Of a stretch of 64,000 nucleotides of DNA, positions 1 through 64,000 are shown piece after piece (position 1 is the first letter of the stretch; each line of letters starts with the position of its first letter). Source of the stretch: Gonapodya prolifera JEL478 (Eukaryota; Monoblepharomycota; Monoblepharidomycetes; Monoblepharidales; Gonapodyaceae); the NCBI GenBank assembly GCA_001574975.1, contig KQ965771.1, positions 186,001 to 250,000 on the forward strand, in the 5' to 3' direction. The position numbers and the translations under genes are program-made. A model generated the notes under the pieces. That model had not been told where the DNA came from, searched no databases, and saw only the letters and a list, made by a program, of their open reading frames with translations.

Positions 1-190
1 AGACTCGGAGTGGAGGAGGTGTTTCGAGTGGGTTGTTCCGCTTGGCGTGTCCTGTGCGACGGGCGGCAAGTTTGTGGAGTTTGGGATCGTCGAGGTCCAC
101 AAAGCCTGCGCATGAGCCAGCGTACACACTTGGATAGGTGGACAGGATGTTTGGGAAAACTATCCGAGCATGTCCGATGAAGTTCACCAT
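1..190 (-). CDS. Partial open frame running off the left edge
   Basis: An open frame starts at an ATG at 190 and stays open to the window edge (63 codons). Its residues look coding (mixed hydrophobic and charged, ending in a basic, proline-rich stretch), but no family is recognised. It lies just downstream of the decayed F-box gene on the same strand, in a different frame, so it could be the start of a separate gene or a shifted tail of that one. Sequence to the left would decide. Confidence 0.25.
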   Translation of the reverse strand, partial: MVNFIGHARIVFPNILSTYPSVYAGSCAGFVDLDDPKLHKLAARRTGHAKRNNPLETPPPLRV

Positions 191-200
191 TGGAGGGCCT

Positions 201-753
201 TCATCCTCTGTTCTTCAAACTCGTTGAGCCGCAAGTGTCGCAACTGGGGCTGATCCGGACGAATACGAACCGTGTTGGTGGATTTGATGTCTCAGAATCC
301 GGCTCTGAAGCTTCGTCAGTCATCTCTTCCAGTATCGCCCTCAGCTTTAAAAACCCCCTCATGGCTTTGACCGCGACTCGATCACATTGTTGGACTGAGA
401 GTGTGACGAGGTTCGCTCGCTGAAGCAATCTGGCCACTGTCCATGCTGTCACATTCGCGCCGTCCAATACCACGTCCCGCAAAATAGCTATTCCACCGTT
501 GACGTTGCCCCCGAGATGTCCCACAGATCCCCCACTCGCAATCGCACATGATGTCGTAAAACTCATCGTCTCCAAGCTTTTCTCCATAATCGCTCAGGTC
601 AAGGTTCTGCCAGACCACCGGCATGCCGAGAATCCGGCGGAGTGACCGGCACGTGTTTGCCATGTTCAATCGAGAGGAAACCGGGAGTTCACAGGCGATG
701 GATGATAGATTTTCGAGTGCGAGGGAGGAGAGGCTCGCGGACGGTGCCATCAT
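201..753 (-). pseudogene. F-box/LRR gene with Cys motif, copy 1 of family I (frame broken)
   Basis: The first frame (from 753) encodes an F-box-like start (LENLSSIACELP, then a TCRSLRRIL core and a VVWQNLDLSDY end). The second half (to 201) is in another frame and encodes an LRR-like segment (VVLDGANVTAWTVARLL) and a terminal CDTCG. Two paralogues at 42.1-43.0 kb and 45.9-47.0 kb carry the same order: F-box, an xFDGxxVTxWT strand, then CxxC. F-box proteins are substrate adaptors of SCF ubiquitin ligases; that role is inferred from the family. The switch of frame lies near 520-560. It may be a frameshift or a small intron, and no convincing splice pair was found, so I call it broken. Confidence 0.5.
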
Positions 754-1164
754 TACTTCAAGACGGGCCCAGTTGAAGATGCTTCAACTGTGAGTTTCAG
801 CCAGTCATTTACTCATTCACGAAGCGTCGCAAAGGATATGAATAAGTTTACAGTAATGTCTCAAGAATGAAAGCTCATAAATTATTAATGAGTTCAATAA
901 ATTAAAGTACAAGTGATATTCTTGAGCCGGAAGTCGGATCCCCTCTTGTTTCACGCAGTCGATGACCGCTCGACTTTCTTTGACAACGCCACGTTGGGTG
1001 GCGAAACCTTGGACGAGACGTGATCAGCATTGTTATTGGAGTCGCACTGACTTCAGTCACTTCAAAACCCGACTGGACACGTCCTCGTCCATTCTTGGAG
1101 TCAGTGGTTCTGTCCTTGGGGTTTCGAAGGGTGGGCTTTGGCTGGTTCAAGTGCGGACTTACTA
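754..1164. other. Intergenic, no gene seen
   Basis: Mostly AT-rich sequence around 780-910 with no convincing coding signal. Short open frames on both strands are mirror images of each other and show no known motif. Confidence 0.4.
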
Positions 1165-2044
1165 TCAAATACCACAGGTGTTGAGATCAAGAAGACACTC
1201 ATGGTTGCCATAACGCTGTCCAGCTCCGCTCCACTGTCGACCTTCATAAGAAAAAGAGGAAGATACCGCGTGCAGGCTTGATACCATGGCCAAGCCGTCG
1301 CTGGTGGTAGCTTTTCGGCTGCGAATCTTCTTTGAGGCACAGGAATGTTGTGACACTTTCGCTGCGTGTCGGTTGCGAAAGTGCATGGATGACGGCAAGA
1401 CTAGACGACAATCGTCAAACTGAGCGATGCGCTCCATGGATGGCTCTTGCCGCGGTGGCTCGGTAAACGAAGGTGCATTGAGGCGTATATCGCAGCTCGA
1501 AGTTGCCAAGGCAAGCTCAGCTTCTCGGGGATTCATGCACATCCATTGTCTTGGTACCGCAATTCCTTGTGTGCTTATTTTGTTTGCGTTCTCCAATTTC
1601 GTATGTTGATCCATGAGCAGGGAGCCAGCATGGGATACTTCGAGGCTTGACGAATCGTGTTGAGAAGTGGAAGCGCGCCTCAACAAACGCTTTGTCACTT
1701 CGAGCGGTAGATTAATGGCGTTTGGAGTCTCATCGGAAAAAGGATTCGGAAGGGGTTGCATTACGTTGATGCAACGTGCGGCCCTTCGGCGAATTGGAGT
1801 GGTAGTAACCTCCGCGAGAGTTGTTTCCGACGCAGAACAGATTCTTTTTGGGCGAGAGAACCCCCCGAAGAACGAACCCCGAGTTCTTGGTGACCCTTGT
1901 TGAGGCCGGGCATTTCACAGCCGTCGCGGAGGAGTCGATCTTCAAGTCCTGTTGGGCTTTACAGAGTGTTCCGCTAGATTGGCAAACTTGTTCTTGCCGG
2001 TTGAAGTTCGCCCACGGCCATTTGGTCCGAGTTGATTGTAGCAC
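1165..2044 (-). CDS. Hypothetical, weakly supported
   Basis: Two adjoining minus-strand open frames (2044-1730 and 1761-1165, the latter 198 codons) could be exons of one gene. No domain is recognised. The longer frame has a low-hydrophobicity N-terminus (begins MQPLPNPF) and a basic middle part. Opposite-strand frames of similar size exist, so coding status is doubtful. I list it because it is the longest open frame in the first 2 kb and has a plausible start. Confidence 0.18.
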
Positions 2045-2231
2045 TTAGACGTCTTGGTGAGTCAACCGTGATCTCGTTTGCGATAATGCTATCGCCTCCC
2101 GCCGGAGCGCGAAAGTTTGCTGCTTGCGTCACGAGTGGGGTTCGGAACGCCTTGCCGGTTTATAGTCGTCGGATTGAGACTCTATAAAGCTGCTGGCATA
2201 GTACGGCGCGTGCAATTTCTGGAGCTCGGAG

Positions 2232-2997
2232 TCACCCAGTGCATTTTGAAAGCGCTTCAAGGGATACATTAGACTGCTGAACAAAGTATGACTGAAAATA
2301 GATTCTCACCAGTGGAATGACACAGTCATCAGTCACATTGGAGGACGTGTCTATGTTGATCTTGACGTTAACGGGGGCTGCTTCCTCCGTGGGAACAGGT
2401 TCAGATGTCAACGGTTTCGGACGAAAGAGGATTTTGCGCAAGAACCGTGTTAACCGAACGGATTCGGGACGAGGAACAGCCTTCAGTGGGGCACGTTTAG
2501 ACCAAATCATCCACAGTTCACACGGAGCATATACCTTTTTGAGGCACGACTTGCGCGGAGCAGGAGCCACGGGAACAGGCTAGTGCGTTCGTCTTATTTA
2601 GTGAGGAAGGTTGCTAACAGTGAACGAAAACAACGAGGGATTACCTTTGAGCTCTCCACGGCAACAGCTTTCTCTTCCTTCCTTGCCTTTTTTGTCCGTT
2701 TCGATTCCACTACTTTTGTTCCTACAAACGCTTTGCTTCCTCTTCCCTCCTCTGCGCCCATTCCACCTCGCACTTCCTCCCTGAGGTCTGACTCCTCCTT
2801 CTGCTCCTTCAGGGGCGGCGAATGCTCGTCCCTCTCCGCTGCAAACGAGCGGGACTTCTCCACGCTCCCCATGGGAGCAGCTTTCCCGAAGAAATCAAGT
2901 GCTTTCGTGAACGCGCGGCCGAGGAACGTCGGCCGGCTCACATATTCTGGGACGTGGCGGACGGGCTCAAGGGGTGCAACGACATCATCAAAACGCT
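2232..2997 (-). CDS. Hypothetical Lys/Glu-rich protein, at least two exons
   Basis: The upstream exon (about 2997-2645) starts right after an AG and encodes a charged, low-complexity stretch (motifs VRHVPEYVSRP, KRTKKARKEEK). A clean 65-bp GT-AG intron (2644-2580) joins it in phase 0 to a second exon with proline, arginine and lysine clusters, ending at 2232. No family is recognised. An upstream exon carrying the ATG should exist beyond 3000, inside the diverged repeat array. The last 80 codons may contain another small intron. The composition suggests a disordered, possibly nuclear protein, but that is inference. Confidence 0.33.
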
Positions 2998-2999
2998 AT

Positions 3000-5080
3000 T
3001 TTTTTGACCTCACCAACTGGAGGCTGGAAGTCTGGTCTTACGGTACAGTCAACCCGCCCTCGTCGACGTCAAGCCTGATGTAGAATTCCGAGAAATCTCC
3101 ACACCACATTACAATCGCGGCGAGACTGCTTTACCCTACTTGAGACCTTTTCAAGATTGCGTTTGACATATCAGGCAGGTCGAAAGTCTGCGCGTGATGT
3201 CATCAATATTCAAAGAGTCCGTTTTCGCGTATGGATCCCTGATTTCGACGCGCCAGCCAACGTTCCTCCACAGGATCATGCGTAAGCGCCGTCAGCCATG
3301 TTCTGACTGGGTCCCCTACATCACCACAATCAGTCGAATTATACTCACATGATGGGGACTCCATGATAGCTTTCTTGACGTATGCTCTTTGCTTGTTTTG
3401 TGACGTTCTGGAGAGTTGGAGGTAGTTTTAGGTGCCCGAAATTTTTCAGGATGACGTCAATTTCTCCATTGCTGCTTGTGAGTGGAGACCCCAATCCACA
3501 TATTACAATCTTAACTTCAGTCTCGACAAACAGCTTCTGCTTTGATTGGATATTTTGCACAACATGTACCTTGTTGACTGTTGAGTAACCTCCCCGTGAC
3601 TAGACGCTTTCTCAGCACAAAACGTTATACGTGAAATCATGAACGCTCGCAAGTGGAGACTGGATTCACTTGGTGGTTGTTGTTTGTTTTGTGACGTTTC
3701 CAAAAAGCTGGAGGAATATTTGGGTTCCCGAAAGTTCGCAGGGTGACGTCAACGAGTATGCTGGAGCCCAAATTCATGTGCAGTCTTTGTAACTCCACTG
3801 CACAAGCAACTCCCGCTTTGGTAGACGCCTACTTGAGCTCCGTACTACCCTCCTTGGACGTCGTGCACAGCCGTCTTCGTGTAGACAGGCTCTGTTTGCG
3901 ACATCTTTCTTCGCCTTCGCCATTCAAAGCAGCAGAAGTTGAATGGCGACACCTGAAACGTGATTCTGACGAAGAGCAGTTCACCTCCCATTTCTACACT
4001 TCGCGATGTTTTGACTTCTCCAGCTGGAGGCCGAAAGCCTGGTCTGACGATTGAGTGAAGCAGTCTCGATGACGCGTCTGCATGCAGAATGCGGTGAAAA
4101 TCACCATGCCCCGTTACAACCATGACCAGGCTGCCCAACCCTAATTTCGGGTTTTCAAGACCTCTTTCAACATATCGGGATGGCGGAAAGTCTGCACAGA
4201 GATGTCATTTGTTTCCGAAAATCAGCTTCCGCCTTGTTATGTTTATGTTGTAGTGGAAGTGACGTCAATCAGTGTCCAAGTAAAGTCTTTTTGTCTCTGG
4301 CGTACAAAACCCCCAATTTGCTGGTCCCGCATGTGCTCAGTACTACTCTTTTTGGACGCGGTATAGAGCCGTCTGCAAGGCGACAGGCTGGTCTTAATTG
4401 GCGACACCTGTCGACAATTCTGAGCCTTCAAGTCGGATCTGAGCGGAAAATTTAGACGTTATTCTGACGAGAGCTGCTCGCTTCTCTTTTCTAAACGTCC
4501 AATAATTGTTATTGTTTTTTGTTTTGACCTCACTAGGATGAAGGCTGGAAGGCTGCTCTCGCGGTGGAGTCAATCCGCCTCTGCCAACTGTGTCAGCTGT
4601 AGAACGAGGGGGAAAATCCCACGCCCCAATAACGCTTTGCCTGCCCTGATTCCATTCAGACAATAGGTCGGTTGACGTTGCCGCCTCAGCAAGATATAAC
4701 ACAGCCGAAACAGATTCTCAGAAACAAATGACATTTATACCGCGCTTACATTGCAATGCTATCGAAAGGAAAGCAGTCTTCTGTCTCTGGTTTGTAGAAC
4801 ACCTCCGCTTTGACGACCCCGCTTGAGCACACCACTGCTTTTTTTGGACGCCACATGCAGCTGCTTACAAGTAGATAGGCTGGTCCTGTGGGGTGGCATC
4901 TGTAAACAAACGTGCTGTCGACACCCAAAGAGCGAGCTGAAAATCGACTCCTGAAATGACATTCTGAATACGAGAGTAATTTGAACCGTTTTACTAACCG
5001 TTTTCTAAACGCAAGGCAAGTAAGTTTCTTTTGGCCTCATCTGATTTTTGGCTTCAAGGCGCGGCTTCGTTTCACGCGTA
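3000..5080. repeat. Diverged tandem repeat, period about 507 bp
   Basis: A recurring landmark (TTTTGACCTC, a Gly/Leu-rich GGAGGCTGG-like stretch, then GTCAA) appears near 3003, 4011, 4523 and 5030; spacings are about 1008, 512 and 507 bp. A second landmark (ending TTTTTGGACG followed by GACAGGCTGGTC-like sequence) recurs near 3855, 4350 and 4845. A shorter related pair occurs near 3394 and 3686 (TTTTGTGACGTT...GACGTCAA). Copies are strongly diverged with indels, and open frames inside are short and inconsistent, so the array is probably non-coding or long dead. Confidence 0.5.
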
Positions 5081-5142
5081 TATTAAAAATGATGAAATTG
5101 AAATATCACCGCTGAGCTTGAAGCAAGAGGTGTGCGCGCAGC

Positions 5143-6190
5143 TCAAGTGCGGGTGGAGCTAGTGCTGGGAAAAGATCTGGCGCATCGAGTCGTCACTGTG
5201 ATGCGCCGTGGGGGGTGGGGGGTGCACGGTAACGGTTGAGGAGTGAGCGGAAATCGGAAAGCATTTCGTAGAACGCAGCCACAAACTCACTCCCCGACAT
5301 CAACAGGCGTGAACCCCTTGTTGTTCTTTGACGTCTTCGAGGCGCCGCGTGTGAGCAGGGCTGAGACGAGTTCTTCTGCGCCGAGGAGGGCGGCTGGGAA
5401 TTGGTTTCGAAGGGGGTGGATGTCGATGGGAAAGTGAGGGTGGGGTTAGGGTGGTGAGTGGTGAGAGTGGAATGGGAGGAAGGGAGGAAGAGGGGGAGGG
5501 AGTGTTACGGTACCTAAGTGGAGTGCAGTGTTTCCGCCCTGGAGTCAGGATGGGGGAGCGGGGGAGGGTGAGAGAGCGGAAGGGTGGGGTGATGAATTGA
5601 GCGAGTGTCGAGGGACCTGGGCGACGACTTACCCCAAACGCCGAGTCGATTTCGTCCTGAAACGTAGCATCGATAATATCCCTCGCGATATCGTCGTGGC
5701 CCGTGAACAGCGCCAGCTGGAGTCCGTTGATGCTTCCGATGTACGCTCCCTACAATGTCGTCGAATCAGCGTCAAGTTCCCGACACCACCGAGCCTCCAG
5801 TCTCCCACACCAGCGCTCACAAGAAACTTGAACGCATCCATCTCGACATCGGGCTCGTACTTTGCGGCGGCGTCTTTCGTTCGCATGGACGTGACGGACT
5901 TGTCGACCTCGAGCAGCCGTCGGACTTTTCGGATTCACATTCATTATTCATTGAGTCAGAGGCCGGCCGGTACGCCGTACGGCAGCCACGCAGCGTCGAG
6001 TGCGCTAACCTTCTTTCGAGTCTCCCTGCTTGATTGCGGCGAAGAAGCTCTGGTGCGGCGTGGCAGGGACGGTGCGGCGGTGGAGGGAAAGGGACGGAGT
6101 GCGGGCGGACGGAAGGAGGAGGGGAATGTGAGAGTGCAGAGAGAGAGTGGAGGGTGAGACTCTCACTTGCAGATCCCCTTGGCCGGCCAT
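5143..6190 (-). CDS. Small ankyrin-repeat protein, seven exons
   Basis: Seven exons (6190-6167, 6049-6010, 5924-5821, 5749-5633, 5538-5514, 5393-5291, 5176-5143) splice at GT-AG sites with all phases matching and give 148 residues. The product starts MAGQGDLQ, then SFFAAIKQGDSKEVRRLLE, a linker with AAAKYEPDVEMDAFKFL, then an ankyrin-type GGNTALHLAALLG and a second unit ending in KNNKGFTPVDVG. These are helix-turn-helix ankyrin signatures, so it is probably a cytosolic protein-binding scaffold; no partner can be named. The 25-nt fifth exon encodes only GGNTALHL. It is divergently arranged with the ZIP transporter, about 290 bp apart, so the two may share a promoter region. Confidence 0.78.
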
Positions 6191-6480
6191 TGTGTGCTGT
6201 CCGATCGTTTGCAATGGAGAGCAGAGCGTGACCGCAGCAAACCCGAACTTCAGCATTTCCAAACACCAAACAACGCGAGTGATACGCAGTGCTACCAAAA
6301 AAAAAAATAATACATAACATGTCCTTATTTGAACGAATAGAACACGCTTTGACCCATCACCGTGAACTGCGGTGAACTTACGTGGCCACGGGGGTACCCA
6401 CTCAAGGTCCGGCAGCACTCTCAAAACCCAACCCCTCCCGTCTCACTCTCCCATATGCAGTCCAAGACCCGCAAGGCCAT
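6191..6480. promoter_or_regulatory. Shared divergent upstream region
   Basis: This stretch lies between the divergent starts of the ankyrin gene and the ZIP gene. It contains a poly-A tract (about 6296-6308) but no TATA box or known operator that I can defend. The call as a promoter rests only on position. Confidence 0.3.
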
Positions 6481-8743
6481 GTCACGATTCCAGAACGTCG
6501 TCGTTGTCGCGTCGCTGGCGGCGGCGGGATCTGTGAGAGCGCAGGGAGCGGATGGAGGGGAGGTCTGGCAGTTCAGCTGGGCCCGGAGGCGTGCGAGCGG
6601 GCGAAGAGGCATATCCCAACAACTGAGGGAGAACATCGGATGGCCCCGAGCTTACACCCTCGTAAGCCCGAGCATTACGAAATGAAAATATGTCGTGTCT
6701 ACCTCGGACCCTATCTTCTTCACTTCCTGCGCTGCACAAGTGCTACTCCCAACTCACCTTCCACCCTCCTATCCCCTCCTTACACTCTTCTCTCCCCCTC
6801 CTTACACTCTTCTCTCCCCAAACACGGACCCTCGCTAGGCCCGTTCATAGCCGACCCATGCGCGCCCGACTTCAGCGAGGACAGGGAACGTAGCCTCCAC
6901 ATCGCCGCTATTTTCATCCAGGTGTGCCTCTCTCCCTCAGAGTGTCACCACACAACCTGTCGCTCACGCACCGTCCATCCGTGTGACCTACCGGCGTGCC
7001 CGGATCGCAATATCCCTCTCAGGAACACTCATCCCCATCATCCTCCAACGCTACAACCTAGCAGGCAAATTCACCGACTTTGTGTTTGACGGGATTAGGA
7101 ATTTCGGGACGGGGATCATCCTCACGACCGGTACGTTCCCGCTCCTGCTCCTGCTCCCGCTTCTGCTCCTGCTGTACTCGCCCCCTCACTCCCCTAAACC
7201 TCCTGTCACCCCAAAGGCACCATCCACATGCTCCTCCCCGCATACACCCTCCTGACCAGCCCATGCCTACCACCGAAATGGAGCACAGACTATACGGCGT
7301 TCACGGGCGTGTTTGCGCTTGTGGGGATGCTTTTGACGCAGGTGCGTTGTTTGTTCGGGCTAGGGTCCGTTCGTTGATGTGGAGTGTGCCATGTGGATTG
7401 AAGAGAGATTTTGTGTTGGGATGGGTTATTTAGTTCATCCAGACGATCGCGTTGGGGTTTCTACAAGCGACCAAATCGTCCTCGTCTTCTGCGTCTCCGT
7501 CTCCACTTTCCCCTGCATCAATTTCCAACGGGCACGTAGCCGCTCCTACACCCGTCAAATCATTTTCTTACAACCACACCGACCACGTGTCCGAGCATGG
7601 TCACGCCCACGAACACGCACACGACCACGAGGAACACCTCGAACGCGGGTATCGCGACGGAGCGTCCGATCTCACACTTCCCTCGAACCACGCGCACACC
7701 AACGGGGCCTCGCACCCCCCTCACCAACCACTCCTGCCCCCTTCCTCCTCTCCCCACTCCTCCCCCCCCTCCCCCACCACCCACACCCACACCCACGCCC
7801 ACACCCACACCCACACCCACACCCACACCCGCACCGACTCGTCGCCCGCACTCCCGTTCGTCCCAAAAGACCAACCGCACACGCACCCGTTCCACGAAGA
7901 AGACGACGGGCATGGCCATTTGAGGGACGCGTTGTTCGCGGGTGGAGATGTGGCCGGGAGGTTGAGGAAGAAGCAGGTTACGTGGGTTGGAGCGTTGTTC
8001 TTCTGTTTTCCTTCTCCGTCTCACCTATTCCCTTTCTGCACCTCTCACACCAAACTCCCCCCACCCGCCCACCCGCCCACCCAAACCCGGCCAGCGTATA
8101 CCTCCTAGAAACCGGGATCGCCTCGCACTCTTTCTTCGTCGGTCTGGTCCTCGGCACGTCCCGCGGTGCCGAACTCCGCGCCTTGATGTTCGCGCTGGCG
8201 TTCCACCAGTTCTTCGAGGGCATGGCGCTGAGCGCCACGTTGTTGGATGCGAAATTCACGTCCAGGGGTGAGTTGATCGGCGTTTTGGTGTGTTGGGCGT
8301 AGTGGTTAGGCTAGCATGGGTGCTAATAAGTGACGGTTCCCGATACAGCACCCGCGATTATTATGGTGTGCCTGTACACGATCATAAAACCGCTCGGCGT
8401 CGCGGTCGGGATCGCGCTCAACGAGGCGTATAACCCCAACTCGCCTGCCGCGTTGCTCACTCAGGTACGTTGCCTACCCTTCCCTTCCCTTTCTCTTCCC
8501 GCCCTCTTGCACCACCACACATCTCTCCCCACCTCCCCACCTCCCCACCCCACGCACACACAGGGCATCCTGGACGCCGTCTCTGCGGGCGTGCTGATCT
8601 ACGACTCGCTCGTGAACCTCCTGCACGTCAACATCACATCCAACGCCAAATTCCACGCGTCGCCCGTGTGGAAGAAGACAGTCACGTTTGCACTGTTGTA
8701 CGCGGGGGTGGCGGTTATGTCGACGATCGGGAAGTTTGCGTGA
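6481..8743 (+). CDS. ZIP-family zinc/iron transporter with His-rich loop
   Basis: Exons at 6839-6921, about 6985-7130, 7217-7341, 7443-7981, 8095-8267, 8349-8464 and 8564-8743 encode a ZIP (SLC39) metal transporter of the plasma or an internal membrane. Seen in order: SLHIAAIFIQ and SLSGTLIPIIL (TM1), FGTGIILTTGTIHMLLPAY (TM2), a TM3 ending GFLQAT, a long His-rich cytosolic loop, then ETGIASHSFFVGLVLG (TM4, with the conserved HS), FHQFFEGMAL (TM5, HxxxEG metal site), and two more helices ending STIGKFA. A signal-peptide-like start (MSRFQNVVVVASLAAAG at 6481) probably belongs to a first exon, but its donor is not certain. The junction after FIQ lacks a normal AG before the next coding residues, so that splice is unresolved. 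Other phases match. Confidence 0.85.
7771..7834 (+). repeat. CCCACA hexanucleotide repeat coding for His-Thr
   Basis: About ten near-perfect copies of a CCCACA/CCCACG unit sit inside the ZIP loop exon and encode an alternating His-Thr tract. In ZIP proteins this loop is the usual place for His-rich metal-binding sequence. The tract is a microsatellite and may vary in length between strains. Confidence 0.8.
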
Positions 8744-9162
8744 AGAAGGTGGCGAGGGCGGGGACGGGGATGGTGTCGTCGGGGTGCTACCTCATTTTGA
8801 CTTGCTGATACAAGGGAAGGGGAAGGAGGGAAAAAGGGAGAGGTGGTGCGGTAATTGCTGGCAGAGCTGAGATACCCCCTCGGAAAAAGCGAACGTGGGA
8901 ACTGTTTCTTCATCGACTCTAAACGTTGCTCATTTGTAATAGTCATTCCGGTGTATTGTAAACACATATAATTATAAGTAAAATCTCTAAAGTACTTGAA
9001 TGGATCGGGCCCAATATCATCCAACCAATAGGCCCCTTTAGCATTGAAATACGAAAGGTGGCGACTTTCTTTACTGCAGCCAACGAAAAGTGATTGCGAA
9101 AAAAAGTATATATTCTCCAAACCCCAACTCATCATCGCCCATTACAGCGTCTCAGAGGTGAA
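8744..9162. other. Convergent intergenic region, no gene seen
   Basis: This lies between the convergent ends of the ZIP and dehydrogenase genes. It has AT-rich stretches near 8935-8990 and 9098-9112 but no coding signal or clear terminator motif. Confidence 0.4.
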
Positions 9163-10643
9163 TCAACTCGCTTTGTTGATATACTTCTCATACTCCAGAT
9201 CCCCTCCCGCATCCGTCGCGCCCTCTATCGGGTACTGCTTCATTACCCCGCCAGCCCCACTCACGACAAAGCAGCTTCCCCGAACAGACTCGTCTTCGAT
9301 GCAGCGCATGTATGCGCCGACGAGTTTGTCCTGGTGGAGCGTAGAAAGGCAAGCTCTTAGGCGCATGTATGGAACAAGCAGGCGATGGAATGTGAAGCTC
9401 ACCAGCCCCTTGAATTTCTAACGCTTCGCTTCCGAACGGGTTTCGGCTCTCGAAATCTTTGGGACTCTCGTAAGCTGCCTGGTATTTGGGGTGCAATTCA
9501 TCGACCATCAAGTCGACTTTGTGAACGTTAGAATCTCGAGTGCTCAACGCTTCATATCTTCCATTCTTCCAAATGTTGGTCCACACAAAACCTGGCATAA
9601 TGGTGTTGCAGCGGATGGGCGAGTGCTCGAGTCCCTTGGCCTTTGCTGAGGAATCGAGAAGAACTTGCAGGTTCGCAGCTAATTTGCATGGACCACAACG
9701 CTTGGGCGACATTCCTTTTGTAGAGTATCGAAGTGCAGAATCACTCACCAAATTGATCTGTACATCGCTTGAGGTTGTTGGTCAGAAGATGAATCCTCGA
9801 GATATAAAACACGACGATCGACATACTTTGAGCAGCCTTGCAAACGGCATAGCTCAAGCAAGGATGTCCCTTCGATGGGTAATATCCTGCCACCGAGGAT
9901 GTGATCACGATGCTTCCGGGCTGTGAAGCTTTCGACCAGTACGTGAGAGCTAAAGACCAGACGAACGCAGTTGCTCAGTCGAGGCCAGAGGGAAGGACAG
10001 CGAAAGCGGGCTCACACCTGCGCGGCATAGTACCATTGTGCCTACAAGGTTGCCCTGTATGCCATGAATGAAGCCTTCATCGCTGACGAAATGTGTGGGG
10101 TCAAGTGTGAGAGCTCCACGTAAAGTCACATTTCCGACAACACAACTTCCCTTCTCGATCTCCGCAAGAAATGGCGAGCAGCTGAACCCAGCATTTGCCA
10201 CCACCACGTCGAGCCCCCCGAATTTCTCAGTCGTGGCATCCACAAGTGCGCGGTTGTCGTCCATGGATGAGATGTCGGTCCGCTTGAATCCGATATGAGC
10301 TTCGAAAGAAGGGTCCGACGACTTGAGAGAGGCGATAGCTAGAATACATAATTTCATGAAGTCGTGAATCAACGGCAGTTACCAAAGGAGCTTTCGTCAC
10401 AACGAGCAACATACCATCTTCGCCGCGCTTCTCGTTCCGATTTCCAATCATGACTTTCGCCCCGAGTTCCAGAAGCCGCTGAGTCACGGCCAGTCCGATT
10501 CCTTGATGGGGAGAAGGGATAGCGCAGGGCGGATGCAAAGTGTGAGTGGTAATTAGTCGGCTGTGGGGATCGCATCCAGAGAGCGAGCAATGCGAACCTT
10601 CTGTCCCTCCTGTGACGAGGCAGATCTTCTCTTTCAGTGTCAT
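9163..10643 (-). CDS. Short-chain dehydrogenase, 15-PGDH-like
   Basis: Six exons (10643-10598, 10501-10415, 10338-10018, 9949-9827, 9714-9403, 9353-9163) total 1,080 nt and close exactly to 359 residues. The classical SDR features are present: TGGTEGIG (nucleotide binding), DVVVANAG, the catalytic Ser in VITSSVAGYY, YAVCK (YxxxK), and PGFVWT after the active site. The segment LAANLQ, then CNTIMPGFV, and a C-terminal GAYMRCIEDESVRGSCFVV resemble 15-hydroxyprostaglandin dehydrogenase-type SDRs, so an NAD(P)-dependent oxidation of an alcohol is likely; the substrate is unknown. The intron between exons 4 and 5 has two possible acceptors; I chose the one at 9715 because it keeps the frame open. 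It is convergent with the ZIP gene. Confidence 0.87.
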
Positions 10644-10843
10644 TTCGGTGTGTGGCGGAGGGAGAGTGTCGTCTTTCAAAGAACTCGGTTGATGGAGCGG
10701 CAGAACCTGTGGACCTGCATTTCTTCAGTCGCCGTTCATTCAACGAAACCTTAATTTCAACATTGTTTTCAGTGCCTAAACGTTCAGTACATGTGTTAAG
10801 CTTTATCGAGTTCACGCATCCATTTTTATCCATCAATAGCAAA

Positions 10844-12193
10844 CTATTCATAATCCGATTCCCCTTTCAACTCCATACGTCTCGGATCGGTACCTGTCAG
10901 TCTCACAGCATCCCTTCCATCCCATCCGCGCATGAATTCTGGCCAAGCATCAGTCTCTGACACTTCCAGAACGCGGTCGTAGATCACCACGCCAGAATCG
11001 TCCAACCCAAGATGTTCATAATGTTCCGGAAACTCGTCCAAATCAATTGCATCAATATAGATGCCGCAGGTAGAAGGTGCAAACCGCATTATGGCGTTAA
11101 AGAACACTCCCATAAGCTCGATGCTTCCACCAATGTGATCCTTGTGTCGAATTTTAGCGTTGAGACGTTCAAGGTTGGGAAGAAGCATCATCATGTCTAT
11201 GATGGACACTTCCACGTCTGTGTCACTGAGATATTCTGGGTTGAAATCGTGAGTTCGCACGCTGATCTGAAACTTTTTGATTCCTTTCATGGGAGTAAGC
11301 GGATCGCCCGTGTGCACATCTGCAAGGCGTTCCCATATGAACCCATTGCGGAATAATGAGACGTCACCAAAGTTCACCAGGTTCGGGGACAGGCGAGTAG
11401 TTTGAAAGAATCTGGATCGAACGACTTCGTTCTGGGGCTCAAATTCGACTTTGAGGTGATCCTAGGCTATTGCGCGTCTCCGAGTCCCAAAGAAATCAAA
11501 AAGATGGATGGCGGGCCCTCCAAGGCAACAGCGTTTGGAAATCGGGAGAGAACCCTTGGAAGTGGGGAGGAAACAGCGGTGGCCTTCATTGCAAAAGCAC
11601 CAAAGGCACTTCCTGCAGCAAACCGCGAGATCGAATCCAGTACAATATCAGCCGGTAATGTGTCCAGCAAAGGAACGTCATTACCGAGATCGAGTTCGCG
11701 GAGTTTCTTTTCTCGAACAAACACCATGAGCAACTGAAATACAGCTGTTTCAGAGCTCTGTCCGGGCGGGCATTGGGGCATGCAAGTCACGGGATGATGT
11801 TGCCTAAAGATGTGATCTGTTGATCCAATCCGGTCTGGCAACTGCCGTACCAATAGCTCTCCCACCCCGCCCACAATTCCAACATCCGATGCCCGAAGCG
11901 TCAGATGTATTCGTAAATCTCTCCAGATTGCGGTCCCGTCCGGGTCTCGAACAAGGTGAAAATTATGGAATCTCTCGGCTTTGTAGATTTGCGCGGGCGG
12001 GCCAAGGCTGCCACGTCTCTCCGACATGCCTGTGACGTTAAAGCTCACTCCAATCGTGTCGCGAGGGCATCCTGGAATCGCTCCGAACGCGGCATCCCGG
12101 ATTGTTCTGGAGAGGCGGGGATTGTGGAGTAGAAGGTTTTCGTGGGGACGAAACGGAATATGCGCTGGTGGATTTCATTGGGATTGATTCCAT
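10844..12193 (-). pseudogene. F-box gene, family A copy 1 (frameshifted)
   Basis: This is clearly a paralogue of the intact gene at 32.1-33.5 kb. It starts MESIP at 12193; the F-box reads RIFRF and IRDAAFGAIPGCP but needs two frame changes in the first 150 bp. The middle stretch (AERFHNFHLVRDPDGTAIW to PNAVALEGPPSIF) is open from about 12048 to 11467. After a stop there, another frame change leads to the C-terminal part (NFGDVSLFRNGFIW ... WDGRDAVRLTG). At least three single-base shifts against the intact paralogue make it a likely pseudogene. Family role (SCF adaptor) is inferred from the F-box only. Confidence 0.68.
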
Positions 12194-12392
12194 CGCGGAT
12201 GTCAGCGATGCTTTGTCAGGGGTGGACGTTGAATTGTTCTAATTGATTGTGTAGCTGTGGTATCAAGACTCGTGTTCATAGAGTCTGTTTGTATCTATGA
12301 ACGACAACTAAGTCATAATTCGATTTGCTTATCACCTCCATTCGCCTCGGATCAGTGGCTGTCAGTCTCACAGCGTTCCTTCCATCCCACCC

Positions 12393-13678
12393 TCACATGG
12401 TTTCCGGCCAATCCCCCAACGTTGATACGCTCAAAACGCGGTTGGAAATTCCCATGTTAACATCGTCCAATCCAATGTGTGCAAAATAATCTTCAAGTTC
12501 GGCCAGTTCAATGTCATCAACATCAATCACGCATGTGTGCGGCGCCAGCCGTATCACGCAGTCAAAGAACGTGCCAAGCAGCTCAATGCTTCCCCCGCCA
12601 TTATAATCCTTGTCTCGAATTTTGATTGTGATATGTTGAAGGTTGGGAAGGACCTCCATAATATCCTGGATGCACATATCAATGTCCCCGTTGCTGAGAT
12701 GTTCCGGTTTGAAGTCTTCAATTCGCGCTACAATGTGGAATGTTTTGATTCCGTTCATGGGAGGTAATGGATCCCCGCTGCTGTCCAAGAGGCGATTCCA
12801 TTTAAGCCCACTGCGAAACAGAGATATACCCAAGTTCCACGAGATTTGGGAACGAACGCGTGGCTTGAAAGAATCTGGATCGAATGTTGGAGTGCTGTGG
12901 TTTCAGTTTTACCGTCACGGAAGTGATTCCAGTATACTGCACATCTCCGAGCCCAAAATATTTAGACATAGAAACGATTTGCCTGTCAAGGTAACAGCAT
13001 TTGGAAACCGCCCGAGAACATGGGACGCTGTTGTAAAAGCGCGTAGGGATCCATCTGCGCTAACCGTGGAAATAGATTCCAGCTACAGCTCTTTGGGCGA
13101 CGTGCCCAAGAGCGATACATCCTCCTTGTTGAGATTGAACTCGGGGACTTTCTCCGCTCGAACGAAGTCAACAAGCAACCGAAACACTGCCTCGTCGGCA
13201 GGGCCCAGAACATCCCTTTCCTCATGCAAAATATCGGAGGATACTCGCACGATGGTCGATCCAACTCAGAGCTGAGGCAGTTTCCTCAAGTTGGAATCCG
13301 ATCGCATCAGGTTGGATAACTCCTGCTGCGCTAGCTCGCCAACCCCTCTCGCGCTCACAACATCTGATGCTCGAAGCGTAAAGGTGAATTCTGAAAACCG
13401 CCCAGATTGCGGCCCCGTCTGGCCCGCAATGAATCAATTGAAAAGATCGGAATCTCTCCACTTTGTCGATTCGCGCGGGTCGGCCAAAGGCCGTTGTCCA
13501 AATCGGACGTGACTGTGACACCATAGTTCACTCCGATCGTGTCGCCAGGGCATCCTGGAAGTGTAACGAGCGCGGCATTCCGGAATCTGCGAGAGAGGCG
13601 GGGGATTCTGGAGTAGAAGGTTTTCGGGCGGAGGAAACGGAGGACACGATGGAGGATTTCAGTGGGGATTGATTCCAT
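12393..13678 (-). pseudogene. F-box gene, family A copy 2 (several frame breaks)
   Basis: This starts at MESIPTEILHRVLRFLRPK (13678) with a well-preserved F-box, then loses frame soon after the TVTSDLDNGL segment. The following parts (KVERFRSFQLIH, then FRIHL, then a poorly preserved middle) lie in different frames. The C-terminal third (12833-12393: SLFRSGLKWNRLL, EVLPNLQHITIKIRDKD, GTFFDCVIRLAP) is open and ends at ETM, about 30 residues short of the intact paralogue. It sits in tandem, head to tail, with copy 1. Confidence 0.66.
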
Positions 13679-13941
13679 CGGGGACGGCGGGTGATTGCGT
13701 TTGGTCCAGGCTGGATCTTTCGTACAACAGTTCATCCAGTTCAAAACGTGCTCTTATGCGTCCACCCTAGTGTATGTAAGATGTAACTTCCCGCATTTTA
13801 AAAATGAGAGAGATGTGAGTATAAAACACCAGAGAGAACGTTTACACATATAATAGCAAAGTCTGCTCAACACGTCTCCAAGTCCCGACTCCCGAGCTTT
13901 ACACTATTTATCGCACCATAAATTCGATGTGCCGCTTGATA

Positions 13942-15540
13942 CTATTCCGCGTATTGATGAATGTTTACGCCTGCTTTCTTTCCCAACTGCTCCACGGCCG
14001 GCCTTAGCGTCGCAAGGCGTGCCTTCGTCGCCGGGAGGTCTTTTGGAATCCCGTTCGGACCAACAACGGTAATCACCTGATTGTGTTCGGTTTGATAGGT
14101 GATGTCTCCGAGCATGATATCAACCTGCCCTGACACCTGAACTGAACAACAGTTCACACATAGTGAGCGCGACTTTCTCCGCCATTTGAAAGTAACGCTG
14201 TTCCGAGGTGAATCCCCTGTTCTCCACAATCACGAGGAACGTGAGGAAGACTGAAGTGAGATTGGGAAGATAATCCCGGATCCACTCTAATGTAGACAAG
14301 ACGTCGCCAGGCAGGGCGAGTCCTTGGTTACTGCTCGAAGATTCAATTTGGGTGTGGAGCGTAGTGAGATCGGGCAGGACGGTGCTGGGGAACGCCTCCT
14401 CGCCCCGGAGAGGAAACCGAGGTCGCACCAGGTGGTACGAGCGAGAAGAGCCAAGGCTGATTACTCCAAACTCTGAGATCTTCGGAAATGTGCGAAACAT
14501 GTACAGGAGAGCGTGCGGCCATTCAGCTGAGGACCATTCGCGCAGAGCTTTTGCCTGTTTCGGTGTCACAAGAACTGATCGTATTCTGGAGCGCTGCTCC
14601 ATTGGGACGTGCTGTTGTACGTCAGCGTCCCAAAATTCGTCCAACAAGCAGAGACCACGAAGGTTTGTTGCGAAAGGGAATGACTTCATCAGATTAACTA
14701 AAGTTCTTGAACCCTCCTCTGATGACAATGTTCCCGCGATTCGTTCCACTTCGAGGTACATAACGCGACTCCAAACCCCAAAGTCGGACGACGTGTCCCC
14801 TTGAGGCTCTCGCAACCATGTAGTTAGATTGTGGAGTTTGACTGACCTCATGTCCTTGCAGTACTGACTCATTCCAAACGTCCTAATTGTGCGCCATTCT
14901 TCCTCGCCACTTAAGTGGACTCGAAAAAAAGGGTCAAACGTCATCGTGATAATGGAGAGTTCGCATTGACGTCCACCCAAGGTCAGTCTTTCACCAGTAC
15001 TGTTATCCCATGTTCCACCGGCACGGAGCTGTCTCCAGATAAGCTCGCCAACGTTGTATCCAATTTCTGAAAGTCGCCACATTGCAACAGTGACCTCTGC
15101 CTCGCACCCCGCCCAAAATACACGCCGAATATGTGGTTGTCGAGAAGTGGGTTTCGTCTCAAAACGAGGAAGGAAACGAAGAGGATTCTTGGACCCTCGA
15201 GGCGACACAGGCAACACAGGCGACACCGGGTCAGGATAATAATCCCGCAGATTGTCGACCAGTCGTATGACAACTGAGCAGAGGACGCGGACGGCCCCAT
15301 CGGAGCTTCCAGGAAGTGCAGTTCGGGCTGCACTGCCGATGCGCTTCGACAGGAGGGGGAGGACGCGATAAAATACGCTCGGTGGGAGAAGTCGGAATAT
15401 GCGATGGAGGATTTCTGGTGGGAAATCATCGAGTGAGGGTGTACTTCGAGAATGTTGAACGTCATCTGAGGTCTGAGCGACACTGCTAGAGGAACTAACG
15501 ATCGTTCGACGAGGGCGGTGGGATCTCCGATTGTAGATGG
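13942..15540 (-). pseudogene. F-box gene, family B copy 1 (near intact, one frame break)
   Basis: The frame runs from about 15540 with an F-box (DDFPPEILHRIFRLLPPSVF, then VLPLLSKRIGSAARTALPG), through a roughly 360-residue body (GGRQCELSI, VKLHNLTTW, SFPFATNLRGLCLLDEFW, SLGSSRSYHLVRPRFPLRG, LPDLTTLHTQIE, NRGFTSEQRYFQMAEK). At about 14130 the frame shifts by one base, and the rest encodes the family end (DIMLGDITYQ, then QLGKKAGVNIHQYAE). No ATG is found in frame near the F-box, so either an upstream exon is missing or the start is lost. The one shift could also be a sequencing slip, so this copy might be alive. Confidence 0.62.
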
Positions 15541-15932
15541 GTCACCGCCGCGCGCACTGTGTTTGCTCCACTGAGGGAGGAATTCGTTCCAACTGTTGTC
15601 CCGGCACAGCACGAAGCAGAAGTGAAATCGAGGTGAAAACTCTACGTGCTTCTTTGGTTCTACTACAGGGTTATGCGACGTCTCGTTGTGAGCCAAAGTT
15701 TATAGAAGTCGCAGTTCGCTACGACTCCCCCGTTTTGAAAAATCAATTCACAAACGTTTCATTGTAACGAGCTTCTTACTAATCTTCATTCCTCGTGTCG
15801 TCGCGGTTCGACAGTTGGGAGACTACCGCAGCGGGCGGTGCAACAGTCGGATGACATTAGCCGAAGACACGTCAACCAGAAACCAGAAGACGAACCCGTA
15901 CACGGCGTATCCCGCGCATCGCCCGTGCAAAG
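15541..15932. other. Intergenic, divergent upstream region
   Basis: This lies between the F-box family B copy and the first P450. Short open frames only, and no motif was recognised. Confidence 0.4.
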
Positions 15933-18515
15933 ATGTCTCTCATTTCCTGGATCGTAACCGCGGCCATTGTGTACCTATGCGTCGAGGTTTGTGCTAAGCG
16001 GCTCCACCTCCATACACGTGTCTCCGACCAACGACCGACATGAATCCCGAACGCAGTTGTACAAAATGGCGTTTATGACTTTCAAAGGAGATAAGGGAGT
16101 CTACACCATGATTGCCATCCCCTTCGTCAACAAGTATGTTGGGAGACGCTCCATTTTCTATGTTTAATTCGTCGCTGAAAGGTCATTCTCCACGCACATC
16201 GAACAGCCCTCCACTCTCTCGAATAACCGAGGTGGGTTTTCTCGTTTTCTGGAGCACTCACCGCATGTCGTGTTTATTTCTAAACTGTCCTTCGCGGTCC
16301 CCGTGAAATCTAAAGGGGGACATGGTGAACCTCGAACGCCATCGAAAGTACGAAATTCCTTCCGCATCTCGACTCTTCTACTCTCGCTCACTTGCTCTGT
16401 TCGACCAGGCATGGCTCCGTCATCCGCCAAATCACCTTCTCCAACCCATTCGTGCGCAATATTATAATCACGAATCCGGACCTTCTCCGCGCCATCTTCG
16501 TCGGCAAGGACTGGGAGCGATACACCCGCTATCATCCCCTCGCTGAGCCGTTCGTGCCCATCTCGGGAGGACTGATCCATCAAGCGAATGGCAAGGAATG
16601 GCGGTGAGTGCTCACAGTGTTTACGAGCCCGTCGAACCGATTTTACTTACTTGCGCTCTGGTGGGTACTTTCTATCTCGCCATCTTAGAGAGGCCCGGGA
16701 ACTCTTTTCCAAAACTTTTTCCACCGTATCCGTCCGCCAGTATATGCCCATCATCCACGAGCATGTCCAAGTTCTCCTCGACCAACTTGCGAAAGAAAAC
16801 GCTGGGAATCCGAGTGGCTTCGACGTGCAGACCATATACAACCTGTACACCTTCGACGTCATCAGCAGGTTCGTACTTCACACCGATTGCGTCGTATTCT
16901 GCCTGGTATATATCATGTATGCATCGAACTCATCGTTCCTGCTCTCTCCATAAAAGACTCGTCTTCGGCGCTTCCGTAGACAGTCTTCGCACCCGTGACC
17001 GCCGCTACATCACCGCCTGGGACAAAGGCCTCGGTGTTGCATCACTCCGTGTCGCCCTCGGCTTCCTCCTCGGCGGTGGCACGACTTGGAGTGTTGAGAT
17101 GCGCGACAAGCTGTTCCCAGGTACGTGAGCACATCACCAACTGCAAACACAAAATCCACCGCTCACCCATACGACAAGGCCTGAAGGAGCAATTCGACGA
17201 GCACTACAAAATCATCGACGACCTCATCGGGACCCACATTGACCGCGCGCAGTCGGGCAAGGACGACGGTACGAGATCTATCTTGGACGATACCCTGCGG
17301 AGCGAGAAGCTGCCTGAATGGATGTCCAATGCGGAACTGAAGAAGCAAGTGGTGGGTTGTTTGTTGCGCAGTGAAAGTATTTGCTGACTGAATGACGCGA
17401 GCGCCGTTTGTCGTCGATGGGTCTGCTAGATTGCGCTTGTCTTTGCCGGGGTGAGTATATATTGTCGTTCGCCAACGATGTTTCGACCACAAATCGAATT
17501 GTTCACCCTTCTTTCCCCGTGCTACCTTTCTCTTCCTCCAGCATGACACCACCGGCGGCACCCTTACTTTTGCAACATATGAGCTCTCGCGCTCCCCGTC
17601 GTGGCAAAAGACCGTCCGCCAGGAAATCCAAGACCTGCGCAAGTCACTCTCCCTTCCTGAGACCGCTTTACTTCCTCTGGAGCCTCTTGACGGGTGCAAG
17701 AATCTCAATGCCGTGATCAAGGAGACGCTGCGGTGAGTGGTTATACTGGGAGCGCGCGAATTAGTAGCAGTCTGACAGATTCTGCAGGATGTATCCTGCT
17801 GCTCCAAACGGCGCGGGTCGGGTCGTGAAGGAGGACTTCGTCGTGCCGTACGTGGATACTTTGACGGGGGAACACAAATCCGTTGAATTCAGGAAGAACG
17901 ATATGGTGAGACTTCGCAGCGTCAGTGCTTTTGTTCTGATATGAATGTCGAACCCAACCCTGCTTTAAGGTCTCTCCATTCGTTATGGGCGCTGGCCGCT
18001 CTTCCGAGAACTTCTTGCGACCAGAGACGTGGGATCCACAGCGGTGGTGAGCTGCTATTGAAACTGGCGACGAGAATCACTTTGTTTGAGCTCATTGTCT
18101 CGGTTGTCACCGTCGCAGGATCGATGATGCGACTGGAAATGGAGGTGCGATAAACCCATTCGCGAACTCTCCGTTTGGAAATGGGGCGAGGAAGTGCTTG
18201 GGAGAGAGGCTAGCACTCGGTGAGTCCTCGTGGACCTGTTGAGAAATACAAGGGGAGTTCGAGTCTGACGGAAACACGCCGAATCAGCCCAACTTCGTGT
18301 CGTCCTTGCCTCGATTTTGGAAAAGTGGGACATTGGATTCTGCGATAACTACAAGGTGAGCCTCCGTTTGCCGATGGCATCCTTGTTCGCACTACGCAAA
18401 TTTTACACTATCGATTCGCTTTCAACTTTGCCCGCAGTTCATTGTCGCGTCTCAAGGGACAATCAAGGCAGGGAACGGCGTGAATATAAAGTTGTTACCT
18501 ATTTCAGCGAAGTGA
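15933..18515 (+). CDS. Cytochrome P450, first of a tandem pair, 15 exons
   Basis: This encodes a microsomal heme-thiolate monooxygenase of about 500 residues. The first exon is a membrane anchor (MSLISWIVTAAIVYLCVE). Later exons give HGSVIRQITFSNPFVRN, FVGKDWERYTRYH, the I-helix AGHDTT (split so that IALVFAG is its own 21-nt exon), the K-helix KETLR (ExxR), FVMGAGRSSENFLRPE, the heme loop FGNGARKCLG with the Cys ligand, and a C-terminus ending KLLPISAK before a TGA at 18513. All splice sites checked are GT-AG and the phases match. The substrate is unknown. The next gene is a close paralogue with the same intron positions, so the pair arose by tandem duplication. Exon 4 (NLERHRK) and exon 3 (PPLSRITE) are very short and were placed by comparison of the paralogues. 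Confidence 0.9.
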
Positions 18516-18910
18516 CGGGAACTGCCTTTGGTCAGCCTTTACTATGTACAAGGTAATCTACTTGAAGTATGATGTTTATAAGGGAATGTGAAGGATTTCA
18601 ATGTGTTTTATCGTTATTCATTGGGGAAGGGTGTTTGGAAGGCAAAACGCGTGTATCGGAAAAAACCTCTCGGTGCGCCGAGTTTTGAACCCTGTGCCCT
18701 GTGGAGTGCGGGTCCATTCTGTCACCTCGGGATATTTTGCAACCGACATCGGGCGGGACTTCTTCCAAGGCTAAATTGCCCTTTCGTGTACCTGTGACGG
18801 GAGTCGGATGACACGGAAGAGCCGCAGGAACTTCGGAATTCAGTTCCAACACCACAGACCCAAAAGCGCGGACCCTTGAGCTGCGTATCCAGCACGTTTA
18901 CCCCTGCAAG
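18516..18910. other. Intergenic between tandem P450 genes
   Basis: About 395 bp with no coding signal. It must hold the terminator of the first gene and the promoter of the second, but no specific element is recognisable. Confidence 0.4.
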
Positions 18911-21444
18911 ATGGCGCTAATCTCGTGGATCTTAGCCGCGGCCGTCGTGTACCTTTGCGTCGAGGTTGGTGGCGAGTCGGGGTCGGAACTTCGACTCAGC
19001 TTGACCCCAACAGATGTGACGCGACATGTGTACATCCACAGCTGTACAAGATGGCTTTTCTGACTTTCGAGGGTGACAAGGGTGTGCACACGATGATTTC
19101 ACTCCCGTTTGTCAATAAGTGAGTCTGGCGATTCCTGTCCCAATAATCCCCGGCGCTCACGTCGTCGGCAATCGACAAGCCCTCCCATCTCACAAATTAA
19201 AGAAGTAGGTTTCTGGTTCGTTTATTGCTCCTTTGAAAGCCGTGGTTGATACGAGTCGTCGCGGCCCTGTTCAGAGAGACCAGGCGAACCTCGAGCATCA
19301 CCGAAAGTACATAAGTTGAGCTTGCTCTCCTCGTTTCTTCTCTCAGGATTAAACACCTCCACCTCAAGATATGGCTCTGTTGTCAGAAAAGTTCTTCTTT
19401 ATAATCCTTCCGTTCGCCAAGTCTTCATAACGAACCCAGACCTACTGCGAGCGATTTTTGTCGGCAAGAATTGGGAACGGTTCACGCGCTATCATCCCGG
19501 TACTGAACCATTTATCCCCCTATCCGGGGGCATGCTATTTCAACCAAATGGGAAGGAGTGGAGGTATATTATCCCCGAACATCGACTCCGGTACTCATGA
19601 CGTGTAGCTGACCGTTCCTCCTTTCTAGGGAGTCCCGGGATCTACTCTCAAGGACATTCACCGCAGTAACTGTTCGCCAGTACATGCCGATCATCCATGA
19701 GTATGTCCACGTACTCATTGAACAACTAGCCAAAGAGCAAGCAGCGAACCTGGCTGGATTTGACGTTCAGACCATATACAACCTATATACCTTTGACGTT
19801 ATCAGCAGGTGTTTGTTTTCTATGGCACTACGGTCCATTTTGTAGTGAACCTATGTCCTCATCTTCTTCTTGCACGAAAGGCTTGTATTCGGGGCCTCAC
19901 TGGACAGTCTAAAATCCCGAAACCGGAACTACATCAACGCTTGGGACAAGGGGCTCGGAATTGCTACCATTCGTGTGGTTCTAGGAACTCTCCTGGGCGG
20001 TGCATCGTGGAGTTTCCAACTGCGCGACAAGTTCTTTCCAGGTGAGATGAAGCGCTTCGCGACCATTGTGATTCCATTTATAATGCAAGACTTGATTTTT
20101 GTCGTGATCTGCAGGTCTCAAAGACCGATTCAATGAACAATACAACGTCATCGCTGATCTCATTACCACCCACATCAATCGAGCACAATCGGAGAAGACC
20201 GAGGATATAAAGTCTATTTTGGATGACACACTAAGAAGTGCGAAACTTCCTGCGTGGATGGACTCGGAACAACTGAGGAAGCATTTTGTAGGTTCTTTGT
20301 TCGCGTCGCCGACATATTGAGGACGTAGCAACGCTGAACGGCAGATAATTACTTTCTGTATCAGATCGCCCTTTTGTTTGCTGGGGTGAGACCCAGCCCT
20401 TGTTATCGACCTGTGTTGTAATTTCGTTCTCACCCAACTTAAAGCATGACACAACAGGTTCCACACTCACCTTTGTAACGTATGAGCTCTCCCGCTCCCC
20501 CTCGTGGCAGAAAGCGGTGCGTCAGGAGATCCAACAGCTACGCCAAACTCTTAATCTCCCTCAAGACTCGTTGCTCCCTTTGGAGCCTTTGGAAGGATGT
20601 AAGAACCTCAATGCAGTAATCAAGGAAACGCTCCGGTGAGTTGAAACTTGGCAGGTGACGGTGTGAAGGTAACTCTGCTGAGGGCCTGTATTCCATGTAA
20701 GGATGTACCCAGCGGCTCCTTTCGGTGCTGGGAGGGTTGTGCTGGAAGGCTTTGTTGTGCCGTACGTGGACACCTTAACTGGGGAGCAAAAATCAGTGGA
20801 GTTTAGGAAGAACGATTCGGTGAGGCTGCACATCTTGGTTTACGTTCCAGTGCGAATTCCTTCAATAGAACACTATCTTCATAGATTGCCCCGTTCATCA
20901 TGGGTGCAGGCCGATCCCAAGAGAACTTCCTGCGACCTGAGATTTGGGACCCCCAGCGGTGGTGAGCTTCTTCCGCGAGTCTTGTTGGGAATGATCACTT
21001 GATAAGTGACGGTGTTTGATTGGGTTCATGTGACTATGACTGCAGGATCGATGACGCAACCGGAAATGGGGGCGCGATAAACCCATTCGCATACTCCCCG
21101 TTCGGGAATGGGGCGAGAAAGTGCTTGGGAGAGAAGTTAGCCCTCGGTGAGTCGCGGGACTGCCAGCAGTGCCTGATCGATGTTTTGACGTGCTCAAACG
21201 ATTTGAGCCTGACATAAATATGACGATTCAGCTCAACTCCGTGTCGTTTTTGCCTCGATTTTGGAGAAGTGGGAGATCGGATTCTGCGATAACTACAAGG
21301 TGAGTCTGCTGTTGTCGACAAAGAGCTTGCAGTCCTCCGTGAATTTTTGGAAACCTTACTCCTCAGTTCGTTGTCGAGTCTCATGGGACTATCAAGGCCG
21401 GGAATGGGGTAAACATAAAGCTGCTGCCCCTTTCAAATATGTGA
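18911..21444 (+). CDS. Cytochrome P450, second of the tandem pair
   Basis: This has the same exon plan as its upstream neighbour. Anchor MALISWILAAAVVYLCVE; then KYGSVVRKVLLYNPSVRQ, FVGKNWERFTRYH, LVFGASLDSLKSRNRNY, ILDDTLRSAKLPAWM, IALLFAG joined to HDTTGSTLTF (I-helix), KETLR (ExxR), MGAGRSQENFLRPE, FGNGARKCLG (heme loop), and an end at KLLPLSNM. All key catalytic motifs are intact and the frame is open throughout, so it is probably functional. Likely a class II ER enzyme needing a CPR reductase, as is usual for fungal P450s; the reaction is not predictable. Confidence 0.9.
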
Positions 21445-22129
21445 AGGGAAGACCAACGATGTGTGCAAACTAAATATCATAAAAATAAAAAATGACTTGT
21501 AAAACAGCTTCATCTTTTCACTACTCACATCGTCGGACACAAAATTTGATTGCTTTCGGGACAGTCTTTGGCGGATTCTTGCTGACGCTATGACATGTTG
21601 CGGAGCTGGGTGCGGTTGTGAGAGTCCCAGCAACCACCACTGAAATCGTTACAAGCATAATAGCGGGTGCTTTGGGGGTGGTGGGGCGAAGGTGAGGGTT
21701 CCGATCAATCTTGGACCGTCTTTCTATTGTAGCAGCCGGGGAACGCTATGCATCCAAGTGCCTTGCTCGGTGAGAAATCCAGTTGCTCCACGTGATGATT
21801 CAATGGAAAGAGTATGAATGAAGTGAGAAAAAACTGGCTGGGGCCATCAACCAAGTCAATGACAACATAGATCATACTATGGTGTCGTTGACGAGGTTGA
21901 CTGCCCCTCAAGAAGTTGGGTTCCCTGCCGCGACAACTATCGGCACCAAGTCTTGCAGGCAGGGTCACGATTTCTTCACAAGAATCTAAAATGGAGATAT
22001 GGAGCACTGCAGACATGACAGGGTAAGGAGGGTACTCCACCACTCAACTCATCGTACTCCATACCACGAAACGACGCGGCATCGGAAAATTAAAAATTGA
22101 AACCTCCACTGAAAACGGGCACGACCCAA
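21445..22129. other. Intergenic, no gene seen
   Basis: A minus-strand open frame (22043-21705, 112 codons) is present but shows no known motif and has no neighbouring exon. I see nothing else. Confidence 0.35.
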
Positions 22130-22920
22130 CCAACTGAGTCTACCGGCGCGGCTGTACGCCGAAACAGAACTCTGCTCCCTGCGCTTCACAGCCGAGCACC
22201 ACAAGATCTTCGACGCGCGCAAAGAGCTCAGCGCTTTTAGAGCAATGAGTGAGGCGGAGATGCCATCCGGGGTGCGCAACGGGAAAAGGAGACCTTGCGC
22301 CTGAAGAGAAGATCACCATGCGGAAGGATGGCACGCTGGCACGTCCTGCAACTAGGCACCCGTCCTGACGCCCGCGCTTGGCGTGTTCGACTCCTTCGCC
22401 CCAAGTGCTGTCCCGATCGATCCATTTCCTCCACCACTCCTCCAACCCAACCCACCAACTGCAGGCCTCCACACCGACACCGCCCGGCCCTCCACAACCC
22501 CATGTGCCCCGCGGACTGAAGACGAGCAGCAGTGCCGTGCGAGGAGTGGGAGTGGGATGGGATGAGGTGCGGATGGCAGGGGGTTGTGAGTTTTGGAGGT
22601 AGGGGTGAGGTGGGCAGATGGTACTAGTGATGAACGTGGGGCGTACTGGAGGGGAAGGGGGAGAGAGGGGTGATTGACGGTGAGGGTAGGGTGGAGTGGG
22701 AAATAGTACGGTGACAGGTTGTGGCAGGAAGGAGAAAACTTGGGTCCCGAGCGCCAAGTCATTTGGACAGATCCGTTTGTTACGTGGGAGAGTACGATAG
22801 CAAGAGGATCGTGTCGAAAAGTTGATAGCGGGAGTAAAAAGGAGTCGAAACGGTCGCGGTCGATTATGAGCAAAATTGAAGTTTAGTGCGGGCCTTACGA
22901 CCGAACGTGAACCCAACGGA
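22130..22920 (+). repeat. Dispersed paralogous sequence of about 0.75 kb, copy 1
   Basis: The left part encodes an open, coding-looking stretch (LYAETELCSLRF, FDARKELSAFRAMSEAEMPS) ending at a stop near 22304. It is followed by GTCCTGACG, a C-rich then G-rich tract, and a right end with ATGAGCAAAA(T)TGAAGTT. The same order occurs at 28.49-29.26 kb in the same orientation. The coding-like part suggests a duplicated gene fragment, but no family is recognised. Confidence 0.4.
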
Positions 22921-23814
22921 GATCCGCATTAATCCATCTACGCTTCCGTGGTTCGATGCACCGGTGCTCCAGCTCCCGATGTTGGTTGTACCAGTTGTCC
23001 GTTCTCAGATGTTCCAACGAATCGAAGACCTTCCCTCGACCAGGAAGAGCTCCAGCACTTCAACGTTCCTCGTAGACTATCATTCTTAAATCTATTAATC
23101 TCGTTTGCACCTCCCGCGCCGCCCTTCTCGGTGCTTTCACCCCAAAGTTCAGCCGCCTTGCGACCCAAAAGCTCGCCTTCAACGCACCACTTTCCAAAAA
23201 GCCCACACTGTCTTCCATTATATTCCACTCGCTCGATACACGTCTTCCGCTGATGGTGCTTGCAGCACAACAAGGCAAGGAGTCGTTTTTGTGTGGGTTT
23301 CCGAAGTGTGGAAGCGACGTCGAGAGAGCGAACAATCACACTCGCCAAGGGATCGATCTGGATGCCCGCACGTGAGCATTGGTGCGATTGTTTGGTGTAC
23401 CGAGGGAGGTAAAGTAAGCCTTGAACTTTCGTAACACCCGAGATATGCAGCAAAGAGTCGCGAAGTTTGGAGAACGTATTTGTTGAGGTGGACGCCAGCG
23501 ATGCAGAGGAAGAAATGAAATGAAGAAAATTAGTTTTGGTAGCGTGTCCAGTGCAGGCCACGAGTGGGGAGCGAGGCGAGTGCAAGAGGCGGATATGGTG
23601 GTTCTGCCGATCGTCCGCAGCACTCGATTCTGCAATGAATGGGAGATTGATTGCGCAGATTGCAGTCTCTAGCAGACACTCCGTTGCAGTGTGGCTCCCC
23701 TGCTTCTGTGCGCGAAGGCAGAGGTGCCGTTGGTCCACACGGGGTGTTGAAATGGAATCGATGCAAGCACTTTCGAGACGGTGGCGGGAGGGAAGAGCAA
23801 AGGGACTGGCGCAC
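22921..23814. other. Region downstream of the kinase gene, uncertain
   Basis: A 306-codon minus-strand open frame (23858-22938) crosses this region, overlapping the end of the kinase-Sel1 gene. Its composition is Ser/Cys/His-rich without motifs, and long frames exist on the other strand too. I do not call a gene here. Confidence 0.3.
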
Positions 23815-26800
23815 TCAACTTGAACCACTGGAACTTTTGAGAGGCCGCACGAGATCACACCCTTGCATCACTTTGAGTTCTTTGCAATGTACTTTGGCGC
23901 TTGCATCACGCATTTCAAACGTTCCCCGCAAGACCAGACTAATCAACGTTACTCGCACCCTCCCATCAACTACACTTGTTCTCGACCATCCATCCTGAGC
24001 CGCGCCATCTCCGAACGTATCGTCGTCTCCTCTACACGCGCACCCCGCCTCCAAGTTACTGTTCGCAAAACAAATACCAAGGTTGCATTGTGCATTTGCA
24101 TGGCCCTGGTCTGCAGCTGCTCGCAACCACTTTATTGCTTCCTGAAAGTTCTCCTGCACACCCAACCCTTTGAGGTAGCACACACCAAGATAGTCCTTTG
24201 CATCAGCATTGCCTTGGTCACCACCCTTCTTGAACCACTTTACTGCCTCTTTGTAGTCCATTTCAACTCCTTCTCCGTTATAATAACACTGACCGAGTTT
24301 GTACTGGGCATCCACATTGCCCTGTTCTGCAGCCAACTGGAACCACTTTACTGCCTCTTCAACATTCTTTTCCACACCTAACGCATTCTTGTAGCAGTCA
24401 CCAAGCATCCTCTGACTTGTTGCGTAGCCCTGGTTTGCCGACATCACGAACCATGTCACAGCCTCCTTGATGTCCTTCTCCACACCCCATCCATTAAAGT
24501 AACATGATCCAAGATTGTGCTGTGCTTGGTCATTGCCCCGCTCAGCAGCTTTGCGGTACCATAAAACTGCCTGTGCAAGATCCTTCTCCACTGCTCGCCC
24601 ATGTTCGTAGCACTGCGCAATTCCAATCTCCCCTCTAGCGTTGCCCTTACTGGCGGCAGTTTGAAACAGCTTAAAAGACTCTGCTTCATTTTTCCTTGTC
24701 CCAACACCATCTCGGTAGCACAGTGCAAGACTGACATATGCATTGGCATATCCCTGTTCGGCAGCCATTTTGTAATACTTGTAAGCTTCATTCTCATCCT
24801 TCTGAACGCCCTCTCCCTTTTCATACTTCCAACCAAGACTGCTCTGTGCTTCTGCATCTCCTTGTGCTGCAGCCAACTTGTACCATTTCGCTGACTCCTC
24901 ATAATTGACCTTCACCACACCTAAACCATTTGTGTAGATTGCACCAAGTCGGGACTGCGATTTCACATCACCCTGAACTGCAGCCATCACAAACCATCGC
25001 ACTGCCTCATGACAATCCATACCCACACCCTCTCCATTCTGGTACGAGAATCCAAGATTTTGCTGTGCATCTGCATTGCCTTGAGCTGCGGCTTTCTTCC
25101 ACCACAAGACTCCCACTTGTTCATCCTTGTCCACACCCCACCCATGAAAGTACAGTTCACCCAAACGAGACTGGGCAAGGGGGAACGACAGATCTGCAGC
25201 TTTACGGAGCCACTCCAAACTTTCGCTGATAGTCGACATCTTTTTGCCGAGCAATACTCCTAATCGCAATTGTGAGACAGGATGGTCTCGCGCTGCTGCC
25301 TTGCGGTAGTACTCCTCAGCACGGAAACTTGAAAGGAAGCATCCGCCAATACCATGTGCATGGAAGTCTCCAAGCGCGCACAGAGAATTCGTATGATTGT
25401 GCGATTGAGCCAATCGCCTGTACCACTTTGCAGCCAAGTTTGGATCGCGATAGTAGAGCCCGACCCCGACTTTGCACCATTCCGCAAACTGAAATTGTGC
25501 GTCCACGTGGCCAAGCTCTGCAGCCACCTTGTAGAGTTTAATGGCCTCACTGAGACTACCAATTTCGCGCAATTGATGCGCTTTCGCAAACACAATTTCA
25601 GAATCAGACGTCGAGAGAGTATCTTGATGGTTCAGGGTATTGTTGTTTGATGGTACCGGGCGCATTGTCAACAGTTCAGGTCTGATTAATCACGTGCAAT
25701 TGGTTAAACGCCAGTTTGCATGCGCCCAACTGACATGCCGTACCTGATTTCCTCGAGCTCTGCGACAATTTCCTTGAATGCCAGGCGATCTGAAGGCACC
25801 TGCGACCAGCACTTCCTCATCAAGTCGGCAACTGTCAAGGGCATGTCTTGAGGGACACATGGTCTCTTTCCCTTCATGACTTCAGATAGGTCGTCATGAT
25901 CACGGAATGGGGCTTCTAGAGTCCAAAGCTGGTATTCCATAGTGAATGAAGTTGTAGGGCTTTTTAAAAGTAACGCAATAACGACGATGCACCTACATTG
26001 AACATCATGATTCCGAAAGCGTACACATCTCCCGCAAAAGTGACCGTGCTCGTGGCGCCTTCCATTCCTAGAGCGTGACCAAGTCTCTCTGGAGGAAGAT
26101 ACATGAGCGTTCCGGGGAGCACAACGTTTTCATCTCCAGTCGTAAACTTTGCAAACTTTGCAAACCCGAAGTCTGTGATGAGTGCGAATCCATCACTGGT
26201 GACAAGCACGTTGCCAGGTTTGAGGTCGGTGTGTATGACGCGAGCAATGTCGTGGAGGTACACCATTCCTCTAGCGATATCATACAGCTATTGGAAATGA
26301 AGGAAAGCGAAATATATGATGACTGAATGGTGGTGCAGTTGGCCTCCAAATGGCATCGGCAATCTCACCAAGCACAAGACCTTGTCATGAAACCCTTCCG
26401 TGCCCTTGATCGACTCAAGGTGCGTTTTGATGTTTCCATTTTCCATGATCGGAGAAATGAAGAATGGTTGTCTATTCACGTCGGTTCCAACTCCAAAGAG
26501 GGAAAGAACGAAGGGTGAAGTCATTGAGTACCAAACGTAAGACTCTCTGTCGAAGTCCTATGCAATTGAAATGCAAGGGTTGTGATGAAAGTGCAGCGCG
26601 AGATCCATTCGAGGTTGTTCTAGTTCTAGTAGCCCACCTTTCTCGAATAACCGTGGTCTTGTTCCTGGTCCATTGTCGGCAAGAAAGTGAAGGAGGCTTG
26701 CTCCGCTGATGGCGCTGTAATCTGCTGTGCTCTCTCCGGAACGCCCACATAATTCCTCGCTTCTGCTGGTAGAGGAGGCTCGGCCAAGTTTGCATACTGC

Positions 26801-27165
26801 TCTCCGCTCCGAGAAACTTCAGCGGCCGCTGCGATTTCGGGAGTCCCAGCGGCATCCGATAATATCGGTGGCTGATTTCCGAGCCGGGATCGCGGCAAGA
26901 TGATGCGCTTGAGGGCCACGTTGATTCCCTTCCAACTCCCAACATAAACGGATCCGTATCCACCACTTCCGAGCTTCTTTGTGGTCCATCGCACGTCTTT
27001 GCTGTCCACCTCCCAGAATTCCGGAATGCGGGTCGTCTGAGCTCTGCCAGAAGCAGTGGCAGCAGTCGGTTGTTTCTCCAAGACGGCAAGCAGCTGCGTA
27101 AGGAGGCCATCTGCGTTCCTGGCCGCGGTCGCGTCGCTGGGGTGCGCGGTGGAATTCGCGGACAT
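23815..27165 (-). CDS. TKL-type protein kinase fused to Sel1 repeats
   Basis: Five exons (27165-26638, 26557-26369, 26287-25997, 25928-25744, 25681-23815) total 3,060 nt and give 1,019 residues. Kinase part: LGSGGYGSVYVG (Gly loop), NVALK (ATP lysine), FDRESYVW (helix C Glu), PFVLSLFGVG, VIHTDLKPGNVL (catalytic loop), TDFGFAKFAK (DFG), GTLMYLPPE (activation segment end), FNLWTLEAPF, CWSQVPSDRLAF. The last exon holds about 13-14 Sel1 units (for example LGQCYYNGEGVEMDYKEAVK), a helical scaffold for protein-protein contacts. The intron 25743-25682 contains the stop that would otherwise end the kinase; its removal fuses the two parts in phase 2. TKL kinases linked to Sel1 repeats are known to be expanded in some basal fungi. 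Probably a cytosolic signalling kinase; substrates unknown. An extra stretch of roughly 75 residues lies between the ATP lysine and helix C. Confidence 0.84.
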
Positions 27166-28489
27166 CTGATGGCGTCTCGCAGAACTCTCTGTGTGTGTTG
27201 ATTGGAAAGTGCTGATATATTAGCCACTCCGTATGGCACGGCACACAAAGCACACTTTATTATTATTGCTTATTCGTGAAAACCACCGTGTTATGATCTC
27301 TGTCTCTGCGAGTGGTAATTACATGCCACCAGCAGTCTTTCACTCGGCAACATCTCAACCGAGTAGCGACCACTCTCCCTTTCGCGAAGACCAAATACAC
27401 TCAGAAGATCATTCTCTCTGCCACCCCCGATCCGACAATTTGATGTGACAGCATGTCCCAGCTTGGAGGAAGACTCGCTATATTAGATAATCGCCCACCA
27501 GGTTCTTTATGCCCCCATTAGAACCCACACCTGGCACTGAGAGCCGTGACTCACGTCCCACCGGGTGCATCTGGTGATAAGCGGAGTCTGCTATGCCCTG
27601 GTGTCCATTGACCAGGCACTTTCGATGCACGTTCATTCTCACGTAGAGATGAAGATGTCACCCTTCAACGCATCACGCGCACAATACTGTCCGGTCGCAA
27701 TGCGTTGCTCCAGCTTACGGTCTTGCCTTTCATTCGGTCGAACTCATGAAGTTGTCCGATGCATCACCCATGCGATGTGTAAACTTCGATTTCAGTTCCC
27801 AGTTCTGTTTATCTCTTGCTCCACAGAGAACGGCGAGCAACCGCAAGCTTAGTCACGATGCGATATCTGGTATAGACGCTTTGGAGAGGAAGAGTAGGTA
27901 GTGCAGAGGAGCAGAGGGAGTGGGATTCGCTTCTTGGACGGTGCATTCTGGGAACAAGGAATGGAATTGTATTTGAACCGTCCACAATCCCGCGTTAGAA
28001 TTGCCCAAATGCACTCACATCACGTGGTGACGAAGGACTTTTACTCCCAGCGGCGAATATTGCTTCCGCCTGTATCGAACGCGCAAGCCAGTGCTGTCCA
28101 CCCCGTACTCCGCAAAACGACCTGAAACAAGAAAAAGGTTCTTGACATCCTCATACGCGTATGCACTGGTCCCCAAGCCTTGCAACAGAGGTTTTATATC
28201 TTTTAAACACGCGATAGTGCAGCTGGAATCGTGATCGCATCGTCAAAATCACGGAATTCCTCTCAACTCGCACTTCCAATCCATCCGACGCTGAGAACGT
28301 TCAAACACACACTCTCCGCCCTGTCCAGATATATCCGATTGGCTCCGCTCTCGACCAGACGCCGAGATTGCCTCCGTGTTTTTCGGACGTCTTGACCAAC
28401 TGACCACTCCTTTTCCACTCGACAAAAACGACACGGAGCCAAAGCGCGGAGCATTCTGAAGATGGCAGGCATCCCGCAATCGACTGCGT
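27166..28489. other. Intergenic, with a possible DDE-transposase remnant
   Basis: No full gene is seen. At about 27280-27345 (+) a short stretch reads ENHRVMISVSASGNYMPPAV, which resembles the core strand of pogo/Tc1-type DDE transposases, but it is only about 25 residues and no flanking transposase sequence or terminal repeats were found. The rest has short, inconsistent open frames. Confidence 0.25.
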
Positions 28490-29262
28490 CTGTCCAGCAC
28501 TGTTGTACGTCGATACAGAACTCTGTACAGGTTCCTAAGACCTTCACGAGAGGTTCGACACCGCAAGAGGGATCAGTACTGCCAGGTCGCCAAACAAACA
28601 AGCGACGCGGAGATCCCATCTACGGGCACGCAACGGGCAAGTTTGACATTCGGTGTACCGTAAGTGCCTCGGGGAAGAGTGTCTTAACGAAAGCCGGCGG
28701 TATGCTATCACGTCCCACAGGTAGGCGTCCGTCCTGACGTCCACACTTAGCTTCGTTTGGCCTTATTCGACACCACCGATACCATCCCACAATCCGCCGT
28801 CCCCATACCCCCCCGCCGGTCTTCCACTCCACCCAACAGCGACGTCCCGCGCGATGAGCACGTACAGTTCCGCCGTCCGAAGAATCGAAGCGTGGGATGT
28901 GATGTGGTGCGGCGGGGAAGGAGTCATGGGTTGCGGGGATAAGGAAGGGAGATGGCGGTGGGGACGAAAGCGAAAGCGGTGGGTGAGCGTGCAGGGAGTG
29001 TTGGAAATAGAAATGGTATATGAGGGTGCAGGAAGAGGGGAGTGGCGGCGACGGTGAATGCAGTAAGTGAGAGGGCAGCGGCGGTTTGAGCTGGGAGGTT
29101 GGGAGCCGAGCGCGGGATCCTTCCGTCCGATGGTTTGTGATGCGATGGAGCAAGTGGATCGTGGCGACAGCCTGGTAACCAGATCGGAGGTGGTTGAGAA
29201 GGAGAATATGGTGGGTTCGATGATGAGCAAAAATGAAGTTGAAAACGGGCAATGAGAACAAG
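28490..29262 (+). repeat. Dispersed paralogous sequence of about 0.75 kb, copy 2
   Basis: This has the same order as the copy at 22.13-22.92 kb: a coding-like start (LYVDTELCT, later SDAEIPS) now broken into different frames, then GTCCTGACG, a G/C-biased tract, and an ATGAGCAAAA(A)TGAAGTT end. It is more decayed than copy 1. The two copies flank the kinase-Sel1 gene. Confidence 0.4.
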
Positions 29263-29344
29263 CGATTATGGCAATGTCCTGAAGACGGTTGAACTTGAGC
29301 ACCTATCCACATGGTTACCACCAGAAGGTAGCGATTCCCTTGAT

Positions 29345-30165
29345 TTTCAGAGTTTGGAACGGTGTCACAGAGGTTGGAGTCGAAGAAAGCACAGGCAGGA
29401 TGCCGGGTCAGAGCATTCGTGAGTCTCCTCAAGACCTTCCTCCTTCACAACAAAGCTCCGGGGCATCTGCTTTCCACATCCGACTTGGGACCCCGACGTG
29501 CATCAGCATATCTCACTGGAGCAGAGGAAAAGAGTGGGGTCAGTTTTTGTAACACCGACCAAGCGCAAACCATTTAGGACGTTCCAAAGACATCAGAACT
29601 CGGCGTCATCAGCATTGGCACTGCGAAACGGTACCACAATTCTAACCGACCAAAGATCCCTATGTGGGGCGACCAGGCGTACCCCAGCAGCGAACTGTCC
29701 GATCTCACCACACTGCACATTCGAATCGAGTCCTTCAGCGGCAACGAAGGATCGAACCCGCCCGCGGACATCCTGGCCGCCTTGGCATGGATCGAGAACC
29801 TCTCCAACCTCTCAGTCATCCACCTCACGTTCCTCGTGGTTGTGCAGAACTGGGCCTTCACGTCGGAGCAGAAGTACATCCAAATGACGGAGAAGAGCGC
29901 ACTGCGCATGTCTGAGCTGTTGTTCAAGCCGCTGCGCGTAATGGGGCGCCGCCAACCTAGAACAGACATCGTACTGGGAGACGTTACATATCAGATTACC
30001 AATGTTTCGGGAACTCATCAGGGATACTCGACTAGGACACTTATTGATTCGGGTGCGGGCGGGGCAGGGAGTGCAGATATAACGCTGCGGTTTGGATTGA
30101 GGCAGACTGTGGTTCATTTGGGAGAGAAAGTGGGCCTGAACGTTCGGCGATGTGAGGAACTGTAG
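29345..30165 (+). pseudogene. F-box gene, family B, 5'-truncated copy
   Basis: This begins inside the family body (RVWNGVTEVGVEE, matching the VWSRVMYLEVE region of copy 1) with no F-box upstream. It changes frame at least twice before 29660. It is then open to the end: YPSSELSDLTTLHIRIES, WAFTSEQKYIQM, DIVLGDVTYQ, and the terminal VHLGEKVGLNVRRCEEL. The conserved C-terminus is intact. Immediately downstream is another family B copy in the same orientation. Confidence 0.65.
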
Positions 30166-30339
30166 CGAGAGGAGGAAATGGCGATATTACGATTATGACT
30201 CCTTGAATTGGGTGTGTTGCAGTACCGTCTTCGCATTCGCCACCACCGAATTGATTCCACTTCGGCCTCACTTGAGGAAGACCAAATCGCGGGGATGCCC
30301 GCGCATCACAGCAAACCTTCGTCTAGCCAGATGACTCTT

Positions 30340-31832
30340 CGCCCCCGGCGAACGATCGTTAGTTCGCCTGCCGGTGGTACTCAGGCCTCAGTCGTCCTCC
30401 CAGAGTGGTGTACCGTGTCCTTCCCCTTCTAACGAACCACATCCGCGAAGCAGCCCGAACTGCACTTCCCGGAAACTCCGTTGGCATCCTCTGCTCAATT
30501 TTTGTAGGACGCTCCATAACACTGCCGGCTCGCAAAACTAATCCGCCGCGGCTGAACGGTGTGGAAGCGCGTGTTCGCTTTCTTCCTCGGTTCGAGACTA
30601 TAACGCCAAATAATGGCAAAATGTTTTGGGTCGCTTGCGAAGGGGAAGTCGCTCTACGGGCGACAACTTCACGTGGCTCATGGAGTGTGTGGGACGAACG
30701 TTCGGGAGTTTGTCCGGAGAAAACTCGGAGATCTGGAACGATACCCAAAAAAAATTGAGCGACTGTTCATAGGAGGGCGACAATGTGAACGCTCCATTGT
30801 TAAGATGGAGTTTGAGGACTCGTTTCGAGGTTTCCTAGAGGATAACAATATGTGGTTGCCGCTGAGAATGTTTGCATCAAGCGAAAGCAGCAATAGCCTG
30901 AGGACGGTGGAGCTTCGCCACTTGTCTTCATGGTTGCCGCGGGAAGGGGACATTCCAGCTGAACTTGGGGTTTGGAATGGTGTTACGAACATTTCGATGG
31001 AGCTCATTGCTGGAGCGACAATGTCAATTCGGGAAGGGTCGACTGCATTGGTAAACTTGTTGAAGTCATTCCCCTTTGCAACAAATCGTCATGGTCTCTG
31101 CCTTTTGTATCCGGCTTGGACACCAACCTACAACATCACATCTCTATTGAGCAGAGGTCAAGAGTACTATCAGTTATAGTGTCGCCAACTCAGGCAAGAA
31201 GCACACTGCAAACTTCTTTGGCAAAGTGGCCACACTCTCTCCTTTATGTGCTCCGCGCTTTCCCAAAGGGAGTAATCACCCTCGGCTCTTTTTACAAATA
31301 CTGGGACTCACGACGACGAAGGTTCCCTCTACGGAGCGATCATGCATATCCCGGTAGCGTTCTACCGGATCTCACCACACTCCACCTAGAAATTGAATCC
31401 TTGAGTAGTAACCAAGGTCAGAAACTGCCCGAGGACACATTGGCTGTTTTTGCATGGATCCAGGAAAATCTTCCCAATCTTGCGACAGTCCACCTCACGT
31501 TCCACCCGCATGTAGAAAAGCGGAGATTCGCATCAGAGCAACGGTACATTCAAATAGCAGAGACACTGGCACTTGAAATGTGTAAGTTGTTGTTCAACGC
31601 AGTAAGGTCAATCGAGCAGGAGGCTGGACAGGCAACCATTGTACTGGGAGATGTGACTTACGAAATCAACGATGTCAATGGAGAGTGGGGAACTGGTCCG
31701 AGTGTTGTTGTGGGGTCGAGTGGAAATCGATCAGGTGCAGGGCAAGTGCCAAAGGCGCGCCTCGTGCTAAGGCAGGCTGTGGTGCAGCTCGCCGAAAAAG
31801 TGGGTTTGAACATTGGGCAATGCGCCAAGTAG
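30340..31832 (+). pseudogene. F-box gene, family B copy 3 (frame broken)
   Basis: The N-terminal F-box is partly deleted: the sequence goes from RRTIVSSPAGGTQ straight to VVYRVLPLLTNHIREAAR. One frame change occurs near 30660 (after CEGEVALRA) and another near 31110 (between HGLCLL and LDTNLQHHISIEQRSR). The remainder is open: LPDLTTLHLEIESLSSNQ, RRFASEQRYIQIAE, TIVLGDVTYEIN, LRQAVVQLAEKVGLNIGQC. The long open segments suggest fairly recent decay. Confidence 0.66.
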
Positions 31833-32075
31833 TTAGGAGAGGTAGTTCGAGCTCTCTGGTGATATGTACTGCTTTGTATTCAGATTTGAGTTCTAAGCAA
31901 TGAAAGGAATGCAAAGGTCCAATCATCTACATGTAGTGTTCTCCTTTGATTCTGCCTTCCCGCTCGTTGTGATTGAATGGCGGATCAATGTGCAAACCTG
32001 CAGCCGGTTGTGGTGGCGATTAGAAGACCACGGACCATTTCCACGCAGAACAAACGCACTCGCCCGCAATCCGGA

Positions 32076-33473
32076 ATGGAATCATTCCCAATCGAAATCC
32101 TCCAACGCATCTTCCGCTTTTTCCCCCCGAAAACCTTCTACTCCAAGCTCCCCCGCCTCTCACGACAAATCCGGAATGCCGCACTCGGCGCACTCCCAGG
32201 ATGTCCTGGCGACACGATCGGAGTGAGCTACGAGGTCACGGTCATGTCCGATATAGACGACAGACTCCTCAGCCCCGCGCAAATCGCCAAAGTGGAGAGA
32301 TTCCGAAAATTTCACCTCATTCGAGGCCCGGACGGGACCGCAATCTGGACAGTTTTCAGAATTCACGTGACACTTCAGGCATCGGATGTCATGATTGTGG
32401 GCGGGATAGGAAAACTGTTGGGGCAGGAGATACCAGACCTTTTGCAAAAGGAGTACATTTTCAGGAGGAAACTGACACACACCCGGCTCGCGCCAATGAT
32501 CATCGTTCGGGTAACATCCCGTAATTTGAGTGTGGAAACAGGCGATGGTCTGGGTCCCGAGAAAGCTGTGTTTCGGTTGCTGGTGGATTTCGCTCGAGAG
32601 AAGAATGTCCCTGAGTTCGACCTTGGCGTCGACGTGGAGCTATTGGGCACGCTACCGACTGATCTTAAGCTGAAATGTACTTCCAGGGTCATTGCGCACG
32701 GAACCCTTAGTACGGCGAGTTCTATTGGAGCACTGTTAGACGTTCTCGCCCGGTTTCCAAACGCTGTAGCCTTGGAAGGTGCATCCTCTATATTTTTCAC
32801 TGCTCCGGGCCGTGAAAATGCGCAATATCCCGGAATCACCTCCCTGAACGTTAAACTCAAGCCTCAAAATACCATCATGCGATCCTGCTTCTTCCAGGCT
32901 CCCACCGTGTTCCCAAACCTGGTGGACCTCGGCTACATTTCACTGTTTCGCAGTGCACTCAAATGGAAGCGCCTGTTAAACCACATGAAAGAGCCGTTTC
33001 CTCCCATGTGCGGAATCCGAACGTTTCACATCATGGTGCGAATTCCCGATTTCCAACCTGAGCATCTCAGCGACATAGACATTGAAGTAGCCACCAGGGA
33101 GGTGATGGAGCTGCTTCCGAACCTTCAACGTCTCACTATCAAGGTTCGAGACAAAGATTATGGGGGCGGAAGCATCAAACTGCTAGGAACGTTCTTCGAA
33201 TGTGCGATGCGGTTTGCACCTCCTACGTGCGTGATTGACATTGATGAAATCGAATTGGCAGTGCTTCCAGATTATTATGAGCACATTGGATTGGATGATT
33301 TTAACACGAGAATCTACGACCGCGTTTTGGAAGTATCAAAGACAGACGCTTGGCCCGAAAACATGCGAGGGTGGGACGGAAGGGATGCTGTGCGACTGTC
33401 CAACCATCATCCGAGGCGGATGGAGTTTATAAGTTTATCGGATTACGATTACGTTTCCATAAACAACTATTAA
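32076..33473 (+). CDS. F-box protein, family A, intact single-exon copy
   Basis: This is an open frame of 465 codons from ATG 32076; an in-frame ATG at 31977 exists, but the paralogues share the MESxPxEIL start. The F-box is at residues 1-45 (IEILQRIFRFFPPKTFYS, then IRNAALGALPGCPGD). The body has no named repeat but carries the family landmarks ERFRKFHLIRGPDGTAIW, VVLARFPNAVALEGASSIF-like sequence, VFPNLVDLGYISLFRS, MELLPNLQRLTIKVRDKD and WDGRDAVRL. F-box proteins recruit targets to SCF ubiquitin ligases through Skp1; the C-terminal part probably binds the target. It is the only uninterrupted family A copy in the window. Confidence 0.78.
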   Translation: MESFPIEILQRIFRFFPPKTFYSKLPRLSRQIRNAALGALPGCPGDTIGVSYEVTVMSDIDDRLLSPAQIAKVERFRKFHLIRGPDGTAIWTVFRIHVTLQASDVMIVGGIGKLLGQEIPDLLQKEYIFRRKLTHTRLAPMIIVRVTSRNLSVETGDGLGPEKAVFRLLVDFAREKNVPEFDLGVDVELLGTLPTDLKLKCTSRVIAHGTLSTASSIGALLDVLARFPNAVALEGASSIFFTAPGRENAQYPGITSLNVKLKPQNTIMRSCFFQAPTVFPNLVDLGYISLFRSALKWKRLLNHMKEPFPPMCGIRTFHIMVRIPDFQPEHLSDIDIEVATREVMELLPNLQRLTIKVRDKDYGGGSIKLLGTFFECAMRFAPPTCVIDIDEIELAVLPDYYEHIGLDDFNTRIYDRVLEVSKTDAWPENMRGWDGRDAVRLSNHHPRRMEFISLSDYDYVSINNY

Positions 33474-33578
33474 TTGATGCAATGGTCACAAGTCAACATT
33501 TTGCAGGTAACACAACTAAAATTCACAATCCAACATCCAACCCTGACCAAACCAAACCCACTCGCCCACATCCCGCAA

Positions 33579-33957
33579 TGGAATCAATCCCAATCGAAAT
33601 TCCACATCGCGTATTCCGTTTCCTCCCTCCGAAAATCTTCTACTCCAAAACTCCCCCTCGTCTCGCGCAACATCCGGAATGCCGCGCTCGGAGCGATCCC
33701 AGGATGCCCTGGCGACAAGATCGGAGTTAGCTACGAGGTCAGTCACGGTCATGTCCGATATAGACGACAGCCTTTCGCGGTCAGCGGGTATCAACAAGGT
33801 GGCAAGATTACATAACTTTCAAACCGCTCGACATGTCTCGGTTGATGGCGCGGCGAGGTGGACAGTCTACCACATTTGTGTGGCGTTTTGGGCATCGGAT
33901 GTCATGCGTATGGGAGGCGTGGAAGCGTTGTTGGTGCAGGAGTTGCGGGACATGATT
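33579..33957 (+). pseudogene. F-box gene, family A copy 4, cut off after about 120 codons
   Basis: It starts with MESIPIEIPHRVFRFLPPK. The frame shifts within the F-box and again near 33745. The last family residues (ASDVMRMGGVEALLVQEL) end at a stop at 33957. Directly after it, P450 sequence begins. The rest of the F-box gene is absent. Confidence 0.62.
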
Positions 33958-35167
33958 TGACGGGAGCACACCTTGAGAATATCCATTTTGGACGATACAT
34001 TGAGGAGCGAAAAGCTCCTGGACTGGATGGGCACCGAGGAACTGAAAAATCAAGTGGTGAGTACACCGACGGTTGAATCTTGGCTTCATTGAACACGGAA
34101 ATGACACACGTTGCGTGAACTTCATCAAGGTCGCCTTGGTGTTTGCAGGGGTTGGTAACGTTGCCGCGTCTGACACTGAGACATCGCGTTGCTCATAATT
34201 ACCTCGACCAACCCTCCATATTGATACTACGGGGGGATCTCTCAGCTTTGCCACCTACGAGCTTTCCCGCTTCCCTTCGTGGCAACAAACGATCCGCAAG
34301 GAGACTCACGATCTGCGGCGGTCACTGAACCTTCCGCAAGGTGCACTTCCTCCATTGGAGCCCCTGGATCGATTGAAAAATCTCAACGCTGTAATAAAAA
34401 AGACTCTCGGGTGAGATTTCAGTAAATTGATGGGAATAGGCCATGAGAAGAACTGACCACAGGATGTACCCGGCAGCGCCGAACGGTGCTGGTCGTATCG
34501 CGAAGGATAACTTCGTGGTGTTGTACGTGGATACCGTGACTGGGGAGCACAAATCGGTCGAATTCAGAAAGAACAATATGGTAAGACCTTTCCTCGGGTC
34601 ACACATTTGGTGGATGCTCGAAGCACCTCACGATAACTGGCCCCAGATTTACCCCTTCGTCATGGGTGCTGGCAGGTCCCCAGAGAACTTTTTGCGGTCC
34701 GAGACATGGATTGGTGAGTTGTCCACGGGAATGGTATTGCGACAATATGGAGCACCACTGATGAAATTGTCCCAAGGCTCGATGACGCGACTGGAAACGG
34801 GGGTGCCATCAAGCCATTCGCCTATGCTCCCTTCGGGGGCGGTGCAAGAAAGTGCTTGGGTGAACGGTTGCCACATGGTGAGACACTGAAACCGGTTCAC
34901 TGGTTAAAGTGAAGAAGCCAAATGGAATTGTATGCATCGCCGGCAGCTCAACTTCGCATCGTCCTTGCATCAATATTGGACAAGTGGGAGATCGGGTTCT
35001 GTGATAACTACAAGGTGAGCATCCGAGGGGAGCAACGTGCGATATTCCTCGATTTCACCTTTAACCGCTTCACACATTGCATGCAGTCTGTTTTCGCGTC
35101 TCAGGGAACAATCAAAGCTGGTAACGGCGTCAGCATAAAGCTGTTGCCAATTGCCGCTGAGATTTAG
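33958..35167 (+). pseudogene. 5'-truncated cytochrome P450
   Basis: Only the C-terminal half of the P450 family remains, starting in the exon that encodes SILDDTLRSEKLLDWM. The exon and intron plan matches the intact genes. The I-helix part is damaged (HIDTTGG without the normal upstream Gly), the ExxR motif is lost (KKTLG in place of KETLR), and LRPETWDPQRW is reduced. The heme loop is retained in altered form (FGGGARKCLG), as is the end (KLLPIAAEI). Without the N-terminal half and ExxR it cannot be an active P450. Confidence 0.75.
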
Positions 35168-35499
35168 TAAACAACCGGAGTCTTCCTTGTAAAGTCTTTG
35201 AAGCTTGCATTGATTCAACGTCTTTCTTTAAATATAATGAATTAATGAATACGACAATTGACGGTTTTGCAAGGAAATACAGAGTCCGCCTCGTTCCAGT
35301 GCAACCTTTGCAGGGGGTTGTGCCCGCATCTGTTGCACGCCGATGTACTTATTAAGAACAGACAGCGAAAGCTCTCTTTGTACACGATCCTCTATTTCTG
35401 AGGGTGTACGCTAGCGATATTGGATTGCCTGTGGCCCAGCTTTTGCTGAGAAGCAACGTTCTCAGTGTGACTACCAGCTCCATAACGCGCGTTCGTCAC

Positions 35500-35868
35500 A
35501 TGACAATCTCGTCGACCCAAGCTACTTCATTTGCCCAGGCGTGGGTCGCTGTCTGGAACTCCCACGACCTCGATCGCATTCTTTCGCACTACGCCGACCA
35601 CGTCGAAATGACCTCTCCACTGGCGGCATCACTTGGACTCGGCGAACGGGGCACCGTGAAGGGAAAGGAGGCGCTCAGGGCGTACTGGCGACGCGGACTC
35701 GATGCGAATCCTGGGTTGAGGTTCGAGTTGGTTGAGGTGTGCGCGGGTGTGAGCACGGTTGGGATTGTGTATCGGAACCACAAGAGCCAGCTCGTCGTGG
35801 AGACGGTGGTGCTGGATGAAAACGGTGTTGTAATTAAAGCGGAAGCAATGTATTCGATTCCGAAGTGA
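35500..35868 (+). CDS. SnoaL/NTF2-like small protein
   Basis: A single exon of 122 residues starting MTISSTQATSFAQAWVAVWN. The pattern WNSHDLDRILSHYADHVEM, KGKEALRAYWRRGLDANP and a C-terminal sheet (VVLDENGVVIKAEAMY) is typical of the SnoaL-like branch of the NTF2-like fold, whose members include polyketide cyclases, isomerases and many uncharacterised proteins. Length fits a full single domain. I use the ATG at 35500; upstream in-frame residues lack homology features. It lacks introns, unlike its neighbours, which would fit a late gain, perhaps from bacteria, but that is inference. Confidence 0.7.
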   Translation: MTISSTQATSFAQAWVAVWNSHDLDRILSHYADHVEMTSPLAASLGLGERGTVKGKEALRAYWRRGLDANPGLRFELVEVCAGVSTVGIVYRNHKSQLVVETVVLDENGVVIKAEAMYSIPK

Positions 35869-36083
35869 TTCTTCTCTTGAAATTATACGTATTAGTTTAT
35901 GTAGAGTCGCCGGATAATTGTCTCCGTTGAAAGATACTCCATTTGATCTTCCAGAACTTCGGTCTTCATTGCAGTCATGTGGTCGTTCACCATTTTGAAA
36001 CCTCACAAGTCTTCCTCCGCAGCAATAGTGCTCATGCAACCACACTTACTGTGTATCCCACTAGATGCCAGCATAGACACCAT

Positions 36084-37490
36084 TCAATGCTCCAGACATT
36101 GTCGAATGTTCAAGTTGACTCTTTTTCCCAACTGGACGACGTCTTGCCTGAGCACAAAGCGTGTCTCGAACTCGACTGTGTTTGTGCCGCAACTTGAAAC
36201 CACTACGGTCCGCGAACTAGATACAATTGATCCCAAGAAAGTTTTGTACGTTATGTCCCCCAGTGAAATATCTGTCCGGGGCCCGCCACCGTTCCGCCGA
36301 CAGAATTGAACAACCGTCGAGCGCACGTATCCAAGGCAATCTTCTCTACAATTTCAACGTAGCTTTGCTCCGAGGTGATTTCGTCATTCTGGACAAGCAG
36401 GAGGAACGTCAGGTGGATATTTTAGAGATTGGGAAGATTCTCAATCCATGCCAAAGCCGCCAGGACATTCTCAGGCAGTTGACACCCATGGTTACTGCTG
36501 TGAGATTCTATTTGGATATGCAAGTTAAGAAGATGCGGGAGCGCGCTGGTGGGGTATGCCTCCTCACTCTGCCGAGGGAACATTGGTCGACTAGAAGAGC
36601 CAAGGCTGATGACACCAAACTCTGAAAGCTTTGGAAAGGTTCGCAACATGTAAAGAAGCGGCTAAGGCCACGCTGCAAAATTGCTGCCCTGAATGCAGCG
36701 TGCTTGTTGTGGGGTCACAAGGACTGAACGTAGCCTTGACCTCTGCTCCACAGACACGCGTTGATGTACGTAAGACTCCCAGCTTTCATCCAAAAGGCAG
36801 ATACCGCGAAGTTTAAATGCGAAAGGGAATGTCTTCGGAGGAATGAACTCCATTCCTCCGAAGGCATTCACCAAAACGTCTGTCAGGCCATTCCAATCGC
36901 CAAACTCATAGGGATTATATTCTCGCGGTAGTGAACGTTATATGGTAAATCGCGCCTGTCCTCAGGCAATTGCAGCACTTGATTGCTCCAAATGCTCTCA
37001 TCGCGCGCCACGCTTCCTCCCCACTTCTGTGGGGTTCAAATTTGTACTTGAACTTCATTTTGACAATATAAATCAGGCATTGACGTCCTCCCAGGATCAG
37101 TCTGCCGATGCTTTTATTCCACCCGCCTCCAAGGATTCTCTCGCCGACATCGTATCCTATGGCGGAAACTCGTTGCATCCCCACAGCGATTTCTGCCTCA
37201 CAAGCCGCCACAAATGCCCTCTCGTTGTGCGACTGCAGTGCGTTTGCCGTAACAAAGTGAGGAAGAAAGTGAAACCGTCTATCCTGCACCCCAGTTGTTT
37301 CAGTCACACGCGCTGGCAGGTAGTCAGACTTTCCCAAAACTATCGTGCAAAGCACTTCGATTCCCCCATCGCTGCAGCCAGAAATTGCTGTTTTAGCTGT
37401 TACGCCGATTGTCTTCGACAGAAGGGGGAGCAGATAGACCACTCTAGGCGGAAGAAACCGGAATATGCGATGGAGATTTCCAATGGGAAA
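36084..37490 (-). pseudogene. F-box gene, family B copy 4 (many breaks)
   Basis: Pieces in family order but different frames: YLLPLLSKTIG and EVLCTIVLGKSDYLPARV (37440-36915), GGRQC, then FPFAFKLRGICLLDESW and VSVEQRSRLRSVLVTP (36874-36662), FGVISLGSSSRPMFP and LPHLLNLHIQIES (36649-36422), and the C-terminal DISLGDITYKT with LRQDVVQLGKRVNLNIRQC (36326-36084). At least four frame changes. An F-box fragment (the HRIFRFLPPRV-like run near 37440-37470) is visible upstream. A clear pseudogene. Confidence 0.66.
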
Positions 37491-37761
37491 TCGTCGAGGG
37501 AGGGCTTGTCGGAAGGCTGGAGCTCAACTGAGGCCAGTCAGTCCACATGCAGATACGATCGTTCTGTCATGGCAAAGAGAGCTCGGGGGCATTGAAGGCT
37601 CGCTAGAATGCACCGACATCTCCAAGCTCGCTCTAGTGAGCCCAGCAAGGAGTCAAGTTTGGTTTGCTGTTCGAAAACAATCTCACTCAGGCCTCCAGCC
37701 TCCAGCCCGGTTTGTGGACTTCGAGTCCTCTTTTTTTTTTTTCGAAAGCAGAAAGATCCGA

Positions 37762-39125
37762 ATGGCCACACCTTCAAAAATTGATCTGCCAAGCGAGATA
37801 CTTTCCTCCATCTTTCTGCTGCTGTCTCCATCTCAGGTGTTCTGCTCGGCGAATCGGGTCTGCAAAGCATGGCACGAAGCAGCACATTTTCTCCTCGATA
37901 GTTCGGGAAAGATAGCTCTCGATGTCACGATCCTCGCCGGCATTAAGGCGTTTCCGCCGTTTTCTGTGCAGATTCCATCCTTTGGAGGTTGCACACACCG
38001 TGTCAACCCTCGCTTTCACCGCACAACGTATCGGACTCCAGAAGGCCGGACGGTCATCAAGGGGATTGCGGGGTCCGTGGACGTGTGGGCGCCGCTTTCG
38101 TTCTTGGAACTCGCCACGAAGGAGCCGGAGCGGCTTGGGACGGAAATTGCGATCATCTTGGCGTGAAACCGATCGTTGTCTCGAGAAGCGATTTCTCTCA
38201 CAACTGGAAAGCGTCTAAGTGCTCGTCGTCTGAGTCCCTGTCGACGTTCTTTTGGCGCGCCGAGCCCGTTTCTAAGAGCGTGAGGCTCGCGTTTGTGGAA
38301 GATTGGGCCAACAATCAGCAGGAGCCACTTCCATCCGTGACTCATGTGAGGTGCTGGGTTTTGTCCCCTGAATATCTTGCAAAGTTCTCTTTGACGTCTT
38401 TCCAAATGTTCGGTCCTTTGGTATAGGTAGATACATGCGGACTTAGTCATCGCAACTTGCAGTTCAGTATTCCTCACCACGAAGACCCCATACCCGCCAA
38501 CTTGGTTAAAATGTTTGAATCTTCATCGGCTACCTCACGATCCAACAACCTTACGTCACTCCTCGCGTTCAACCACCCGAAGGCCTTCCACGGGACCATC
38601 CACTTTTGGAAATTTCGTACCAATGAGGCCATCTTGTTCAACACCGTCGCAAAGTTGCCAAGCGTGAAACGACTTGGCATCTTGACTCTTGACCCTGGCA
38701 TCTGGAACAGTCACCAAAGTGGACACGTGCCAGAAACTTGTCTTCATTCAATTAGAGAACTGATGGTTGGGATTCTACCACACGAGTTCGCACAAAGCCG
38801 AGATGAGGCAGTTGCAAATATGGCCAACGCGTTTTCCCGATACTGCCCATCTCTGGAAACATTGGACGTCATGCTCATTTTCGATCCACGCGAAAGAGGG
38901 GACATAATGGACGAGATGCAAGCGCTTAATTTCATTAGGTTGTGGGAGATATTTTCTCGGGAGGTTCTTATACGTCGATTTCGTATCGTAGTGGTGCCGG
39001 AGGTCTGGCCGCGGCTGCCTTCACATCTGACGGAGCTGCCGCGACAGGCAGCGCGCGTCCTTGATGAGGTGAACGGGTACGTGGTTAGACTTGGGAAGGA
39101 GTTGGTAGAAGGGCAGTCCGAGTAG
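37762..39125 (+). pseudogene. F-box gene, family C copy 1 (frame broken)
   Basis: It starts MATPSKIDLPSEILSSIFLL with a complete F-box (SANRVCKAWHEAAHFLLDSS). The frame closes at 38164, where sequence corresponding to the paralogue's GASCGQGLEHLG is shortened. The next part (HLGVKPIVVSRSDF, STFFWRAEP, PSVTHVRCW) and the LFDVFPNVRSF part lie in other frames. The last 220 codons (38457-39125: FNHPKAFHGTIHFWKF, LPSVKRLGILTLDPGIW, VVRLGKELVEGQSE) are open. It lies in tandem with an almost intact paralogue. Confidence 0.6.
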
Positions 39126-39274
39126 GAATAGTGACGTAGAATTATGAGCGCACTGCAGTTAATTTAAGGCGTCAACAGTACTTGAAAGAATGTGCTGAGT
39201 GTGGGCGGGCCTGAGTGTGCTTTGGTCAGTTGTTCCACAGACACCTCCCCCTCGCAAGCACCTTCAGACCTGCG

Positions 39275-40679
39275 ATGCCCACCAAATCGTCTCCCCAACT
39301 CCCACGCGAACTTCTTTCCACTATTTTCCTTCTTCTCCCTCCATCCCACGTGTTCACATCGGCCAACCGTGTGTGCAAAGCATGGCATCAATCGGCCAGC
39401 TTCGTGCTGGACGAATCGGGAAGAGTTGCTCTCGACGTCACTATTTTTGCCACCAAGGCAACTTCTCTGCTCCCGGTGTGGATACCCCGCTTTCGAGGCT
39501 GCGGCCACAACGTCAATCAAAGTTTTCAGCATCGGGTGTGTCGAACGGGCCCAGGAACGGTCGCGAAGGTCTTTACGGCAGGATCTGTGGACGTGTGGAT
39601 ATCGTTACCATTCTTGGAGATTGCTGCGAGGGAGCCCCAGAAGTTGGAAGCTAAAATTGGAGCATCTTGTGGTCAGGGTTTGGAACACTTGGGAGTGAAA
39701 ATGGTCTTAACTTCAGTAAACGACTTTGATTACGACTGGAAATGCATACAACGAACGTCTTTCAATGCTCTCTCGACATTCTTCCTTCGCGTGGAGCCAG
39801 GTTCTGTGTTCGTGAGGAACATATTTATTGAAGACTGGACACGCAATCGACTCGGAGCACTTCCATCTGTGGAACACGTCAAGTGCTGGGCGCCCCACCC
39901 CGGGACGTCTTTTCGAACTCTGTTTGACGTATTCCCAAATCTTCGGTCTCTTGCAATAGGTGAATACATAACAACTTCGTTTTGCACTGGTACAATGTTC
40001 TTTAACGACCATTTATTATTCAGATCCCATGCCACCCGAGTTTTCAAGCAAATTCGAATTGCTGCCTTTACTTTTGCGGTCCGGTTTAAAGGCGCTACGT
40101 GTTTTCAACCACCCAAAACGTTACAATCGGTCCCACAATCACAACGAGGCCATCTTGTTAAATGCTGTTACAAAGCTACCGAACGTGAAGCATCTGGGTG
40201 TTCTGACGCTTCAACCTGGAATCTGGGACAATCATTTGGATGGAGAGGTACCTGAATGGTGTCTCCACCAAATCACAGAGCTCGAGATTCGGGTCGTGCC
40301 GTAGGACTTTGCGCAATTCACAGATGATTCAATTGAGAATATGGCTTCCCTGTTTTCCCATCACTGCCCGAACTTGGAAACTCTCGACGTGGTACTCATT
40401 ATTTATCCTGACGAGGGAGACCAACGAATGAATCAAGACCAATTAACGTACTTTATTGGGTTGTGGAAGATTTTTACTCGGATGGTGCATGCGCATCGAT
40501 TCCGCGTTGAAGTGGCACGAGCCGTGCTCTCAGCCAACGTGGTACCCATTTTTGCGAAAAGCGCTGTCCCCACATGGGGTAATTTGGTGTGGAACGAGGT
40601 CAAAGACTGTGTGAGGAGACTTGGAAAAGAGTTGGTCGAGGATCAACAACGGTACGAATGGCCGGGACTCGTGACTTGA
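39275..40679 (+). CDS. F-box protein, family C copy 2, with one in-frame TAG
   Basis: Exon 1 (39275-39959) starts MPTKSSPQLPRELLSTIFLL with the F-box (SANRVCKAWHQSASFVLDES). A GT-AG intron (39960-40023) leads to exon 2 (40024-40679), which aligns throughout with copy 1: LKALRVFNHPKRYN, LPNVKHLGVLTLQPGIW, MASLFSHHCPNLETLDVVLI, VRRLGKELVEDQQ. A single TAG at 40302-40304, after EIRVVP and where copy 1 has His (ILPHEFAQ), interrupts an otherwise continuous 446-codon frame. It could be a recent nonsense mutation, a sequencing error or a readthrough site. Role as SCF adaptor is inferred from the F-box. Confidence 0.65.
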
Positions 40680-40783
40680 ATTTTATCGGTGTTCGTGCTG
40701 ACCCCTTCACTCTTCCTCCCCTCGTCTTTCAAGGCGAGATATTAATCTAGGGTACCGCTCGTACACACGATAGAATCTCCGAT

Positions 40784-42154
40784 TTATAAGTGCAAATATC
40801 GCCATATTACTCCAGATTCACAATATTTCACGGCAAGGCCACGGCCTGTGCGAAAGTTGTTGCGGGGGGGGAGCGGGGGGGAGGGGAGGTTCTGCACCGG
40901 TCGGGCGGCGGAGGTGGTGGTGGAGGGGGAAATGATGGAGTGCGGGAGGTCCAGGATCGGGTTCGCCATGGTGGGGACGAAGCCTGAGGGTGGGGCGAAG
41001 GATCGGCAGACGACGAAAGCCTCTACATCGGGGTGGATGGCGATCGTGGTGTTATCGCGGAAGGGTGGACAAGGCAGTTCCAGGTTGGCAACGCACCGAT
41101 ACTCGACGTCCTCGAACTCCGCGGTTTACTGCACGTGACGCTGCCTAAGNNNNNNNNNNNNNNNNNNNNNNNNNNNNNNNNNNNNNNNNNNNNNNNNNNN
41201 NNNNNNNNNNNNNNNNNNNNNNNNNNTCGCGGAAGGGTGGACAAGGCAGTTCCAGGTTGGCAACGCACCGATACTCGACGTCCTCGAACTCCGCGGTTTA
41301 CTGCACGTGACGCTGCCTAAGTACATCCGCAGCTGGGCGTACAGGAGCGTGATGTCGCGGCCGCGGAAGATCTTGGCGACGAATGTGCCCGAGGGTTTGA
41401 GGACGTGAGTTGTGATGTTGAGTGCCTGCAAGGGAAGGGGGGGTGCTTGGTGATGAAGGGGGAGCAAGGTGGGAGGTGCGAGGTGGGAGGAAATGGAAGG
41501 GTACGTACGGCGAGAAGGCTTAGATGTATTCGTCCATATCGTGCAGGCCCGTGACTGTCAGTGAAATAGGCGGTGATTGGGAAGGCCGCGTTCCGAAGTT
41601 GGGAGAGACGGGAATCTCACCATCAGGCGCACCATCGCACACCACCAAGTCCGCCTTCCCACCGCCGAAGTGATTCGCGATGCCCTCTGCGGTTTCGCGT
41701 AGGGTGATGTCACCTTGGAGGCAACTGACTCCAGGAATCGGTGCCTTGGGGACCGGGAGATATCGAGCAATCAGAAAAATACGATGGAATGGATGAGTAA
41801 GCGCAAAGTGGGCGTACCATCGGCTGCAAGTCCACCGCGACGATCTTCACTTCCGCATCCTGTTCACCCGTCGCCTCCGCCTGCCCACTCCTGGCCCACA
41901 GCGCCCTGCTCAGCACCTGACTCCAGCTTCCCGGCGCCGCGCACATCGACGCCTCTCCCGACTCTGCGCGGTGTGCCGTGTTCGTCCGTCGGGTGGAACA
42001 AAGAGAACTCCTCGTCCAGTTGGATCAGCTTGAACGCAGACCGCGCACGCCATCCTTGCTCCTTCGCTAGGCGGTAGTATCGGTCACGTTTGTCCCGCAA
42101 GAAGGTTCCCAGCAACGCCGTGCAGGGTTTTTCAGGCAAGCCGGTGACCCACAT
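40784..42154 (-). CDS. TRM7: Trm7/FTSJ1-type tRNA 2'-O-ribose methyltransferase
   Basis: Exons (about 42154-41818, 41744-41621, 41554-41509, 41425-41269, 41022-40784) encode [46 protein letters not shown] (SAM motif), [88 protein letters not shown]. The K-D-K-E catalytic tetrad of the RrmJ/FtsJ fold is visible (AFK, CDG, AKIF, SIEAF). Trm7 enzymes methylate the tRNA anticodon loop at positions 32 and 34 with partner proteins. Two places do not read through: before CAAPGSW the frame is short by two bases, and DEYI is followed by TAA where QAQLLLA is expected. The last intron contains the assembly gap. The start is unclear because no ATG lies just before RDKRD. Confidence 0.75.
41055..41321. 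other. Assembly gap flanked by identical 95-bp sequence
   Basis: 77 unknown bases (41150-41226) separate two identical 95-bp stretches, 41055-41149 and 41227-41321. Both contain the same Trm7 exon-intron boundary. If the two are collapsed into one, the affected Trm7 intron becomes about 74 bp, a normal size here. This is almost certainly an unmerged contig overlap, not a biological duplication. Confidence 0.95.
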
Positions 42155-42952
42155 AATGCTTTGTCACGACAAATGCAGCCAAAGCAGAGCACATATATGG
42201 GCGCAGAAGATTGTCTGAAAGGAATTTCAAACACGTCCTCACAGATATCGCAAACACTGTCCTTCAGGCAGTTCCAGCAGAGGCTCATTGACAAATCAAT
42301 GACTGCAGGATGCTTAATATTCCATTTTTTGGTGATCATGAGCATCATAAGCTGCCGAAATACGCTTCCAACAACGGTCGCAGATGCCAGGTCGGAACTT
42401 CAGATTTGGATAGATCCGGCGGAGCAGGAGGAGAAACTGGGCGAAAAATGGTGTACTGCTTCGTACGGTATCAGGATCAAACTCAATAATCTCCAGAGCT
42501 GAGTGCTCCTCCGAATGGTCTGGTCGACGTGGCAGTGTAATCGTGTAACTCTCCATGAGCGTCGTCAGTGGTTGGAAGTCCAGTTCACAACCCCGGAAAG
42601 ATAGTCTTCGAATCCTCGGCAAATGCATCGCAGCTATCGCTGTCCAGCTGGTGACTCTCGTTCCATCGAAGATGATTTCCACCATCCCGTTCGCGACGTA
42701 CGGCTGCGCCATCCTCGCGTCGCACCTCGGTGATGGGGCGATCCATCGGGAGATTTGAGATAGACAGCTGGTGTATTCCTGGTCTGTGAGGCCAGGAGTA
42801 ATGTCAGAAAAGTCCAGACGCTCCCAAATGGATGGGATCGCGACGATGGCATGCAAGGCGCGAGACGTGGACGATGGCCGAACGATTGCGCGGACAGGGA
42901 GGAGCCAGGTGATTGCCTTTAGAGTTTCGAGGGGGATCCCGCTGAGTTGCAT
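42067..42952 (-). CDS. F-box/LRR protein with Cys-rich tail, family I copy 2
   Basis: It starts [20 protein letters not shown] with an F-box ([22 protein letters not shown]), then [27 protein letters not shown] and an LRR-like [12 protein letters not shown], and FPGICDRCW-type CxxC after YPNLKF. The frame closes at 42314 after a run of six A; a shift there continues into [29 protein letters not shown] (to 42067). Paired cysteines suggest zinc binding, possibly a second interaction domain, but no named zinc finger fits exactly. The A-run slip could be a sequencing error, so the gene may be intact. Its 3' end overlaps the Trm7-like gene on the same strand. Confidence 0.58.
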
Positions 42953-43083
42953 TTTGATGTCTATTGAATACTTTCGGCACCACATGGATACTTTCGTATT
43001 CAATTCCGAAAGCAACTTCAAAAAATATTATAAAAGACCGATTTGTGTAAAGTTCGACTACCGCACACCTCATGATGCCCCCT

Positions 43084-45606
43084 TCAGACCTGTACAGGAA
43101 GCAGCTTTACGTTCACCCCGTTCCCCGCCTTGAGCGTGCCTTGTGACGCGACGATAAACTTGTAGTTGTCGCAGAATCCAATGTCCCACTTTTCCAGGAT
43201 TGATGCTATTACGATGCGAAGTTGGGCAATATAACGCAGTACACACGGTCACGAATGCAGCAGTTCAAATTCTTTGTCACTTGACATATATCACCCACCC
43301 AGAGCTGGTTTCTCTCCAAGACACCTCCGCGCGCCATTTCCGAATGGTGAATAGGCAAAAGGGTTGATTGCACCCCCGTTGCCAGTTGGATCGTCAATCC
43401 TACAAATTTAAAACCGATACGGGAACCTCAAGCGGCACTTACGCAAGGCGAAAACAATCGAAATGTCGCTTACCACCGCTGAGGATCCCACGTCAGAGGG
43501 CGTAAGAAGGCTTCAGAAGATCTCCCAGCACCGAAGATAAATGGTTGTATCTCGAAGAGTTTTGGTCAAGAAGGAATTGCGGATCCCCATAAGCGATTAT
43601 GGCGCTCTCAGCTTCGCACTCACAACGTCATTCTTCCTGAAATCGACTGACTTGAGCTCTCCAGTGACCGTGTCAACATACGAGACAACAAAATCTTCCG
43701 TTGCTACGCGACCAGCGGCATTGGCTGCAACTGGATACATCCTGTCCGGTTGTATCAACATTATCAGGTTACGGGATGTTGCACACACTGCTCATTTGCT
43801 TTATGCAGAGAGTTACCTCACTTACCGAAGAGTCTCCTTGATAACCGCACGCAGATTTTGGCACCCCTCTAGCGACTCCAAAGGGAGCATTGTATCGGAC
43901 GGAAGTTTTAGGGACTGGCGCACATTGTGGATCTCCTGGCGGATAGCGTTTTGCCACAAGGGAGCGCGGGAAAGCTCGTAAGTTGCGAAAGTGAGAGTTC
44001 CGCCTGTCGTGTCATGCTGCGAGGATCGGAAGCGGGGGGGAGGGGACGTCAGAGAAATGAGACGAGTCGTTATTTGGGATTAAATCACCCCGGCAAACAG
44101 AAGTGCGGTCTTGGTGTAGTGTGCGGAAAGGATGATTTCGTCAACTAGTAAAATGAGGCTGGACGTACATGCAAAAGCGTGGACTCACTAATTGCTTTTT
44201 CAATTCCGGCGTGCCCATCCATTCTGGAAGCTTCTCGCTCCTCAAAGTATCATCTAAAATGCACTTGATCTGCCTTCCTTCCCGGATTGTGCCCGAGCGA
44301 TATTTGAATCGACAAGCTCGTCAATGATGTTGAACTGCGCATCGAAGTGGTCCTTCAGACCTAAGCGTTGTGAAAGTTGAATGAGCCCCACACAATAAAT
44401 ATCTGAGGTGGCAAGCTTTTTAAAGGACCTGGAAACAATTTGTCCGTAGTTTAGCGCTCCACGATTCACCACCAAGCAGGATGCAGCCAAAACAGCGCAT
44501 AGTGGCAATGCTCAGTGACTTATCCCAGGCTGTCACGTATCGGTGGTCATGTGTCCGCAGTCCATCTACAGAGGCACCAAATGACAGTCTGAATTGTACA
44601 AACGTGTGTTTTCTTTTTCGTGAGGTATCATGCTTAATTGTCACTGAGAGGTTGAGATCTCACCTGCTTATGATATCGAAAGTGAACAGGTTATAAATTT
44701 TCTGAACATCAAAGCCGTCCGGATGTTCTGCATTCTTCTTGGAAAGTTGATCAAGGAGCACTTGAACATATTCATGAATGATAGGGACGTATTGGCGAAC
44801 TGTAACCGACGAGAAGATTCTGGAAAAGAGTTCGCGAGTTTCTCTTGAGGAATACGCAATGGTGCACATGCAGTGTTATTGAGCTCTTCATTCAAGAAGA
44901 GTGCACGCTTACCTCCATTCTTTCCCGTTCTGCTGCAAAATTTGCGACCCACCCACAATAGGCCAAAACGGTTCCCCAATGGGTGGGGCTCGAGAGTGCC
45001 GCTCCCAGTCCTTTCCGACGAATATTGCACGGAGGAGATCTGGGTTGGTGATGGAGATCTGGCTAAAGAGAGGGTTCGGAAACATGATTTGCCGAATCAC
45101 AGAGCCATGTCTAGCAGGGAATTTTTTGTACGTGAGTTCGCAACCAGATCACGGCGCAAATTGTGCTTTTCGATATGTACTTGCGGTGATAGTCAACGTT
45201 GACCGTATCATTCTATCAGGGCAACGAACCACAATGTTTTGGACGCAAAAGGGTGAATCGCGTCAGAGAAGCAAGATAAGAGTTCCTGAAATCAGAATTA
45301 ATGACGAAAGGTAGCACTACCTCAGCCAAACGCGACAGGGGTGGGCTTTTCGCCAAGAGACAGTCAGAATTTTAGAGTCGATACGGATCGGAGCCTTTCA
45401 CCTGTTGACAAAGGGTATTGAAACCATCGTGTACACTCCCTTGTCGCCTTCGAATGTCATGAACGCCATTTTGAACAGCTTGTTGGATAGAACAGCGGGT
45501 CATCCGAGAGGCCAGTTTAGAAACGGAAGCCCCGACGTCTTCCGGCACCAACCTCGATACAAAGATATATGGCCGCAGCCGCGACGATCCATGAGACAAA
45601 GGCCAT
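43084..45606 (-). CDS. Cytochrome P450, fourth copy, one apparent frame break
   Basis: It has the same exon plan as the tandem pair at 15.9-21.4 kb, on the opposite strand. Anchor near 45606 (MAFVSWIVAAAAIYLCIE), then FKMAFMTFEGDKGVYTMV, SPPLSRLAE, FVGKDWERHSR, HDTTGGTLTF, KETLR, FGNGARRCLG, and an end at KLLPVQV (stop at 43084). Unlike the others, the last intron (before FIVASQGT) is absent: DNYK runs directly into FIVASQ. In the ILDDTLRSEK exon one base appears missing (SGKEGRSSAF then a stop), so the copy may be inactive or carry a sequencing slip. All heme and ExxR motifs are intact. Confidence 0.78.
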
Positions 45607-45943
45607 CGTGAAGTCAATTCAGTCTTGATTGGTTGACCGTGACTTTATGTGCTGTATGTATAGCGACTGTACATCCAAAGGGATCGATGGTCAGGTGACC
45701 GAGGCAAACTGAGGCCAACCACATTCCCAGCGACAACGTTATGTGCTACCGTATAGTCGAGAGATGCGAGTTTTCAAGGAGGTAATCCCAAGATGTGACG
45801 GGTGGCTCCCGCATGTTAACGTTTACTAATGGACGTAAACAAGAATTGCGAATGCATGAGCTTGTGATCAACACGCGGAGAGGTACAATCATGATGAAAC
45901 CCATCTACTTTAGGTGGTAGCTACTTTAAAGAAGGATGATCAA
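45607..45943. other. Intergenic, no gene seen
   Basis: AT-rich sequence upstream of the P450 and downstream of the F-box/Cys-rich pseudogene. No motif was recognised. Confidence 0.4.
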
Positions 45944-46960
45944 CTACTGTTCTATTTGCTCCCTTGCGCCTTCACCACAGGAAATGCAGAGGTCCCGCAA
46001 CGGGTCCGAACGATGTTTGTGCTCTCGGCACACGAAATCATCGCAATCTTCGCAAAAAGGCAATCCCTGTGTCGTGGAGCAGGCGCGGCAGAAGAACGCT
46101 GTGCAAGAGCTGTCGACACAACAGGCGGGATCCACCGGATTTCGACAAGGCACCGACCTCTTGCAGATTGGTACATGACTTCCGCAGCAATTGCAGGTTA
46201 CCCTCATTGGCTTGGAAGCGGAAGGTCATGAAGCTCTGGCGCTCTCAGAACTTTAAATTTCTGTGAGGCAAGCCCAACACAACTTCTGCGACAGCTCAAT
46301 CAAAGAAGGATTTCTTAGTGGCGAGCTCCCTTCTCCACGGACGTCGTCCGCGGCTGCGATATATATGTCACATCCGCGACACAATTCCGGTCGAAACTGA
46401 AGGTTTGGAAACCTCTGTTCGAGGAGGCGCAGGACTCAGTTGTTCAGATGGCATGTCCAAAACACGACGGCTGAATTCAATTATACGCAGAGGTGAGTCT
46501 CTGTTCCAAAGTCGTGATTCGTGTCGTTCAGTCAAACATGGGAGGTGTTCCTCTTGGAATAAGTTCAGCAGATATTCCGGAACAAAGTTGCTGCAGTTCC
46601 GCAAGGACAGTCTTTGGATCCGTGGCAGGTTCATGGCTGCTGTCACTGTCCAGTTGGTGATTAGACTCCCATCAAAGTTGATTTCGACGATCCCCGTCGA
46701 CACACAGGCTCTCGCCATTCCAAGGTCACCCTTCATCGACGGCGCAATCCACCGTGCAATTTGCCCCAGGCATCCGGTGTATTCAGCGTCTGTGAGGCCC
46801 GGAGAGAAAGTCGGAGAAGTTCAAGCGTGTCCAGACATCGGGAAACGTACGATCGAGCGGAAGGAGCGCGATGTGGAAGAGAGCCGAGCGACGGCGCGAA
46901 CTGTGAGGAGACACGATATTTCTTTCGCGACTTCGAGTGGGATGTCGGAGAGTTGCATTT
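45944..46960 (-). pseudogene. F-box/LRR gene with Cys-rich tail, family I copy 3 (frame broken)
   Basis: It starts MQLSDIPLEVAKEISCLLTV at 46960 with an F-box (SSTSRSFRSIVRF). The frame then changes near 46830 (DVWTRLNFSDF) and again near 46795 (LTDAEYTGCLGQIARWIAPS). The LRR part (VEINFDGSLITNWTVTAAMN, IQRLSLRNC) is open. A third change gives FPNLQFRPELCRGCD and LCWACLTEI. The last segment (46207-45944) is strongly Cys-rich: CNCCGSH, DPACCVDSSC, FFCRAC, PFCEDCDDFVCREH, LCISC, resembling a cross-brace or B-box-like zinc cluster. At least three shifts make it a probable pseudogene. Confidence 0.56.
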
Positions 46961-47190
46961 TTGGCAAGAGTGCACCGCAGAATTCTGCCTTTTTAGACAA
47001 CGATTGTAGCAAAAGGGACCACATCGGAGAACAATAGACACGGCCGGCTAATGCATGATAAGTGCGCTTGCGTATTCCTCTACAATCAACACAATACATT
47101 CAGAGCGACGCTACAGGCAACCACCAGATCCGGCACCAGTCCGACCGCTCCACTCCACGTCTCCCCATCCACCGAGTCCCAGACAACCCT

Positions 47191-47974
47191 TTACTCGTTC
47201 TCCGCCGTCCTCAACTTGGCACCACCGTTGAGCACCCTGACGCCGAGCTGCGCGGCCCTCTCGACAATCTTGACACGCTCCCGAGCGCTGACACCGCGCG
47301 CGACCTCGGCGGCGTAGGAGCGGTTATGCATGAGAAGTAGGTCGAGGTCCGAGGTGGAGCGCACGGAGAACTTGTAGAAGCCGGAGGGGAGGAGGTGGCG
47401 GGTTTTGGAGTTGGATCCGTACCTGTGAGATAACGGGATGGAAGTGCAAGTTAGAAACGGCATCCAGCCGTGTTATCAATTGAGAGCTTCCATATACTTT
47501 AAGGATTCTAGAAGAAGCGGTCCGGAAGATCCCCATTCGCCCATGCAGACGGTTCACTCCAACGACAAGCACAAAGTCAAATCGCTGCGACATCAGCGGG
47601 TAAAAAAAAACTCCGAAAATCGCTTTCGTTAGTCGCAAAGGCTTCGTCCAGATGGTCGAGTCCGTGAAACCGATCCAGAAACTCTCTCCCCCTCCACAAC
47701 CCGTCCCGTTCCTCACGACAATTGTGTACTGACCCAATCTTGGGGAGAGGGATGTTACCTCTGAATCTCCGGCGAGCACGGTTGTCGATACCACGGGGAC
47801 GGCGCCACGAGGTCTAAGGTGCAATCGAAAAGTTGGTCAACAAATTTCAACAACACACCCGACATGCACGAAGGAACTCACGGGAACCCTCATGTACCGG
47901 TCCGAGTGGAACCGGTTGAACTTCCCGGTGCGCTTCTTCACGATCTTCGTCTTGTTGACAGGAGTGACGGTCAT
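47191..47974 (-). CDS. RPL32: 60S ribosomal protein eL32
   Basis: Three exons (47974-47882, 47813-47734, 47422-47191) give 134 residues, the normal family length. Exon 1 encodes [19 protein letters not shown] and [10 protein letters not shown]; exon 2 [18 protein letters not shown] and NIPLPKIG; exon 3 [57 protein letters not shown] and ENE. This matches eL32, a component of the large ribosomal subunit, along its whole length. All phases match. The second intron is unusually long for this window (311 bp), which is common in ribosomal protein genes. Confidence 0.96.
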
Positions 47975-48506
47975 GGCTTTGGGAGTGGAGTGGTTGGAGC
48001 GAGGTCAGAAGAAGGACGACGTGGACGAAAGCACAGGAGTAGGAGTCCACGAGAGCAGTAGGGACGCATCTTTTGTGGAGGGGCCGCGAAAGGTCTCGCT
48101 GTCCAACCCCAGCTGTCCTCCACCGACACATTCCACCACCAAGAGAGGATCCTTCCGTTCAACAGTCCTCCCAATTCGCCCATGCCTTCGTCAGCTTAAC
48201 TGTATCTGTTTCTCCTCCTCGTGATGTCGTCGCCCTGTCTCTGTGTCCATCCCGATGCTTCCCGCCGACCTACTCCATCCATACACCCATCCATCCATTC
48301 TCATCGACTCCACCCTCCGCAGTCCACTTCATTGTCTTCCTCCCATCGCCATCTTCATCCGGTCACCGGTCCATATCCTTACCTGCTGTCCTTCACCGGT
48401 AATCGTCGTTGTTCCTCAGTTACAAAACTCGGCACAGCGCACAGACCACTTCGCCATCAATTTTGTATCGACTCTCCCCAATTATTCGCTCAAACGGAAG
48501 AAACCG
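47975..48506. other. Intergenic, no gene seen
   Basis: Upstream region of the eL32 gene and of a divergent F-box remnant. Pyrimidine-rich stretches on the plus strand, no recognised element. Confidence 0.4.
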
Positions 48507-49660
48507 ATGGCCTCGTCCTCGCTTCGAGTTTACAAGTCGCGTAGAACGCTCCGAGATCGATCCTTGGCGAATGCAGCCGACCTACTCACACCGACGCGCA
48601 GTTCTCTTCTTGAATCACTGCCCATCGAAGTTCTCCACCACATCTTTCAACTTCTACCCCCAAAACCTTCTACTCAGTGCTTTTACGCCTGTCGCGCTAC
48701 TTGAATGAGGCAGCGCGGAATGCTATCCCGGGCAGCCGCAATAGGGAGATTGGTGCATTCTGCACCCTCTCTGTTGGTGAATTCACGGTATTTAGGTGCA
48801 AGGAGACACGACCACCAATAGACAAGTTCCACGTTCTCCTTTGTTTTGAAGTCATGTTGGGATCCCCCTCAACGTTATCAAAGCACCTCTGGGCGGCATG
48901 CAAAGTGGAGTTACATGTCACCCTTGGTCAGGTCACATTGTCTGGTTGCAATCTTGATAGACTCTTACAAAAATTCCTCTTGCAAGAGGGACAACACAGT
49001 GTTTTCCCCACAGACAACTACTGCCAGTCATACTCATTTTGGGATTTTGCTCAAAGGGAGGTCAAATGCTCCCCAGCAATCAGGGAAGAGCCAAAACAGC
49101 CCTCGTTGCGCTCACAAACTCTGCACAAGTGGTGCAAAATGTTGTACTCTGATTTTCTCACTTTTTGCAGAACATGAACAAGACCTGGAATCATGTAAAA
49201 CAACTTTCGGTCTACCATCTCACTGGTATGGGATATGACCCTGCCATTATTCTTCTCAATCTCACTGCCCTTTGGATTTGTGCTGAGGCATGCAACTCCG
49301 ATTCTGGAAAGCCAATAACTTCGTCAACGCAAAGACTACTGGATTGGATTTCTAAGGCCATGCCTGTACTCACCAAAGTTTGCCTTTGACTTGGACATAA
49401 TGTACGAGTACACAGTGTTCCTCCCAGAAGCTATTCGGCCAGCTCAAGATGTGGTTTCAGACCTTACTGGGCGGATCTTCACTGTGATCCCGCTGCATTG
49501 CTGAGTCATTCTGTCTGACATTACTTTGCTCGGAAGTTCTGAATCTCGCTCTGAATGGACCGATGAACAGAAGCACTCGGTGATGCAGTCTTTGTCCGAC
49601 TATGTTGAAGTTGCGAAGAGCACAAGGCTCGAAGCAGGCGTAATCTGTGACTGGGAGTAG
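48507..49660 (+). pseudogene. Divergent F-box gene related to family B (frame broken)
   Basis: It starts MASSSLRVYKSRRTLRD, with an F-box LLESLPIEVLHHIFQLLPPK. One missing base in the following C/A run shifts the frame; the next part is VLLRLSRYLNEAARNAIPG, FHVLLCFEVML, HLWAACKVELHV, which parallels family B. Later segments (WNHVKQLSVYHLTGMGYD and a tail with SSESRSEWTDEQKHSVMQ before the stop near 49660) are again in different frames. The body differs much from family B copies, so this is an older branch. Confidence 0.5.
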
Positions 49661-49802
49661 GGGATTAGAGTAGCGTCGATAAATTGCATCGATGTCCAGA
49701 TAAATGGAGTTCGAATGTAAACACCATTTGGGAATTCAAGAGTTACTTGTTTGACTTGGTGCCACTTGCAACTTTTGCCCCTCCATCAAGTTCTGAACGA
49801 CA

Positions 49803-50830
49803 ATGTCCGCTGACACTTCTCGCTCCCGCGCATACTCATCCGTTCCATCGACGCCGATTCCTCTGTCGCCCATATCGGCCGCGTTCTCACCAATGCCGTT
49901 CAACCCTCTGACTTCACCGTCGCTCGCGGCGGCGATGGAACAAGAACCGGAGCTGATTCCCATGGAGAACTTTGCACTGGTATGTAAGGGCGTGTATAGG
50001 TCCGCTTTTCCGAAGAAGAAGAACTTTCCGGTGAGTTCTTGGGTGTTTCAAATCGCAACTACTCGACTTCAGTTCCCCTCGAACGCGGCCCTCTAGTTTA
50101 TGAAAAAGCTCGGCCTCAAGTCTGTTCTTACACTTATTCTCGAGGACTACCCGGAGCAGAACCTCAAGTTCCTCGATGACAACGGAATCAAACTGTTCCA
50201 GTTTGGAGTCGCGGGGAATAAGGCGAGTACGCGAAACTCTTTCTTACACGATAACGAGAAGTAAATCTTAAGACTTGCTCTGTCTACAGGAGCCGTTCGT
50301 GGATATGTGAGCTGATGTGCAGTGCGCCAACGAATCAAACAGAATGGTCGCTGACCCTCTCCTTGCGATCTCGCTCTGCTACAGTCCGGAAGCCGTCATA
50401 TCTGACGCAATTACTGTCATTCTGGATCGTAGAAACCACCCGTAAGTCTTCTTCTTGAGCAAATCGATCCCAAACCGTGCTCCAAATGTTCGGTCATCAT
50501 TTTTTCTCCAGTATTCTCATCCACTGCAATAAAGGAAAGGTACGCCGAAAAACCTGCTCTGTTTCTACACTTGAAACCCCACCAACTATCACCCCACTGG
50601 TCCTTCTCGCTAACTCTCCTTCGCCCCTACAGCACCGCACAGGCTGCCTCGTAGCCTGCCTTCGCAAAATCCTGCACTGGTCTCTCACATCCGCCTTTGC
50701 CGAGTACCGCGCGTTCGCCGCACCCAAGGAGCGCGCAATGGACCAGCAGTTTGTCGAGGTATTTGATACAACAACCGTCAAGTACGAAAGGGAGTGGGTC
50801 CCGGAGTGGCCCGAGTTGGGCGATGGATGA
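49803..50830 (+). CDS. Siw14/Oca-type dual-specificity phosphatase
   Basis: Six exons (49803-50030, 50097-50222, 50290-50306, 50385-50441, 50512-50539, 50633-50830) total 654 nt and give 217 residues. After a disordered Ser/Pro N-terminus come ENFALVCKGVYRSAFPKKKN, LGLKSVLTLILEDYPEQN, IKLFQFGVAGNKEPF, the active site HCNKGKHRTGC (CX5R), and an end with LTSAFAEYRAFAAPK and DQQFVEVFD. This is the atypical DSP branch that includes yeast Siw14, known to cleave inositol pyrophosphates. Catalytic Cys and Arg are split by an intron (CNKGK then HRTG). Intron 2 uses a GC donor. The upstream neighbour is a dead F-box gene. Confidence 0.91.
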
Positions 50831-51228
50831 GGAACGCTGAGGGTGAGGTGGGGTGGGGATGGATGGGGAGCGTGAGGCGCCGCGTTGTGGGATGAAACAT
50901 TACTCGGGCCTTGAAGCAGGACGAGGAGCTCGGACCTACAGGACAGCACCGGCGAAACGACCCGCTCTCGGTCGTACCCTTTCTTTGTTGTGCCGAAAGC
51001 TGTGAACTTCTTGTGGTGAACTCGCACTACACGGTACCCTTTCTGGAGATTGATACAGACTGGCCCAGAGTAACCTTGGAACCCCTTCCTCTACTGCTCT
51101 TGGCACTCGTACACGGCACAACCTGAAATAAGGAAAAGCGCCACCTCGCACACGGACAGAGTCACAACCTTCCCCCTGTGTACTCGGTCCTCCACCTGCT
51201 GCTCACCCCACCACTCTCCGCAGCACCA
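50831..51228. other. Convergent intergenic region, no gene seen
   Basis: This lies between the 3' ends of the phosphatase and oxidoreductase genes. No coding signal. Confidence 0.4.
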
Positions 51229-52885
51229 TCACAACCCCAACCCCTTCCACACCTCCTCCTCCACATCCACAATCCTCCCCTCCCTCCTTGCCGTCTCGAT
51301 CGCCAACGCCGTCGCTGCCGCGACGTACATGTCCTTGATCGTCGCGGAGTGGGCTGAGCGCGGGGCTGGTGTTGGGGTCGTCGCAGTCGATGTCGATGTC
51401 GTTTTTGGGTCCGGATCTCGGACCGGGGCCCCGCCGCCGCCACCACCAGCCGCCACCCCCGCCGTCAAAATCTCCTCCCACTCCTTCCCCACACGACACA
51501 TCTCCTCCCACCACTGGGCGACCATATAGATATCACCCCCTCCATGGGTATCTTCCCCTCCCTCCTGCCCAGGCCCGCCCGCGACGTCGCCACCACCTAC
51601 GATCCGGCGTGCCTCGATGGCGCCCGTTGTAAGGTCGGCGCAGATGGAGCCTTCGAGGCCGCAGATGAAGAGACGGCGCTGCTTGATGGCGGAGAAGGAG
51701 TTGAGGTGGAAGGTGGCGCGGATGCCGGATCTGGTGAGACGGCGACGTGTTGGTAGTGAAAGCCGGCGGAATCCGTATCAGCCATGTGTGAACGTACCTG
51801 TATTCGAGGATCACGACCAGATTGTCTTCGATCTCTCCGCCGGACGTGAAGGGGCTCTCTACGTATGGGTAGCTCGGCCAGTGCCTAAACGTTCTCGACC
51901 CCGCCCCACTGGCCTTTGCCTCCTCCGCGATCTTTTCCGCCACCGCTGCATTCTCCGGCTTGAAAATATCCAGCCCGCCAAACGCCGCAACTTTTGTCGG
52001 CACGTCCCCACCGAGCAGCCAGGACATGACATCGAGGTCGTGGCAGGATTTCTCGAGGATGTTTGGGCCGGAGAGGGACAGAACGCGACGCCAGTTGCGG
52101 AATATGAAGCTGCCGTGCTCTCGTCCCAGAATCTCGTTGAAATCGCAGCTGATGATCTTGCCCGTGAGTTTTTGGGCGTGGATCAGGTTGTGGACGCGTT
52201 GGTAGAGGGGGGCGTGCCGGAGGACGAACCCCGTGATGAAGCGTGGGATTGGCGGTGGTGCCTCGCTGCTGCGCTGAGCACTGATTTGAGAAGATAGGAC
52301 GGCCTCATAAATGTCCTTGCAGTCCTGCAGGGTCGTTGCGAGCGGCTTTTCGCAAAAGATGTTGTACGCGGCCCGTACGGCGGCGAGACAGTCGCGTCGG
52401 TGGAGCGAGTTGATCGAGGATACGACGCACCACTTGTTCCACACCTTGGCTGGTTTGGATTCGGTCGCGCCTTCGCTCACGGTGTCGCTCTCTTCCACAT
52501 CGTCGGGAATTCGCAGAGCTTCCGCCCGGTCGACATCTCCACCCTCGCCATCCCTCAACACCACCTCATGGAACGTCGCCGAGCCCTCCAAGTCCGCCAC
52601 GCACAGATGCGCGCGCATCTCACTCGCGGCCATTTCTACCGCATGTTTGTTCACGTCCGCCACAACGACGCGCCGAATGGAGCCCCGCGCGAGGCCGAGC
52701 AGGACTGGGAGGACCATCATCGCGCGGCCGCCGCATCCGAAAAGGACGAGGTTGATGGGCGGGCCGGTGTACGTGGGTGGAGGTGGGATGTTTGGCGGTG
52801 GGCGGCGCACGACGTGGAATGATGGCTCGGGTGGTCGGCGTTTGAAGGCGGAGAGGAATGGGAAGGAGTCGAGTATTTTGTCCAT
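51229..52885 (-). CDS. Gfo/Idh/MocA-family oxidoreductase
   Basis: Two exons (52885-51798 and 51730-51229) total 1,590 nt, 529 residues. The Rossmann part has INLVLFGCGGRAMMVLPVLL and VVVADVNKHAVEMA; later come WCVVSSINSLHRRDCLAAVR, the EKPLATT signature, and the second-domain motif ILEKSCHDLDVMSWLLGG, which carries the conserved KxxHDxD residues. After the intron, SGIRATFHLNSFSA starts the C-terminal part with a Gly/Pro/Thr-rich insert, then IKDMYVAAATALAIE. Family members are NAD(P)-dependent sugar or inositol dehydrogenases; the substrate is unknown. It is longer than usual (about 350-400) because of linkers. An in-frame upstream start at 53020 is possible, but the MDKILDSF start is preferred. 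Confidence 0.88.
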
Positions 52886-53132
52886 GTGTGATGGGAATGG
52901 AGGCAGCGGCCGGTGCGATTGATGATAAGTCGACTTCTCGGCAGAACTCGTGGCGAATGGCCACAGCAACTGTGATAACCCAGGGCACCGGGTGATCACA
53001 CACCCAGGAGCAGGGGGCATAAGTTCATTATGTCTTTTTTCCTTCGTGCCACCATTCAGTACGTGTCGTATGCATTAGAAGATACAGATGTCAAGAATCC
53101 GTTTCTCGCTATCATGCAAAATGAGCCAAAAG

Positions 53133-53700
53133 CTATTCAAGTGATGCATTCCGTCTGAATTCACTGCCAGTCGGGGTCAAATAAATTCGAAACCGACGTC
53201 CACGGGGACTCCTGGGTCCCGAAGTCTGTAAAGGAGAGTAGCAAGGTTGCGTTGTTCGATGGTTGGCAAGTGCTGAAAGTAATATCGTGACGTTCAAATC
53301 GACCGTAATGGCAGCTTGCAACTGCAAAAGGAGAGAATCTACCCACTTTTGACGGGAATACGATAACAGCAGGATCCCTGGTGAAACGAGTAAATTCGAT
53401 TCAACCGCCTTCTTCTCCGGGACCGCGCAACTCTTTTCTGCTTCCAACCGGGCGACTTTTGCATCCAAAAATGAAACGTGGGCGTCTTTACTTTGTTCGA
53501 TCCTCCGGAATTCCTCTTTTAAAACTGCTTTTTGTGCCCTCGGCGTCCATTCCGACCAGTCCGGACGCTCCCAGGGACGTGACGGTTTCGGTAGGTTGCC
53601 GCGACACCAAACGGGATGATGGTCGATGAAAGGCGACGAGGAAGAGTGCCGGAGAGGGCGAGGACCTTTTGCGATGACATCATTTTTGTTCAGTGGGCGA
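53133..53700 (-). CDS. Hypothetical protein, possible mitochondrial presequence
   Basis: One frame begins MMSSQKVLALSGTLPRRLSS (near 53690), which looks like a mitochondrial targeting peptide. The downstream frame, in a different phase, encodes RPDWSEWTPRAQKAV, LKEEFRRIEQ and DAKVARLEAEK, a helical charged segment, ending at 53133 with a less convincing tail. A short intron should join them, but no unambiguous splice pair was found. No family is recognised. Confidence 0.3.
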
Positions 53701-53966
53701 AAGCATGAGTGATGGGAGAAAAAGGCAGGCGAATGAGTGTGCTGTGGTCTGACACGTCACAAATCGATTGTAAGTTGAAATCAGGATACGGCAACGCTCT
53801 TGGGCTTTCTCTTGATGTGTATTTGTAGCCCTCTCCGCACTCTGACTCTGCGCATTAGTTGCAGCCCTCGTGCCACAGCACTCTTCACGAGGCACGGGTG
53901 ATCTTCGCATTCCGAGCTCCCTTTTCAACTCGCGCTTGCCCGCCGATTCTCGCCCAATTCCAAAGC

Positions 53967-54499
53967 ATGCCATCAGCATCCAGACCAGCCCCGCCCTACT
54001 ACGCCGCCATCTTCACATCCAGGAGACGGAAACAGGTCCGCGGCAAGAGCGACGGGTACGATCTCATGGTGAGCTTCGTGCCTTCCAACGATTCCTGTTC
54101 TGCGACAATCCATGTTGCTGACCGGCTTTCTCGCCCCAAAGTCCGCCGAAATGGCCAACCTCGTCTCCTCCCAATCCGGGTTCCTCGGCTCCGAATCGGC
54201 GCGAAGACCGGACGGGGTCGGCATCACCGTGGCGTTCTTCAAGGACGAGGTATGACCTTGCCTTTGCGTGCCTTGAGTGCACTGAAACGTGTCCACTGCC
54301 GCTTACTCCTGCTCCTTCTCTCGCTCGCGTCAACACTTGCAAGGCTTCGATCCTCGCCTGGCGCAACAACCCCGACCACTCGGTCGCTCAGCGACTCGGG
54401 AGGGAGAAGTTCTACGACGAGTACGAGCTGACGATTGCCAAGGTGGAACGGAGTTATGGGTGGAAGTGGGAGGGGGTGGAGGCCAAGGCGAAGATTTGA
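53967..54499 (+). CDS. Antibiotic-biosynthesis-monooxygenase (ABM) domain protein
   Basis: Three exons (53967-54068, 54142-54249, 54344-54499) give 121 residues. The ABM dimeric alpha/beta-barrel pattern is seen: YYAAIFTSRR (first strand), DGYDLMSAEMANLVSSQSG, FLGSESARRPDGVGITVAFF, then ILAWRNNPDHSVAQRLGREK, FYDEYELTIAKVERSYGW. ABM proteins include heme-degrading and quinol monooxygenases as well as uncharacterised stress-linked proteins. The length fits a single domain. It is convergent with the FHA gene, 175 bp apart. Confidence 0.82.
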
Positions 54500-54674
54500 T
54501 TTATTGCGGGCACCGACAATAAGCGATGATTCGGGGTACCTTTCTACGAGCGTGTATAGTACATGAACCAAACTTTACAAGCAATACCTTCGTATCAACG
54601 TCACACCACTTCTGCCTCTTCAAATGTTCGTCTCGTCTCCGACCCTCTCAACTCCCACCTCTGACCAACAGCAA

Positions 54675-55995
54675 TCACTCCTCCCTCATCACCACATACT
54701 CCCTGGAGCTAAACCCAAACTTAACCACATCCCCTTGCCGCAACTCCACGTACCGCGACGAGGGTATCCGCGACCCGTTGACGTGGGTCCCGTTGGCCGA
54801 GTCTAGGTCGATAATGTACGGTCTAAAAGTGGATACCAGTCTCATGAGCACATGGCACCACTCAACCACCGCCACCGGCCCCAGCCCCGAAGGACACGAA
54901 GACTCACTTAACAGCCTTCCCCTCCCCATCCTTCCCCTCCACGAGGCGGTACTGCACGACGGCGTGCTGCTTGGAGCAGGACGGGTGGTCCACGGGGATG
55001 TCGGCGACGAGACGGTCCCGGCCGAGGAGGTACGCGGATTGGCGGTGGATGTGGAAGATGTCTGTGAGGGGTGGGTGTGGGGAGGGGGTGCGGGGGGAGG
55101 CCAGGGAGAGGAGAGTGTAGGAGAGGGAATGAGAGATGAACGGTGAGGTCCTCGCGGCGAAATTGAAGAAGCTGGGAATATGCGCTCCGCGCTCTACCAT
55201 ACGCTTCGCGTGGGATCATTCACGCTTCACGCAGATCATTCGCCTCCGGCGGACTCTTTGGTGTCAAGAGTGTCCCGCTCTGGTGGGTATACAACGGGCT
55301 CCCGCTCCCGCGCTCCACGAAAGAATTCAGCTTCGCGAGGTATTCGCCAAGTTCGGCGGACTCCTCGGTCAGCACTTTGTACTCAGGCCTCGGGTTCGCT
55401 CCGCGAAAGAGTCCTCGGTCAGCGCTAATGCGCTAAGGCGTCGCGTCTACTCACCAGTCTCCTTCCCATCCTTAAACACATACAACCTCCACTTCACGCC
55501 AGATTTCCGCGCTTCGGGCGGCTCAGAGTACTTGAGCACGACGCCCTTGTAGGTGTTCTGCTCGGCGTTGAGTTTGCCGGAGAGCGCGAAGTTGGGCTTT
55601 TCTTTGGGTTGCTCGGAGCCCTCGGCAGTGTCGACACCCTCAGCGCCCTCGCCGACGTCGGGAACTTCGGCCTTCGCGTCGCGAGGGGGGGAGGCAGATG
55701 GGGTGCGCGGTCCTCGTCGCGGAGGAGGTCTGGCATCCCCTCTCCCCCCACGGTCCCCTCGCCGACCGCCCGCAACCCTTCCATCCGCGTCGTTTTCCAC
55801 CTTGACCCTCGCCCTGTCGCCATCCCTGTCCCTCTCCCTCTCTCTATCGCCGCCTAGTCGCTCCCGCCCCTCCCTCGGACTTCGACTCCTCTCCCGCCTT
55901 CCCCCTACATCGCCATCACCATCCTTTCGTCGATGCTTTCTGTCCCTTTCAGGGTCCGCGTCGGAGGGCGACGGGCGGCGGCGGCGGTCGGACAT
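54675..55995 (-). CDS. FHA-domain splicing factor, SNIP1/Pml1-like
   Basis: Three exons (55995-55455, 55061-54908, 54822-54675) total 843 nt, 280 residues. The N-terminal half is Arg/Asp/Ser-rich (MSDRRRRPSPSDADPERD, RERERDRDGDRARVK), typical of SR-like splicing proteins. Then KPNFALSGKLNAEQNTYKGV, LKYSEPPEARKSG, and the FHA fold: HIHRQSAYLLGRDRLVADIP, DHPSCSKQHAVVQYRLVE, PYIIDLDSANGTHVNGSRI, YVELRQGDVVKFGFSSREY. This order matches human SNIP1 and yeast Pml1, a subunit of the RES complex for pre-mRNA retention and splicing. FHA binds phosphothreonine. Nuclear location expected. Confidence 0.9.
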
Positions 55996-56905
55996 TGGTG
56001 CCTGGTGTTGCTGGGAAGAACTTCTATATTTTTGTGCTAACTTTGAAGGGCAATGGCTCCGCGAAGATTAGCCGTCATCCCAGACTGGACAATTTAAATG
56101 GCATTTGATAATCATTGTGCCTCCCCGCCAGTGAAAGAAGATGATTCTTGCAAGAATTTCTACTCTGAAATGAATTGAGTTTGCTGGAGAGGGCATCGTT
56201 ACAAGTTTTCTTTTTCTGGAGATTCTGGAGAACGCAAACGCAACTACACTTTCAAAGCTCTGAAACAGTTCACGGGCCTGCGCCTGATGCGTTGACCCCA
56301 GCTGCACCTTATTCGAAGATACTCCAAGCTGCCTGTAATTACACAACACCACAATGAACAAGTCGTCGCGAATCGCGATCCGAGCCCCGCTTCCGCTTCG
56401 GTACAGAAAGGCATATTATAGCTGTACTTGCTGCAACTTTTACTTGGACTTCCCTTGTATTAGACTTGTTGGGTGTACACTGTCATTTCGTTGCATAATT
56501 GTTCGGAAGGCTGTTCGAAAAGCCAGACGCGCTTCAGCCCGGAGCACGGGGATAAGATCTCAAAGACTCTTGACGGCTTCACAATTAGATTCATGGTGGA
56601 GCAAATCGTGCTGACTAACGGAGGTCAAAGTGCAACTCGCGTTGTGCAAATAACCTCTTTCACAGGGACCTTATGGTGAATGCCAAGGTTTTAGACTTGC
56701 TACATGAAATACCCGAAGCTTTTGTATTTTCAAAGGTTGAAAACTTAGATTTAACGTTCTACGGGGCGAAAAAACCTTAGACTCCCTCCCCGACCAATTT
56801 GAGAGCAGTGTAACGGAAAGCCTCTCGAAACGATGTCTCAGAAGTCCGAGCAAATAGTGCGATGGCTGCGGCTAGCGGGGACCACAACCACGCGGATGGC
56901 TCACC
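55996..56905. other. Intergenic, no gene seen
   Basis: Short open frames on both strands (for example 56361-56068 minus and 56354-56614 plus) have no known motif. Exons of the following MYND gene may begin near 56833, but I cannot define them. Confidence 0.35.
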
Positions 56906-58060
56906 GTGCCCGTGTCAGATCGGCGTCGTCATCAGGGAAAGGGTGGCAAAGAAGTGAGGGACTGGAATCCGCACCGTCTGGCGACCGAAGTCTACCACGC
57001 AATGCAATGTGGGATAACATACAGAATTGTAATGATGGACGTCGTCGGGGGTCGATTGGAGGGTACCTCTTGTGTTCTGATGATGTTTTTGGAGACGAGC
57101 TTCGAAGCCACGTCTGTGCCGCTTTGGCGTCAACACCCATTCTGGATGCTGCTATGAAACATATCTTCATGTGCGTGAGCCTCATTCCAGTGGTCTCGGG
57201 CTGTGGCAATAGCTCGCCTTCGCAAGCTGAAGACGGGACATGTTACTTTCTTCTTTCGGCATGCTCTATCTTCCGGTACGGCTATTTTGCGTCGCTGTAC
57301 CAGTTTCAACTACTCGGCGTTGCCTTACATTCTCGAAACGTACCCCCCACCTTACTCAACCGTTTATTGGATGGACTATGTCTGGCTGTGGCAGCACGCA
57401 CAAGCGGAAAAGTTCGCCAGGAAGAGTTACTTGAGGCTACCGACTACTTTATCCATGTTCCGCCTCGCACACAATTGCGGCGCGTCGCTCGTCTCGCTCG
57501 ACCTACGCCTTAAGCCGTTTATCGTCGACTGTGTTAGAGTACTGGCTTTGTTCTTTCATGTGACCGATGGAAAACGTCATCAGTCCATAAGGGAGACCGC
57601 GAGATCCTACCAAGCCTTTTCCCGACTCCTTCGCAATCCAGTGACAGATGACCCTGATCTCATTGACTGGGAGGAACTCCGGCACTACATGAATGTCAGG
57701 CACACGGGCATAACAAAGGCGTCTATTCGAGCCCACTTCAATCAGTCATGCGGCAACTTCACCTGTAGCGTCGGTACCAGACCTTCTCCCGAGCAGCCAG
57801 CCATGTCATCGTGCTCGCGCTGTCAGCGAGTTCGGTAATGTTCAAAGGAATGTCAAAAGGCGGACTGGAAGTACCATAAAGCGTGTTGCTGTGGTGCTAG
57901 AAGATGCCAGGTCCCGAGATTATGGTCCCCGGCGCTGGGTGGAAATCAGAAATTCATCGAGATGCTCAGAAGCCCGACCTTTGGAGATGGAGACATGGAA
58001 GAAGAGTTTGAGCAACTTCTCCAACTTTTGAATGAAATTGTCGAGAGCTTTGATATGTGA
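56906..58060 (+). pseudogene. MYND zinc-finger gene with an internal stop codon
   Basis: The clear coding part (from about 57203) includes SFNYSALPYILETYPPPYST, YWMDYVWLWQHAQAEKF, VVDCVRVLALFFHVTDG-like sequence, DLIDWEELRHYMNVRHTG, then the finger CSRCQRVR. TAA at 57836-57838 follows, and the same frame continues CSKECQKADWKYHKACC and a helical tail (EEFEQLLQLLNEIVESF) to 58060. In MYND fingers this position is the aromatic residue of YCSxxCQ, so the stop replaces a Tyr codon. Upstream (VYHAMQCGITYRIVMMDVV near 57000) lies in another frame. MYND fingers bind PxLxP-type peptides in nuclear factors. The gene is either recently inactivated or truncated just before the second zinc half-site. Confidence 0.6.
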
Positions 58061-58161
58061 GATGGCCATAAAACCCAATTTAGCGTTTCTCTTCAATAGC
58101 GTTTGAATACCCATGATTGTGCAATAAATGATTTTATAGCTGCATTTTGGCGATCTGTGGT

Positions 58162-59917
58162 TTATACTGTTGCATTAATATCGTGATGCATTGGCGCACA
58201 TCGACGCTGACTCACATCTAGGATATCACGCTTTGTATCTTGAGCGAGGGCATCCATAGGGAGACTGCAGGTGCGATGGCGATAGCAACGGTGAACATCT
58301 TCTCATTAAAAATCTTCTCACAAATGTCACTTACTCGTTCTCGTCTGATGACCGGCATGTCACGAAATTGTGTTCATGTATTCCATCGGTGTTAATCATT
58401 TGTCACAGAGTTTATGAGCCGAACTACCCTTACCGTATCTAAATGAAACATTTGAGTGAGAATCTGAAACTTAACATGCCAAAAAGAAAAGCAAGACTCA
58501 CCCAAATGGCATCTCCAGTTGTCTCGCAATCATCTCGATTCCGAGGAAGCAGTACGACGCGAAGAACACCACGAGAATGACGAGCCACTGGAGATCTTTC
58601 ACAAGCTGAAGAGGCAGGAAGAAGCAGTAAATAAACAGAATCTGGCGCAGATGGATAGAGTATGCGGGAGGTCTGTCGGAACATCAGNNNNNNNNNNNNN
58701 NNNNNNNNNNNNNNNNNNNNNNNNNNNNNNNNNNCTCACATAGGCGACGTCGCAATTCGTTCCAAAACGGTCGCGGTCTCAGTGAGGTTCGGCACCAGTG
58801 ACTGAACCGCTCCAGCGTTCGGGCCCGTGATAAGGTTTGCCAAATGAGCTTCCTGAAGGTGCTTTGCAAGAGCGTAGCCAATTTTGACTATCACCGCCGC
58901 CGATTGTCTGTCAGAACGTTGCTTTATTCAGTTGGAAATTGTGTCCCACAACTTACACGGCATTCCCTCTGACAGTGAGCCAAGGAATGTTAAAAGGAAT
59001 CACAAATGCCGTCAAGTACCACATAAACTCACCCCCGTTCTCATACACAATCGCGCCGTACGGCCCCAGAAGTGGATCGGTCTCGTTGAGCTCACGCTTA
59101 CCATTCTCCAAGTCTCCACCAGGAGATGTGAATGCGGATATCGGGATGACATCCATCACGTCGAGCATGTCCGAGAGCTGGTTCACATCCTTTTCTGGAA
59201 AGAAAGCGCCCAGTTGGAATGAATGGGTACATGCCAAAGCATCTCTCTCCACTCACCCGCCCTTAAGTAATGCTTCAAAGAGAACACGAACGCAATGAGC
59301 ATCTTCACGGCCTTTTGCTGTTGCCAAAAGCAACGCCCCCAGCAGATGATTTTCGTTAACTTTATCCCATGTAAAAAATAAATTGGTCTTCACTCACGCA
59401 TGCGGCGTTTCCGTCCTCCGTGTCCACGAACGACAGCATCATGGCTCGAATCCCGTTTCGACACTGGAATTGCAGGGTGCCCCATGTCTTCCTCCCTTCA
59501 TAGAACCTGTCGTAGGCCTGTGTTGACCGGAAAGCGAGGAGAAGACCGAGTACCACTCCGAGCTAGTTTTTCGGCGGGAATGGCTTCATGTGATGAAAAA
59601 GCGACGGTTCTGGCTCAATTCCCGTACCAGCGTGATAAAACTCGTCGGAAGTCTGAAGTCCATGGTGAGAATGAGGTCCAAATAGCAGACCACGGCGGTC
59701 CAGAGCACCAAAACCATCAAGGGTGGCATAACCTGCGCATCCAGCATGTTCAAGCAAGATCGAGACGATTGGAGGACTTCCAGAGACCCACCTGAAGCGC
59801 AATACTGCCGCGCATTTGGAAAGCTTCCACCCAGAGGTGCTTTTTCACGGCAGGGACAATGGTCTCAAGTGAAGCCGAAGACAGCGAGCGGGACAGAGTG
59901 CCACGGCGGTTCTCCAT
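58162..59917 (-). CDS. Bestrophin-like (UPF0187) membrane channel, 11 exons
   Basis: Exons 59917-59792, 59732-59628, 59562-59398, 59311-59257, 59194-59033, 58968-58959, 58907-58740, 58672-58502, 58438-58434, 58344-58335, 58264-58162 total 1,080 nt, 359 residues. Seen: MENRRGTLSRSLSSA, VMPPLMVLVLWTAVVCYLDL (TM), LGVVLGLLLAFRSTQAYDRF (TM plus the conserved AYDRF), FYEGRKTWG, ENGEGMPQSA, GYALAKHLQEAHL, ERIATSPIPPAYSIHLRQ, ILFIYCFFLPLQL (TM), and the signature LGIEMIARQLEMPFG with YDENDLPMD. Fungal and bacterial UPF0187 proteins are bestrophin-type anion channels. Exons of 10, 5 and 10 nt were inferred because they restore this signature with correct splice sites. The gap at 58688-58734 falls in an intron and does not affect the coding sequence. 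Confidence 0.86.
58688..58734. other. Assembly gap inside an intron
   Basis: 47 unknown bases between a GTGAG donor (58739-58735) and an acceptor ending at 58673. Joining the flanking exons gives SPIPPAYSIHLRQ without loss, as expected for this family. Confidence 0.95.
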
Positions 59918-60203
59918 CTTTGGAATACTGCGCGAGACGAAGAAGCACGGAAGCGATCGGGGGGGGTGTTGAGGAGCAGAAGACGGATGGGTGTTGCGGC
60001 TTGTCCCATGCCGGCAAGGTGAGTGGGGGACTTTGCGGCCGTGCGACCGACAGCTCGTGCTCAGAAGATCTTTCCTACGAAAAGATACATTTAGTATAAT
60101 TGAAAGGAGAGGCGAACATCGAACGTCACGTGTATTTGTGTTTTACGAGTCGAATGACATTCAAAATGGCAAAACCGCATTCTATGATGAACAAACAAAG
60201 AAA

Positions 60204-62005
60204 TTATTTCTTTTGACGCTTTCCCTTGGGAGTCTTCCCATCTCTCGTGTGTCCGCTCTCCGCACTGGAATGTTGCCCCAACAAGGGATTCTCCATGTGG
60301 GGCAGGTGCATGTGAGGTAAGTGAAAGCCGTCGTGTTGGGGCTGGCCCGGGTTGGAGGACGTTGTGTGAGGGGTTCGCTGGGTCTTGGTCGAGCTTGATG
60401 TTGAATCATCAAAATACCTCCCCTGACCAGACCGTTCCTCCGTTGGAGATGGCGTTAGAGGAGACCCTCTCTTTGCAGGAGAAAATGTGTAGATCCGCGA
60501 GGGTGGTTGCGGAGGAACTACGGCAGGACGCTGAGGTGTTCCATGAGATTTCGTCGACTGTCGTACTCGGGGATCATTAGAAGGAGGGAGCGATGACGCA
60601 AGTCCACCGGTTGTTGAATGATTCAATGGTGAAACGATGGGAGGGGAGGGTGGGTGCGAGCTCGTGCGTGAAGCGTTTGGAGTACCCGGAATGTTCCTGG
60701 AAGATTTGGGTCCAGAGCTCTGCCTCGGCGCGGCGCCTTGTGGGGTTTGGGTGCTCAAATTTGACAACATATGCAATAATGCGGGGTCGTCCACATAGAT
60801 CGCCTCGTCGTGCACCTTGCTGTACGTGTTGGTTCCTGTCGTACTGCTTAATGGTGGCGAGGGAGTACTGCTGTTCTGTGGCATGGATGGGTAGGTTCGC
60901 GTGGTACGACCGACCGGTGGCCGTGGTGGCAGACCCATCGTGGGCTCGAGCAGCTCGGGAGAGGTGACCACGTCCACGTCGATGACTTCATTATCCTGTA
61001 ATTCCACAGACCGACCACTTCGACGACCGTTCTTGGGGCTGCTCTCAATCTCCACCATTCTTCGCCGACCTGACGCGGAATCTTCTATGGTTCTTCCATT
61101 TACTGACACCGTTTTCGTCTCCCTGCCTCTCGCGTCGACTTTAGAGGTCGTCACTGTCGTCTTGCCCTGCCCGTCTCGCACTGTTGTAACCATCGTGCGC
61201 TCGCCCAGTGCGTTCACTGACGTGCTCGTGGATGTCGAGGTGAAGCTTCCGCCTCCTACCGAGCTCGTCGACATGAAGCCTGCAGAACTAGAACCCAGCA
61301 TGGCGCCCAAGAACTGGTCGTGGAACAGACCGCCATGTCCTCCCATCACAGAAGCCAAGGGATCCACACCTCCTCGCGAGAGTCCGCCAAAGGGAGAGGC
61401 AAAGGGAGCGGCGAATGGAGAAGTGAAGAGTGACGGGGGGCGAGAAAAGCCTCGGCTGTTTGCCCCCAGCTCCGAATCGAACAGGAAGTCCGAGAACGGA
61501 TCCCCGCCGCCAAAGAAGGACCGGAAGACATCGAACGGGTCGTGGAATTGGAAGTGCGAAAAGCCCTCAAAGGGGTCGAATGAGGGTGTGGTGAATGGTC
61601 GTCCAGCTCCCGATGTGCTTCCACGAGCCGAGGCACCCCTGGTGGAGCTCTCGAGGCCATGAGAATCGTACAGCTCCCGACGAGATGTATCCGACAGAAC
61701 CTCATAGGCTGGGAAGAAATAGGTTATCGATCGTCCAGCTTTATGACCACTGGTCGACGATCAAACGTTGCAGCAGCTCACCTTTAGAGACGAGCTTGAA
61801 CTTCTCCTCGGCCTCCTCCCTGTTGTTTGGATTCTTATCCGGATGCCATCTTAGAGCTTGCTTGTGGTACGCCTTGGAATGTGAAGGGTGAGTCAGTGTT
61901 TTCGAGAGCCACAAGACAGCGAGACCGTCGGCTGTAATGCACCTTTCTGACGTCGTCTTGTGAAGCGTCTCGAGAAATTTCAAGCACGGCGTAGAGGTCT
62001 GACAT
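60204..62005 (-). CDS. DnaJ/Hsp40 protein, DNAJB6-like layout
   Basis: Three exons (62005-61943, 61872-61782, 61708-60204) total 1,659 nt, 552 residues. The J domain is MSDLYAVLEISRDASQDDVR, KAYHKQALRWHPDKNPNN (HPD motif), AYEVLSDTSRRELYDSHG. Next comes a Gly/Phe/Ser-rich region (FDPFEGFSHFQFHDPFDVF, FFGGGDPFSDFLF) and a Ser/Thr-rich part (FTSTSTSTSVNALGERTM) with VTTVRDGQGKTTVTTSK, similar in layout to class B Hsp40s such as DNAJB6. The last 230 residues are disordered and Pro/Ser-rich, ending GKRQKK, a possible nuclear signal. It stimulates Hsp70 ATPase; the client is unknown. No zinc-finger CxxCxGxG repeats, so class A is excluded. Confidence 0.91.
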
Positions 62006-62164
62006 CGCGATCACGGCATGAAATGGGGAAATGGTGCTCTGTCGGCTTCCACACCATTCGAACACAAAAGGGGCCGCAGCTTGACGAAATACCGAGCTAT
62101 CCATAATTCATCAAATGTGGAAATGTTCCCTAAGGAGATCGATCCAACGTTTGTGCTTTTCACT

Positions 62165-62566
62165 TCAACATGGGTACTCCCCCGTAGCCAACCAAACCAA
62201 AAACGATTCATCATCTAAATCTTCGTCTTCTGGCCACCGCGGAACCTGCATAATGCGCTCCATATAATCAAGGACGGACCTGTCCCCCCCACTTTCCAAC
62301 AAAATCTGCACCGCAATATCATTCCTCCGGGCTCGCGCGTTGACCAGCGCTTGGTCCTTGCACGCGTGGATATCCGCACCGCGATCCAACAGACAGGGTA
62401 CAACATCACCCCTCTGGTCACTGAGTGCAGCGTCCCGAAGCGCAGAGTCCCGAAGCGCAGCATCATGGTATGCGCGAATGTTAGCGCCGCGATCCAGGAG
62501 AAGCTGTGCAGCTTCCAATCCAAACATGCTACTGGCGGCGGCGCGAAGTGCAGCGTCACCGTCCAT
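62165..62566 (-). CDS. Small ankyrin-repeat protein
   Basis: A single open frame of 133 residues from MDGDAALRAAASSMFG, with ankyrin-like units FGLEAAQLLLDRGANIRAYH, PCLLDRGADIHACKDQAL and IAVQILLESGGD, and a Leu/Asp/Trp-rich tail (EDEDLDDESFLVWLATGEY). Between the units lies DAALRDSALRDAALSD, produced by a tandem CGAAGCGCAG-type repeat. Typical ankyrin loops suggest protein binding. It may be a fragment of a longer gene, since the N-terminus begins within a repeat. Confidence 0.6.
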   Translation of the reverse strand: MDGDAALRAAASSMFGLEAAQLLLDRGANIRAYHDAALRDSALRDAALSDQRGDVVPCLLDRGADIHACKDQALVNARARRNDIAVQILLESGGDRSVLDYMERIMQVPRWPEDEDLDDESFLVWLATGEYPC

Positions 62567-63200
62567 GTGACATCGGCACCTGTCGCAGGTCTGATTGACT
62601 CACAGACAACTCAGAGAATGGGGAGTGTCGCAGGTAGGGCCTCGACAGTTGGTGTGACGACCAAGTCTGTTGGAGGTAGATATGCAAAAGAACTCAGCAA
62701 GCCCTGCAAAGGCGTGAGAATCCAATCAAATGAAATCTGGTGTCAGCAAAGATCCCCCAACTCGTCCCAAACCTGCCACCTGGTTGGCTTTGGTGGATGG
62801 GTTGTCGCGGAACTGACAACAGCTTCGGGCCGCCACGGCGTGGCGCCTGACAGGGGCTCGGCGCCGGATGGGCGTTAGGGCAATACCCTGAGGCACGACG
62901 CCAACACCCGGCGCACACACTATATAAGCCATAGCTACGGGGTAGTATTAATCAATCCAACCAATACACACACTTCTACCCTATTCTACCACTGACCCAC
63001 AATCCACAGTGACAGTACCGTCACAGGGTTTTGCTTCCTCTCACTGCAAAAACCACACTGTCCTTTTTTTTTCTCCCAATACAGATATAATACTACTGTG
63101 GTTGTGTGTGGCGTTTGTCTCCTGATCATGTCAACTAACACGAAGTCCACACAGAGAATCTCCAACACTTCTAAAACAACTATTTTTGTGGTTTTTTCAT
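62567..63200. other. Intergenic, possible promoter elements
   Basis: A TATATAAG box lies at about 62923-62930, and an imperfect palindrome (GTGACAGTACCGTCAC) near 63010-63025. No gene is seen. These could be the promoter of the small ankyrin gene on the minus strand or of an unseen transcript. Confidence 0.3.
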
Positions 63201-64000
63201 TTATATTCCCCATCCTCCCTCTCTCAAGTGTCCCATGCACATCCTGTCTTGGCTTGCTGATTGTGCCGTTATTCCAAAGAAGGTCGCAGAAACCTGTGAC
63301 ACACCTTGCTCCAGGAGGAGATCCAGAATGCCAGTGATGTCACCTTGCAGCAGTAAGTAATTCCTTGTTTGGGTCACTGATTCTGTGGTCCAGTAAGATC
63401 TTTGTAACAGTGAAGGATCCAAGATTGACTGTGTGGTGAAGGAGATAAGGATCACGTGGCTGCACTACTCCTCTGTCCAGAAGTACCTTTGCAGTTTCCA
63501 TCTGACCTCTTCCACCCACCACTTGGTACAGCATGGCATCACTGTCAAACTGGACATGACCACCGCAATCCAAGATATACTTGACAATGGCAGGGTTTCC
63601 ACCTAGTGCAGCACACTGGATGACGCTGCACCTCACTGAATCACTGGAAATGTCAGCACTGCATTCAAGAACAAGCTTCACCATTTCAATATTTCTGCTT
63701 TCTGCAGCAGCCTGGAGAACTTTTTCACCAACAATGTGAGCATGGCCTCCACATTCCAACAGCAGTTGTGAGAGTCCACATTCCCTTTTCCAGCTGCCTT
63801 GAGAAGTGCTTTATAACCTGACCACTGTGGATATTGACATCTGCCCTGTAGTCCAACAAAATGCTTCACCACCTTGATGTGCCCTGACACAGCTGTTGTA
63901 AATGTAACCACGGGGTTCAAGGTTCTTAATCCTGCATGTAGCATTTCCTCCATGACAGTGGGATGTCCCTTCTCTGCCATGTCAGTGAGAAAGGACTTGA
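63201..64000 (-). pseudogene. Ankyrin-repeat gene running off the right edge (frame broken)
   Basis: A minus-strand ankyrin gene enters from the right edge: MAEKGHPTVMEEMLHAGLRT, TFTTAVSGHIKVVKHFVG. A frame change near 63760 leads to QLLLECGGHAHIVGEKVLQA, NIEMVKLVLECSADIS, IVKYILDCGGHVQFDSDAML, METAKVLLDRGVV, VTKILLDHRIS, and a second change near 63345 to GDITGILDLLLEQGVSQ and the end at 63201. Two single-base shifts over about 250 codons. Ankyrin consensus residues are otherwise well kept, so decay is recent or the shifts are sequencing errors. Confidence 0.64.

Follow-up and report, generated by a model that had tools for sequence, protein, structure and literature searches.

Read without splicing, the minus strand of one part of a 64,000-nucleotide stretch of Gonapodya prolifera JEL478 contig KQ965771.1 (the window, meaning that whole stretch) holds a kinase frame that stops at a TAA (25706-25704), and the frame for a Sel1 protein has its first ATG at 25665, 38 nt beyond the stop. 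The question that the locus raises is whether these are two genes or the two parts of one, joined by removal of a short intron. We rebuilt five exons on the minus strand (Table 1), which total 3,060 nt, or 1,019 codons and a stop, with phase 2 kept across the junction; the sequence-only reading of this DNA had arrived at the same total and phase, and both were reproduced exactly. The intron at issue, intron 4, runs from GTACGG to AATCAG and contains the in-frame TAA, which is removed on splicing; if the intron is left in place, the kinase frame continues as RYGMSVGRMQTGV before it meets the TAA. That the intron hides the stop had likewise been proposed, and it was borne out here, together with a phase-2 intron at the same place in relatives, but the gap of 33 bp given at the time between the stop and the Sel1 start proved to be 38 nt. 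Intron 4 has the features of a U2-type intron, with GT-AG ends and a size and position that match those of the relatives' introns (the introns at residue 398 in 21 relatives have a median length of 62 nt and a range of 48-189). No AATAAA was found in 25760-25560. We conclude that the locus is very probably a single five-exon gene, in which the predicted splicing of 25743-25682 would join a TKL-type non-RD kinase to a Sel1 solenoid; we infer splicing in the cell from gene structure and homology.

Table 1. Predicted features of the kinase–Sel1 gene (positions in the window).
Feature	Position	Strand	Details
Exon 1	26638..27165	-	528 nt; N-terminus, Gly-rich loop LGSGGYGSV from residue 65, VALK lysine; also holds most of the beta3–alphaC insert
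Intron 1	26558..26637	-	80 nt, phase 0; residue 176
Exon 2	26369..26557	-	189 nt; alphaC glutamate, end of N-lobe
Intron 2	26288..26368	-	81 nt, phase 0; residue 239; length divisible by 3, read-through hits a stop at the intron's end
Exon 3	25997..26287	-	291 nt; catalytic loop HTDLKPGN (non-RD), DFG, PPE
Intron 3	25929..25996	-	68 nt, phase 0; residue 336
Exon 4	25744..25928	-	185 nt; end of kinase C-lobe, CWSQVPSDRLAF...EEIR
Intron 4	25682..25743	-	62 nt, phase 2; carries in-frame TAA 25706-25704
Exon 5	23815..25681	-	1,867 nt
Linker PELLTMRPVPSNNN...	25612..25680	-	conserved after the junction; low confidence in structure model
Sel1 solenoid	24061..25611	-	29 helices in the exon 5 model; Pfam Sel1
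C-terminal tail	23815..24060	-	about 80 codons and stop; single copy, pLDDT <50

Forty relatives, all from the same genome and labelled L001-L040, were fetched, and residues 1-600 of the window protein were aligned to each of them with a purpose-written spliced aligner in which GT–AG introns were optional. With the window protein as the query, which makes the alignments lean towards the window gene structure, the junction (residue 400) was crossed in 32 of the 40 relatives, and 23 of these 32 alignments place a phase-2 intron at residue 397-399. For 22 of the 23, leaving that intron in would cause a frameshift or run into a stop. The junction intron is long in L020 and L033 (172 and 189 nt) and its donor is poor in L024, the other 20 being free of such flaws; stops elsewhere occur in three of the 23 (L005, L022 and L031). 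Six of the nine relatives that lack an intron in that place and phase (L002, L009, L010, L017, L019, L021, L034, L035 and L040) carry stops. Altogether, the aligned coding part has stops in 10 of the 40 relatives, among them the closest one, L002, which has two, arguing that parts of the family are decaying. The junction intron is also present in the outer members L036-L039, and the fusion would thus be older than the split of the family groups. We reject chance splice sites, since a phase-2 intron recurs at the corresponding position in 23 of the 32 relatives.

The upstream introns are also common to relatives, being found at residue 176 in 20, at residue 239 in 31 and at residue 336 in 27 of the 40. 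When introns of up to 120 nt were compared, with the phase-0 intron of L035 included in the intron 4 set (n=22), retention broke the frame at introns 1-3 in 20 of 22, 31 of 31 and 23 of 27 cases, respectively, and at intron 4 in 21 of 22; read-through stops were present in 17 of 22, 18 of 31 and 14 of 27 cases at introns 1-3 and in 19 of 22 at intron 4. A special stop-hiding role for intron 4 is therefore unsupported, the other three introns behaving much alike. No 8-base word is common to intron 4 of the window and any of the 23 relatives' introns; the intron thus keeps its place but not its sequence, which is what one expects of introns.

The protein sequence on the far side of the junction is also held in common. 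In ten aligned genes, the linker PELxxLRPVPSN stands directly after the junction intron and is followed by the first Sel1 helices, and its positions P1, R7 and N12 are invariant across the ten. Differences from nine relatives at codon positions 1, 2 and 3 were 0.41, 0.31 and 0.62 in exon 4, 0.48, 0.37 and 0.69 in the linker, and 0.36, 0.25 and 0.61 in the first Sel1 part, a pattern of divergence that looks coding on both sides of the junction.

Both domains are abundant in the genome searched (47.56 Mb, 207 contigs), in which there are at least 150 Sel1 repeats (150 of 703 candidates scored) and at least 147 matches to kinases of the window type (98 of 353 candidates scored). Clusters were formed from hand-listed matches (150 from the Sel1 search, 30 from a further search, those listed for each locus of the kinase search, and 28 of the 144 in one more search), which gave 99 kinase and 80 Sel1 clusters. 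Among these, 49 of the 99 listed kinase clusters have a Sel1 cluster at most 3 kb downstream on the same strand, a share that is biased because some of the 28 were picked for their nearness to Sel1. An upstream Sel1 cluster was found for none of the remaining listed kinase clusters, the order being kinase and then Sel1 in all 49 pairs, and 31 Sel1 clusters are without a listed kinase. A maximum-likelihood tree was made from 34 sequences, all of this genome (the window gene and 33 others; L016, L020, L025, L026, L027, L029 and L030 were left out for short coverage). It groups the window gene with L002 (100/98) and L003 with L021 (100/100), and outer members with HAD or HLD catalytic loops fall outside a group of 25 (97/99); all LRR-bearing members lie within a weakly supported set of 21 (84/77), which also has LRR-free members. 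Judged from these matches, the window gene belongs to a TKL–Sel1 family that has undergone expansion. Intron 4 is ordinary when taken alone; of greater interest is the family to which its gene belongs. The genome also has a match to a radial-spoke protein family (best E=8.7e-15) and two partial matches to the fungal chitin-synthase N-terminal domain (E=1.2e-4, over the cut-off, and 5.1e-4), which would suit a flagellated fungus.

On the spliced protein, PK_Tyr_Ser-Thr (PF07714) matched residues 169–394 above the curated cut-off (E=3e-32), and the kinase relatives in the PDB are of the TK and TKL groups, with EGFR the best, followed by MLTK, the Src-Abl ancestor, B-Raf and TNNI3K. The motif CW(X)6RPXF is common to TK and TKL kinases, and GXR(L/M) is specific to TK (PMC3937382). 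The window protein has an equivalent of the former, CWSQVPSDRLAF, with Leu replacing Pro; the TK-specific motif is absent, the sequence there reading GKRP. A catalytic loop of the DLKxxN type marks Ser/Thr kinases, and that of the window protein, HTDLKPGN, is of this type. By these motifs, the kinase is assigned to the TKL type and would not be a true tyrosine kinase. The catalytic residues are kept, namely the Lys of VALK, the Glu of FDRES, the Asp of HTD, the Asn of DLKPGN and DFG, and the Gly loop is also present; from the Lys, Glu, Asp, Asn and DFG residues the protein is predicted to be an active kinase. The Arg of HRD is replaced by Thr, which places the kinase outside the RD class. Among the 36 of 40 relatives in which this position is readable, 26 have Thr, five Ala, five Leu and none Arg, arguing that the family is non-RD. 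Non-RD kinases are common among plant immune kinases. Between beta3 and alphaC there is an insert of about 90 residues (from the VALK lysine 86 to the alphaC start at 178; 26907-26558, minus strand), and at least 55 of the 75 columns 96–170 within it were aligned in 20 of the 40 relatives.

Pfam Sel1 (PF08238) matched the spliced protein in 10 stretches (E=1.3e-100), and the PDB relatives of this part include SEL1L and bacterial Sel1 proteins (9uav, 6ok3). An AlphaFold2 model of exon 5 alone, made from the single sequence, has a mean pLDDT of 75.9 and forms a regular alpha-solenoid with 29 helices over residues 24–540; the block values are mostly above 90 in residues ~190-500 of the model, and values fall below 50 at residues 1–24 (the linker), 72–76, 109–117 and 542–621. 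DNA similarity to the closest relative, L002, ends at ~24070, and the Sel1 register is lost there too. When a second copy of 23500–24110 was sought in the genome, this segment matched only itself. Past 24061 in the window, no further Sel1 repeat was found in the three frames read, no leucine-rich repeat (LRR) with the LRR profile, and no GATA end with a pattern that matched only L003. The sequence-only reading had predicted one kinase–Sel1 protein of 1,019 residues; the fusion stands, on the relatives' intron, the linker and the domain order, but the exact length is not secure, because the last ~80 codons are without support. Two other origins were considered for sequence just after the junction. 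A viral origin of the linker and first repeats was rejected, since 29 pattern matches in viral contigs gave no confirmed relative, as was a prokaryotic origin, for which one of 20 pattern matches in prokaryote genomes was a relative (L042), over residues 43-75 only, in the repeat part and not in the linker.

These results can be set against other readings of the locus. If it comprised two adjacent genes, the kinase would end at the TAA and a separate Sel1 protein would start at ATG 25665. The unspliced frames do read so, with the ATG shortly after the stop; however, the relatives have an intron at the same position and phase followed by the same linker, PELLT is a part of that conserved linker and lies upstream of ATG 25665, the 38 nt leave little room for a terminator and a promoter, and the kinase precedes Sel1 in all 49 pairs. 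Given the relatives' junction intron, the linker and the coding-type divergence, two genes are very unlikely indeed, and we reject this reading on the common intron and linker. Regulated retention of intron 4 would yield two products, a short kinase-only form that stops after RYGMSVGRMQTGV and a long kinase–Sel1 form. The short form would end just past the kinase fold, and the read-through stops are somewhat commoner at intron 4 than at introns 1-3, yet any short intron with a stop would act in this way and no control sequence is conserved, as the comparison of 8-base words indicates; we consider such regulation improbable.

It is also possible, although we doubt it, that the junction is right and the gene is nevertheless decaying, its 3' part having been cut short or replaced near 24061, so that it might be an emerging pseudogene. 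The similarity to L002 and the Sel1 register both end close to this point, the tail is single copy and modelled with low confidence, and two stops interrupt the aligned part of the sister gene, L002. Arguing against decay are 1,019 codons free of stops, the kept catalytic residues and the coding-type divergence. The reading that we retain is that of one five-exon gene for a kinase–Sel1 protein.

In 16 of the 40 relatives, sense-strand LRRs of the ribonuclease-inhibitor/NLR kind lie downstream of the kinase, nearly always after Sel1; the profile that detected them was built from 27 units typed from eight loci, and the matches are by construction in those eight and independent in the other eight. 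At least five LRRs are present in 12 of the 16 (L004, L005, L006, L007, L008, L011, L012, L014, L015, L022, L024 and L031). L009 and L023 have a single LRR each, and that of L023 directly follows a kinase fragment, no Sel1 being found between them. L029 has two LRRs on the opposite strand and a partial locus, L041, has ten. The profile detected none in the window and 23 other loci. A four-unit chain, partly consensus-like, matched Pfam LRR_6 at E=3.5e-24 and one L007 open reading frame matched it at 2.1e-5; one single L004 unit gave no Pfam match. A genome search with LRR_6 returned three places, none of them at the LRR-bearing kinase loci, which it misses because single exons score low.

The LRRs are arranged as unit exons. 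An exon of exactly 84 nt, whose acceptor precedes the Asn codon by two bases and whose donor resembles GTGAG, fits 21 of the 25 LRR units of L004 and L015, the remaining four being a unit of 81 nt, one of 87 nt, a broken last unit and a displaced unit. In L004 (3672-6096), closely similar LRR units recur every 167-178 nt, one repeat per exon. A query taken from L015, reaching from the end of Sel1 across four LRR units, was aligned with splicing to 12 loci. Each of the four borders carried a phase-1 intron in L008, L015 (where the donor is poor at the first border) and L031. L024 resembles these three but has a stop and an extra break. In the alignments of the other eight, introns were added or displaced, mainly at the first border, and the LRR–LRR borders were again mostly in phase 1. 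A search for the connector preceding the LRRs gave 10 places, one of them that of the query itself. For 12 equal-length units of the 16 found in L004, piN was 0.11, piS 0.19 and the value for introns 0.067; piN/piS is below 1 and the changes are concentrated at a few positions. Replacement differences that exceed those of introns but fall short of silent ones are suggestive only, and we do not claim selection.

Modules other than LRRs follow Sel1 in some relatives. At L003:2688-4511, a GATA zinc finger (PF00320, E=3.1e-7) forms the end of the Sel1 reading frame. L001:2114-5500 has an apparent TKL-Sel1-pseudokinase-Sel1 arrangement. Its first Sel1 exon runs into an apparent second kinase start; there follow a kinase-like part in which the catalytic motifs are missing (Pkinase at E=6.9e-5, which is under the cut-off, and PF07714 over the C-lobe at E=1.3e-8) and then a second Sel1 array. 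L002 and L016 have an apparent kinase C-lobe fragment after Sel1. At each locus, the kinase, Sel1 and LRR or GATA modules would be carried on one transcript. LRR exon arrays were also seen upstream of TKL–Sel1 loci and on the same strand as these, at G000:C17:468100-469245 (plus strand; kinase at 471460) and at G000:C37:92464-93019 (minus strand; kinase at 90036); either may be a separate gene. In the window itself, two neighbouring open frames on the plus strand (29578-30162 and 30963-31829) are 46% identical over 186 columns, and neither has a Pfam match at E<=0.01.

In the likely working model, partner proteins or ligands would bind to the Sel1 superhelix, and the superhelix would position or regulate the kinase, which would serve as the output, presumably in the cytosol. 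The family may have expanded as a set of receptors or adaptors for signalling inside the cell, their C-terminal modules being exchangeable (Sel1 alone, Sel1 with LRRs, or Sel1 with a GATA finger), and the unit-exon LRR arrays would allow in-frame gain or loss of repeats. We suggest, tentatively, that this might be an intracellular recognition system of a zoosporic fungus, NLR-like in its working but no NLR. Its output would be a non-RD TKL kinase, the Sel1 solenoid would act as a hinge or an adaptor, and the sensor ends would be exchangeable and often consist of LRR arrays of single, mostly 84-nt, phase-1 exons. If this reading is true, the conclusion in print that LRR recognition receptors are missing from fungi would need qualifying. 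A kinase–Sel1–LRR family with unit exons would be a testable candidate for the means by which an early-diverging fungus may recognise other organisms or its own kind. A gene model that omits the 62-nt intron would show the window gene as a kinase and, separately, an orphan Sel1 protein; correct joining reveals a large family of kinase–scaffold proteins in which the domain order is fixed and the gene structure common, linked to LRRs in close relatives.

Several known systems resemble this family in part. 'MLKL-like' proteins with Sel1 repeats are reported in PMC8778642 only from Glomeromycotina, and that source assigns their family to MLKL. They likewise combine a kinase-type domain with Sel1 repeats in early-diverging fungi. 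Unlike them, the present case comes from a genome with flagellar and fungal markers, and the window kinase keeps its catalytic residues and has ~60 residues before it. MLKL itself has an N-terminal four-helix bundle before a pseudokinase. We reject membership of the window protein in MLKL, as only those ~60 residues precede the Gly loop, with no Pfam match there, and the catalytic residues are kept. In Rhizophagus irregularis, PF07714 kinases and Sel1 genes are both expanded (PMC6123716); the same two domain families are inflated there, but the text consulted from that paper does not state that both occur in one protein. Sel1 in arbuscular mycorrhizal fungi is also treated in PMC7550596, a Batrachochytrium Sel1 gene family is listed as a bacterial gene transfer in PMC5005798, and kinase surveys describe TK and TKL motifs and an excess of TKL in Laccaria (PMC3937382, PMC2838846).

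With respect to LRRs, a survey of 101 eukaryotes reported no LRR receptors with a kinase in fungi but listed four genes of Batrachochytrium dendrobatidis that combine LRR and kinase domains and lack membrane regions (PMC2939053). The sections of that survey consulted mention neither Sel1 nor an arrangement of one repeat to an exon; the window gene has no LRR of its own. Fungal NOD-like receptors have NACHT or NB-ARC with WD, ANK or TPR repeats and no LRR, according to the part of PMC4986451 that describes them. They likewise place an output domain before long solenoid repeats and form variable families, whereas the window protein has a kinase and no NOD domain; its membership among them was rejected, as a Pfam scan of the whole protein detected no NACHT or NB-ARC at E<=0.001. 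SEL1L/Hrd3 and bacterial Sel1 proteins (such as 9uav and 6ok3) belong to the same repeat family but have no joined kinase, and their roles are in the ER or in bacteria. In the open-licence literature, as far as its accessible text goes, we found no description of TKL–Sel1–LRR proteins or of chytrid TKL–Sel1 proteins, which is weak evidence. The combination of kinase and Sel1 is thus already known; in our view, what is new is the present version, in which introns are common to the family members, the kinases are non-RD, and some relatives end in LRRs or a GATA finger.
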